NCBI GenBank assembly: GCA_016933815.1
Contig: JAFGAF010000194.1
Coordinates: 1 to 47,244 of the forward strand
DNA: 47,244 nt
From: Prolixibacteraceae bacterium
GTDB taxonomy: Bacteria > Bacteroidota > Bacteroidia > Bacteroidales > Prolixibacteraceae
Direction of reading: 5' to 3'
How positions within the stretch are numbered: the first letter of the stretch is position 1; the number at the start of each line of letters is the position of its first letter. Positions 1 to 47,244 of this stretch are shown piece after piece. The translations under genes and the position numbers were made by a program. The notes beneath the pieces are model-generated. The model worked only from the letters and a program-made list of their open reading frames with translations. It was not told the DNA's origin and ran no database searches.

Positions 1-5
1 AAAAA

Positions 6-590
6 ATGAATTTCAAAAACAAGAAATACATCACAAAGGCGCTTCAAATATTTAAGCAGGAAGGACTTAAACTTTCATTGGATGAACTGGCCGAGAAAAT
101 GTCGATCTCGAAAAAAACCCTATACAACCACTTTAGCTCGAAAGAAGATCTTCACAAAGCCTGCATGCAATGCATGTTTGTCGATTTGAACCAACGGGTT
201 GCTGTTTTTACCGATGAATCGAAAAATGCCATCGACTGTATGCGCGAGGGTTTCAAAGAACTCGAAACGGTTCTTTCTCAACTCTCACCCCTGTTTATCC
301 ACGATTTACAGCGGCTTTACCCCGACATGGTTTATGCTAGCCATGCCTCCGATGTCGATTTTTTCAAACAACGTATCATTGAAAATATTGAAAAAGGGAT
401 TCGCGAGGGCTTGTACAATGCCGACCTCGATGTTTCCTTTTTCAGCCAATACATCAGCCATTCGGTTTTTGGATTCTATTTTCATTCGGCACTCAACAAC
501 ACAGGCTATTCTAACTCAAAATATTTCGAAACAGTTTCAAAATTCACCCTTAAAGGATTGGTATCCGAAAAGGGGCATTTGCTTTTATAA
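6..590 (+). CDS. TetR/AcrR family transcriptional regulator
   Basis: N-terminal HTH 'LSLDELAEKMSISKKTLYNHFSSKEDL'; first gene of an efflux operon. Confidence 0.9.
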   Translation: MNFKNKKYITKALQIFKQEGLKLSLDELAEKMSISKKTLYNHFSSKEDLHKACMQCMFVDLNQRVAVFTDESKNAIDCMREGFKELETVLSQLSPLFIHDLQRLYPDMVYASHASDVDFFKQRIIENIEKGIREGLYNADLDVSFFSQYISHSVFGFYFHSALNNTGYSNSKYFETVSKFTLKGLVSEKGHLLL

Positions 591-605
591 CTAAAGAATA
601 CAGTT

Positions 606-1982
606 ATGATAAAATCCAAAACAATTCTCATTATTTTTCTGTGTGCACTGGTCACAATACCAGTTAAGGCACAGGAAACGTATAACTTGCAAAAGTGCAT
701 CGGCTTTGCATTGGAGAACAACAACAACCTTAAAAAGTCGAAACTCGACCTTGAAAAAAGCTTTGAGTCGAGGCGCGAAGTGCTGGGAAGTTTGTTTCCG
801 CAAATTAGTGGTTCGGGCAGTTTCAATTACAACTTGAAAAAATCGCAATTTGTAATGCCCAATTTCATTAACGAAATGCTGCCTCCAAATTTGCAAGATC
901 CGAACGCCGACAAATACATGACCATCGAAATGGGCACCAATTACTCGTCGGGCTTAGGGGCCAGCCTTAACCAACAAATCTTGAACTTTACCCTGTTCAC
1001 TACCCTCGAGATTGCCAAAACTGCCGAAGCGATGGCCACACTTGGCCTTGAATCGAAAGAAGAAGATGTTATTGCCCAAACGGCTAACCTTTTCTATGCC
1101 GTACAATCGACCACCTACGCGGCCAGCCAGTTCAAACAGAGCATACAGCTAATTGACAAAATGTTGGCTGTAATGGAAACCAATTACCAAAACGGCTTGG
1201 TAAAAAAAGTCGACTTAGATCGGCTTAAAGTAAACCGCGTTAACCTTTTCACTCAGCAAAGCGCTATTCAAAATGCCATCGAAATCCAGAAAAATTTGCT
1301 GAAACTTCAAATTGGGATGGACATGAATCAGCCTTTAACGATCGAAGAAATCGACCTTTCGTTTTTCGAAAACAAGGCCGAATCGCCCCTTATGCAACAA
1401 TTTGAGTTAAACCGGCTGCTTCCTTTTCAGTTGGTGCAGCAACAACAAAAAATTGGGAACCTTCAAATAAAATCGGCCAAAAGCGAATTCCTTCCATCGC
1501 TGATGCTCGGCGTTAATTATCAGTATAATTTACTAGGCGACGATCTTTTTAGTTCCGAAGACCGTTATACCTACCCATCGTCGGCAATTGGGCTAAACCT
1601 GCGGGTACCCATTTTTGCAGGCATGTCGAAAAATGCGAAACTGAAAGGTGCCGAAATTGAGCTGATGAAGCTTCAAGAAGACGAGCTTGCCTTAAGCCAA
1701 TCGCTTTCCATGGCGTACAAAAATTCACTTTTAAAACTTTCCGACAGCAAACAAACCATCGATGCACAGCGCAAAAACATGGAGCTGGCCAACGAAGTAT
1801 TCCGCATTACCGAAGTAAACTTTCAACAAGGGCTTGCTTCCATGTCGGATGTGCTCAATGCCAACTCGTCGCTCATTCAGGCACAAATAAGCTATGCCGA
1901 TGCACTCAACAAATACATGAGTGCCTACATCGAACTCCGAAAGTCGAACGGCACAATTAAAGAACTAGTAAACAGCAAATAA
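606..1982 (+). CDS. TolC family outer membrane efflux protein
   Basis: Signal peptide ending VKAQ, long coiled-coil repeats typical of OEP/TolC; followed by MFP and RND genes. Confidence 0.92.
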   Translation: MIKSKTILIIFLCALVTIPVKAQETYNLQKCIGFALENNNNLKKSKLDLEKSFESRREVLGSLFPQISGSGSFNYNLKKSQFVMPNFINEMLPPNLQDPNADKYMTIEMGTNYSSGLGASLNQQILNFTLFTTLEIAKTAEAMATLGLESKEEDVIAQTANLFYAVQSTTYAASQFKQSIQLIDKMLAVMETNYQNGLVKKVDLDRLKVNRVNLFTQQSAIQNAIEIQKNLLKLQIGMDMNQPLTIEEIDLSFFENKAESPLMQQFELNRLLPFQLVQQQQKIGNLQIKSAKSEFLPSLMLGVNYQYNLLGDDLFSSEDRYTYPSSAIGLNLRVPIFAGMSKNAKLKGAEIELMKLQEDELALSQSLSMAYKNSLLKLSDSKQTIDAQRKNMELANEVFRITEVNFQQGLASMSDVLNANSSLIQAQISYADALNKYMSAYIELRKSNGTIKELVNSK

Positions 1983-1994
1983 AACAATAAAAAT

Positions 1995-3041
1995 ATGAAA
2001 CGAGCAATAAACATACTGGTGATTTTGGCAATAATAGCCGCAATAATATTAGTGCTAAGAATGAACAAAAAAACCAACCAGCAGAAAACAGAGCTGGCCT
2101 CAATGGTCTCAAGTGCTGTACCAGTGCAAATCGATGTGGTTGGAGAGGAAACCTTCAGCACCCAATTTACTTCGAATGGAACATTGGAGCCCATAAGGGA
2201 ATTGGCCTATGTTTCGGATGTTTCGGGGCGGATACTTAAAATTTTAGTTGACAAAGGCAGTTGGGTACAAAAAGGGCAAACCCTTATACAAGTTGACGAC
2301 GAAATGCTGAAAGCCGATTACCTATCGAGCGAAGCAACGTACAAAGCACTGAAAACCGACTACGAGCGTTTCGCAAAAGCAAAGGAAAGCGGAGGGGTTA
2401 CGGCACAGCAACTCGACAACATGCACATGCAACTTATTTCAGCCGAAAGTCGCTACCTAAGCAGCAAACGCCGACTGGCCGACGCTACAATAAAAGCGCC
2501 CATTGCAGGGTACATTAACGAACGTTACATCGAAGTGGGAGCCTACCTTAATCCCGGAGCAAGGCTTTTCGATATCATCGACGATTCGCAGCTTAAACTA
2601 CGCTGCAATGTTACCGAGGCACAGGTTCTCCGCATTGCCAAAGGGCAGCAAGTGCAGGTTAAAAGCGATGCCATTGAAGAAGGTACTACCGGAACCATTT
2701 TGTTTATAGGCAAAAAATCGGGTGTCGGGCTCAGCTATCCGGTTGAAATTACAATTAACAACAAGAATGGCTTACTGGCGGGAATGTATGCTACGGCTAA
2801 TTTTGAATCGAACTCACAAACAACAAGCATTCTGATTCCTCGGAATGCCGTGAGCGGAAGCGTTAAATCGGCCAGCGTGTTTGTAGTGAAAAACGGAACC
2901 GCACAACATCGCGATGTAGTTATTGGGAACATGGTAGGTACCATGGTCGAAATCACGCAAGGCCTGCAATCGGGCGACAGCATTGTAGTAGCCGGGCTCA
3001 TTAACGTGGCCGATGGAACCAAAGTGATTAACAGTAAATAA
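1995..3041 (+). CDS. RND efflux periplasmic adaptor (membrane fusion protein)
   Basis: N-terminal TM plus lipoyl/barrel-sandwich motifs ('VSGRILKILVDKGSWVQKGQTLIQVDD', 'IKAPIAGYINE'). Confidence 0.93.
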   Translation: MKRAINILVILAIIAAIILVLRMNKKTNQQKTELASMVSSAVPVQIDVVGEETFSTQFTSNGTLEPIRELAYVSDVSGRILKILVDKGSWVQKGQTLIQVDDEMLKADYLSSEATYKALKTDYERFAKAKESGGVTAQQLDNMHMQLISAESRYLSSKRRLADATIKAPIAGYINERYIEVGAYLNPGARLFDIIDDSQLKLRCNVTEAQVLRIAKGQQVQVKSDAIEEGTTGTILFIGKKSGVGLSYPVEITINNKNGLLAGMYATANFESNSQTTSILIPRNAVSGSVKSASVFVVKNGTAQHRDVVIGNMVGTMVEITQGLQSGDSIVVAGLINVADGTKVINSK

Positions 3042-3049
3042 GCCTGACG

Positions 3050-6000
3050 ATGAAAATATCAGAAATATCAATCAAACGGCCCATATATGTTATCGTATTA
3101 TTTGCCGTACTCACCATACTCGGTTACCTGGGGTTTCGCAACCTGGGCGCCGAACTGATGCCCAAGTTTACCCCGCCTGTAATCAATGTTCAGGTGGTTT
3201 ATCCCGGAGCATCGCCACTCGAGGTTGAGAACTCGCTGACCCGGAAGCTTGAAGATGCTCTTTCGAGCCTGGAAGGGATTGACCAAATTCAGTCCTATTC
3301 ATTCGAGGGAATGTCGATGCTTTTTGTACTTTTTAATTATGGCACCGATATCGATAAGACAATCACCAATGCGCAAAACCGTATTTCATCAAAAATGATG
3401 GAATTACCACGCGATATTTTATCACCAACTATTAATAAAGTAACCGTCGACGATAAGCCTATTATCTCAATTTCAGCCACATCTAAGCTCGAAGCAACTG
3501 CTTTTTACGACTTAATGGACAAGCGCATAATGCCTTACATGAACAGTATAAAAGGGGTTGCCAAAGTGAGCCTGCTAGGCGGACAAGCCCGCGAAATACA
3601 AGTCAACCTCGACATGGACAAGATGCGTGCCTTTGGCATTACGCCCATACAAATTCAAGGCATTATACGTGCATCGAACCTCGATTTTCCAACGGGTAGC
3701 CTAAAAAGCAACCAAACTTCGACCATTGTACGCCTATCGGGTAAACTCAAAAGCATTGAAGAAATAAAAAACCTGGTGATAAGCACATTGCCCACCGGTA
3801 GCCAAATACGGTTAAAAGATGTGGCCGAAATATCGGATGCAGTTAAAGATCCAACTACCCTTGCCCGGGTAAACGGCGAGGAAGCGCTGTTGGTTAACCT
3901 GCTCAAACAAGGCGATGCCAACGCCATAGAAGTAAGCGACATGGTTCGCGAAGCCATTGCAGCACTCGAAACCGAATTTGCCGACGAAGGACTGAAAATG
4001 GAAATTGCGCAAGACTCAACCGACTTTACCCGTCAATCGATCAACTCGGTATTAAAAGACCTTTTGATGATTGTTTTATTGGTAACACTGGTGATGCTAT
4101 TCTTCCTGCACAGTTTTCGTAATGCATTAATTGTAATGACCGTGGTACCTGTTTCTCTAATCGCCACTTTTATAGGCATGCAAATATTCGATTTCACGCT
4201 TAACCTAATGTCGTTACTGGGGCTTTCGCTTGTGGTTGGCGTTCTGGTCGACGATGCCATTGTGGTAATCGAAAACGTGTACCGCCACATCGAAATGGGC
4301 AAAAACCGCGTTCGGGCAACTTACGATGCCATGAAAGAAATTGGATTTGTGGTGATTTCAACCACTGTGGTACTTGTTGTGGTTTTTCTACCGGTTGCCC
4401 TTACCGAAACCTTGGTGTCGGACATTTTGCGACAATTCTCGTTGGTAATTGTGTTTGCCACCATATTCAGTACTCTGGCTGCACTTACACTTACACCACT
4501 GCTCACCTCGCGCTTTGCAAAGGCCGAAAACATTTCGGGGAAAGGGATTTTCAAAAAAATAATTATCGGTTTCGAGAAACTGATTACGAATTTTAGCAAT
4601 TGGGTTTCAAACATACTTTCCTGGTCGTTATCACACAAGCGATGGGTCGTAATTATTGTAACAGCCGTAACCATAGCCATATTCTCGCTATTTCCACTTG
4701 GTTTTATTGGTTTCGAATTTTTGCCAAGTGTTGACAGGGGCGAATTTAAAGTCCAAATTGAAATGCCCAAGGATATTTCCTTTGAACAATCGAATGCCAT
4801 GGTAAGGCGTGCCGAAGACTGGATGCGTTCTCAACCTATTGTTAAGAATGTAATTACCACCGTAGGGGCAACCAGCGATAACACCCAAAGCTCAAGAGGT
4901 ACAGCCTATTTGGCCGAGATGAACGTTGAACTGGTAAACCGCGATATGCGCGACATGGAAACAAGCCAATACGTAACCTTTATCAGGCAACCCCTCTCCG
5001 ATTTTTTGATGGATGCCAAAATAAAAATATTCAACGTTGCCCTAACCGGCGAGGCATCAAAAGCTCCTGTTGAATACGTAATTAGTGGCACCAACCCCGA
5101 CACCCTGATGGCTTTTGCCGAACGGGCACTTGAAGTTATGCGCAACATTCCGGGCACCATGCAACAAGAACTATCGGTTGAAAGTGGCACCCCCGAAATA
5201 TCGGTAGCTGTTAACCGCGACAAGATGTCGGCTCTTGGCCTAAACATGGACAACGTGGGGCTTACCATGCAAATGGCATTTCAGGGCAATAACACCCTAA
5301 AATATACTGAGAATAACTACGAATACGACATCAACATCAGGGCCGACAGGGCTTACCGGCAGCAAACCACCGATGTGGAAGCACTGACCTTTGTGAACAA
5401 CCGCGGTGAAAAAATTCGCCTCGACCAATTTGCTGATATTTTATTGAGTACTGGTCCCAATAAACTGGAACGTTATAACCGAAACAGTTCGGTTACCATT
5501 CGCACCCAATTACTGGGAACAACATCGGGAAATGTGTCAAGCCAATTTCTGAACGAAATGAACAACATGGGCATTCCCAAAGGCGTTAAAATTGAAGCTA
5601 CCGGCGATTTAAAATCGATGGCCGACTCGATGAGCGTTTTAACTTCAGCCTTACTCTTATCTATCGTACTTATATACCTTACCATGGTGGTATTGTACAA
5701 CAACTGGATCGACCCGCTGGTGGTGATGTTCTCCATACCGTTATCGATATTAGGAGCTACCCTGGCATTGGCGCTTACCAATACTCCGCTAAGTATTTAT
5801 GGCATGTTGGGACTGGTAATGCTCATTGGCCTTGTTGCCAAAAATGCCATCCTGTTAGTCGACTTTGCTAACGAAGCTATAAGACTAGGAAAGACAGCCG
5901 AAGAAGCCTTGATTGGAGCAGTAAAAATACGTACAAGACCAATCTTGATGACAGCTATTTCGACCATTGTAGGGATGCTCCCTGTGGCTTTGGCTACGGG

Positions 6001-6163
6001 CTCGGGTGCAGAACTGCGTAACGGAATGGCATGGGTAATTATTGGTGGCATGGCGCTTTCAACCTTGTTAACACTAATTGTTGTGCCTGTTGTATTTAAA
6101 GTATTCCATTCATTTAATAAAAAGAAGAATACTATTGACATTGAAAAATTGATGTTTGAATAG
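3050..6163 (+). CDS. RND efflux transporter permease (AcrB/MexB/HAE1-like)
   Basis: 1037 aa, 'VGVLVDDAIVVIENVYRH', 'LIGLVAKNAILLVDFANEA' motifs. Confidence 0.96.
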   Translation: MKISEISIKRPIYVIVLFAVLTILGYLGFRNLGAELMPKFTPPVINVQVVYPGASPLEVENSLTRKLEDALSSLEGIDQIQSYSFEGMSMLFVLFNYGTDIDKTITNAQNRISSKMMELPRDILSPTINKVTVDDKPIISISATSKLEATAFYDLMDKRIMPYMNSIKGVAKVSLLGGQAREIQVNLDMDKMRAFGITPIQIQGIIRASNLDFPTGSLKSNQTSTIVRLSGKLKSIEEIKNLVISTLPTGSQIRLKDVAEISDAVKDPTTLARVNGEEALLVNLLKQGDANAIEVSDMVREAIAALETEFADEGLKMEIAQDSTDFTRQSINSVLKDLLMIVLLVTLVMLFFLHSFRNALIVMTVVPVSLIATFIGMQIFDFTLNLMSLLGLSLVVGVLVDDAIVVIENVYRHIEMGKNRVRATYDAMKEIGFVVISTTVVLVVVFLPVALTETLVSDILRQFSLVIVFATIFSTLAALTLTPLLTSRFAKAENISGKGIFKKIIIGFEKLITNFSNWVSNILSWSLSHKRWVVIIVTAVTIAIFSLFPLGFIGFEFLPSVDRGEFKVQIEMPKDISFEQSNAMVRRAEDWMRSQPIVKNVITTVGATSDNTQSSRGTAYLAEMNVELVNRDMRDMETSQYVTFIRQPLSDFLMDAKIKIFNVALTGEASKAPVEYVISGTNPDTLMAFAERALEVMRNIPGTMQQELSVESGTPEISVAVNRDKMSALGLNMDNVGLTMQMAFQGNNTLKYTENNYEYDINIRADRAYRQQTTDVEALTFVNNRGEKIRLDQFADILLSTGPNKLERYNRNSSVTIRTQLLGTTSGNVSSQFLNEMNNMGIPKGVKIEATGDLKSMADSMSVLTSALLLSIVLIYLTMVVLYNNWIDPLVVMFSIPLSILGATLALALTNTPLSIYGMLGLVMLIGLVAKNAILLVDFANEAIRLGKTAEEALIGAVKIRTRPILMTAISTIVGMLPVALATGSGAELRNGMAWVIIGGMALSTLLTLIVVPVVFKVFHSFNKKKNTIDIEKLMFE

Positions 6164-6217
6164 CAAACAATAAAGAGGAAAACAAATCCGCCCCTCAAAT
6201 GAGGAGCAAAAATTGAT

Positions 6218-6262
6218 CACGCAGATTGAAGCCCGAAAAAAGGTTTTATCTGCGTGGTTTTT
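6218..6262 (+). terminator. Rho-independent terminator of the RND operon
   Basis: CACGCAGAT (6218-6226) / ATCTGCGTG (6248-6256) perfect 9-bp stem followed by GTTTTT. Confidence 0.75.
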
Positions 6263-6304
6263 AAGGCCACTTCCACATAAACTAAAATAATATTATACAA
6301 CAAA

Positions 6305-6730
6305 CTATTCTGATTGGCACACAATTTCGAATTTGATATTGTCCATATCCTTGAAAAATACTGCATAATAGTTGGCATGATACTCGGGATATAAACGGGG
6401 TGCAGCAACAATTACTGCTCCTATTCCCAACAGCTTTTGATAGGCCAAATCAACCTCAGCACGGGTTTCGGCCTTAAATGCTATATGATGCAATGCGCCG
6501 GGCTTTCTCCTATTGACCAGCTCATCTTTAAAGGCTTTGCGTGGCGAGGTGATTGCAAATGCCAGCAATTCATGGGTATATTCAATCACTTGAAAATCGT
6601 GCGATTCGATAGTCGCTGGAACTTTCCGTCGTATATCGAAACCCACAATGGGTAGGAATTGGTCGTAAAACCGTTCTGCGGCTTGCAAATCTTTTACGGT
6701 AATCTGAATATGGTCAATAATTGGTTTCAT
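6305..6730 (-). CDS. VOC family (glyoxalase/bleomycin-resistance-like) protein
   Basis: 'IDHIQITVKDLQAAERFYDQFLPIVGF...YYAVFFKDMDNIKFEIVC'; start chosen at MKPII, ORF is open to 6757. Confidence 0.85.
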   Translation of the reverse strand: MKPIIDHIQITVKDLQAAERFYDQFLPIVGFDIRRKVPATIESHDFQVIEYTHELLAFAITSPRKAFKDELVNRRKPGALHHIAFKAETRAEVDLAYQKLLGIGAVIVAAPRLYPEYHANYYAVFFKDMDNIKFEIVCQSE

Positions 6731-6756
6731 TTGTATGGTTTTCATTGTATGAATCA

Positions 6757-6860
6757 CTATTTCAACGCTGCCTTGCTAAAAATATACTCGGGGATTTCAA
6801 TGTCGAACTCAATTTTGAAAACGGCTTTTTCGGTGTCGCCGCCCTGCTTAAGATTTTTCG
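6757..6860 (-). pseudogene. 3'-terminal fragment (tail 1) of a LolA-like outer membrane lipoprotein-sorting protein gene
   Basis: Minus-strand translation NLKQGGDTEKAVFKIEFDIEIPEYIFSKAALK*, matching the intact C-terminus MLKQGDGTEYTVTKIEFDVEIPEYIFSKAALKQ* encoded at 7810. Confidence 0.88.
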
Positions 6861-6875
6861 ATTGAAAAGGGCAAT

Positions 6876-7340
6876 TTAAATTATTGCCGCACGTGAATTT
6901 GAAACAATATTTTTGATAGAATTTATACGCAAAAGCTGATCTCTTTTCTCGGGTTCAAGTTTAACATCTTTGTTGCCTAAAACCAACGATTCAAAGGGTA
7001 TTCCCAAATATTTGTTTAATAAAGTGATCATCTTTAAGGTCAATGGGCGTTTGCCATTCAGCACTTCCGAAACCCTTGTTTTTCCACCAAACAGTGGTGC
7101 CACATCGACCTGTTTTAAATTCATCTGTTCCATCCTGAATTTAATTGCTTCGATAGGATTTGGAGCCTCAATAGGATAATGTTCTTGTTCAAATTTTTCG
7201 ATAAGCAAGGACAAAAGCTCAAGCTCTTCACCCTCTGGAGAATCAGGCTCAACGGGGTTATCACTGCTGTGAATCAGGGTGTAAATCCGTAAACAAGCAT
7301 CATTGTATTCGTCTTCTGTTTTTAATATCTTATTATTCAT
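6876..7340 (-). CDS. higA: HigA-like antitoxin (XRE/HTH)
   Basis: HTH 'FRMEQMNLKQVDVAPLFGGKTRVSEVLNGKRPLTLKMITLLNKYLGIPFESL'; overlaps the upstream higB-like ORF by 8 bp. Confidence 0.88.
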   Translation of the reverse strand: MNNKILKTEDEYNDACLRIYTLIHSSDNPVEPDSPEGEELELLSLLIEKFEQEHYPIEAPNPIEAIKFRMEQMNLKQVDVAPLFGGKTRVSEVLNGKRPLTLKMITLLNKYLGIPFESLVLGNKDVKLEPEKRDQLLRINSIKNIVSNSRAAII

Positions 7341-7641
7341 AACTCACAGTTTTTGCATCAATTTTATCATATTCCTCATGGGTGCCAAACCAAACTACGA
7401 ACACAATTTTCAACTTATATTCAATGTCAACTATCAATCGGTAGTCATTACCTTTTATATTGAAAACTACTCGTTTCGAATTGACAACACTGGCATTGCC
7501 ATATTTAGCTTTGAGCTCACTTGCATTTCCCCACGTAGAGAAACGAACCTCATAAATCCAAGCTTTAACAGGCTCATCGGCCGGTTTGTATTTGCTCTTT
7601 TTACAATACTCGGTTAATGTCGATTCTTTGATTATTCTCAT
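7333..7641 (-). CDS. higB: HigB-like mRNA interferase toxin
   Basis: 102 aa, 'VKAWIYEVRFSTWGNASELKAKYGNASVVNSKRVVFNIKGNDYRLIVDIEYKLKIVFVVWFGTHEEYDKID', precedes higA. Confidence 0.9.
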   Translation of the reverse strand: MRIIKESTLTEYCKKSKYKPADEPVKAWIYEVRFSTWGNASELKAKYGNASVVNSKRVVFNIKGNDYRLIVDIEYKLKIVFVVWFGTHEEYDKIDAKTVSYE

Positions 7642-7660
7642 GCTTTACAAAGATAAGAAA

Positions 7661-7680
7661 AGTTACCAAAAAAGGTAACT
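7661..7680. promoter_or_regulatory. Putative HigBA operator
   Basis: Perfect inverted repeat AGTTACC-N6-GGTAACT about 20 nt upstream of the higB start, next to a TATCTTTG -7 box (minus strand). Confidence 0.55.
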
Positions 7681-7703
7681 CCTCGGTGTAGATTTTTCAA
7701 ATT

Positions 7704-7806
7704 CTACTGTTTCAACGCCGCCTTGCTTAAAATATTCTCGGGGATTTCTACATCGAAATCAATTTTACATTGAAAATCCATACTTTCACTTTCATTTTTC
7801 AAGGTA
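7704..7806 (-). pseudogene. 3'-terminal fragment (tail 2) of the LolA-like gene
   Basis: Minus-strand translation LKNESESMDFQCKIDFDVEIPENILSKAALKQ*, same length as and co-linear with the intact gene's C-terminus. Confidence 0.85.
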
Positions 7807-7809
7807 ATC

Positions 7810-8544
7810 CTATTGCTTCAACGCCGCCTTGCTAAAAATATACTCGGGAATTTCTACATCGAATTCGATTTTTGTGACTGTGTATTCGGTGCCGTCGCCT
7901 TGTTTGAGCATGTCTTTATAGATCATCGTTTTGGGAAACCAGCGACTACCTATTTTTGCTACTTCGCGCATTTCAAGGCGTTTGAGCAGTTGGCCGCTTT
8001 TGGCGTACATTTCTTGCTTGAGCGGTACAAAACGTTCGGCATCGACCCACATTTTTTGGCTGTGGTAGGCAATGTCGGATGTTTTGGCAGTGAGCTCAAT
8101 CAGGTAGGCATTACGCCCGTCGATTTGCTCTTCGCCCAGCACTTTGGCATCGTACATGTCGGTCAGTTTGCGGTCGTCCATCATGTCTTCGTACGAGAGG
8201 TCGCTGCCCATTACGCTTTGGCGCAGCATGTGCCCCGATATTTGTATGGTGCGGTCGGTGCCGGGCGAATAAATCCACAGCTGGTCATCGAGCTTCAACA
8301 TTTTAGTACCGGCATCACGTGCCGGTGAAAGGTACTCGGTAAATGCTTTTTCGTTGCCCACGGCATAACTGCGCGAGGTCATGGTGCGCGAATTGCGTTT
8401 CCCATGAATGGTAATGGTCGATTCCATCACGCGGTTTTCCGACGAAAGGTTTTGGTCAACCTTGTCGAGTATTTCGTTGGCATCGGGCGCAGCAAAACCG
8501 GCTAATGCCAAAAACAAAGTTACAATTGTTGTAAATGTCTTCAT
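7810..8544 (-). CDS. Outer membrane lipoprotein-sorting protein (LolA-like)
   Basis: Signal peptide, 'MTSRSYAVGNEKAFTEYLSPARDAGTKMLKLDDQLWIYSPGTDRTIQISGHMLRQSVMGSDLSYEDM'. Confidence 0.88.
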   Translation of the reverse strand: MKTFTTIVTLFLALAGFAAPDANEILDKVDQNLSSENRVMESTITIHGKRNSRTMTSRSYAVGNEKAFTEYLSPARDAGTKMLKLDDQLWIYSPGTDRTIQISGHMLRQSVMGSDLSYEDMMDDRKLTDMYDAKVLGEEQIDGRNAYLIELTAKTSDIAYHSQKMWVDAERFVPLKQEMYAKSGQLLKRLEMREVAKIGSRWFPKTMIYKDMLKQGDGTEYTVTKIEFDVEIPEYIFSKAALKQ

Positions 8545-8616
8545 ATCAGGTACTTTTTTATCTTATTATATTTTTCATGCAAAATGAAAGTGCCACTTTC
8601 AATTTGCATTATATTC

Positions 8617-9891
8617 TTACGCCTCCAACTCTTTAAACAACTGCGATGTTTTACGTTTGTAAATACCAAATCCGGCCAACGCAGCGCCAATAACGGTTGA
8701 CAACAGCCCAGGGATAAAACCAATATAGTATGTCGCCGGTGTTATGCGTGCTTTTATTTCTGAGGGCATCATCATGGTTGCACCTTCGAGCATGGCCGAC
8801 ATGTCGATTCCGTAAGTTTGCATCAACCACGAAAAAAGTAAGCCAAATCCTGTACCAACCAATGAGCCCAATACACCAATTACAATTGCTTCGTAAATGA
8901 GCGTATTAAACACATGGCGTTTTTCTTCGCCCATGGCCAGTCTTATGCCAAATTCGCCATAGCGGCGCAATGCACCAAGCAAGCCTGCATTCCAAAGCAC
9001 CAAAGCCATTGCAAAAACAAAAACCATCGATATGTAAATGGTCCAGACATCAACCAAGGCAACATATTGCCCCATAGTACCCTGCTGTCCAAGAGTTTTC
9101 ATAACCGGAGCATAAGGATCGTCAACATTGGCATAGGCCTCGTTAAATTCAGATGCTTTTTCAACAGCAAGTCCGTTATCGTAAAAGCCACCTGGCAAAA
9201 AACCTATCAGCTCACCAGCGGCATTATCCATATCAAGAGCAAACTGTGCATCATTTATATCGACCAACAATGCACCGCGGTCCATTTGTTCCACCCCAAA
9301 AGTTATCGTTCCAGCTACTTTAAAAGTATAAAAAGCCATACTTCCGTTCATCGTAGAGCCAATAAGCGTAAACTCATCACCGGGATTGACCCCTAGGTTT
9401 TGAGCAAATTTCTCGCTCAACAAAGCTTGTTGTGGCTCCTTAATCAGCGTACCCCTTACCAGTGTTTTTTCAATGTTGAGCCTTTCGGCCTCTTTGCTTT
9501 CGGGCGACAAAAAATCGAGTGCCATTCCAAATGCCGGACCTTGTGAACGGGTTTCGCCATTGGCATCGGGCACATCAACCAATCCTCCAAACTGAATGCG
9601 TGGCGACCAATCAACATCGGAAAACATTTGTTTGAGGTTGCTTTTGAGTTCGTCCACCTCAAGTAAAGCCAAATCGTTGGGCATTTGGTTCATTTCATCA
9701 GCATAAGCTGTGGTCATCACTTTCAGGTGTCCGTGGGTAAATCGGGCATTCATTTCGATGGTATCGCCCATGTAGCCGGTAACAAAAGCGTGCATAAAAA
9801 CAGTAAGCATTACACCTATGGCTACTACCATTACCGGAATTCGGCTGCGGCTTTTGTCGCGTAAAAGTCCTTTTATTAGAAATTTAATCAT
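8617..9891 (-). CDS. ABC transporter permease (FtsX/LolC-like)
   Basis: N-terminal TM, periplasmic MacB-PCD-like domain, three C-terminal TMs; overlaps the upstream permease by 4 bp. Confidence 0.88.
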   Translation of the reverse strand: MIKFLIKGLLRDKSRSRIPVMVVAIGVMLTVFMHAFVTGYMGDTIEMNARFTHGHLKVMTTAYADEMNQMPNDLALLEVDELKSNLKQMFSDVDWSPRIQFGGLVDVPDANGETRSQGPAFGMALDFLSPESKEAERLNIEKTLVRGTLIKEPQQALLSEKFAQNLGVNPGDEFTLIGSTMNGSMAFYTFKVAGTITFGVEQMDRGALLVDINDAQFALDMDNAAGELIGFLPGGFYDNGLAVEKASEFNEAYANVDDPYAPVMKTLGQQGTMGQYVALVDVWTIYISMVFVFAMALVLWNAGLLGALRRYGEFGIRLAMGEEKRHVFNTLIYEAIVIGVLGSLVGTGFGLLFSWLMQTYGIDMSAMLEGATMMMPSEIKARITPATYYIGFIPGLLSTVIGAALAGFGIYKRKTSQLFKELEA

Positions 9892-11063
9892 TGTATTTTC
9901 CCCCTTAAAGCTTCAGTTGGATTCATTTTAGCAATTTTCCTCGATGGAAAATAACTCACAATAGACGTAACAATCAATACAATAAGTGTAGTTGTTACTA
10001 TCAAGCCTACACTGTACACAGGAAAAAGTGTTTGTGCTATGGCTATTCCAAACTCGCTGGTATCGACCGGCATTGTAAGACCGATTTTTGCCTGCCAAGC
10101 CAGAAACGGTATTCCATAAGCTGCAGCAACAATGGCCGCAAATATAGCATGCATAGCTCCTTCAACAGTAAAAAGGCCAACCACCTGTTTGCGCGTGTAA
10201 CCCAAAGCAATGTAAGTTCCAATTTCTTTTTGCCTACGGAAAATGGATAAAACCTGGGTATCGAAAATAGCGAGCATGGCCAGCAGAATCAGTATAAAAT
10301 AAAAAACCGACTGTCCTGAATTTTTTGTTTTTATCATATCATCAACAGTCTTGGTTAAATCACTTTTTGATTTTAAAACAAGACCTGCCACAGCATCTCG
10401 ACCCATTACTTCGTTGCTGAATGTAAAGATGGTAGCCCGATTTTCGAGACCCGTCATTTGCTGTAAACTTTGAAGCGGAATATAAACCTGCCCCGACTCA
10501 ACAGCCGGCACATTCGACGAAAATATGTCAATAATTTCTATTTCGGTGGCATCAAAAGTTCCGTGTGCATCGCGCCAGCGTACCATCACCCGGTCGCCAA
10601 CATCAAGTTTCATAGTACGCGCCATCATTTGACCAATAAACGCGGGTAAAACTGTAATCGCGGTATCGAGTTTTGCCGATGGTAGTTTCAAAACATTTTG
10701 GTCGGGATCGATGCCCTTAAGAATTACTTGTTGCATGCGCCCTTGGGGATAAATAGTTCCCTGAACGATCAGCATTGGGGTCATTGTACCTTTATCAATT
10801 TCGCTTTCGAGTTGCGACGGTATTTCATTATGGCTTTCCGAAAATGTAAAAGGGTCGTACGGATCGTAATTCTCGTGCCAGTACTGCCCCGCTCCTATTT
10901 CCCAATTGGCCATGTCGGTTTTTGCCTGATGATCCCAGCCTACCATAATGCCTTTCATCCATATAATAACTACGAACGAAAACGACAACACGATCACGTT
11001 CAACCATGTGCGCAGTCCTGCGCCAATCAGGTTCCGGTAAGCCAGTTTTATTGCTAACCACAT
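9888..11063 (-). CDS. ABC transporter permease (FtsX/LolC-like)
   Basis: 'DTQVLSIFRRQKEIGTYIALGYTRKQVVGLFTVEG', 'SYFPSRKIAKMNPTEALRGK'. Confidence 0.9.
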   Translation of the reverse strand: MWLAIKLAYRNLIGAGLRTWLNVIVLSFSFVVIIWMKGIMVGWDHQAKTDMANWEIGAGQYWHENYDPYDPFTFSESHNEIPSQLESEIDKGTMTPMLIVQGTIYPQGRMQQVILKGIDPDQNVLKLPSAKLDTAITVLPAFIGQMMARTMKLDVGDRVMVRWRDAHGTFDATEIEIIDIFSSNVPAVESGQVYIPLQSLQQMTGLENRATIFTFSNEVMGRDAVAGLVLKSKSDLTKTVDDMIKTKNSGQSVFYFILILLAMLAIFDTQVLSIFRRQKEIGTYIALGYTRKQVVGLFTVEGAMHAIFAAIVAAAYGIPFLAWQAKIGLTMPVDTSEFGIAIAQTLFPVYSVGLIVTTTLIVLIVTSIVSYFPSRKIAKMNPTEALRGKIQ

Positions 11064-11075
11064 AATGTTTTCGTT

Positions 11076-11822
11076 TTAGTTGTTTACAATTTCCTCGTGA
11101 TCGACCAAGCCGTCCTTCATGAAGATTTTCCGTTTCAGGTACCCAATCACCTTTTCGTCGTGCGTGGCAAAAAGGAAAGTGGTTTTGAGTTCGCGGTTAA
11201 GCGTTTCCATGGTTTTAAGTATGTTGTGCGAGTTGGCTGCATCGAGGTTGGCAGTGGGTTCATCGGCCAGTACCAACGACGGACGTTTTACCATGGCACG
11301 GGCAATGGCCACCCGCTGGCATTCGCCACCCGAAAGTTTTGGCGGCTTCGATTTTACCTTGTCGGTAAGCCCCACCCATTCGAGGGCATCCATCACCATT
11401 TTTTTGCGCTCGGCAGCGGTGTAGTTCAGCAATAGCAGCGGGAATTCAACATTCTCGAACACCGTGTGTACCTGCAACAGGTTGTAACTTTGAAAGATAA
11501 AACCGAGGCTTTCTTTCCTTAAACGTGCGGCTCCTTTGGCGCTGAGCTTGCTCACAGACTGGCCCAGCACAATGGCCTCGCCATCGGATGGAGAATCGAG
11601 TGAGCCCAAGATGTTGAGCAAGGTTGTTTTACCCGAACCGCTGGGGCCTATCAGCCCTGCAAATTCGCCTGTACCAAACTCAAGGTCGATACCTTTAAGC
11701 GCGGTAAACTCACCTTTTCCCATTGGGAATCGTTTGATGAGTTGATTGGTTTTGATGATAGCGACCCCTAAATCCCCTAAAGGGGACTTCTTAGTGTCTG
11801 CGTTATTGTTTCTTTCATTCAT
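11076..11822 (-). CDS. ABC transporter ATP-binding protein (LolD/MacB-like)
   Basis: Walker A GPSGSGKTT, signature LSGGECQRVAIARA, Walker B LVLADEPT. Confidence 0.94.
   Translation of the reverse strand: MNERNNNADTKKSPLGDLGVAIIKTNQLIKRFPMGKGEFTALKGIDLEFGTGEFAGLIGPSGSGKTTLLNILGSLDSPSDGEAIVLGQSVSKLSAKGAARLRKESLGFIFQSYNLLQVHTVFENVEFPLLLLNYTAAERKKMVMDALEWVGLTDKVKSKPPKLSGGECQRVAIARAMVKRPSLVLADEPTANLDAANSHNILKTMETLNRELKTTFLFATHDEKVIGYLKRKIFMKDGLVDHEEIVNN
11764..11792 (+). repeat. REP-like palindromic repeat copy 1 (inside the ABC ATPase 5' end)
   Basis: ACCCCTAAATCCCCTAAAGGGGACTTCTT. Confidence 0.75.
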
Positions 11823-11876
11823 TTATTTAAATTTAAAGTTTCATTAATGTACTATTCTTCAAATCTGGTAGTTCCT

Positions 11877-11903
11877 AAAGTCCCCTTCAGGGGATTTAGG
11901 GGT
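11877..11903 (-). repeat. REP-like palindromic repeat copy 2 (inverted)
   Basis: AAAGTCCCCTTCAGGGGATTTAGGGGT; reverse complement matches copy 1 at 25/27. Confidence 0.75.
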
Positions 11904-13032
11904 ATATAACTATCATTAATTGTATCCCCGTTCCTCCAAACAAATTCACATCGTTGGCCGTGAGCGGAATATTGTAATTTTTGGGGTTGCTGTACCCCAT
12001 TGCATAGAACGAGAAGCGACGGAACTGATGGTTCCAGGTCACCATGTTGTATATATCGTTATTTTTCCAATCGTAATAAAAGAGAGCGCTTAGTTGGTCG
12101 TTCATCCCCAGCGGATAACTTAAGGACATTGTAGAGAATAAAAATGGGTGCTCCATTGCGAAAGGCTTTTCGTCGTAAGCAAACAGTAGCTGTTCGGAAA
12201 TAAGGTTCAGCCCGTTTCCAATGCCAAAAGTATAGTCGGTTCCCACACTTAGCGATGCTTGGTTGGTGAACATGCCCATGTTTTTGCTTTTGTGCATCCA
12301 TGCAGCCTCAAACCAAAGACCAACGCCCAAGTCCCATTTCCCGTCGATGCCAAAGCGGTTTTCGTTTACAATTTCAACAATGGCCGGAATTTCGCCCATG
12401 CCACTTTTATCCACTTCGCGGTTGTGGTATGAAAAAGCCACTTCGCCCTTTGGCACGGGCAATTGCACCCGCCCTCCAAACTCAGGCCGTTGCTGACTGG
12501 TATTGCCAATCTCCCATGTTTTAGCCTCTTTGTTCCCGTAAAGAGCCCACATCCATACGTTGGCATTGTTCAGAAAATAATAGCGACCAAGAATACCCCA
12601 AACGCCATCGGTTAGTTGCAGCGGGTCGCGCGGGTCAAGCTTATCGAACCACATCAGCGGACGGATCATCGAGGCCGAACCGAAGTTGATTTTTTGCAAC
12701 CCTGCCCTGATTTCAAGCTGTTGGTTTGAATAGCGCACCCATAAACGATAAGGCTTAATGTTACCACTTGAATAAAGCGTATCGAAAGGCAGCGTACCGA
12801 GTGTCCCATTAATATTAGCCGAGGCTTCAACATCGAAAAGCCCTTTCGCAACTGTTCCGTATTCGAAATTAAACTGTGGAATATAACGCGCACCACCCCA
12901 CAAATCAAGCTCGTTGGCCGGATTGTAGTTGGTCCATGCCGAAAGCTGCCCTTTAAATTGAAGGCTTTGTGCCGTTAATTGCTGTGTAACAACAAGAAGG
13001 AGCAAGAATAATATGGATTTAATAGTTTTCAT
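11896..13032 (-). CDS. Outer membrane beta-barrel protein, function unknown
   Basis: Signal peptide 'MKTIKSILFLLLLVVTQQLTAQ', alternating beta-strand pattern; 4-bp overlap with the TetR gene. Confidence 0.75.
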   Translation of the reverse strand: MKTIKSILFLLLLVVTQQLTAQSLQFKGQLSAWTNYNPANELDLWGGARYIPQFNFEYGTVAKGLFDVEASANINGTLGTLPFDTLYSSGNIKPYRLWVRYSNQQLEIRAGLQKINFGSASMIRPLMWFDKLDPRDPLQLTDGVWGILGRYYFLNNANVWMWALYGNKEAKTWEIGNTSQQRPEFGGRVQLPVPKGEVAFSYHNREVDKSGMGEIPAIVEIVNENRFGIDGKWDLGVGLWFEAAWMHKSKNMGMFTNQASLSVGTDYTFGIGNGLNLISEQLLFAYDEKPFAMEHPFLFSTMSLSYPLGMNDQLSALFYYDWKNNDIYNMVTWNHQFRRFSFYAMGYSNPKNYNIPLTANDVNLFGGTGIQLMIVIYP

Positions 13033-13616
13033 TTTTCATTATTGTACGGCGACATGCCATAAGCAAACAGGTTGGTAAATTCCATCACCAAATCTTCGGG
13101 ATTGGCGTAGAGCGACAACAAATAAGGGTCGTCCATAAAAGTACTTAGTTTACTAGCCACATATAAGTAGAACTGCATGTTCATATTGCTGCGAATGAGG
13201 CCACGGGCTTGTAATTCTTTGAAATCGGACAACATGGAAGCCATCACTTCGCCGGTCTTTGCTTGCATATATTCAGCCAAACCCAAATCGGCATCGGTAT
13301 AAAAATCGGCCAAGAATTCCTTACTGATTTCGTGAATTCCATCCTTTTTCATTTTCAGCATTCCCTCAATCAACTCAAACGAAGAATTAGCGCTGTTTTT
13401 CAATACATTAAAATCACTAATGGCCTTATGAACAACTTTGTCGAGTACTTTTTTTGCCAATTCAGTTTTATTATCAAAATGCTTATAAAAAGTCATTTTA
13501 CTCACATTCCCTTCACGACAAATCTCCTCGATTGTCACTTTTTTGAAACCAAATTTCCAAAAAAGCTTTTGAGCTGCTTCAAGTATATCGTTGTATTTTT
13601 TATTTTTTTTAGACAT
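13029..13616 (-). CDS. TetR/AcrR family transcriptional regulator
   Basis: 'LFWKFGFKKVTIEEICREGNVSKMTFYKHFDNKTELAKKVL'. Confidence 0.92.
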   Translation of the reverse strand: MSKKNKKYNDILEAAQKLFWKFGFKKVTIEEICREGNVSKMTFYKHFDNKTELAKKVLDKVVHKAISDFNVLKNSANSSFELIEGMLKMKKDGIHEISKEFLADFYTDADLGLAEYMQAKTGEVMASMLSDFKELQARGLIRSNMNMQFYLYVASKLSTFMDDPYLLSLYANPEDLVMEFTNLFAYGMSPYNNEK

Positions 13617-13776
13617 TTATTCGTATTTTATACTTTATACGTACAAATATACGTTATTTTTCTTTTTTGCAATATTTCGTAAGTTTATTATTGGAAAAAA
13701 TATCATTTTTGCTTTTTTGTTGATTACATTTTACGTTTTAGCGTTTTTTTGTTGATTTGGTTTGACGTTTTTGTGT

Positions 13777-13804
13777 ATATTTGTAAATCAAATTCAACAA
13801 ATAT
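13777..13804 (+). promoter_or_regulatory. -7 box plus dyad at the start of DUF4143 ATPase no. 1
   Basis: TATATTTG (TAnnTTTG) at 13776; ATATTTGT (13777-13784) / ACAAATAT (13797-13804), right arm overlapping the ATG. Confidence 0.6.
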
Positions 13805-15002
13805 GGAATTAAATAGATTGTACACATGGTCGTACCAACAAATAAAACGAACAAACAATACTTTTAAACGGTACTTATGCGAGCGGATAGACTGGAAGAA
13901 CCGGCTGAATATTATTATTGGGATGCGGGGCACCGGTAAAACCACCATGATGCTCCAGTATGCCAAAAATGAATTGCCTTTTGACGAATCGACAATTTAC
14001 GTATCGCTCGACGATATTTACTTTTCATCAAACAGCCTTGTTGTTTTTGTTGAAGAATTTGTAAAACGCGGCGGGAAATACCTGTTAATTGACGAAGTGC
14101 AAAAATACCCCAACTGGTCGAAGGAAATCAAAAGTATTTATGACAATTATCCTGAATTGCAAATCACAATAAGCGGTAGCTCAGCCATTGAAATACTTAA
14201 AGGCGAAGGCGACCTAAGCCGCAGGGCACTAATCTATCAACTTCACGGACTTTCGCTACGTGAGTTTGCCGAAATGAAATACCAACAAAAATTCGACACC
14301 ATTTCACTTGACCAAATAATCAACAATGCAACTTCAATATCCATTTCAATTTCAAACGAAATAAAACCCATTAAACTTTTCGAAGAATACCTGTCACATG
14401 GCTATTATCCATTTTCAATTAATGACGAAACCAATTTTGCACAACGAATGATGCAAGTTATCAACGTTGTGCTCGAAACCGACATACCGTCGGTCAACAA
14501 CATTGATTATAATGCGGTATTAAAAATGAAGAAGTTATTGGGGATAATTGCCGAATCGGTGCCCTTTAAGCCCAATGTTACCAAACTAGCGGTTCAACTG
14601 TCGTTATCGCGCGAAACACTGCTTAAATATTTTACACTGCTTGCAAAAGCCGATGTAATATCAACCCTATATTCTAATACCAAAGGGATCAGCGCATTAA
14701 ACAAGCCAGAGAAAATTTATCTGCAAAACCCAAACCTAGCCCATTTACTTTCGTCACAAAATGCTAACACAGGAAACATAAGGGAAACATTTTTTCTCAA
14801 TCAGCTTCAAATAAACCATCAGGTTGAATACCCTGTGAAAGGCGATTTTTTGGTCGATAAAAAATACACATTCGAGGTAGGCGGAAAAAACAAAAGTACC
14901 CTACAAATTAAAGAAATATCCAACGCTTACATCGCAGCCGACAACATCGAAATAGCTGTCGGTAACAAAATTCCGTTGTGGATGTTCGGGTTTATGTATT
15001 AA
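13803..15002 (+). CDS. AAA ATPase with DUF4143-like C-terminal domain
   Basis: Walker A 'GMRGTGKTT', Walker B 'YLLIDEVQKYPNW', 'ISGSSAIEILKGEGDLSRRALIYQLHGLSLREF'; start at MELNRLYTW. Confidence 0.88.
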   Translation: MELNRLYTWSYQQIKRTNNTFKRYLCERIDWKNRLNIIIGMRGTGKTTMMLQYAKNELPFDESTIYVSLDDIYFSSNSLVVFVEEFVKRGGKYLLIDEVQKYPNWSKEIKSIYDNYPELQITISGSSAIEILKGEGDLSRRALIYQLHGLSLREFAEMKYQQKFDTISLDQIINNATSISISISNEIKPIKLFEEYLSHGYYPFSINDETNFAQRMMQVINVVLETDIPSVNNIDYNAVLKMKKLLGIIAESVPFKPNVTKLAVQLSLSRETLLKYFTLLAKADVISTLYSNTKGISALNKPEKIYLQNPNLAHLLSSQNANTGNIRETFFLNQLQINHQVEYPVKGDFLVDKKYTFEVGGKNKSTLQIKEISNAYIAADNIEIAVGNKIPLWMFGFMY

Positions 15003-15083
15003 AATAGCTATTTTTGTATGCTTATTCGATATGTTGTCGATTTTCTATGCAATTTTCACTATCTTTGTGGAAACAATTGAAAA

Positions 15084-15716
15084 ATGAGTTCGATAAGAGA
15101 ATATGGAATAATACCGATAAGCACCGACATGGTGGCTGATGCAATTGGCGAATACCGTTCGCCTGCCGACCGCATTAGCCGTTTGGCCAGGCGTGGCGAC
15201 CTTATCAGGTTGCAGCGCGGGCTTTTTGTGGTTGCGCCTGAACTAAGCGGGCAAACCCTTTCGCGCGAACTCATTGCCAACCACCTGTACGGTCCGTCGT
15301 ATGTTTCGTTCGAAAGTGCCTTGAGTTACCATGGCATTATTCCTGAAAGGGTGCACATGGTAAGGTCGTCCACATTTAGGCGTTCGAGACAAGTAGAAAC
15401 TCCATTGGGCGTATTTCAATATACAACAGTGCCCGAAAACTATTATCCAATTGGCATTACACAAATGCTTTACGAAGAAGAAAATTATTCATTTTTAATG
15501 GCCAGCCCCGAAAAAGCCATTTGCGATTTGATTATATGCACCTCGGGGTTACGTATTCAATCGGAACGAGCCATGCGCGAATACCTTTATGAAGACATGC
15601 GCATGGATTTTGACGACCTTGAGCGAATTGATACCGGCATAATTGAACAGTGCATCGAACATGGTCGTAAAAGAAGAGAATTGAGGTATTTACTAAACGT
15701 TTTACAAAATGAGTAA
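15084..15716 (+). CDS. AbiEi-like antitoxin (type IV TA)
   Basis: 'RISRLARRGDLIRLQRGLFVVAPE' wHTH and 'YVSFESALSYHGIIPERV...MASPEKAICDLI'. Confidence 0.88.
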   Translation: MSSIREYGIIPISTDMVADAIGEYRSPADRISRLARRGDLIRLQRGLFVVAPELSGQTLSRELIANHLYGPSYVSFESALSYHGIIPERVHMVRSSTFRRSRQVETPLGVFQYTTVPENYYPIGITQMLYEEENYSFLMASPEKAICDLIICTSGLRIQSERAMREYLYEDMRMDFDDLERIDTGIIEQCIEHGRKRRELRYLLNVLQNE

Positions 15717-16545
15717 CAACATGTTCGACCAAATGCTTTCGAGGTACGAAATTCGCACCAAAGACGAAAAGCTGAATGCCACCCACGAGGTGATGCAGCA
15801 AATTAGCCTGGCAGGACTCTTTCGTGGAGGTTTTTTTAATCACGCAGCCTTCTACGGCGGAACCTGCCTTCGTATTTTTCATAAACTACCACGGTTTTCC
15901 GAAGATATGGATTTTTCGTTGCTCAAGAAAGATGACACGTTTAATCTTGAGGACTATTTCGATGCGGTTTATTCAGAATTTAAATCACTTGGCCGCGAAA
16001 TTAATATCGATAAAAAAGAGAAAAAAACAGAAAGCCATATTGAATCTGCTTTTTTAAAAGACAATACCGACATCTATAATTTAAAGTTTCAGACCGAGAA
16101 AACCGTAAAAATAAAAATAGAGGTTGACAAGGACCCTCCATTGCAGTTCAATAGCGAAAACAAGCTGCTTTTACACCCTTTTTCATTTATGACACGCTGC
16201 TACACGCTACCCAACCTTTATGCCGGGAAAATGCACGCGCTTGTTTACCGAAAGTGGCGAGGCCGCGTTAAGGGCCGCGACTGGTTCGACTTTGAATGGT
16301 ATGTGAAGAATAATGTCGCGCTCGATTTTAAGCATCTAAAAGAGCGCATCGCACAAAGTGAGAATATTGATAAAAGCGTGATTACACAGGAATATTTTAT
16401 TACTAAACTCAAAATAAAGATTTTAAACACCGACATCAGTCAGGTAAAAGCCGACGTACACCCTTTTATTAAGGATACAAAAGAAATGGAGCTTTGGAAC
16501 ACAGATTACTTTTTGCAACTTGCCGACATGATGCACTTCTCGTAA
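15709..16545 (+). CDS. AbiEii/AbiGii nucleotidyltransferase toxin
   Basis: 'FYGGTCLRIFHKLPRFSEDMDFSL' NTase motif; overlaps the AbiEi gene by 8 bp. Confidence 0.9.
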   Translation: MSNNMFDQMLSRYEIRTKDEKLNATHEVMQQISLAGLFRGGFFNHAAFYGGTCLRIFHKLPRFSEDMDFSLLKKDDTFNLEDYFDAVYSEFKSLGREINIDKKEKKTESHIESAFLKDNTDIYNLKFQTEKTVKIKIEVDKDPPLQFNSENKLLLHPFSFMTRCYTLPNLYAGKMHALVYRKWRGRVKGRDWFDFEWYVKNNVALDFKHLKERIAQSENIDKSVITQEYFITKLKIKILNTDISQVKADVHPFIKDTKEMELWNTDYFLQLADMMHFS

Positions 16546-16551
16546 AAAAAA

Positions 16552-16573
16552 AAGGCTTCCATTCGGAAGCCTT
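16552..16573 (-). terminator. Rho-independent terminator for the minus-strand metal operon
   Basis: AAGGCTTCC-attc-GGAAGCCTT with a run of A on the + strand (T tract on minus). Confidence 0.75.
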
Positions 16574-16611
16574 AAATACGTAATAACCTTACGAAAAAAA
16601 CTCAATGTTTA

Positions 16612-16992
16612 TTAATGCGTGTGTCCATGATGTTCTTCTTTTGTCTCCTTCTTTTTTGACTCGCCATCAGTTTTTATTTCAGCTTTGTAGCCTAATTTAT
16701 CAAAGGCTTCAATTAGTTTGTCAACCGATGTTTTATCTTCCCTGAAAGTTACTTCACACTCTAGTTTTTCGAGCGAAACCTTCAAATCTTTAACGCCTTT
16801 TTCGAAGGGAATATTGCCCTCGATTTTTTGCACACAACTGTGGCAATCCATATTCACCTGAAGAACAACAGTTTCTTCGTTCTTTTTTTTCTTCTTTTTA
16901 TCGGCATTATCATTATTATTTGCAGAAACAAAACCTACAAACGAAATGCTCACCAAAAAAAGTAACAACATTGCTTTTACTACTTGTGTCAT
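16612..16992 (-). CDS. Secreted heavy-metal-associated (HMA) domain protein
   Basis: Signal peptide, 'VVLQVNMDCHSCVQKIEGNIPFEKGVKDLKVSLEKLECEVTF', His-rich tail. Confidence 0.9.
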   Translation of the reverse strand: MTQVVKAMLLLFLVSISFVGFVSANNNDNADKKKKKKNEETVVLQVNMDCHSCVQKIEGNIPFEKGVKDLKVSLEKLECEVTFREDKTSVDKLIEAFDKLGYKAEIKTDGESKKKETKEEHHGHTH

Positions 16993-17011
16993 AAGTTCTA
17001 TATTTTATTGA

Positions 17012-19210
17012 TTAATATTTGTTTATCGTGTAACGCAATCCAAAATAGATTTTTCGGCCATGCACCGGCCCCCATACCATTGAGCCATCGAAGTTTTCAC
17101 TCCATGGATCGTTTGATGAAATTATGGGCTGGTGCATTTTGAAACTGCCCAGGTTTTCGCTGCCCAAATAAAAGCTCCAACGTTTGAAATTTTTGGTTAT
17201 TTGTGCATTGAAAACAGTAAACGGATCGAAGCTTTCGTCCCAAAGCGGATTGTTGGTTGACGGATCGGGCATTCGACCACCGCCGTTGAACTGGCTGGTG
17301 AAATCGAACTGCCATTTATTCAACCGGGTTGCATAGCTCAGGCTCAACAAACCTTTATAGCGGCTTGTTAACGGCATTTCGCGCAGTTGCCCGTTAATGG
17401 TTTGTTTCACATCGTTGATGCGATAAGCTGCATTAAGCGTAAAGCCCCTGAAGAGCTCGTAAAACATTTCGGCCTGAAAAGCATTGGAATACGAACGTCC
17501 ATCGAGATTGGTAAAATGAACCGTGTGCACATCGCTATCAACATCGCGTACGAGCTGATTGATGAAATTTGTGTGGTAGAAATCAACCATAAATGTTAAG
17601 TCGCGTGCGTTTATTGGAAATTTTACTGTAAAACTTGTTCCCAAATTACTTGCTTCTTCCTGTTTCAAATTTTTATCAATAATAATTTCTCTCGAACTGG
17701 CCAAAAGGTAACTGTTTTCAGCCAAGGGAACAGGCGTGCGAAAACCTTTTCCGGCCGACAAGCGCCAGAGTAAATTCTCGTTAATATTCCAACGGGCATG
17801 AATACGGGGCGTAAAAAACAAGCCATAAATATTGCTGTAATCGGCCCTTATTCCGGCTAACACATTTAACTTATGGTGCAAATTGTAATTGTATTCAAAA
17901 AAAGCACCCGGCACCAATTCGTTGTGTTCCCTATTGCTATTATTGAGCCTTTCGGTAAAAAAGTCGCCCAAAAACGAAGCCCCGGTTTTGTAACTGTGCA
18001 GGTCGGAACCAAAATTGCCCATGTAAATTACATTCAAATAAGCATTGGTTTGTGCACCTTGGTAAGTGGCAGCACCATATACCGATTGCTGACTGTGATA
18101 ACTTCCCGATGCCTGAATACCTAAACTGGTTCCGGGTTTGTCGAAAATAATCCCGTTTTTACCAAAAACTTCGTAGCGGCGTGTTTTGATATCGATAGCA
18201 TACAAGTTATTGGGTAAGTTGCTGAATGCACCCAACTGGCCGGTTTGTAAGTGTTCATCGAGCACTTTAACACCAATTTCGCGGTGACCGCCATTTTTGG
18301 GCATAAAATTCCAACGGTTTATAAAATTTATTTGTTGAGTATTGGGCATATCGAGAAACGAATCGCCGTTATCGTCGATGGCTTTGCTTTGGTTTTCGCC
18401 ATGCAAAAGAATCATGGTTGAAACCTCGTCGTTCAACTGATATGCATAATTGAAATTGGCTTCGGTTTTCATGGCATCGTTAGCGTAAAGATTCAGGTGC
18501 AAAACTTCGGTGCCATGTGGTTTTTTGTATTCAACATTGATTTGCCCCGCAATGGCTTCGTAACCATTCACCACCGACGAAGTGCCCTTCGATATTTGTA
18601 TCGACTCCATCCAGGGGCCGGGCACATGGCCTAGTCCGTAGGTGGCCGACATGCCCCTTATTGATGGCATATTTTCGGTAATGGTTTGCACGTAAATGCC
18701 CGACAGACCAAGCATTTTGATCTGCTTGGCACCGGTTACGGCATCGGTAAAATTCACATCAACCGAAGCATTTGTTTCGAAGCTTTCGGAAAGGTTGCAA
18801 CAAGCAGCTTTTTGCAATTCGGCTGTTGTTACTTTTGTAGTTTGTATGGCACTCATGGTTGAGTGGTACTGTCCTTGGCGTCGTTTGCTCACCACCACTT
18901 CGTCCAACTCGGTATTTTTTTCGAGTAAAATTTGCAATGGCTTTTCGCTGTCGATATGATAAATGGTATCGGACAAGTATCCTACAAACGAAATAATTAA
19001 GGGTACATTTTCACCCGTATACAACGAAATTTCGAACTCGCCATTGGCATTCGATGTGGTGCCATGATTGGTGCCTGCCCAGTAAATATTTGCTCCTGCT
19101 ATAACATCGCCGGGCAAATCCTTGTCTTTTACAAGGCCTTTTACCGATTCGTTTGATCCAAAAACAATGTTTGAAAACAGCAGAAGCGCAATAATAAGTA
19201 TTGACTTCAT
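17012..19210 (-). CDS. TonB-dependent receptor with carboxypeptidase-like N-terminal domain
   Basis: Plug 'MSAIQTTKVTTAELQKAACCNLSESFETNASVDVNFTDAVTGAKQIKMLGLSGIYVQ', C-terminal barrel. Confidence 0.93.
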   Translation of the reverse strand: MKSILIIALLLFSNIVFGSNESVKGLVKDKDLPGDVIAGANIYWAGTNHGTTSNANGEFEISLYTGENVPLIISFVGYLSDTIYHIDSEKPLQILLEKNTELDEVVVSKRRQGQYHSTMSAIQTTKVTTAELQKAACCNLSESFETNASVDVNFTDAVTGAKQIKMLGLSGIYVQTITENMPSIRGMSATYGLGHVPGPWMESIQISKGTSSVVNGYEAIAGQINVEYKKPHGTEVLHLNLYANDAMKTEANFNYAYQLNDEVSTMILLHGENQSKAIDDNGDSFLDMPNTQQINFINRWNFMPKNGGHREIGVKVLDEHLQTGQLGAFSNLPNNLYAIDIKTRRYEVFGKNGIIFDKPGTSLGIQASGSYHSQQSVYGAATYQGAQTNAYLNVIYMGNFGSDLHSYKTGASFLGDFFTERLNNSNREHNELVPGAFFEYNYNLHHKLNVLAGIRADYSNIYGLFFTPRIHARWNINENLLWRLSAGKGFRTPVPLAENSYLLASSREIIIDKNLKQEEASNLGTSFTVKFPINARDLTFMVDFYHTNFINQLVRDVDSDVHTVHFTNLDGRSYSNAFQAEMFYELFRGFTLNAAYRINDVKQTINGQLREMPLTSRYKGLLSLSYATRLNKWQFDFTSQFNGGGRMPDPSTNNPLWDESFDPFTVFNAQITKNFKRWSFYLGSENLGSFKMHQPIISSNDPWSENFDGSMVWGPVHGRKIYFGLRYTINKY

Positions 19211-19265
19211 AATGAATAAATTGAAAATTAGACAATTGATTTAATTAAAATGCAAAAGCCAATTT

Positions 19266-19715
19266 TCATAAACGAAGTACGCATATTTGATTGAGAAGGG
19301 ACTTGCCCCATTCCAAAGGAGTAAACGGAATATAATCGACATCAAAAGATGTAGTTTGTGCTGAAAATTTATTGAAAACTGTGATTAAAAAAGGCAATAC
19401 CAAAACAGGCAATACCAAGGTTGATTTACCCGCTTTAGCTTCGGTAACTTCGTAGTCGATTTTAGCAAATTTTGAAGATGAATGGTGCTGATTTTCGTCG
19501 TGTTCGTGATCGGGCAAACTACAACAAGAAGCCTCATTAACATTTGAGGTACAACATGAACAATCTTTATCTTCATTGACTGAGAACACAGCAACTTCGA
19601 CATGCTCATCATCGCATCCGCCACAAAAAGTGGTGATGATGTTAAACCCTATGCCCGAAAACAATATTAATGACAAAAGGGCTAAAGCAGTTGTATTTCG
19701 ATAAACTTTTCTCAT
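19266..19715 (-). CDS. Cys/His-rich secreted protein, HYC_CC_PP-like
   Basis: N-terminal TM/signal, 'FCGGCDDEH...DCSCCTSNVNEASCCSLPDHEHDE', beside TonB receptor and HMA genes. Confidence 0.65.
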   Translation of the reverse strand: MRKVYRNTTALALLSLILFSGIGFNIITTFCGGCDDEHVEVAVFSVNEDKDCSCCTSNVNEASCCSLPDHEHDENQHHSSSKFAKIDYEVTEAKAGKSTLVLPVLVLPFLITVFNKFSAQTTSFDVDYIPFTPLEWGKSLLNQICVLRL

Positions 19716-19790
19716 CTATAAATAAAAGACAAAATTGTTTCTTTTTAAGAATTTTTCAAAACATACGATGTTAAATAATACTTAAAATTT

Positions 19791-21329
19791 CTATTTGCGA
19801 GCCAAAGCTCCTGTTGGGCAGGCATCGGCAACCTTTTCGGCAATTAGCTTTAGTCCGTCGTTAATACTTTCGTTAAAAGGCACGCCAATTTCAACATCGA
19901 AACCACGACCAATATATGTGAAACCAAAAGGTTCGCCATATTTTTCGGTCAGTCGAACGCAAATGCCGCATTTGATGCATTTTTCGGGTTCGTAAACAAT
20001 GGTTTCGTGAAAAACTTTGCGCACTGGTTTGCGCTCGTTGTAATAAAAACGCTGTTGAACGGCTCCGTATCGATCGGAATATTCGCGCAGTTTGCAATTA
20101 TCGATTTTACGACAATCGCAATGCAGGCAACGGGCAGCTTCGGCCATTACTTCGTTTTTGGTAAAGCCTGCCAACATGCCATTACCGGGTTCAAATCGAT
20201 CATCTACAACCGACTCCTTTATGTATTGCGCATATTCAGGAATAATGAGTTTCCCAAATTTTGAATTGAATTTCATGGGTTGGCCTACAACTGCTTTACC
20301 ATTTAACATTTGCCAAACAGCAGCGGCAGCCTCTTTGCCTTGTGCCAACGAGCGGATTGCCAACTTCGATGGGCGTAAGGTATTCCCAACAGCATAAACG
20401 CCCGGCAAATTGGTGAGGTAGTTGTTGTTATCGGCATCGAAACCTTTGGCGGCAATGCTTATGCCCCAGGTTTTTTGTTCGTCGGTAATCAGGCCCGAAG
20501 CAAGAATCACCGCATCGTACTTTTCGCGCAACTGTTCAAATTCGGCTTTGGCGATTTCGGTATTCATATTAAACTGAACGCCCAATTTTTCGATAACTGA
20601 TATTTCGCGATCGAGCACTGCTTTGGGCAGCCTGTCTTCGCTAATTTCGGTGCGCATTTGTCCGCCGGCCATTGGTGCTTTATCGTAAATATCGGCTTGA
20701 ATGCCAAGCATTTGCAAGTAATAAGCAGCCGATAGCCCGGCAGCCCCGCTTCCTATCACTGCCACTTTATGACCTGTAGGCTGAGCGGGTTTTTCGTCGT
20801 AAACACCTTCGTCGCCGGCCGAACGTTTTAACAAACAAATGGAAACAGCGCCATCGATGGGTTTGCGCCTGCATGCCCCCTCGCAAGGTGCCGGACAAAT
20901 GTGCCCTAACACCGATGGCAGTGCAATGTTTTGTTTTACCACCCGTAGTGCCTCGTCGAACTTACCTGCAGCCAAAAGGCGGTTCATGGTTGGAATATCC
21001 ATGTGAGCCGGACAGGCAATGGTACAGGGTGCTTCGCAATCGCCCACATGATCGGAAAGCAGCAACTCGAGCCCTGTTTGGCGAGCTTCGCGTATCTCGT
21101 CATCAATGGTAACTATATTCATGCCTTCTTCAACTGGAATGGAGCACGAAGGCAATAGTTTCCCGTTATTGGTATTTTTTACCAAGCAAATCATGCACGA
21201 GGTATGGTTCTCAAGCTCTTTGTTGTGGCACATGGTAGGAATTTCGAAGCCCAGTTTTTCTGCTGCTTCGAGAATGGTTGTACCCGGCTCAACCTCAACA
21301 GGTTTGTTGTTTACTGTTATTTTGATCAT
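19791..21329 (-). CDS. 2Fe-2S/4Fe-4S FAD-dependent NAD(P)-binding oxidoreductase (GltD-like)
   Basis: N-terminal ferredoxin-like domain, 'KVAVIGSGAAGLSAAYYLQMLGI', 'CIKCGICVRLTEKYG'; start chosen at MIKITVNN (ORF track start is TTG). Confidence 0.88.
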   Translation of the reverse strand: MIKITVNNKPVEVEPGTTILEAAEKLGFEIPTMCHNKELENHTSCMICLVKNTNNGKLLPSCSIPVEEGMNIVTIDDEIREARQTGLELLLSDHVGDCEAPCTIACPAHMDIPTMNRLLAAGKFDEALRVVKQNIALPSVLGHICPAPCEGACRRKPIDGAVSICLLKRSAGDEGVYDEKPAQPTGHKVAVIGSGAAGLSAAYYLQMLGIQADIYDKAPMAGGQMRTEISEDRLPKAVLDREISVIEKLGVQFNMNTEIAKAEFEQLREKYDAVILASGLITDEQKTWGISIAAKGFDADNNNYLTNLPGVYAVGNTLRPSKLAIRSLAQGKEAAAAVWQMLNGKAVVGQPMKFNSKFGKLIIPEYAQYIKESVVDDRFEPGNGMLAGFTKNEVMAEAARCLHCDCRKIDNCKLREYSDRYGAVQQRFYYNERKPVRKVFHETIVYEPEKCIKCGICVRLTEKYGEPFGFTYIGRGFDVEIGVPFNESINDGLKLIAEKVADACPTGALARK

Positions 21330-21352
21330 AAGCAACAAAAATACAAAAAAAA

Positions 21353-21385
21353 CAACAGGAACCTGTTGATTGCAAGTTCCTGTTG
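21353..21385 (-). terminator. Hairpin plus T tract between the small HTH gene and the oxidoreductase gene
   Basis: CAACAGGAAC / GTTCCTGTTG perfect 10-bp stem, 13-nt loop; T-rich on the minus strand downstream. Confidence 0.65.
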
Positions 21386-21410
21386 TGTTAAAGCAAGGTT
21401 AATGACCAAA

Positions 21411-21584
21411 CTATTTTGGAGCCCAGTAACACCTAACCGGCGAAACAATTGCGCCATCGGTTTTGAGCTCTTTCATGGCTTTATCGACCTCTTTTTTGTC
21501 CAATCCCGAAGCTTCGGCAATTTCGCCGGCTTTAAGGGGCTTTCCTGCCTTTTGCAGGGCTTCCATTACTTTTTCTTTGCTCAT
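21411..21584 (-). CDS. Small winged-helix/MarR-like protein (57 aa), absent from the ORF track
   Basis: Hand translation [57 protein letters not shown]. Confidence 0.88.
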
Positions 21585-21610
21585 AATATTTAATTTACAC
21601 CATCAAATAA

Positions 21611-22735
21611 TTATCTATACAGATTCAAATAGTTATCAAATGCATATACTCGACTTCTTTGACCACCAGTCTTTTCGTTCAATATATTAAGTTTCTCTAA
21701 ATCAGATATTAACTTATATGACGATGGCATTGAAATCGAAGCAACTTCACTTACCTTGGCAGCAGTAATCATCGGGCGTTTATATAAATATTCAATTACT
21801 TTCTTTGCCTTTAACGCTCTGCTGCCCAACAACTGAATGTCGTTATCAATTTGCTTTTGAAGTTGTAATATATTGTCAAAAGTGAAAATTCCATTTTTTG
21901 CAGTCTCAGTTACTCCAACAAGAAAAAATTTAAACCATTGCGCTAAATCATTTTTTTCTCTTACTGTAGTTAAATTATCGTAGTACAATTGTCTGTTTTT
22001 CTCAAAAAAATCGGATAAATACAAAACTGGTTTTTGCAATATTCCTTTGCTTACTAAATAAAGAGGAATCAAAAGTCGCCCAACCCGACCATTTCCATCA
22101 AGAAAAGGGTGAATTGTTTCAAATTGGTAATGAATCAAGCCTATTTTCAGCAATTCAGGTATATGAAAGTTTTCATTATGAATAAATTTTTCTATATCAC
22201 TCATCATATCAGCAACAGAGCTATGAACCGGGGGAATAAACACAGCATCATTTATTGTTGCTCCGCCAATCCAATTTTGACTAGTCCGAAATTCGCCCGG
22301 CTGTTTTTTTTCTCCTCGTACACCTTGAAGTAATACTCGATGAGTTTCTCTGATTAGCCGCGATGAAAAAGGCAGTTTATCAAATTGTTCAATAGCCCAT
22401 TCCATTGCTTTTATGTAGTTCTGAACTTCCTCCCAATCATCTCGTTTATCTAAAGGCAAATCCTCTTTATCCAAAAGAGCTTCATCCATATTTGTCTGTG
22501 TTCCTTCAATCCTACTGCTCTGAGTAGCTTCCTTTAACACATGCATACTGATAAACAACTCAATATTGGGAATATATTTTGAATACATATCCAACCTGCC
22601 TAATTCCCTGTCAGCTTCACTTAATAGTTGCAATATTTCCATATTGTCAACTTGTAATTGCCTGTTAATATATTCAGGTTGAAAGCTTCTGTAATAACCC
22701 TGATTTATGTATTGCCCTGATATAAACTGTTTCAT
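21611..22735 (-). CDS. Fic family protein with N-terminal inhibitory motif and C-terminal wHTH
   Basis: FIC motif HPFLDGNGRVGR; SSRIEGTQ inhibition motif; C-terminal 'MITAAKVSEVASISMPSSYKLISDLEKLNILNEKTGGQRSRVYAF'. Confidence 0.95.
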   Translation of the reverse strand: MKQFISGQYINQGYYRSFQPEYINRQLQVDNMEILQLLSEADRELGRLDMYSKYIPNIELFISMHVLKEATQSSRIEGTQTNMDEALLDKEDLPLDKRDDWEEVQNYIKAMEWAIEQFDKLPFSSRLIRETHRVLLQGVRGEKKQPGEFRTSQNWIGGATINDAVFIPPVHSSVADMMSDIEKFIHNENFHIPELLKIGLIHYQFETIHPFLDGNGRVGRLLIPLYLVSKGILQKPVLYLSDFFEKNRQLYYDNLTTVREKNDLAQWFKFFLVGVTETAKNGIFTFDNILQLQKQIDNDIQLLGSRALKAKKVIEYLYKRPMITAAKVSEVASISMPSSYKLISDLEKLNILNEKTGGQRSRVYAFDNYLNLYR

Positions 22736-22758
22736 TATGATTTTTTAAACAAAGATAA

Positions 22759-22796
22759 ACCTTATTTAATATTTTGCCATATTTATTAAATAAGGT
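22759..22796. promoter_or_regulatory. Putative Fic operator
   Basis: Perfect 13-bp inverted repeat ACCTTATTTAATA / TATTAAATAAGGT just upstream of a TATCTTTG -7 box (22751-22758, minus). Confidence 0.6.
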
Positions 22797-22949
22797 ATTG
22801 ATTTATTTAAAAATCAAAACATTTTCTTTAATACAAAGTTGTCTTTTCCATGCCGATAACTACATATCAATAATTTCCAATCCTTTCTGATTGTGCTCGG
22901 AAAACAATAAATGAATTCTCTCAGTCAGTTGACAAATATCGAAAAGCAA

Positions 22950-23525
22950 CTAAAACCTTTCGGCCACAACTTTCCAGTCGAGTATTTTCCAAAAGTCTTC
23001 GATGTATTTAGGGCGAAGGTTTTGTTTATCGAGATAATAAGCGTGCTCCCACACATCGCAGGTCATTAACGGGGTAAGGCCATCGGTCATGGGGTTGGCA
23101 GCGTTCGATGTTTGCACAATTTCGAGTTTGCCTTGTTTGTTCTTTACTAACCATGCCCAGCCACTGCCAAATAATGTTGCTGCAGCTTTGCTGAATTGTT
23201 CTTTAAAAGCGTCGAACGACCCAAAAGCCTCGTCGATAGCTGTTTTAAGCGCATCTTTAGGTTCTTTGCAACCATCGGCATTGAACTGATCGAAATAAAA
23301 AGTGTGATTCCAAACTTGTGCCCCGTTGTTGAAAATTCCGCCACTCGATTTCATGATAATTTCTTCGAGTGTTGCATTTTCGAACTCGGTACCTGCAATA
23401 AGGTTGTTTAGATTATTCACGTAAGCCTGATGATGTTTGCCATAGTGAAAATCGATGGTTTGTTTACTGATGTATGGTTCAAGCGCAGTAGGCGCATACT
23501 TGAGTGTTGGTAATTCGAATGCCAT
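22950..23525 (-). CDS. sodB: Superoxide dismutase (Fe/Mn)
   Basis: 'MAFELPTLKYAPTALEPYISKQTIDFHYGKHHQAYVNNLN', 'DVWEHAYYLD'. Confidence 0.97.
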   Translation of the reverse strand: MAFELPTLKYAPTALEPYISKQTIDFHYGKHHQAYVNNLNNLIAGTEFENATLEEIIMKSSGGIFNNGAQVWNHTFYFDQFNADGCKEPKDALKTAIDEAFGSFDAFKEQFSKAAATLFGSGWAWLVKNKQGKLEIVQTSNAANPMTDGLTPLMTCDVWEHAYYLDKQNLRPKYIEDFWKILDWKVVAERF

Positions 23526-23673
23526 GTTGTTATTGATTTTTGGTTATACATAATAAAAACCGAAGATAATCATTTCGTCGGTGATAAGTAAACAGCATAC
23601 CAAAAATAAAGTTGAAAAGTTTAAGGTATTTTCGGTCAATACGTATTTAGATTAAATTGAAATAAAACCAATA

Positions 23674-24117
23674 TCACTTCTTATCGGGCACAAATTTAAG
23701 CGAAACAGAGTTAACACAATGACGGGTATTCTTATTGGTAAAACGCTCGCCAATAAACACATGCCCCAAATGCCCACCACAATTGGCACAGGTAATTTCG
23801 GTGCGCCGACCGTCGGCATCGAGTGTATGTTTAACTGCGCCGGGCATTTCATCGTCGAAAGCCGGCCAGCCACAGCCACTATGGAACTTATCGTCCGATC
23901 GATAAAGCGGCGCTTCGCATTTGCGGCACACGTATGTACCCGTCTCAAAATGATCGGTATATTCGCCGGTAAAAGGGCGTTCGGTACCTTTTTGTTCAAT
24001 TACATAGCGTTCAAAATCGGTAAGCTCGTTGTATTTTAGTGAATCGTTTTGCATATTGTTTCCTATTAATATCAAAAGAAAAATAATTGTTTCCATAACC
24101 TTTTTTGTTATAGACAA
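23674..24117 (-). CDS. msrB: Peptide-methionine (R)-S-oxide reductase MsrB
   Basis: '[29 protein letters not shown]...[11 protein letters not shown]'; the true start may be MQND at 24054. Confidence 0.95.
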
Positions 24118-24171
24118 ATGAGCAGATTGAAAAGTTCGAATTAAAAAATAATTACCCGATAATTATAAAAA

Positions 24172-24206
24172 AAAAGACCGAAAGCTAATCAAGCCCACGG
24201 TCTTTT
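24172..24206 (-). terminator. valS terminator
   Basis: AAAAGACCG / CGGTCTTTT stem with A/T tracts on both sides. Confidence 0.7.
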
Positions 24207-24230
24207 CATAAAGATGTAATATTTAAATAT

Positions 24231-26858
24231 TTACGCTTTCAGCCCCTCAATCCGGGCCTCTATTGCTTTAATTTTTTCTTCGGCATCGGCCTGTTTTTTG
24301 CGCTCCACATCAACCACTTGTGCCGGAGCTCCCGAAACAAAGCGTTCGTTGCTCAGTTTTTTCATTACCGAGTTCAAAAATCCTTTGGTGTATTGTAACT
24401 CTTCGGTGAGTTTTTTCAGCTCTTCTTCCACATCGATTTTGTCGCCCAACGAAATAAAGAAACCCGAAGTTTTTACCCTGAACGAAACAGCTCCTTTTAC
24501 ATCGGCATCGACCAGGCTCAAGCCCGACAGGTTGCCCATTTTTACAATTACGGGAGTAAGTTGTGCATCGAAACCTTTTGTTCCCTGGTTTACTTGCAGC
24601 TCGAGCTGTTCTTTCATGGCCAGGCCTGCTTCGTTACGCACATTGCGGATACCTGAAATGATTTCTTTGGCATCGTCCATTTTTTCGAGCAGAGCTTCGT
24701 CAATTTCGCCGGCTTGCGGCAGCAACGAAACCATTATGCTTTCGCCTTGCTTGCGTGGAGCCAATTGCTGCCAAATTTCTTCGCTAATAAACGGCATAAA
24801 CGGATGTAACAAACGCATTACTTTATCAAAAAGCTCGATGAGCTGATTGTAGGTTTTGCCATCGATGGGCTGTTGGTAGGCAGGTTTAACCACCTCGAGC
24901 AACCACGACGAAAACTCATCACGTATGGTGGTGTAAATAAGCATAAGCGCATCCGAAATGCGGAATTTGCTAAAATGGTCGTCCATTTCGACAATGGTTT
25001 TGCTTAGTTTCGAAGCAAACCATTCGATAGCTAATTTTGAGTGTTCGGGTTGTTCAATGGTATTATCAACCTCCCAGCTTTTAACCAAGCGGAAAGCGTT
25101 CCATATTTTTGCGGTGAAGTTGCGGCCTTGTTCGGGCAATGCTTCATCGAAAAGCAAATCACCACCAGCAGGCGAACAAAACAACATGCCTACGCGTACG
25201 CCATCGGCGCCGTATTTGGCAATCAGGTCGAGTGGATCGGGTGAGTTACCCAGTTGTTTCGACATTTTACGGCCTTGCTTGTCGCGCACCATGCCGGTAA
25301 AATATACGTTCTTGAAGGGGAAAGTACCCCTGAACTCGTACCCTGCAATAATCATACGGGCCACCCAAAAGAAAATTATATCGTGCCCTGTAACCAAATC
25401 GTTGGTAGGGTAATAATAATCAATTTCGTTATTTTCGGGGTTAAAGCCATCGAATACTGAAATGGGCCATAGCCAACTCGATGCCCATGTGTCGAGCACA
25501 TCTTCTTCTTGCTTTATGTGGGCACTTGTTAAGCTTGTATTTCCGGTTTTTTGCTGCGCAAGCTTTAAAGCTTCTTCGGCTGATGTAGCAACCACATAAC
25601 TTCCATCTTCGAGGTAGTAAACCGGGATGCGATGTCCCCACCATAATTGCCTCGAAATGCACCAGTCCTTCACGTTTTCCATCCAATGACGGTAAAGGTT
25701 TTTAAACTTCTTTGGATGAAATTCCACATCATCGTTTTCGACAGCATCAAGTGCTGGCTTGGCCAATTCGGTCATTTTCAAAAACCATTGAGCTGAAATT
25801 TTAGGTTCGATAGCAACACCGGTACGTTCCGAGAAACCTACTTTATTGGTATAGTTTTCAACTTTAACCAAGTTTCCGGCTTTTTCAAGTTCAGGAACAA
25901 TTTTTTTGCGTACATCGAAACGATCTTCGCCCACAAATAACTGAGCAGCTTCGCTCAAAGTGCCATCGTCGTTAAAAGTATCGATTATTTCGAGGTTATG
26001 CCTCAGGCCAATTTCGTAGTCGTTTACATCGTGTGCCGGGGTAATTTTCAGGCAGCCTGTACCAAATTCCATGTCCACGTATTCGTCCATAATAATGGGC
26101 ACAGAGCGGTTGATCAGCGGAACGAGCACCCGTTTTCCTGCAAGATGTTTAAAACGTTCGTCGTTGGGGTTTACGCATATCGCAGTATCGCCCAAAATGG
26201 TTTCGGGGCGAGTAGTCGCTACAGTAACCCACTCATTTTCGTCTTCAATTTTGTAGCGTACGTAGTATAATTTCGATTGTTCTTCTTTGTAAATCACCTC
26301 TTCGTCCGAGAGAGCTGTTTTGGCTGCCGGATCCCAGTTCACCATACGTATGCCTCGGTAAATAAGACCTTTATTGTGCAAATCAACAAATACTTTTATA
26401 ACAGAATTGCTACGCTCTTCGTCCATGGTGAAACAAGTACGGTCCCAGTCGCACGAAGCACCCAATTTTTTCAATTGTTCAAGAATAATACCGCCGTGTT
26501 TTTCTTTCCACTCCCAAGCATGTTCCAAAAAGCTTTCGCGAGTAAGGCTACTTTTTTTGATGCCTTCTTTTTCGAGTTTGGCCACAACTTTTGCTTCAGT
26601 GGCAATGGAGGCATGGTCGGTTCCGGGAACCCAACAGGCATTTTTACCCAACATACGGGCACGACGCACCAATATGTCCTGAATGGTATTGTTAAGCATG
26701 TGCCCCATGTGCAACACGCCGGTTACGTTTGGCGGCGGTATTACAATTGTGTAAGGTTCACGCTCGTCGGGTGTTGAGTGGAAAAACTTGTTGTCCATCC
26801 AGTATTTGTACCATTTGTCTTCGACCAATGTGGGTTCGTATTTTCCGGAAATTTCCAT
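24231..26858 (-). CDS. valS: Valyl-tRNA synthetase
   Basis: HIGH-type '[21 protein letters not shown]', '[12 protein letters not shown]', C-terminal coiled coil. Confidence 0.98.
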
Positions 26859-27167
26859 TGCTGTATATTAATTTGAATATTTGATTTAATAATGAAGCTG
26901 CAAAAATATAAAAATTATACAGTAGTTGATAATAAGAATAAAAACATCAACTTACATGAATTTAACACATGCAGCAAGCTCGATATTTATTTATTTTGAG
27001 TAACTTACAAAAAATAAATTTGAACATTTGGCTAAAATGTTTTAAGAATGGTTTTAAATTAGGTTTTTGGGCTTAAATCATTGTGTATATGTGCCATGAA
27101 AACCTATTTTTGTAATCGAAAAAATAACAATGAACTAAGTTTTTAAAAAACAATAAATTAGATTCTT

Positions 27168-27869
27168 ATGAGCAAAGGAAGTTTTTTGAGCGCTTCTATA
27201 GGCCGTAAATTTTTGATGAGTATTACCGGATTATTCCTGGTAACATTCATAATCGTACACTTAACACTCAATTTATTTTTAATATTTGACGACAGTGGCG
27301 ATTTGTTCAATCTTGCGGCCCATTTTATGGCGACAAATCCATTGATTAAAATTATGGAGCCGGTTTTGGCCATTGGTTTTGGTGTTCACATTTTGTGGTC
27401 AATCATCATTACAGTACAAAACATGCGTGCGCGTCCGGTTGGTTACAACAAAACCTCTCAGTCGGTAAACAGCACGTGGGCTTCGCGTAACATGTTCATT
27501 TTGGGTGGTTTGATCTTTGTTTTCCTTGGCATCCACTTGTATGCTTTTTGGTGGAAAATGAAGTTTGCCGGCGACCCATTGTTAACTCACACTACTGTTA
27601 TGCAAGGTGGCGTTCCGGTTGAAATGGAAAATGCTTACAACCTTGTAGCAACGATGTTCAAACAAAGCCTGTTTTATTCAATTACACACATTTTAGGTGG
27701 CGTTTTATTGGGGCTGCACATCACCCATGGCTTTTGGTCGGCTTTCCAAACCATTGGATTGAACAACCATTTGTGGCGAAAAAGGCTATTTGTTTTGGCC
27801 AACATCATTGGATGGATTTTTGCCATTGGCTTTAGTATTATTCCACTTTATTTCATGATTAAATTTTAA
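27168..27869 (+). CDS. sdhC: Succinate dehydrogenase/fumarate reductase cytochrome b subunit
   Basis: Multi-TM, '[27 protein letters not shown]', first of a C-A-B operon. Confidence 0.93.
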
Positions 27870-27886
27870 TCGGAAAATTAATAGTT

Positions 27887-29827
<1,941 letters not shown>

Positions 29828-29835
29828 TTGAAGAC

Positions 29836-30597
29836 ATGGCAGATATAACACTCAAAAAGATATACGTAAAAGTTTGGAGGCAAAACAGTGCCAAAGAAAA
29901 AGGCCGCTTCGAAACTTATGAGGTGGAGAACATTTCACAAGGCAGCTCCTTCCTCGAAATGCTCGATATTTTGAACGACAAGCTCATTCGCGAAGGGAAA
30001 GATCCTATTGCGTTCGATCACGATTGTCGCGAAGGCATTTGCGGCATGTGCAGCTTGTACATTAACGGTCGTGCACATGGCCCCGACCGCGACATTACCA
30101 CTTGCCAATTGCACATGCGCAAGTTTAACGAAGGCGAAACAATCACCATTGAACCTTGGCGTGCCGGTGCATTCCCGGTTATTAAAGACCTGATTGTTGA
30201 CCGTACTGCTTTTGAGAAAATTCAGCAAGCAGGTGGTTTCGTTTCGGTAAACACAGGCGGCATACCCGATGGTAATGCCATACCTATTGGCTACGACGAT
30301 GCCGAAGAAGCAATGGATGCCGCTTCGTGTATTGGTTGTGGTGCTTGCGTGGCAACCTGCAAAAACTCGTCGGCCATGTTGTTTGTGGCTGCAAAAGTTT
30401 CGCAGTTGGCCAAATTGCCACAAGGTAAGGTTGAAGCAAAACGCCGTGCCCGTAACATGGTAACAAAAATGGACGAACTTGGCTTTGGCGGTTGCACCAA
30501 TACCGGTGCTTGTGAATTGGAATGCCCCAAAGGCATCAGCATTTCGCACATTGCCCGTTTGAACAGGGAATACCTGGTTGCAAAATTGGCCGAGTAG
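29836..30597 (+). CDS. sdhB: Succinate dehydrogenase/fumarate reductase iron-sulfur subunit
   Basis: '[22 protein letters not shown]', '[13 protein letters not shown]', 'CELECPKGI'. Confidence 0.97.
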
Positions 30598-30624
30598 GTT
30601 TTAACCAAAAAGCATTAGATACAA

Positions 30625-30659
30625 AAACCGCCTTCTCAGCATTGGGAAGGCGGTTTTTT
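30625..30659 (+). terminator. sdhB terminator (repeat copy A)
   Basis: AAACCGCCTTCTCAGCATTGGGAAGGCGGTTTTTT. Confidence 0.88.
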
Positions 30660-30672
30660 GGTTTTTATTAAT

Positions 30673-30885
30673 CTATACTGCAAGATTTATTGCCATGGAA
30701 CGCGGCATAGGAACAGGCCTTTTATCAGTTTGAAGTTCTTCAATATAAAGGTCAATTGCTTCTTTTATATTAATCTCTATTTCCTTAATCGACTCACCAA
30801 CACTAATGCATCCGGGCAAATCAGGAACATAGGCGCTATATCCTCCATTTTTACATTCTTCAATTATAACAACATAGTTTCTCAT
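30673..30885 (-). CDS. hicB: HicB-like antitoxin
   Basis: 'MRNYVVIIEECKNGGYSAYVPDLPGCISVGESIKEIEINIKEAIDLYIEEL'. Confidence 0.93.
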   Translation of the reverse strand: MRNYVVIIEECKNGGYSAYVPDLPGCISVGESIKEIEINIKEAIDLYIEELQTDKRPVPMPRSMAINLAV

Positions 30886-30891
30886 AATGAT

Positions 30892-31080
30892 TTATTTTAA
30901 GCCAGCTTGTTTTAAAATACTATTTTCTGTTCCTAATTGAATATCTTTATTTTGTTCATGATCAGGTACAACAACAATACCTTCTTTAATTCTATGCTTA
31001 TATACTTTGTGACTTCCTTTTTGACGCACAAAGTACCAACCATCATCTTCAATTAGTTTGATTAATGCTTTTAGTTTCAT
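30892..31080 (-). CDS. hicA: HicA-like mRNA interferase toxin
   Basis: 'MKLKALIKLIEDDGWYFVRQKGSHKVYKHRIKEGIVVVPDHEQNKDIQLGTENSILKQAGLK'; TAACTTTG -7 box directly upstream. Confidence 0.93.
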   Translation of the reverse strand: MKLKALIKLIEDDGWYFVRQKGSHKVYKHRIKEGIVVVPDHEQNKDIQLGTENSILKQAGLK

Positions 31081-31188
31081 TACTTCAAAGTTAGGGATTA
31101 TTTGAAACTTGAACAATATTAAAATGGGAGCATTGTATTCATTTTATAACAAACGAACTTATGCAACTTAATTTGGTTTGAAAATGGC

Positions 31189-31225
31189 AAACCGCCTTCT
31201 CAGCTTTGGGAAGGCGGTTTTTTTT
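31189..31225 (+). terminator. Orphan terminator (repeat copy B of the sdhB terminator)
   Basis: AAACCGCCTTCTCAGCTTTGGGAAGGCGGTTTTTTTT; one mismatch to copy A over 35 bp; no + strand gene in front of it. Confidence 0.85.
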
Positions 31226-31230
31226 AAAGA

Positions 31231-31395
31231 TCACCGCACCACCATCAGCCGTTGTGTTTGCACGCCTTTATCAGAATAAAGTGTAAGCAGGTAAATCCCT
31301 TCGGCAACGTTGCTCAAATCGAAGTCGAGTTGGTGCTTGCCGGCTGCAAAATGGCTTTGCAAGTAACGCAACTGTCGCTCGTGCCTAACATGGCC
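31231..31395 (-). pseudogene. 3'-terminal remnant of a T9SS type A sorting-domain gene
   Basis: Minus-strand translation HERQLRYLQSHFAAGKHQLDFDLSNVAEGIYLLTLYSDKGVQTQRLMVVR*, near-identical to the C-terminus encoded at 32644-32796. Confidence 0.92.
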
Positions 31396-31409
31396 GATCA
31401 CATATATTG

Positions 31410-32558
31410 CTAAATCCGATTAAAATTAACAATCTTATGGTTTTGAACAGTAAAATCATCATCGCCTGAATAGATCAGGGTTGATTCTTGAATACGATCG
31501 GGAATAAGGTTTCTTAAATAATTCAATCCTTTTAAAAATTCAGGGTGAAAGGTCATGGCCGATTTTATTTCGAACAGTTTTAGATAATGCCCTTGTTCTT
31601 GAACCAGATCAACTTCGTTTCCGTGGTTATCGCGGTAAAAGAAGAAATTACTGTCCAGGCCATTGTTATACCTTCTTTTCAGCAATTCAATCACAACCAT
31701 GTTTTCAAATAGGGCTCCTCTCAAGGGGTGGGTTGCCATGTGTGTTTCGTTTTCAATTCCTAAGAGGTATGAGGCCAAGCCAACATCGTAAAAGAAAATT
31801 TTGGGCGTTTTAACTATTCGCTTATTCAAATTTGAGTGCCATGGATGCAAAACAAATACAATATATGAAGCCTCTAATATTGAAAGCCAATTTTTTATGG
31901 TATGTACCGAAACCCCGATTTCATTGCCCAAGGCCGAAGCATTGAATAATTGACCGATACGACCGGCACACAAGCGAATGAAAAGCTGAAATTGATGAAG
32001 GTTCTGGATATTGCTCAATTGCCTTACATCTCGTTCCACATAAGTTTCATAATAATTTCGGTATGCTTTGTAAGGGTTCAATTCGTTAGAATATACTCCC
32101 GGATAAAAGCCTTTTGTTAGCAGATGGTCAACCCTAACTTCGCTGTCGAATTTGTTGGCTTCAGAGATGGTAAACGGAAGCAATTTCAATAACGATGTCC
32201 TGCCGGCCAAACTTTGAGAAACAGAGCTTAACATCGATAATTGATTGCTTCCGGTTAAAATAAACCGGCCCATCGTTCTTTTTGAATCAACAAGCCCCTG
32301 AATGTAAGACAATATCTCGGGATAACGTTGAAACTCATCAATGATCATTCCATCTTGGTTTGCTTGCAGAAAAGCTCTTGGATCGAGTTCGACTTGTTGT
32401 CGTGTGTCGGGGTTTTCAAAATTGAAATATGGTTTGTTGGGGAATGTGGTCCGCGCTAAGGTAGTTTTTCCCGATTGACGTGGCCCTGTTATGGTCACAA
32501 CAGGATAATGTCCCGACATCGCAAGCAATTCGTTATGTATTTCCCTTTCGATAATCAT
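31410..32558 (-). CDS. AAA ATPase with DUF4143 domain
   Basis: Walker A 'TGPRQSGKTTLA', Walker B 'MIIDEFQRYPEIL', C-terminal 'FFYRDNHGNEVDLVQEQGHYLKLFEIKSAMTFH'; start at MIIEREIHNELL. Confidence 0.92.
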   Translation of the reverse strand: MIIEREIHNELLAMSGHYPVVTITGPRQSGKTTLARTTFPNKPYFNFENPDTRQQVELDPRAFLQANQDGMIIDEFQRYPEILSYIQGLVDSKRTMGRFILTGSNQLSMLSSVSQSLAGRTSLLKLLPFTISEANKFDSEVRVDHLLTKGFYPGVYSNELNPYKAYRNYYETYVERDVRQLSNIQNLHQFQLFIRLCAGRIGQLFNASALGNEIGVSVHTIKNWLSILEASYIVFVLHPWHSNLNKRIVKTPKIFFYDVGLASYLLGIENETHMATHPLRGALFENMVVIELLKRRYNNGLDSNFFFYRDNHGNEVDLVQEQGHYLKLFEIKSAMTFHPEFLKGLNYLRNLIPDRIQESTLIYSGDDDFTVQNHKIVNFNRI

Positions 32559-32601
32559 ATTTGTACAATTTTGAAGTAAGAGTTCAATATTGTACAAATA
32601 T
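32557..32601. promoter_or_regulatory. 45-bp dyad overlapping the start codon of DUF4143 ATPase no. 2
   Basis: ATATTTGTACAA-tt-TTGAA-gtaagag-TTCAA-ta-TTGTACAAATAT; 12-bp perfect outer arms plus 5-bp inner arms. Confidence 0.7.
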
Positions 32602-32643
32602 AATCAAACCTTCTGAATAACAATATGATTTAAGACAAGACCT

Positions 32644-34473
32644 TTACCGCGCCACCATCAATCGTTGTGTTTGCACCCCTTTATCAGCATAAAGTGTGAG
32701 CAGGTAAATCCCTTCGGAAACGTTGCTCAAATCGAAGTCGAGTTGGTGCTTGCCGGCTGCAAATTGACTTTGAGGATGTAGCTCCTGCCTTTCGTGCCCT
32801 GCAAGGTCAACTAACGAAATGCGGGCATCGATGGTTTCGGGCAGTTCAAAGCTAACACTTACCCTATAATTGGCTGGATTGGGAAAGATTTTGAAATCAG
32901 TCAATTGCAAAGTGTTTTTGCACTCCTCGTAATACTTGCACTCGGGTTTTACCAGGGTTGATTTATCATCGGCAGTGATGTATTCAATTTCAGCTCGCAA
33001 ATCAACACTTACTTCCTCCGAAATGGAATTGAAAAAATTTTCGTTGGGAAGAAACCAAAAAATCAGGCTTTCGTTATAGCCACTGGCACAAACTTCGACA
33101 GGGATGAGCAAAGAAATTTGCTTGAATATTTCATCATCACCGGGAAAAAGCATAGGCAATAGTCCTAACGAGCCGAAAAGGGGGCTCCCTTTTTTATCTG
33201 TCATAAAAAGCGCTAACGAACCTTTGTTGAGTTCAGTATGTTGAAGTTCGTCGTATTGCATTGTTTGAATTTGAGAGTTCCTTTCTGCTAATACAACTTT
33301 CATTTGGCATCTTGAGTTTTTTCCGGTGTAAATTGTTGAGTCGGTATAAAAACAAAAACCTAATTTTTCCAACTCTTTTTCACTTAATTTCATAATTTTT
33401 GACTCATCCAGTAAGAATGGCGACTGATATAAAACAAAATCTTTTTGAGGGTACTTTTGTTTGTATAATTTAATTTTCAGCAATTCATCCAACATGGGTT
33501 TGTGATTTGCCGACAATAGATCATATAATTGATTGTTAACTACAAACCAAAGCAATATGTCGTGGTCTCCGTCTTCAAAGTCGGGAAAAACAATGGGTAG
33601 CAAAGTGTCGTTGGCCGATTCGAAAAATTCAGTTTCAAGTGTTCCATTCGACATGACATTTGAATAAAACCTGCTTGATTTATACACCGGATAGAAACTA
33701 AATTCGTTACCTGAAGTTTGAATTTTTTCAGTTCTTTCAAATGCAGTTTCTTCTTCAGTGATATAATATCCAGTGTAATTTGTGAGTTCGCCAAAAACCT
33801 GTTTTTGAGTTTTTCCAAAACGATAACCCATTCCATTCCAGTTATTTTCATAAAGGATCAAGCTGTCTTCTACTTGAAAACCAATCTTTTCCAACTCTTT
33901 GTTGCTCAATTTTAAAACAAATTTGCTGCCATCAATTGGCTCAAATGTATCGATATCGGAATCGATGGGCATGGCTTCAACAGAGGGCTCGGCTACTATG
34001 CTTTTAGAGGCAACTTGCATATTGTTAGCAAGCATCAAGCTGCTTTCTGTGGCTTCAGTTGTTTCTTTGTTCAAATCAGCCATGGTAATCATTTCATCGC
34101 CACTATTGTTATTCGTTGTTAGGGCACCATTGCCTTCTTGCTTCATTAATGGCATTGAGCCAGATGTATTTTCAATGGCATTTGATTTTTGATTTTTGTA
34201 ATTTGGAATTTCTTCCTGGGCTGTTGGCCATAAAAGCACGGCACTTACTATTACTGCAAAAATTGTTGTCATAATGGTAAATTTTAATAATTTTCGGCGT
34301 CCCTTCTTCACCTCAGCCTTAACCTCAGCCTTAGCCTCAACCTTAGCCTCAGCCTCAACCTCAGCCTCAACCTCAGCCTCAGCTATAATCCGGTGCACCT
34401 TCTCAATTTCCATCAACGGAGGGTTCTTTTTAACCAGCTCGAAATAGTTGTCGATTTTATTTCCGTTTTTCAT
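32644..34473 (-). CDS. Anti-sigma-like membrane protein with T9SS type A C-terminal sorting domain
   Basis: Cytosolic N-terminus 'KIDNYFELVKKNPPLMEIEKVHRII', one TM 'LLKFTIMTTIFAVIVSAVLLWP', C-terminal 'FKIFPNPANYRVSVSFELPETIDARISLVDLAGHERQ...GVQTQRLMVAR'; downstream of an ECF sigma gene. Confidence 0.8.
   Translation of the reverse strand: MKNGNKIDNYFELVKKNPPLMEIEKVHRIIAEAEVEAEVEAEAKVEAKAEVKAEVKKGRRKLLKFTIMTTIFAVIVSAVLLWPTAQEEIPNYKNQKSNAIENTSGSMPLMKQEGNGALTTNNNSGDEMITMADLNKETTEATESSLMLANNMQVASKSIVAEPSVEAMPIDSDIDTFEPIDGSKFVLKLSNKELEKIGFQVEDSLILYENNWNGMGYRFGKTQKQVFGELTNYTGYYITEEETAFERTEKIQTSGNEFSFYPVYKSSRFYSNVMSNGTLETEFFESANDTLLPIVFPDFEDGDHDILLWFVVNNQLYDLLSANHKPMLDELLKIKLYKQKYPQKDFVLYQSPFLLDESKIMKLSEKELEKLGFCFYTDSTIYTGKNSRCQMKVVLAERNSQIQTMQYDELQHTELNKGSLALFMTDKKGSPLFGSLGLLPMLFPGDDEIFKQISLLIPVEVCASGYNESLIFWFLPNENFFNSISEEVSVDLRAEIEYITADDKSTLVKPECKYYEECKNTLQLTDFKIFPNPANYRVSVSFELPETIDARISLVDLAGHERQELHPQSQFAAGKHQLDFDLSNVSEGIYLLTLYADKGVQTQRLMVAR
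34312..34383. repeat. 12x imperfect hexanucleotide tandem repeat CTYARC
   Basis: ctcagc cttaac ctcagc cttagc ctcaac cttagc ctcagc ctcaac ctcagc ctcaac ctcagc ctcagc, encoding [A/V][E/K] dipeptides. Confidence 0.92.
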
Positions 34474-34476
34474 GGC

Positions 34477-35037
34477 TTAAAAGAATAAAGTGATTATAAT
34501 TTTCTGCCTTTCGGTACACAGTTGCACCAAGCGTTCGCGACCACGTTTGATGCGTTGTTTTACTGCTGACATGCTTCCTCCTTGAATGTTGCATATCTCT
34601 TCCAAAGGCAAATCGCTAATGTGGAAGAGGATGAGCGCCTCCCGCTGTAATTTGGGGAGTTGGTCCATACGTTGTAGTACCATTGCCATTTCGGCCTTCA
34701 TTTCGGAACTTAAGTTCAGGTCTTCAAGCAACAATGCTTCCTTTTCGTTGTATGCGCCTTTAAACTTTTTGCGGCGCAACTGCTTTTTAAAAAGGTTACT
34801 GGCTATGGTAAACAAATAAGCGGCAAAACGTTCGGTGCTTTCAAGTTTTTCAAACTGCTCAAAAGCTGCGGTAATGGTGTCGTGCAATAAATCCTCGGCA
34901 TCAGAGCGGTTGCCCGCCATGCTTCGGCAAAAGTTCGACAGCCTTGCGTGAATAGGCTCGTACAGCAGCATAAATACAGTTTGTTTTGTCATCACTTGGT
35001 TTTGCATTCGTTTAGTATGTTCCATTACGACGGCCAA
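34477..35037 (-). CDS. ECF RNA polymerase sigma-70 factor
   Basis: 'CRSMAGNRSDAEDLLHDTITAAFEQFEKL', 'LPKLQREALILFHISDLPLEEICNIQGGSMSAVKQRIKRGRERL'. Confidence 0.93.
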   Translation of the reverse strand: MAVVMEHTKRMQNQVMTKQTVFMLLYEPIHARLSNFCRSMAGNRSDAEDLLHDTITAAFEQFEKLESTERFAAYLFTIASNLFKKQLRRKKFKGAYNEKEALLLEDLNLSSEMKAEMAMVLQRMDQLPKLQREALILFHISDLPLEEICNIQGGSMSAVKQRIKRGRERLVQLCTERQKIIITLFF

Positions 35038-35114
35038 AAGTTACATGATAAATGTTGAAATGAATGATGTTTTTCGGGAAACGCAGTTATCGTGCAGATA
35101 TACAACTTTTTGAC

Positions 35115-35840
35115 TTACTCGAAAATTTGCTGCATTATTCGTAGTGAGTTGATTTGCCCCATACCATCGATGTGTAGCGAGTAGTACTCAATAATTATTT
35201 CGAGCAGGCGGGCACGTTGTTTGCCGTTTAGCAGATATTGCCCAATATGTTCAATGTCGAGATTAACAAGCTCTGCTATTTGCCCCGATTCTTCGGTGTC
35301 GGGCGTGTTGGGAAAATTGGGTCGAAAAGGCACAAACTGCCCAGTTTTCATGTCGAACCACTGCAAAACTGATGAATGATTGGCGTTTATCTTAAAACCC
35401 AGATGCCCCAACAACTGAATCAGAAACCACAAATGAAAATTGGATGCACCGTTCTCGAGTGTATCAAAATAAATGAACGATTGGCTAATAAAATTGAAGA
35501 GGTGCTCATCGCTTTCTTCGCTGCGAAGCACTTTGTACAGTATTTCGCCAATAAAAATGGCGATGGTACTTTTTACAACATCGAACGGAATAGCCTGATA
35601 GACACCGGATAACTTGTATTCTTTCAATCGATGCACTTCGCGACCGGGTTTATGATATGCTTCAACATCGAGCAGAAACATGGGTTGCAACAATGCCGGT
35701 TTTTGTTTCGATTTTGAGCTTCGTACCCCGTTAATCAAATAAGCTTGCCGGCCATTCCCTAAAGTATAAACTGTAACAATTACACTGCTTTCGGCATACT
35801 TAACCAAATGCAGTACAATTGCTTTCGTTTTTACAATCAT
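35115..35840 (-). CDS. recO: DNA repair protein RecO
   Basis: 'MIVKTKAIVLHLVKYAESSVIVTVYTLGNGRQAYLINGVRSSKSK'; ATGA overlap with the upstream gene. Confidence 0.92.
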   Translation of the reverse strand: MIVKTKAIVLHLVKYAESSVIVTVYTLGNGRQAYLINGVRSSKSKQKPALLQPMFLLDVEAYHKPGREVHRLKEYKLSGVYQAIPFDVVKSTIAIFIGEILYKVLRSEESDEHLFNFISQSFIYFDTLENGASNFHLWFLIQLLGHLGFKINANHSSVLQWFDMKTGQFVPFRPNFPNTPDTEESGQIAELVNLDIEHIGQYLLNGKQRARLLEIIIEYYSLHIDGMGQINSLRIMQQIFE

Positions 35841-38176
35841 CGTACAAAAACAATTTTTGCAACAGCCGATTCGCTGCCATCTTCGGTAGCACAAAGCGCC
35901 AGATAAACTCCGGTGTGAACACGATTGCCGGCCAGGTCGTTTCCATCCCACACTGCCCTACCTCCTACCGAGGTAGTTTCGTAAACCAACCTGCCACTAA
36001 TGGTCGTAATTTTTACGTTGGTATTCTCCATTAAACCGGTAATGTAAATACTGCCTTCGTAATTGCTCCTTACCGGGTTCGGATAGGCATACACGTTCGT
36101 AAAGCGCTCGAATGCATTGCGTGAGTCGGTTTGAACCGATACCAAGCCTAAATTGGTAGCCACATACATTACCCCGTTATCGCCATCGTACTCGAGATTA
36201 ACAATGCCATTTGAAATAATATCGGAGTTATCGATTGTATAATTTTGAATTTCGTTGGTTCCATCGGCCGAAACAAGGTACAGCCCCGAATTACGTGTAC
36301 CGCACCACTTAAGATTTCCTCCGTCAACAGCAATCGATGTTACCGTTTCGGTTTCGAGCAAGGGATGATAGATGCCATCGTTACGATCGACACTTGGACG
36401 TGTAGCATAATAAGGATCTTTATTGAATACTTCTTCAGGATCGTTATAAACAGCAATACCTTTCGACGTGCCCACCCAAATGTTGCCTTCATTGTCCTCT
36501 ACAATATCGTAAACATTGTTCATGTTAACAAAGATCTCATCTTCGCCATTCGAAAAATAGCTCATCACATTAAGGTGTTTCTTTTGGGTACCATCGGCAC
36601 TCATTACGTACAATCCATAAGTTTTTTCGCGAGGCACTACAATCCAAACCTGATCGGTTGAAGTTACAAGCACCTTGCCTATTTTGTAGTTGTAGGCTAT
36701 CTCGGGTAATTGAAATGATTTCCATGTACCATCGGCTTTTTTAACGTGCAAAACATCTTCAACTTCGGAGTTGCTCACCCAAAGGTTGCCATTTTTATCG
36801 AAATCCATTCCACCAACACGTGTATAATACCCCGGCTGTATGCTTTTTAATGTTGAATTTTGATTGTTGTATTCGTTAATTAATTTGCCGTTTTCGAATT
36901 CGAGGATTCCGCCGCCCCATGTAGCAGCCAGAACCTTATTGGGCTGACCGGGATAACTAAGCACCTGAACAACATCGCGATGCTGGTTTAAAGCTGTATG
37001 AGTACTTTGATTGTAATAAGACCAGTCACCCTGATTATTACACTGGATTAGAGCTTTATTATAGAGCGAGTTCCAAGCCAAATCGTAACCACCCGATGCT
37101 ACCCAAAGCATGTTGTTTGAATAATGCAAATCGAAGGCAGTGTTCTCAATTGGCCCTTCGGGCGTAATTTGTTCGAAATTGTTGTTGCTCACCTTTATTG
37201 CGCCATAGTTATAGTCGGCAATCCAAATGGTTCCGTCTTGGTCGATAATTGCTGAACGAGGATCGATTTTTAAGCTGTCGGTAACAAACGGATAGGTAGT
37301 AATTTCGGCATAAGGCCCTACGTTTTTCTGGTGAATGTAAATAAAGTTTTCATCGTCGTTATTGCGCCCCGAGTACACCAAAAAATCGCCTTTAATGTTC
37401 AGGCTGTTCACAACCGGAACATTTCGTTGTTCGTAATACCAAGTATCGGCATCGTGACGGCTTACGGTACGGTCGCCATGCCATTCTTCGCTCTTATGAA
37501 CCGCCCAAATACGATCGGCACCATACTCGAGCATGTTAAAATTATAGCGTTCAACATTAATGTTATCGATGTACGTCCAGTTGTTGTAATCGAGCAAATT
37601 GGGCGAATTCAATGGAGCATATTTAATTCCGTTTGGCGTTCCGGCATAAATATTTTCATTATCGACAGCTACGTCAAAAATTTGCATGTACTCGCCATTA
37701 TCGCCAATAATGAATGAATCTTTAATTTCAAGCTTAATTAAATCAACCACAACTATTCCGAAGCCACAAGCCAAATAACAGAGTTCGTTGTGGCAGGCTG
37801 CCCCATATATTAACTTGTTGCCAACAATGTTTTTACGTTGAATATCGGAAAGGCTGTAGATTTTGTCTTCAAAAACCACATCAATCATTGAGCTTTCGTA
37901 CAGCACAATAAGGCTTTTGGTTTGGTGATTGTATTCAATTTTTCGGATATCGGAACCCGACAAACCATCCACTTTACTGAACGATTTCACCCTGCTATCT
38001 TCGAGGTTGTAATAAAAAATACCACCTTCGGATAAAAAATAAATTTTCCCATCGCCTTGTACTACCTCAAAACTCCTGATATTCGATAAATGGTAATTCC
38101 AAACCCTTTGTGAGCTTTGGGCTGTTGTAAACCATGTAGATAGCACTAAAAATAGAAACAGGTATATTTTCTTCAT
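35837..38176 (-). CDS. porZ: PorZ-like two-component-regulator-propeller protein with T9SS C-terminal domain
   Basis: Signal peptide, repeated propeller motifs 'GNLWVSNSEVEDVLHV', 'GNIWVGTSKGIAVYN', C-terminal 'VYAYPNPVRSNYEGSIYITGL'. Confidence 0.8.
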   Translation of the reverse strand: MKKIYLFLFLVLSTWFTTAQSSQRVWNYHLSNIRSFEVVQGDGKIYFLSEGGIFYYNLEDSRVKSFSKVDGLSGSDIRKIEYNHQTKSLIVLYESSMIDVVFEDKIYSLSDIQRKNIVGNKLIYGAACHNELCYLACGFGIVVVDLIKLEIKDSFIIGDNGEYMQIFDVAVDNENIYAGTPNGIKYAPLNSPNLLDYNNWTYIDNINVERYNFNMLEYGADRIWAVHKSEEWHGDRTVSRHDADTWYYEQRNVPVVNSLNIKGDFLVYSGRNNDDENFIYIHQKNVGPYAEITTYPFVTDSLKIDPRSAIIDQDGTIWIADYNYGAIKVSNNNFEQITPEGPIENTAFDLHYSNNMLWVASGGYDLAWNSLYNKALIQCNNQGDWSYYNQSTHTALNQHRDVVQVLSYPGQPNKVLAATWGGGILEFENGKLINEYNNQNSTLKSIQPGYYTRVGGMDFDKNGNLWVSNSEVEDVLHVKKADGTWKSFQLPEIAYNYKIGKVLVTSTDQVWIVVPREKTYGLYVMSADGTQKKHLNVMSYFSNGEDEIFVNMNNVYDIVEDNEGNIWVGTSKGIAVYNDPEEVFNKDPYYATRPSVDRNDGIYHPLLETETVTSIAVDGGNLKWCGTRNSGLYLVSADGTNEIQNYTIDNSDIISNGIVNLEYDGDNGVMYVATNLGLVSVQTDSRNAFERFTNVYAYPNPVRSNYEGSIYITGLMENTNVKITTISGRLVYETTSVGGRAVWDGNDLAGNRVHTGVYLALCATEDGSESAVAKIVFVR

Positions 38177-38185
38177 AGTTATGTT

Positions 38186-38767
38186 TTAATCTTCAAGCTT
38201 TTGCAAATATGCAATTAATTTTTCAACTGCTCGGCCCCTGTGGCTGATCTTGTTTTTTTCATCGATATCCATTTGTGCAAAAGTTTGCTCGTAGCCCAAA
38301 GGTTTAAATAAGGGATCGTAGCCAAAGCCCTCGTCGCCAAGCTTTTCTGAAATTATATTTCCATCAACAATGCCTTCAAAAAGCTTCTCTTCGTTATCGA
38401 TGATCAACGAAATTACAGTTCTAAAACGTGCTTTGCGGTTATTTATTTTGTCAAGTTCAAAAAGCAGCTTGTTCATATTATCGGAAGAGCTTTTTTGGGA
38501 GCCTGCATAACGCGCCGAATATACCCCCGGGCGCATATCGAGCGCTTCCACTTCGAGGCCTGTATCGTCGGCAAAACAATTCATTCCATAGTTACGGGCT
38601 ACGTACCACGCTTTAATCGAAGCGTTACCTTCGAGCGTTTCGGCTGTTTCGGGTATATCATCGTTGCAGCCAATATCGGCAAGACTCAATATTTCGAATT
38701 TGTTGCCCAATATACTGCGTACTTCGGTAAGTTTGTGTTGATTGTTTGTTGCAAAAACAAGTTTCAT
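38186..38767 (-). CDS. rdgB: RdgB/HAM1 non-canonical purine NTP pyrophosphatase
   Basis: '[20 protein letters not shown]', '[26 protein letters not shown]', 'FGYDPLFKP'. Confidence 0.96.
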
Positions 38768-38779
38768 CTGTAAATTTTT

Positions 38780-39445
38780 TTATTCGTTACAGGCTTCTAA
38801 AAGCCTTTGTTTGTCGATAATTGTTACCTGTTTGTACCTTATGTCGATTATCTTATCGTCCTGCAATTGTAAAAAAGCACGTCCGATTGAAGGCCGCGCC
38901 ACACCAAAAAGTTCGGCCAGTTCGTTTTGCGAATGTTTTAATTTAAAACTCGATTGTTGTTGCGACTCGTCGATAAGGTAATTGGCCACTTTTGCCCTTA
39001 AAACTTTGAAAGAATGAAAACGTAACTTTTCTGATAAAAACTGCGCCCTCGACGACACCATTCCCAGAAAATTTTGAAGCAGTACATCGTTCAACCTGAG
39101 TAAGCGAAGCAATTCGGGCTTAGGAATTATCAAAAATTTCACATCGGTTAAAGCCGTAATATTTACCGGAAAAACTGTTCGCTTGCCAAATATAAATGCC
39201 GAAGCCAAAACGCGCGGAGCATCCATATCTTCAATTTTTAGGCTTTTTCCGGCTTGGTTCATCATCTCGCCTTTTACACTTCCTTCGATCAATAGCATCA
39301 ACCTGTCGCAGTTCTCGCCCTGGCTAACAATCAAAGTATTTTTCAAAAATTGTTTTCGTTGAAAAGTTATTTTCGAAAGCAAAATATCAATTTCATCTTC
39401 ATTTAAGCCCTTGAACAACGATGTTGATGTTAATTTGATTTCCAT
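38780..39445 (-). CDS. Crp/Fnr family transcriptional regulator
   Basis: cNMP-binding-like N-terminus and HTH 'HSQNELAELFGVARPSIGRAFLQLQDDKII'. Confidence 0.93.
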   Translation of the reverse strand: MEIKLTSTSLFKGLNEDEIDILLSKITFQRKQFLKNTLIVSQGENCDRLMLLIEGSVKGEMMNQAGKSLKIEDMDAPRVLASAFIFGKRTVFPVNITALTDVKFLIIPKPELLRLLRLNDVLLQNFLGMVSSRAQFLSEKLRFHSFKVLRAKVANYLIDESQQQSSFKLKHSQNELAELFGVARPSIGRAFLQLQDDKIIDIRYKQVTIIDKQRLLEACNE

Positions 39446-39463
39446 TCAAAAAATTTTTTCAAA

Positions 39464-39479
39464 TGTAACAAATGTGACA
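39464..39479. promoter_or_regulatory. Candidate Crp/Fnr-type palindrome between divergent genes
   Basis: TGTAACAAATGTGACA, dyad-symmetric at 12/16 positions. Confidence 0.45.
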
Positions 39480-39526
39480 AGTTTTTGGGCAAGGCAAAAG
39501 TAGTTTTGTATCGTAATTTAATTTAA

Positions 39527-40408
39527 ATGGTAATGATAAGGGAAATTGTAAGAATTGACGAAGATTTATGTAACGGATGCGGACTATGCGTGCCCAACTG
39601 CCACGAAGGTGCATTGCAAATTATTGATGGAAAAGCGCGACTGGTAAGCGATTTACTTTGCGACGGACTTGGAGCATGTATTGGCCACTGTCCCGAAGGT
39701 GCCATTACAATTGAAAAGCGCGAAGCTGTTGCCTACAACGAAACCGAGGTCATGAAAGACATGGTTATTAAGGGCAAAAATACCGTAGTTGCACACTTAA
39801 AGCATTTACACGACCACAATGAAATTGCTTTTCTGAATGAGGGATTCAACTATCTGAGGAACAACAAAAGCAATGTATCATTTAATATCGATGATGTAAT
39901 TGACGAAGTACTGAATACCAAACCACAAGCAAACGAAGGCTGTGCCACTGGCGGTTGCCCCGGATCAAAACCTGTTGCTTTTGAAGCTGCCGGCTTTAGT
40001 TTGGCCGGTAACACGCAAGCACAACCATCGCAATTGAGGCAATGGCCTGTTCAACTTCACCTTATCAACCCGATGGCTTCGTATTTCCAAAAAAGAGATT
40101 TGTTGGTTGCAGCCGATTGTGTTGCTTTTTCGATGGGTAATTTCCACACCGAATGGCTAAAAGGAAAAAGTTTGGTTATTGCTTGCCCAAAACTCGATTC
40201 AGGAGCCGAAAGTTACATCAACAAACTGGCCATGCTAATTGACCAGGCCAAAGTGAATACCATCACCGTTATGATGATGGAAGTGCCTTGTTGTGGCGGT
40301 CTGCTCCGTTTGGTGCAAGAAGCCAAACAAATGACCTACCGCAACGTTCCGGTTAAAGCATTGGTGGTAAGCATTAAAGGTGAGATACTAAGTGAAGAAT
40401 GGGTATAA
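39527..40408 (+). CDS. 4Fe-4S ferredoxin-domain protein
   Basis: 'DEDLCNGCGLCVPNCHEGALQIIDGKARLVSDLLCDGLGACIGHCPEGAITI'. Confidence 0.92.
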   Translation: MVMIREIVRIDEDLCNGCGLCVPNCHEGALQIIDGKARLVSDLLCDGLGACIGHCPEGAITIEKREAVAYNETEVMKDMVIKGKNTVVAHLKHLHDHNEIAFLNEGFNYLRNNKSNVSFNIDDVIDEVLNTKPQANEGCATGGCPGSKPVAFEAAGFSLAGNTQAQPSQLRQWPVQLHLINPMASYFQKRDLLVAADCVAFSMGNFHTEWLKGKSLVIACPKLDSGAESYINKLAMLIDQAKVNTITVMMMEVPCCGGLLRLVQEAKQMTYRNVPVKALVVSIKGEILSEEWV

Positions 40409-40454
40409 TATTATGATGCTTTCGAAATAACACATTATTTGTATTTTTGCCCCC

Positions 40455-41468
40455 ATGCAAATTGGTAATATCGAATTGGGAAAACGTCCGCTCTTCCTGG
40501 CACCCATGGAAGATGTAACATACAAATCGTTCCGTTACATGTGTAAAAAATACGGAGCCGATGTAATGTACACCGAATTTATTTCGAGCGAAGCACTTAT
40601 TCGCGACGTTAAAAAAACGAAGCTTAAAATGACTTTGTTCGATTTTGACCGCCCTGTTGCCATTCAAATCTTTGGACACAACATCGACTCAATGGTTGAA
40701 GCAGCCAAAGTAGCCGAATCGTTCAATCCCGATTTTATCGACATCAATTATGGTTGCCCAATGAAACGCATTGTTAAAAAGGGAGCAGGTGCCGGCATGT
40801 TGCTCGATGTACCCAAAATGGTTGAAATGACACGCCAAATTGTTAACGCTGTTAAACTTCCTGTAACGGCAAAAACACGTTTGGGCTGGGACGAGCATAC
40901 AAAACAAATAGTTGATGTTGCCGAACGCTTGCAAGATACAGGAATAAAAGCACTGGCCATACATGGCCGTACACGCAGCCAGCTATACACCGGAGAGGCC
41001 GACTGGAGCCTCATTGGTGAGGTGAAAAACAATCCTCGAATGCATATTCCAATAATTGGTAACGGTGATATCACAGGCCCTTTAAAAGCCGAAAAGCTAT
41101 GGCAACAAACCGGTGTGGATGCGCTAATGATTGGCCGTGGTGCCATTGGCCGGCCGTGGATTTTTAAAGAAATCAAACATTATTTCGAAACCGGCGAAAT
41201 ACTGCCACCACCAACTGTTCCCGAGGTTGTTCAGAATGTAAAAGATCAGCTTACCATTTCGGCCGAATGGAAAGACGATGTGCGCAGGGCAATTTTTGAA
41301 ATGCGCCGCCATTTTGCCCGTTACTTTCCGGCTTTGCCCAACTTCAGGGATTTAAGAGTTGAACTGCTCCGTTCAGAAGAATACGATGACGTGATAAGAA
41401 TATTAGATTTGATTACTGAGCGTTATTTCGACACCCGTGTTGATTACTCAAACATCAGCTTGAAATAG
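40455..41468 (+). CDS. dusB: tRNA-dihydrouridine synthase
   Basis: 'LFLAPMEDVTYKSFRYMCKKYGADVMYTEFIS', 'IDINYGCPMKRIVKKGAGAGML', 'IGRGAIGRPWIF'. Confidence 0.95.
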   Translation: MQIGNIELGKRPLFLAPMEDVTYKSFRYMCKKYGADVMYTEFISSEALIRDVKKTKLKMTLFDFDRPVAIQIFGHNIDSMVEAAKVAESFNPDFIDINYGCPMKRIVKKGAGAGMLLDVPKMVEMTRQIVNAVKLPVTAKTRLGWDEHTKQIVDVAERLQDTGIKALAIHGRTRSQLYTGEADWSLIGEVKNNPRMHIPIIGNGDITGPLKAEKLWQQTGVDALMIGRGAIGRPWIFKEIKHYFETGEILPPPTVPEVVQNVKDQLTISAEWKDDVRRAIFEMRRHFARYFPALPNFRDLRVELLRSEEYDDVIRILDLITERYFDTRVDYSNISLK

Positions 41469-41475
41469 CTATTTT

Positions 41476-44367
41476 TTAAGGTTGATAAATTACCGTACGG
41501 AATGTTTGCTGCCCGTTAGCGCTCAGCTTTAGAATTAACATACCTGCACCAATACCCAATTGCTGTAGATCGACAACTGCCCTGCCAATTGAATTTTCTC
41601 CATAAACCTTTGACCCGGCTATATTGTAAATCTCAACATCGACGCTTTGCCCATCAAATCCTTCAATATTTAAAAATTGGCTAACAGGATTAGGGTATAC
41701 ACTTAACCCGCTAAACAGATTATCATCATAAACATCGTCGGAAAGCTTAAAGCGCGTATCGTCGGCAAAAGGAGACCCGTGCATAAATGTCGAAACTTTC
41801 CAAAAAATATCGTTGGCCGGATCGCCAATTGGATAAACTTCGGCAGCCGCCATAGTATAACCTGTACCTGCACAAGCTGCATACCAAGTGTTTTGTTGCG
41901 AGTAAGCAAAGGGGGCAACAATGCGACCATCGTCGGCAATAATGGCAATCACTTCGCCATCGTTCGAGAACGCTTTTTTGAAAATAGCCGATGCGCTTTT
42001 ACCATAACGTTCGAAAAACCATTTTGAATTGGCTGCAACAACATAAAACTGATTGGGATACAAAACAGCATTGGGCGGAAACTGAAAATCGATTGCAGAA
42101 TAAAACTTCAACCGCGATAAATCGACAGCGTAGCCACCAATATTTTTAAATTCAATAAATTCAAATTTTTTCCCCGAAATGGTATCGGCACCAACAATCG
42201 AATCGGGAGGCCAAAAATACAGCTCGGTAACTTGCAGGTTGAAATAATCTTCGTAATGCTTCACCAAATTGAGAGTGCTTAAAGCGCTCCATTTCGATCC
42301 TCGTAACACCCTCACATTAAAAATGGTTGTTCCATTTACAGCAAACAATTCATCAGAGTTAACCAAACGTGCATCGGGATTTACCGTACCACCAACTAAA
42401 CGAGGGTCGGTGCCATTGGTGGTTACATATACTTTATCGGTTGATGTTAACGAAGCAATATTTACTTGTGCTCTTTGCTGGAAATATACTTTTTCGCTTT
42501 CAGCTTTAACACCATCGACTTTAAATACTACTGTTGAAACCGAAGGAAATAAACCGGCATCGATGAGTTGATCGACAACAATGTCGGTACGGTAAGGAAA
42601 AAACTCGCTGCACACCGACTCTATTTCGGGCAGCCAGTGGCCATCCTTTGTGTATGGGTTATTGCCACGTTTTGCATCACCCCAACGGGCCGATTCAGCA
42701 ATTATGGCTGTTTCGATTTGTTTAGCACGTTCCATAAAACGCTCTTCGGCTTTATGAGGCGTAAAAACACCATCGTTAAAGAAATGCTTGTAAGCTCTGT
42801 CGGCAAAACGAAGCCTGTATTCGGCATTTTCGCTCAATTTTTGATGCAGCCATTGAGGATGAAATTTATTGAAATTATCGACATACATTCCATTAGGCTC
42901 AACACGGTTTTCATAAAGGCCTTTACCCGGGCTTAAGGCTTCGTGCATAAGGCTGTGTTCGGCATCGTGGTTAAAAAAAATGAAACCTTGCGATTTATCG
43001 TCGCGCCTATAAAGGGCATAAAAATTATTTGGATCGCGGTTGCTTCTAAAAGCCGAGGTTGGAGCATCGAAATTACCCGTATAAAAAATGGAAATCATGT
43101 AATCGATAAGATTATCAATGTCGAGCAGTTTTTCCAGTCCTTTAACCTGCACTCCATTTTTATCTTTTCCTTCGAGGGCATAATAATCGGCATTGTTTTT
43201 AAACCCTTTTTCGCATTTCCGCCAAAGATTTTCCCAAGCATCGAGGTTCCCATCGGTAACTTCAATATCGTACTGATAACTGTCGGTATTCACTTTAACC
43301 ACATCGTAATCGTCGGTGCTGCCACCAAAGTACGATTCGCCAAAACGCGCTTCGGAGCGTTCCTGTGTTTGATAAATCCCCCAATACATGCCATTTAAAT
43401 ACAAGTGATAATAACGACTTCGGGTATATGGCTGTCCCATATCGCGCTGCGAATCGCGAGAGAAAACTTCCCTTACCATTGTATTGCGGCTTTGCCCGTT
43501 GCTCCATGCATAATTTTGTGCGCAACGCAAATCAATTTTATCAAATTCACTAACCCCTTCAGTTTCAAACAAGGGGTAATCAAGTTTTGCAGCGCCATAT
43601 TCTTCCCTAAAAAATAAGCGAAAAGCATGTTTGGGATAATCGTTGTGACGGCTCCATCCACCTCTGATCCTCAATCCGGCATTCACATTGAACGCTGATA
43701 TTGAATTGGCATTAATGAGTTCGACCGAACAAAAGCGTTCCCATTCGGGACCGTGCCCCCAAGCATTAACGTAAATACCTTTTTCGGAATCGAAAAGCGC
43801 CTCCAGGTCGGTAACAACCGAAACCGAGGGGATGGCTTTAAGGGCATCGGTCATTTGGTGACGATATTGCGAACTATTGGTAACATCGTCGTCCATTTCG
43901 AGATCGATAATTTGGCCGTTCACGTTAAAAGTTGGCCAATTACCTCCCGGATGCTTTTGTTTGATCACTTCGTTCAAGAAAATGTATGTATTTGTTACCG
44001 GCAACTCAATTTCACCATTTGAATTTTTAAGTGCTGCACGAACAATAAAACAAGGTGTTTTGGGTCGTCCTGAAGTAAAAGTCGGGTTAATGCTCAACTC
44101 TTTAAACTTGCCGCCTTGCCTGGCAGTTGACGATGTTTGCGGATTGCTGCCATCAATGGTATAAACAAAATCGAAACGATTATCGGGTACTGATAAACTT
44201 AGTGTAAAAAAACTTTCATAAAAGCCAGCTTTGTGGCTGAAAACAACTTGAAGCGAATCAGAATTATCGGTTGTTTGTGCTTTAACATTAAAAGCAATCA
44301 ACAAAAGAGTACAAACAAATATCTTGTATAACAACTGTTCAATTTTTAGCTTACGTTTATTGGCCAT
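41476..44367 (-). CDS. CotH kinase family protein with lamin-tail-like region and T9SS C-terminal domain
   Basis: 'LRIRGGWSRHNDYPKHAFRLFFREEYGAAKLDYPLF', 'FIFFNHDAEHSLM', C-terminal 'LSVYPNPVSQFLNIEGF'. Confidence 0.9.
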   Translation of the reverse strand: MANKRKLKIEQLLYKIFVCTLLLIAFNVKAQTTDNSDSLQVVFSHKAGFYESFFTLSLSVPDNRFDFVYTIDGSNPQTSSTARQGGKFKELSINPTFTSGRPKTPCFIVRAALKNSNGEIELPVTNTYIFLNEVIKQKHPGGNWPTFNVNGQIIDLEMDDDVTNSSQYRHQMTDALKAIPSVSVVTDLEALFDSEKGIYVNAWGHGPEWERFCSVELINANSISAFNVNAGLRIRGGWSRHNDYPKHAFRLFFREEYGAAKLDYPLFETEGVSEFDKIDLRCAQNYAWSNGQSRNTMVREVFSRDSQRDMGQPYTRSRYYHLYLNGMYWGIYQTQERSEARFGESYFGGSTDDYDVVKVNTDSYQYDIEVTDGNLDAWENLWRKCEKGFKNNADYYALEGKDKNGVQVKGLEKLLDIDNLIDYMISIFYTGNFDAPTSAFRSNRDPNNFYALYRRDDKSQGFIFFNHDAEHSLMHEALSPGKGLYENRVEPNGMYVDNFNKFHPQWLHQKLSENAEYRLRFADRAYKHFFNDGVFTPHKAEERFMERAKQIETAIIAESARWGDAKRGNNPYTKDGHWLPEIESVCSEFFPYRTDIVVDQLIDAGLFPSVSTVVFKVDGVKAESEKVYFQQRAQVNIASLTSTDKVYVTTNGTDPRLVGGTVNPDARLVNSDELFAVNGTTIFNVRVLRGSKWSALSTLNLVKHYEDYFNLQVTELYFWPPDSIVGADTISGKKFEFIEFKNIGGYAVDLSRLKFYSAIDFQFPPNAVLYPNQFYVVAANSKWFFERYGKSASAIFKKAFSNDGEVIAIIADDGRIVAPFAYSQQNTWYAACAGTGYTMAAAEVYPIGDPANDIFWKVSTFMHGSPFADDTRFKLSDDVYDDNLFSGLSVYPNPVSQFLNIEGFDGQSVDVEIYNIAGSKVYGENSIGRAVVDLQQLGIGAGMLILKLSANGQQTFRTVIYQP

Positions 44368-44481
44368 CGGTTTTGTTCGAAATTTTTGAAGGTGCAAAAT
44401 AACAAAATATTAAGCAGTTATTTTAAAATCGTATTTTTAAGCCTTATTTTTGATTGCTTGAATAATTCAAAAAGAAACTAA

Positions 44482-46443
44482 ATGGCAACTTTCGGCAAAC
44501 ACAAAAACGTTGAATCAATCTTCACTACAAAGGGCATTGCCTTGTTGCTAGGCTTTTTTACCATCGCTTTTTGGAGTTACACTTTTTCGTTCGAATTCCT
44601 CAATTTCGACGACAACACTTTTATCACACAAAACAAAGTTATTGCCGACACCAATACACCAATTTCGGAACTGTTACAATATAAACTTGGTCAACGCGAT
44701 TATTTCCCTGTTTCGTTCATTTTTTGGCGTGTTTTGAACGAATTATTTGGCTTTAATGCTATTGTTTTTCATATGAGCAATGTACTTTTTCATGCTGCAA
44801 ATGTTGTACTAGTTTTCTTTTTGTGCATTCGCATTTTTGAAACTACAGCCATATCCAACAAACGAAAAAAATGGCTAGCAAGCTTTGTGGCATTGGCATT
44901 CAGCATACATCCGCTGCATGTTGAATCAGTTGCTTGGGTCATCGATTTAAAAGATATGCTTTTTAGTTTTTTCTATTTAAGCGGAATGCTTTTTTATTTT
45001 CAATGGCTTACAAGCCACAAAAAGAAATTTTACTGGCTCAGCCTTTTATCGGGCACCTTAAGTATTTTTTCAAAATCGATGGGGATAACGTTCATTGCAG
45101 CAATCCTGTTAATCGATTTGCTTAACAAACAGCAAACCCGCATATCGAAGGTAAGATACTACCTGCCTTTAATTATTGTAACTGCAGCCGGTTTTTGGCT
45201 ATTCGGGATGCTTGGCAATCCCTTTGGCCTTTTGGAGGAAACACTAGCACCCATCCATGCTGCTAATCCCTATTATCCCTCAACTATCGACCATTTTCCA
45301 AAGCTAATAAAAGTGCTTTGTGTAGCCGCCTTCAGGGTGTTCTTTTGGCTGAAACAGTTCGTTTTAGCTACATCGCAAACCGTATTTTATCCTCGAACAT
45401 TATTGCTCAATCAATACAAAAACCTTTTGCCTTTGCTGCCTTTTTTGGGAATTATTACATTTAGTGTTCTTATTTGGGTTCAACGAAAAAACAAAATTGC
45501 CCTTTTTGGCACAAGTTTTTTCCTAATCAGCATTTCACCTGCCTTAATTCAAACCGACTATACTTTGGCCACTTTTGTACCCGACAGGTACATGTACCTG
45601 CCGATATTGGGCTTGCTGCTGTTAGTTGTAAGCTTTCTGAACAAATTAAAGGCGAAAGCTGCTGTTTCGCTTGCAACAGTCATTTTGTTGATATGGGGCA
45701 GCATTTCGGTGAATTACATGCCGGTATGGAAAAACTCAGAGAAACTATACAACCAAGCACTAAAAATTGACGAAAACAATGTTGAACCCAGGCTTAACAG
45801 GGCTAGCTACTATTTGGCCAACAAGCAGGACGAAAAAGGCCTGGCCGATTTACAAATACTCATCAATCGCTATCCAAGGCTCGAAAAACCCTATTACAAC
45901 CGTGCTATTTATTATTTTTTAAAGAAAGAATACAAGAAAGCGATACCCGATTTAGATAAAGTATTGAGCATTGACACTTTGCATTTCGAAGGCTTGGTGA
46001 ACAGGGGAATTGCACATTTAAGGCTTAAGCAGCTTTATGAAGCACACAGCGACTTTTCGAAGGCATACGATATTGATTCAAACCATTTTGCTTTGAACAA
46101 AAACATTGCCAGCATGTACAATCAAGCCGAAAACCATAACACAGCTCTTTTATTTGCCCAAAAGGCGCTTGAAACAAACCCCGACGATACCGACCTGCTT
46201 CGGATAAAAGGGGTAGCCCTGTATTTTGGCTTGCAATTTAACGAGGCCATTGAAACATTCGACAGAGTTATTGCATTAAAAGATGAATACGATGAGGTAT
46301 GGTACTTCAAGTCGAAAAGCCTTTTTGAAACAGGACTGTTCGAAGAGGCCCAACAGAGCTTAGATAAAGCTATTGAAAAAGGCTATCCAGCCGAAGAAAC
46401 CTACCTCGAAAAACTCGAAGAAAGACTTGAAGAAAATAAATAA
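44482..46443 (+). CDS. Multi-TM protein with C-terminal TPR repeats (TMTC/PMT-like)
   Basis: 'FEFLNFDDNTFITQN', 'HPLHVESVAWVIDLKDMLF', at least four TPR units. Confidence 0.85.
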   Translation: MATFGKHKNVESIFTTKGIALLLGFFTIAFWSYTFSFEFLNFDDNTFITQNKVIADTNTPISELLQYKLGQRDYFPVSFIFWRVLNELFGFNAIVFHMSNVLFHAANVVLVFFLCIRIFETTAISNKRKKWLASFVALAFSIHPLHVESVAWVIDLKDMLFSFFYLSGMLFYFQWLTSHKKKFYWLSLLSGTLSIFSKSMGITFIAAILLIDLLNKQQTRISKVRYYLPLIIVTAAGFWLFGMLGNPFGLLEETLAPIHAANPYYPSTIDHFPKLIKVLCVAAFRVFFWLKQFVLATSQTVFYPRTLLLNQYKNLLPLLPFLGIITFSVLIWVQRKNKIALFGTSFFLISISPALIQTDYTLATFVPDRYMYLPILGLLLLVVSFLNKLKAKAAVSLATVILLIWGSISVNYMPVWKNSEKLYNQALKIDENNVEPRLNRASYYLANKQDEKGLADLQILINRYPRLEKPYYNRAIYYFLKKEYKKAIPDLDKVLSIDTLHFEGLVNRGIAHLRLKQLYEAHSDFSKAYDIDSNHFALNKNIASMYNQAENHNTALLFAQKALETNPDDTDLLRIKGVALYFGLQFNEAIETFDRVIALKDEYDEVWYFKSKSLFETGLFEEAQQSLDKAIEKGYPAEETYLEKLEERLEENK

Positions 46444-46542
46444 TTATGGTTTAATAAAAAATTTGCACATAAACTATATTTTTCTGTATATTTGAGCCTT
46501 ACAATTAACAAGTTAACTCTTAACAATTAAACCATTTAAAAT

Positions 46543-47226
46543 ATGAAGAAAAACTCAACTTTAATGCTTATGCTAGGCTTGATACTGACTTTATCGGCCT
46601 CGGCTTTACCTTCATTTGTTGAACTGCCACACACATTTAACTCATCGAACACATATGGTGATATCGATTTGGATGGTGATGAAACACCTGACTTCACTGT
46701 TTACTTCTCGTATTACAGTTCATCGGGTGAAATTGATTACAGTTGCTATATTCAATCATACAATAGTGGCAACCTAATTTTAATTGTAGATGAAGAGCCA
46801 AGAAGTCCATCGCCAACACCAACACTCACAGAAAGACCGGATTGGGTAGACATTCTCCCATATGGCACTAGCATTGGAAGTACTCCTCCAACGAACTCAT
46901 GGTGGTATGAAGGCGGTTTAATTGCATACAATAATTCTCTTGTTTCTCCGCCATCAGCACCATTTTATATTACACCAAACGGCTACATTGGCGTTCAGTA
47001 TTATATTGGTACTGATTTATATTACGCATGGATATCGGTTTCGGTAGACGATGATGAACCTTCGGTAACCTTAGGGGGCACTGTTTCTGCCCCTATGCCT
47101 AACACACCAATTTTAGCAGGATCGGGCAGCGGCGTAGTACCTGTTCCGCTTATTGCAAGCTTAATTGGCTTTATGGCCATAGGTTCGGGCGCTTGGTTAA
47201 GGTTACGACGCAAAAGGAAAAAATAA
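46543..47226 (+). CDS. Secreted protein with C-terminal TM plus basic tail, function unknown
   Basis: Signal peptide 'MKKNSTLMLMLGLILTLSASALP' and tail 'VVPVPLIASLIGFMAIGSGAWLRLRRKRKK'. Confidence 0.7.
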   Translation: MKKNSTLMLMLGLILTLSASALPSFVELPHTFNSSNTYGDIDLDGDETPDFTVYFSYYSSSGEIDYSCYIQSYNSGNLILIVDEEPRSPSPTPTLTERPDWVDILPYGTSIGSTPPTNSWWYEGGLIAYNNSLVSPPSAPFYITPNGYIGVQYYIGTDLYYAWISVSVDDDEPSVTLGGTVSAPMPNTPILAGSGSGVVPVPLIASLIGFMAIGSGAWLRLRRKRKK

Positions 47227-47244
47227 TTTTCATTGTAAAATACA

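Follow-up and report, generated by a model that had tools for sequence, protein, structure and literature searches.

Duplicated gene ends around toxin–antitoxin and DUF4143 genes as probable scars of homology-anchored recombination

In a 47,244-nt stretch of DNA from a Prolixibacteraceae bacterium (GCA_016933815.1, contig JAFGAF010000194.1, positions 1 to 47,244, forward strand; the whole of it is called the window in the following), small accessory modules are enclosed by the end of a host gene on one side and, on the other, by a displaced duplicate of that end or of its terminator, and these duplicated tails are probably the scars of homology-anchored additive recombination. A displaced native gene end, kept beyond new cargo, is found in the window and also in genomes G005, G001, G032 and G078 (G codes denote the genomes compared, G000 being that of the window, and L codes denote loci). 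An earlier note on this DNA had proposed a class of recombinase-less modules that insert at gene 3' ends and regenerate the tail. The tail duplications prove to be real, recurrent and enriched, and they are best explained by homologous recombination through the tail that the module carries, but a single element class does not emerge.

The interval between sdhB and a T9SS gene (29836-34473) has the order sdhB (+), terminator, hicB (-), hicA (-), terminator copy, T9SS tail copy (-), DUF4143 gene (-) and T9SS gene (-). The sdhB ORF (29836-30597, plus strand), a conserved host gene with orthologues in 56 of 61 relatives and a recurrent 3'-end hot spot (displaced sdhB tails occur in G032 and G078), is adjoined by the first terminator copy (T1, 30625-30659), a hairpin with a T run. 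A HicB-like antitoxin (30673-30885; PF15919, E 3.6e-14) and a HicA toxin (30892-31116; PF07927, E 1.8e-20), the closest family relatives of which lie in the same interval of G010 and G031, follow on the minus strand. The second terminator copy (T2, 31189-31223), again a hairpin with a T run, is located 8 bp past the displaced T9SS tail; it differs from T1 at 1 of 35 bases (34/35 identical), and across the whole assembly, with up to 3 mismatches allowed, T1 and T2 are the only copies. The displaced C-terminal tail of the T9SS gene (R2, 31231-31408, minus strand; partial PF18962) matches the tail still attached to the gene (R1, 32646-32772, minus strand) at 93% identity over 127 bp, with fainter homology as far as the DUF4143 stop codon, and the assembly holds no third copy beyond R1 and R2. 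Between the two lies the DUF4143 gene (31410-32597, minus strand; PF13173 and PF13635; PADLOC PDC-S01), while the T9SS-sorted host gene itself spans 32644-34473 (minus strand; PF18962, E 1.6e-09). Both repeats are far above chance in self-BLAST (E about 4e-9 for the terminator pair and about 3e-48 for the T9SS tail pair). As the earlier note had stated, in silico deletion of both units rebuilds the sdhB–terminator junction next to the T9SS gene, and a Pfam search of the modules finds only HicAB, HigBA and DUF4143 genes, in agreement with the claim that they encode no recombinase.

Elsewhere in the window, a LolA-like host gene with an intact tail (7810-8544, minus strand) has three tails in all. 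The higBA module (6876-7641, minus strand; HTH antitoxin 6876-7340, PF01381; HigB toxin 7333-7641, PF09907) sits between displaced copy 2 (7692-7766, minus strand; 85% to 7794-7872) and displaced copy 3 (6752-6852, minus strand; 78% to 7817-7908). The architecture claimed for the three cases of the window, namely an intact gene end, a module and a displaced end or terminator, is borne out for hicBA, DUF4143 and higBA. The hicBA/terminator case is the weakest of the set: its flanks share only the 35-bp hairpin, which is non-coding and short for ordinary RecA recombination. A second genus also has hicBA in this interval, so that the module may have arrived in one event and the terminator been duplicated in another.

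The pattern recurs in other genomes. DUF4143 genes lie between an intact and a displaced tail at phoH in G005, lolA in G001, sdhB in G032 (in the order sdhB, terminator, DUF4143, sdhB tail, terminator) and an rsmG-like gene in the isolate assembly of Pedobacter petrophilus LMG 29686 (L226); a comparable architecture is present at one gene in Nitrospirae. The claim that the class is defined by toxin–antitoxin (TA) or ATPase cargo fails in G078, where serial sdhB tails enclose a rhodanese–CRP cluster, and that of insertion at gene 3' ends only fails in G014 (L415), where higBA is flanked by copies of the 5' end of dprA in a repeat that takes in the UTR at high identity. Furthermore, against the idea of common ends, modules at different genes have nothing more in common in their flanks than weak matches of at most 19 bp. 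Since cargo is varied, 5' ends are duplicated too and there is no common end, the cases do not form a single element class. The modules lack the encoded recombinase and common terminal sequence that are hallmarks of transposons and integron cassettes, as well as the common XerC/XerD site at both borders that marks pdif modules, their border repeats being specific to the host gene. The DUF4143 gene in the sdhB–T9SS interval of G000 belongs to a different subfamily from those beside sdhB in G005 and G010. Simple vertical inheritance of the window's DUF4143 gene was rejected, the genes at the sdhB flank of G005 and G010 not being its orthologues (45-46%, versus 71% for a G001 gene found elsewhere). 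G067 was also rejected as a specific empty site, as the T9SS neighbours of sdhB in G032 and G067 are not clearly orthologous; it offers a general empty arrangement only.

Enrichment was assessed on selected loci and 1.09 Mb of background stretches. Flanking direct repeats of any kind accompany 15 of 72 DUF4143 genes, versus 2 of 180 control ORFs, and 8 of 30 HigB genes versus 0 of 54. Direct repeats at several loci (DUF4143 at L133, L138 and L142; HicA or HigB at L304, L314, L395, L410 and L413) look like dispersed or low-information sequence, not like gene ends, and were set aside. No clear displaced tail was found in the 1.09 Mb of background, the candidates of that scan being adjacent paralogues, tandem repeats or, in one instance, an unclear 72% repeat. 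The gene-tail duplications around these modules are accordingly enriched over background, besides recurring in other genomes. Most DUF4143 loci are without a tail duplication.

How the two tails of a pair differ bears on their origin. All codon differences are synonymous at phoH (9 of 9) and rsmG (3 of 3), with P about 2e-7 under random change, so that both tails, the displaced one included, have evolved as working genes. For this reason the tail now attached is most likely the incomer, and the displaced one the native end. Among the coding 3'-tail cases, homology ends at the stop codon or within a few bases of it, as expected if the UTRs derive from different genomes. The codon pattern is mixed in the G032 sdhB pair (3:1) and in the T9SS pair (about 5:4). 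In each of these two pairs, the members are one another's closest matches and any donor must therefore have been a near relative; a close donor genome with the attached version of the tail was not found among the relatives searched, nor was an empty site of the same species found for the window. At the T9SS gene, G002 agrees with the displaced copy rather than with the attached one at 3 of 4 replaced amino acids.

From this we infer that the attached tails are of foreign origin, and also how they were joined. DNA of a related strain or species, in which one or more accessory genes come after the end of a shared gene, would pair with the recipient's copy of the gene. One side would join by homologous recombination within the gene, and the other without homology, i.e. 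by homology-facilitated illegitimate recombination (HFIR), unless the piece first closes into a circle and a single crossover brings it in. In this way the recipient gene would acquire the donor tail and the cargo, its own tail being moved to the far side, where its former terminator and neighbour lie. Recurrence of such events at one gene end would stack modules and tails, the probable history of sdhB, lolA and the T9SS gene. That TA and DUF4143 genes are common cargo is probably due to their being often transferred and kept.

An unlikely alternative is insertion with a long target duplication, in which the module copies about 30-200 bp of its target and both tails are initially identical and native. 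Long direct repeats of variable length are known around addiction-type modules (reviewed in PMC3874152), and the dprA/higBA and terminator/hicBA repeats are indeed near-identical, non-coding bases included, and would fit this reading; however, the exclusively synonymous differences at phoH and rsmG, which also speak against the earlier proposal that the module regenerates the tail in this manner, the arrest of the duplications at the stop codon and the two different terminators that follow the two sdhB tails of G032 all argue against it. That the displaced tails are what is left of decayed tandem paralogues, with modules inserted between, is very improbable: T9SS family genes do neighbour each other in G028, and a second T9SS tail stands in G004 with no module beside it, but in the genomes concerned sdhB and the phoH-type gene exist as a single full-length copy of which only the last 60-170 bp are repeated, fragments from outside the tail are absent and the displaced tails retain coding constraint. 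It is no more credible that metagenome bins merged strains with and without the module since, although G000 and several compared genomes are fragmented assemblies, the pattern is also found in the Pedobacter isolate, and strain mixing leaves frameshifted and decayed tails unexplained.

The DUF4143 gene itself might be the agent. Its product combines an AAA_14 ATPase, a winged-helix-like middle and a C-terminal PD-(D/E)XK-type motif (the likelier start is the ATG at 32558, giving 382 aa); the Walker motifs, D330, E343 and K345 are invariant across 54 sequences, and the confident structure model (pLDDT 92) predicts an AAA+/STAND-like fold. A palindrome at its promoter and start (32554-32604, 82% self-complementary over 51 bp) resembles one upstream of other DUF4143 genes: such palindromes precede the start in 30 of 75 loci, 8 of the 75 have matching ones on either side of the gene, and solo palindromes occur in G031 and G078. 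Copy number within the genus ranges from 4 to 17 per genome. These features would suit a selfish, self-spreading single-gene element, in which an ATPase bearing a PD-(D/E)XK-type nuclease recognizes its own border palindrome and cuts recipient gene ends, but we consider this doubtful. Equally doubtful is its corollary, that break repair copies the gene in together with a resistant donor tail, which keeps the host gene functional, TA modules being secondary passengers that ride along or move separately. HicBA, HigBA and rhodanese/CRP units bear the same scars without an intact DUF4143 gene, tail duplication is absent at most DUF4143 loci, no recent near-identical copies at separate loci of one genome were found among those compared and the upstream palindrome may simply be an operator. 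Judging by titles and abstracts, mobility is not apparent as a subject of the papers found that name DUF4143 or COG1373.

Homology-anchored additive recombination has relatives among known systems. In the minimal mobile elements of Neisseria, accessory genes are swapped through homology of the flanking genes, without a recombinase; both flanks are homologous and no displaced tail is known to remain. The dif/pdif modules of Acinetobacter also lack a recombinase, and some carry TA genes, but they are moved by the host XerCD and share one common flanking site for it, whereas the repeats described here differ from one host gene to the next. Another relative is rhs C-terminal displacement, for which a circular intermediate has been proposed and donors are limited to relatives (Jackson et al. 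2009, PMC2935791). There too a homologous core provides the anchor, the old end is shunted beyond the new end and a downstream gene, and fragments accumulate serially; yet in rhs the new tip changes the end of the protein and is itself the trait under selection, while the tails described here encode the same end, with cargo after it, and belong mostly to housekeeping genes. HFIR and T6SS immunity arrays (PMC3240628, PMC5361080) likewise combine one homologous and one illegitimate end, are additive and retain displaced sequence, but have been described in transformation or conjugation experiments and at T6SS effector loci, not as a scar that recurs around TA and DUF4143 genes. Restriction-modification gene insertions (PMC3874152) share the addiction-type module without a recombinase and the long, variable direct repeats; those copies are read as target duplication, whereas in at least two of the present cases coding divergence precedes insertion.

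If this reading is right, displaced gene ends record the transposase-free entry of chromosomal TA and candidate defence genes, attached to the ends of shared housekeeping genes. Each scar would then reveal the side on which homology did the joining, tell the native tail from the incoming one and show the sequence in which modules were acquired. Such scars could be searched for in any genome, and would offer a testable explanation for the spread of chromosomal TA modules, a long-standing question.

A check of open reading frames and Pfam domains recovered in place every element that the earlier note had named in the window, which is contig C99 of an assembly of 3.2 Mb in 584 contigs. The terminator 3′ of sdhB (30625-30659) recurs with one mismatch at 31189-31223, and the space between the two copies is occupied by hicB and hicA (Pfam); the T9SS-sorted gene of 609 aa has its tail (32646-32772) repeated with 93% identity at 31233-31359, and here a DUF4143 gene, whose product has an AAA_14 ATPase domain (Pfam), fills the space. 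No third copy of the terminator (whole-assembly search, up to 3 mismatches) or of the T9SS tail was found in the assembly. The tail of the LolA-like gene (7810-8544) is repeated twice, at 7692-7766 and 6752-6852, with higBA sitting between both displaced copies, i.e. those no longer joined to the host gene. Elsewhere in the window, a defence-type block (13749-16545) consists of another DUF4143-like ATPase gene with AbiEi and AbiEii after it, and no tail duplication was seen around this block; the promoter of a gene with a Fic domain (21611-22735) carries a 72-bp imperfect palindrome (22742-22813).

The same architecture was met at other loci. In G005, a genome of the same genus as the window, DUF4143 separates the intact tail of a phoH-type gene from a displaced copy of 167 bp (95% identity); in G001 the lolA tail and its displaced copy stand on either side of a DUF4143 gene, and a displaced lolA tail is present in G003 too. 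DUF4143 genes of 92% identity also stand immediately before a LolA-like gene in these two species (L143 and L150; G001:C86 and G003:C210), and this host gene therefore attracts DUF4143 on both sides. In G032, sdhB is followed by a terminator, DUF4143, a palindrome, a displaced 68-bp sdhB tail (93%), a different terminator and a T9SS-type gene. The sdhB locus of G078, of the genus of G032 (L331, G078:C898), is one of serial insertions with non-TA cargo: after sdhB come a rhodanese-like gene, one of 450 aa and one for a CRP/FNR regulator, all named from their translations with no family search behind the names. A displaced sdhB tail is next, then a DUF4143-type palindrome and a second, frameshifted sdhB tail. 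In the isolate Pedobacter petrophilus, the gene preceding DUF4143 reads like rsmG, and 84 bp of its tail are repeated right after DUF4143. Gene 5′ ends are duplicated as well, since copies of the 5′ end of a dprA-like gene (named by its translation), upstream region included, flank higBA in G014 (L415, G014:C280; 913-1061 and 1892-2040). HigBA adjoins a short tail copy in G010, and hicAB lies between copies of a 71-bp terminator-bearing segment in G011 (L299, G011:C50; 200-269 and 961-1031), which parallels hicBA of the window.

That flanking repeats are enriched around such genes over background was borne out. With the window's own cases counted, here and in the HigB and HicA figures below, direct repeats flanking the gene at no more than 700 bp were scored at 15 of 72 DUF4143 loci that could be tested, drawn from many phyla, versus 2 of 180 other ORFs of the same loci (Fisher P ~2e-7), the 15 including palindrome pairs and dispersed repeats, with gene ends proper a minority (L226 and L261 being clear). 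Flanking direct repeats, only some of them gene ends, were found at 8/30 HigB and 4/29 HicA loci versus 0/54 sdhB and phoH loci, controls that are core genes, so that the comparison shows enrichment over core genes and not over all accessory genes. In 524 kb sampled around these genes, displaced tails occur only at such places, and no clear one was found in 1.09 Mb mostly picked regardless of such genes.

In the clear cases of a duplicated coding 3′ tail, the repeat runs as far as the stop codon, give or take a few bases, and past the two stops the sequences are unrelated. All nine codon differences in the aligned part of the phoH tails (G005) and all three in the Pedobacter rsmG tails (stop counted) are synonymous, a pattern with a random-change probability of ~2e-7. 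Because divergence of a useless displaced copy should not spare its protein sequence, the phoH and rsmG copies changed while both were parts of working genes, most simply in two different genomes. Mixed patterns are seen in the T9SS and G032 pairs: about nine codons distinguish the T9SS tails of the window, four of which replace the amino acid, and at three of these four it is the displaced, not the attached, copy that matches the nearest relative, G002. The tail pairs are most naturally read as an attached tail that arrived with the cargo and a displaced tail that is the native one. Such a coding test does not apply to the short, palindromic terminator pair around hicBA. No donor genome or conspecific empty site was found among the genomes compared, several of which are fragmented assemblies, the Pedobacter case being an isolate.

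The sdhB-T9SS interval is a hot spot. In G005, sdhB is followed by the terminator, DUF4143 and the T9SS gene, with neither hicAB nor a tail copy in the interval; in G010, of another genus, by the terminator, DUF4143, hicB and hicA; in G031, of the genus of G010, hicB and hicA precede a solitary DUF4143-type palindrome, the T9SS gene and its sigma factor. The closest relatives of the window hicA family-wide (80% and 74%; next best 54%) both lie in that interval, in G010 and G031, with none in G001 or G003, and hicBA of the window may be older than the terminator duplication surrounding it. The DUF4143 genes of G005 and G010 share 68% identity, whereas that of the window is only 45-46% identical to them and has its nearest relative (71%) at another locus in G001; thus, different DUF4143 genes entered one interval. 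At L097 (G004:C587), a second T9SS tail (2539-2694) follows the intact end of the gene after ~100 bp; no module separates the two, and the scar is devoid of cargo.

As for the DUF4143 protein itself, the Walker motifs and D330...E343-x-K345, of the PD-(D/E)XK type, are invariant in a 54-sequence alignment. The structure model (pLDDT 92, pTM 0.91) best matches AAA+/STAND-like ATPases (2qen) and, at full length, matches nuclease structures weakly; the protein is a putative nuclease on the strength of the motif. In PADLOC the family figures among the defence candidates, as PDC-S01. At 30/75 loci a strong palindrome immediately precedes the start, and at eight of the 75, all from Bacteroidota (L224, L246, L259, L267, L273, L279, L280 and L290), near-perfect palindromes of ~33 bp, whose arms match and whose centre varies, stand on either side of the gene, ahead of its start and past its stop. 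Solitary palindromes of this type, with no DUF4143 gene, at L101:526-558 (G031) and, on the reverse strand, at ~4563-4606 of L331 (G078), are possibly remnants or empty sites. The palindrome might serve as an operator or mark where a mobile gene ends; most tail scars are explained without it.

One-sided homologous recombination in the gene end, completed by an illegitimate second junction, would generate the order new tail, cargo, displaced tail; alternatively, a circle carrying tail and cargo would enter by a single crossover, and, as far as sequence can tell, the linear and circular routes would fit the data equally. Homology-facilitated illegitimate recombination is a known process (PMC3240628), with a proposed role in T6SS immunity arrays (PMC5361080), and displacement of rhs tips, via proposed circular intermediates, has been described (PMC2935791). 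The earlier note had proposed a class of recombinase-less modules that insert at gene 3′ ends and regenerate the tail: the duplicated tails are real and general, but the supposed class of elements is better described as an entry route, probably additive insertion that is anchored by homology, takes place at conserved gene ends and leaves tails displaced behind it. Such insertion is here a variation of a kind already known in the literature, and TA and DUF4143 genes are its common cargo.

Follow-up and report, generated by a model that had tools for sequence, protein, structure and literature searches.

Copies of neighbouring gene ends bracket hicAB and other modules in a Prolixibacteraceae genome and at further Bacteroidales loci

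The window analysed here comprises 47,244 nt of a Prolixibacteraceae bacterium contig (JAFGAF010000194.1, assembly GCA_016933815.1) and contains three modules, hicBA, a DUF4143 ATPase gene and higBA, each flanked on one side by a neighbouring gene's end or terminator and on the other by a copy of it (Table 1). Within the hicBA locus, hereafter the index locus, HicA with its GSH motif is encoded adjacent to HicB and both proteins match their families (PF07927 and PF15919) above the respective cut-offs, which places the pair among type II HicAB systems. The window is rich in defence or addiction genes: a second DUF4143-like ATPase, an AbiEi/AbiEii pair and a Fic protein are encoded at 13749-16545 and 21611-22735, and no clear flanking repeats were found at these further modules of the window. 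A 22-nt inverted repeat around TTTGTACAATTTTGAA (32554-32604) overlaps the start of the bracketed DUF4143 ATPase gene, and other palindromes occur at ATPase gene starts in two relatives (G005 and G010); such palindromes are perhaps operators.

Table 1. Coordinates of the bracketed modules, their neighbouring genes and the repeated gene ends in the window
Feature	Start	End	Strand	Evidence and remarks
sdhB	29836	30597	+	ORF; matches in 56 of 61 relatives
T1, sdhB terminator hairpin	30625	30659	+	Repeat search, folding, genus-mate comparison
hicB antitoxin, 70 aa	30673	30885	-	PF15919, 3.6e-14; stop codon 13 nt from T1
hicA toxin, 62 aa, GSH motif	30892	31080	-	PF07927, 1.8e-20; start codon 108 nt from T2
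T2, second terminator copy, new 5' flank	31189	31223	+	One mismatch to T1
Orphan 3' end of T9SS-sorted gene	31231	31401	-	Repeat 31233-31385; PF18962 weak, below cut-off
AAA_14/DUF4143 ATPase	31410	32597	-	PF13635, 1.2e-51
Intact T9SS-sorted gene	32644	34473	-	Tail 32646-32798 is the other repeat copy
Orphan tail 2 of LolA-like gene, beyond higBA	6761	6852	-	Repeat search
higA-like antitoxin (HTH_3)	6876	7340	-	Domain search
higB toxin	7333	7641	-	PF09907, 4e-28
Orphan tail 1 of LolA-like gene	7711	7802	-	Repeat search
Intact LolA-like gene	7810	8544	-	PF17131, 1.4e-61; tail 7817-7908

The two terminator copies form a 35-nt direct repeat, AAACCGCCTTCTCAGC[A/T]TTGGGAAGGCGGTTTTTT, identical at 34 of 35 positions, with a single A/T difference in the loop and no match in 100 shuffles of the sequence. 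Both are predicted to fold into strong hairpins, with energies of -25.4 kcal/mol for T1 (z -7.6) and -22.5 kcal/mol for T2 (z -3.9), and both are followed on the + strand by a run of T 3' of the hairpin; read on the - strand, the T2 hairpin has only a short U tract. The first-pass annotation had reported two same-strand copies with one mismatch, as we find, but it extended T2 to 31225, an end reached only by counting two extra T beyond 31223. Its description of T2 as an orphan terminator beyond genes of the opposite strand agrees with our analysis: no + strand gene is recognisable between T1 and T2, and the interval holds hicB and hicA only. That the terminator might be a generic genome repeat was considered and rejected, since with up to two mismatches the motif occurs at only these two sites in its own assembly (3.2 Mb, 82% complete).

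The surroundings of the two hairpins differ in an orderly manner. T1 is preceded by ATACAAAAAC, which is common to the genus-mates G001 and G007, and T2 by new sequence, TTTGAAAATGGC, without ATACAAAAAC; on its 3' side, toward the T9SS tail, T2 is followed by a longer T run like the one in G001 and G007. The ancestral left-hand surroundings are thus preserved at T1 and what may be the ancestral right-hand ones at T2, an arrangement that would result from adding hicBA at the terminator. T1 is the ancestral, inherited sdhB terminator and T2 an extra close copy of it. T1 can act as a bidirectional terminator, serving sdhB and the convergent hicBA, and T2 is most likely a scar, orphan on the + strand, because a good T run is present only on that strand, where no gene needs it. 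A coincidental likeness between two independent terminators might be entertained because terminators of this genus share a AAACCGCC...GGCGGTTTT theme, but the agreement includes the unpaired loop, the assembly holds no other match, and no near-identical or similar pair of hairpins at most 1.5 kb apart was detected in 884 kb of sequence from 80 related sdhB loci; we grant coincidence next to no probability.

Genus-mates with a readable locus carry a single such sdhB terminator hairpin and no hicAB, and no close hicA was found in any of seven genus-mates. A related hairpin lies at a similar distance behind sdhB in G001, G003 and G007, and also in G004, where it follows an extra hairpin; the stems have drifted. 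The extra hairpin of G004, TCAGGGTTTCACTCAAAGTGAAACCCTGA, lies between sdhB and the terminator (L099 5330-5395), and in G005 a REP-like hairpin replaces the sdhB terminator (L040 660-710). What follows sdhB varies: an unrelated gene in G001 and G007; a SNF2-like helicase and a cellulase-like gene (names read from sequence) and then a T9SS gene in G004; a DUF4143 ATPase and then a T9SS gene in G005; and, in the sister-genus genome G010, a DUF4143 ATPase and then hicBA. In G031, also of that sister genus, hicBA directly adjoins homologues of the T9SS and sigma-factor genes. G010 and G031 encode HicA and HicB proteins with 79-87% identity to those of the window. With its content differing in this way among relatives, the interval behind sdhB is a place of change.

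The first-pass annotation had proposed looking for relatives with sdhB, one terminator copy and no hicAB; the genus-mates show this combination, but their downstream genes differ from those of the window, and the exact pre-insertion site, with the sdhB terminator directly facing the T9SS gene, was seen in no relative examined. An insertion of hicAB has the ancestral T1 and its close copy T2 in its favour, but must accommodate hicAB at the locus in the two sister-genus genomes. Recent arrival of hicAB is therefore not the sole possible history: G010 and G031 show that donors with hicBA in the interval exist, yet an older resident hicBA is possible too, and if hicAB was at the locus earlier, T2 may stem from a later rearrangement. 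No donor with sdhB, terminator and hicBA in direct adjacency was found among the genomes examined, and along sdhAB there was no switch of closest relative of the kind expected from a recombination mosaic, relatives being only ~70-88% identical there and too distant to inform. Alternatively, hicBA may have been resident from before, with no hicAB insertion at all, and slippage, tandem duplication or gene conversion may have produced the second terminator afterwards. Such a history would agree with the positions of hicAB in G010, close to sdhB, and in G031, next to the homologue of the T9SS gene, and with the varying content of the interval in general. Tandem duplication, however, would have copied the flanks as well, whereas the repeat ends at the hairpin on both sides, and the same bracket is found around unrelated modules, so that we consider this history quite improbable.

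Two further bracketed modules lie in the window itself. On one side of the DUF4143 ATPase gene is the tail of the intact T9SS-sorted gene, and on the other an orphan copy (86% identity over 153 nt); higBA lies between the tail of the LolA-like gene and orphan tail 2, with the additional orphan tail 1 situated ~60 nt behind the intact gene. Behind the orthologous LolA-like gene of G001 (L479, after 2232) there directly follows an AAA ATPase-like ORF of 389 aa that resembles the DUF4143 ATPase family of the window, and in G003 (L478 2230-2770) the LolA-like gene is followed by repeats and, after ~400 nt, by an orphan LolA-like tail. Across the window, G001 and G003, the end of the LolA-like gene appears to be a repeatedly hit site. 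In G004 (L098 2450-2940), an orphan T9SS-gene tail has the intact gene on one side and, on the other, the terminator belonging to a convergent LytTR-like regulator gene; the interval consists of repeat-like sequence with no evident gene, and the tail is perhaps a scar left after module loss.

The frequency of such brackets was surveyed in Bacteroidales by scoring direct repeats of at least 30 nt with at most 15% mismatches, present in exactly two copies that span the focal gene at a distance of at most 1.2 kb each. Spanning repeats were present at 15 of 140 nonredundant hicA loci, at none of 67 control acetyltransferase loci (GNAT, PF13302; Fisher test, p = 0.003) and at one of 267 random genes taken from 80 sdhB regions (p = 7.5e-7), the single random match being a DUF4143 ATPase gene that separates sdhB from an orphan sdhB tail. 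The 15 do not include the index locus, because its palindromic repeat scores as more than two copies, and they do include two unconvincing matches (L204, a tandem hicAB, and L226, simple repeats). When strict orphan tails alone are counted, the excess at hicA loci (6/150 against 0/68 for GNAT) is not significant (p 0.18); adding the random genes to the controls gives p 0.004. These figures supersede an initial, looser count (13/68 against 7/380), which was discarded in favour of the stricter criteria. In the corresponding survey of DUF4143 loci 13 of 47 passed the automatic criteria; on inspection most were ordinary intergenic repeats or tandem paralogues and were rejected, leaving clean cases only in the window and at L114. 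The latter (3009-5400), in another Prolixibacteraceae genome, consists of sdhB, a DUF4143 ATPase gene and then an orphan sdhB tail of ~100 nt with mostly synonymous differences.

At the other convincing hicAB loci the repeats are 37-163 nt long, compared to 35 nt at the index locus, and the module occurs in both orientations. Behind genes for a GH3 protein (L184), an alanine racemase (L214) and an OmpA-family protein (L332), and at L231, the repeat consists of the last 40-141 nt of the neighbour and ends at its stop codon; at L387 the repeat of the neighbour's 3' end stops 13 nt before the stop codon. A second terminator case is provided by L068, in a genome of another family, where a 44-nt terminator-like hairpin brackets hicAB behind dnaJ. 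It had been suggested at the outset that toxin-antitoxin modules in other genomes might lie between direct-repeat terminators; the bracket around hicAB indeed recurs, L068 included, but across these loci the general target appears to be the 3' end of the neighbouring gene rather than terminators as such. In G530, the nearest relative in a donor or empty-site search at L231 (82% protein identity), nothing matching the hicAB insert follows the gene, and G530 does not distinguish the resident tail from the other.

Pairwise identity among the HicA proteins of bracketed loci falls to 26%, which argues that no single element lineage is moving. A further possibility is that T1 and T2 mark the two boundaries of a small hairpin-ended mobile element or cassette, be it integron attC-like, IS200/IS605-like or REP-like. 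Same-strand imperfect palindromes at both ends, a small cargo and toxin-antitoxin content are what such an element would present, but the genome holds only two copies, direct inspection revealed no attC cores (RYYYAAC/GTTRRRY) in T1 or T2, and no recombinase domain was detected in the insert ORFs tested at the window or at other loci. The repeats of other loci are, moreover, gene tails whose ends differ from locus to locus, with no common end motif apparent across the bracketed loci. We therefore deem a hairpin-ended element very unlikely.

The origin of the second copy was addressed through the codons of the repeated tails. In seven coding cases the substitutions between copies affect 31 codons synonymously and 15 nonsynonymously (67% synonymous), whereas simulated in-situ duplication followed by decay yields an expected 40% (95% range 26-54%), with none of 2000 runs reaching the observed value; stop codons also differ between the tail copies at L184, L214 and L114. 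The predominance of synonymous differences implies that the tails apparently diverged mostly while both were functional, in donor and recipient. On the evidence of these codons, a homologous donor allele is the more likely source of the second copy than in-situ duplication and decay would be. The test is restricted to coding cases, T1 and T2 at the index locus being non-coding and 34/35 alike, and for the index locus a donor-derived second copy is what we infer.

The same data weigh on a true target duplication, in which a staggered break opened the sdhB terminator, hicBA or some other fragment entered there, and fill-in synthesis produced the 35-nt repeat. Such an event is the simplest reading of a near-perfect repeat, and the index locus has the corresponding features, with long near-identical direct repeats at both ends and no transposase or integrase in the T1-T2 interval. 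There is also precedent: PMC3874152 reports, citing Nobusato 2000 and Furuta 2010, that restriction-modification systems insert into genomes without a mobile element and duplicate long, variable stretches of the target, on the order of 100 bp. In the coding cases, however, the repeats end at the stop codon or very close to it, not at random positions farther on, and mostly synonymous differences together with differing stop codons fit two alleles better than one duplicated target. We consider target duplication unlikely, though still worth keeping in mind.

The explanation that we favour, and regard as probably correct, is that T1 and T2 are copies of the sdhB terminator, that hicBA was added as a toxin-antitoxin module, and that the duplicate is the scar of its entry through recombination at the 3' end of the neighbouring gene. 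In the incoming DNA, the module would have been linked to a homologous copy of the neighbour's 3' end, at the index locus in the order sdhB, terminator and hicBA. Homologous recombination between this incoming end and the resident gene would have formed one junction; the other, inside the resident 3' region, would have arisen illegitimately or through a single crossover of a circularised fragment, so that the resident tail or terminator ended up orphaned on the far side of the module. The insertion would have been tolerated because the neighbouring gene retained an intact end, toxin addiction would then favour retention of the module, and a transposase would not be required. Recombination between the 35-nt repeats could, in turn, remove hicBA.

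Minimal mobile elements, in which variable cargo between conserved genes is moved by recombination in the flanks, resemble the loci described here. They are swapped between two conserved flanks, whereas the present loci leave a duplicated end instead. Another parallel is homology-facilitated illegitimate recombination, in which one homologous anchor adds foreign DNA, along with single crossovers of circularised fragments, which in Escherichia coli left gene-end duplications of 109-950 bp (PMC3240628). Those events were obtained in the laboratory with engineered plasmids, and the ones proposed here are deduced from natural loci. PMC5361080 likewise proposes a one-sided homology mechanism for effector-immunity modules, as in displaced Rhs/CDI 3' regions and orphan immunity arrays, where a module enters at the 3' region of a gene and the old 3' pieces remain downstream as orphans. 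In Rhs/CDI systems, however, it is the gene's own effector end that is exchanged, while at the present loci the module adjoins a housekeeping gene that is unrelated to it and remains functional. With the long target duplications of restriction-modification systems, as described in PMC3874152, the present loci share a transposase-free addiction module with long, variable direct copies of the target on both sides; they differ in involving toxin-antitoxin pairs (hicAB, higBA) and DUF4143 ATPases of Bacteroidales, in the repeat often being a gene 3' end or terminator, and in substitutions that suggest a donor allele. The literature that we searched, which included few subscription journals, describes no long target duplication for hicAB, other toxin-antitoxin modules or DUF4143 ATPases.

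Extending the proposal from the index locus to the order, we suggest tentatively, as a conjecture with somewhat less than even prospects, that type II toxin-antitoxin modules and DUF4143 ATPases of Bacteroidales may move without a transposase by way of gene 3' ends: carrying a homologue of the neighbour's tail, they would restore the gene as they enter, with the resident tail or terminator persisting as a scar, and could excise and re-enter through the same repeat. The spread of chromosomal toxin-antitoxin modules without transposases is a long-standing question, and bracketing by the copied end of a neighbour suggests a route by which selfish gene pairs may enter chromosomes in this manner. 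An orphan gene tail or terminator beyond a module would constitute a recognisable scar, pinpointing recent insertions and naming their donors and empty sites, and it would allow testing whether addiction modules are enriched through their mode of entry or through their resistance to loss.
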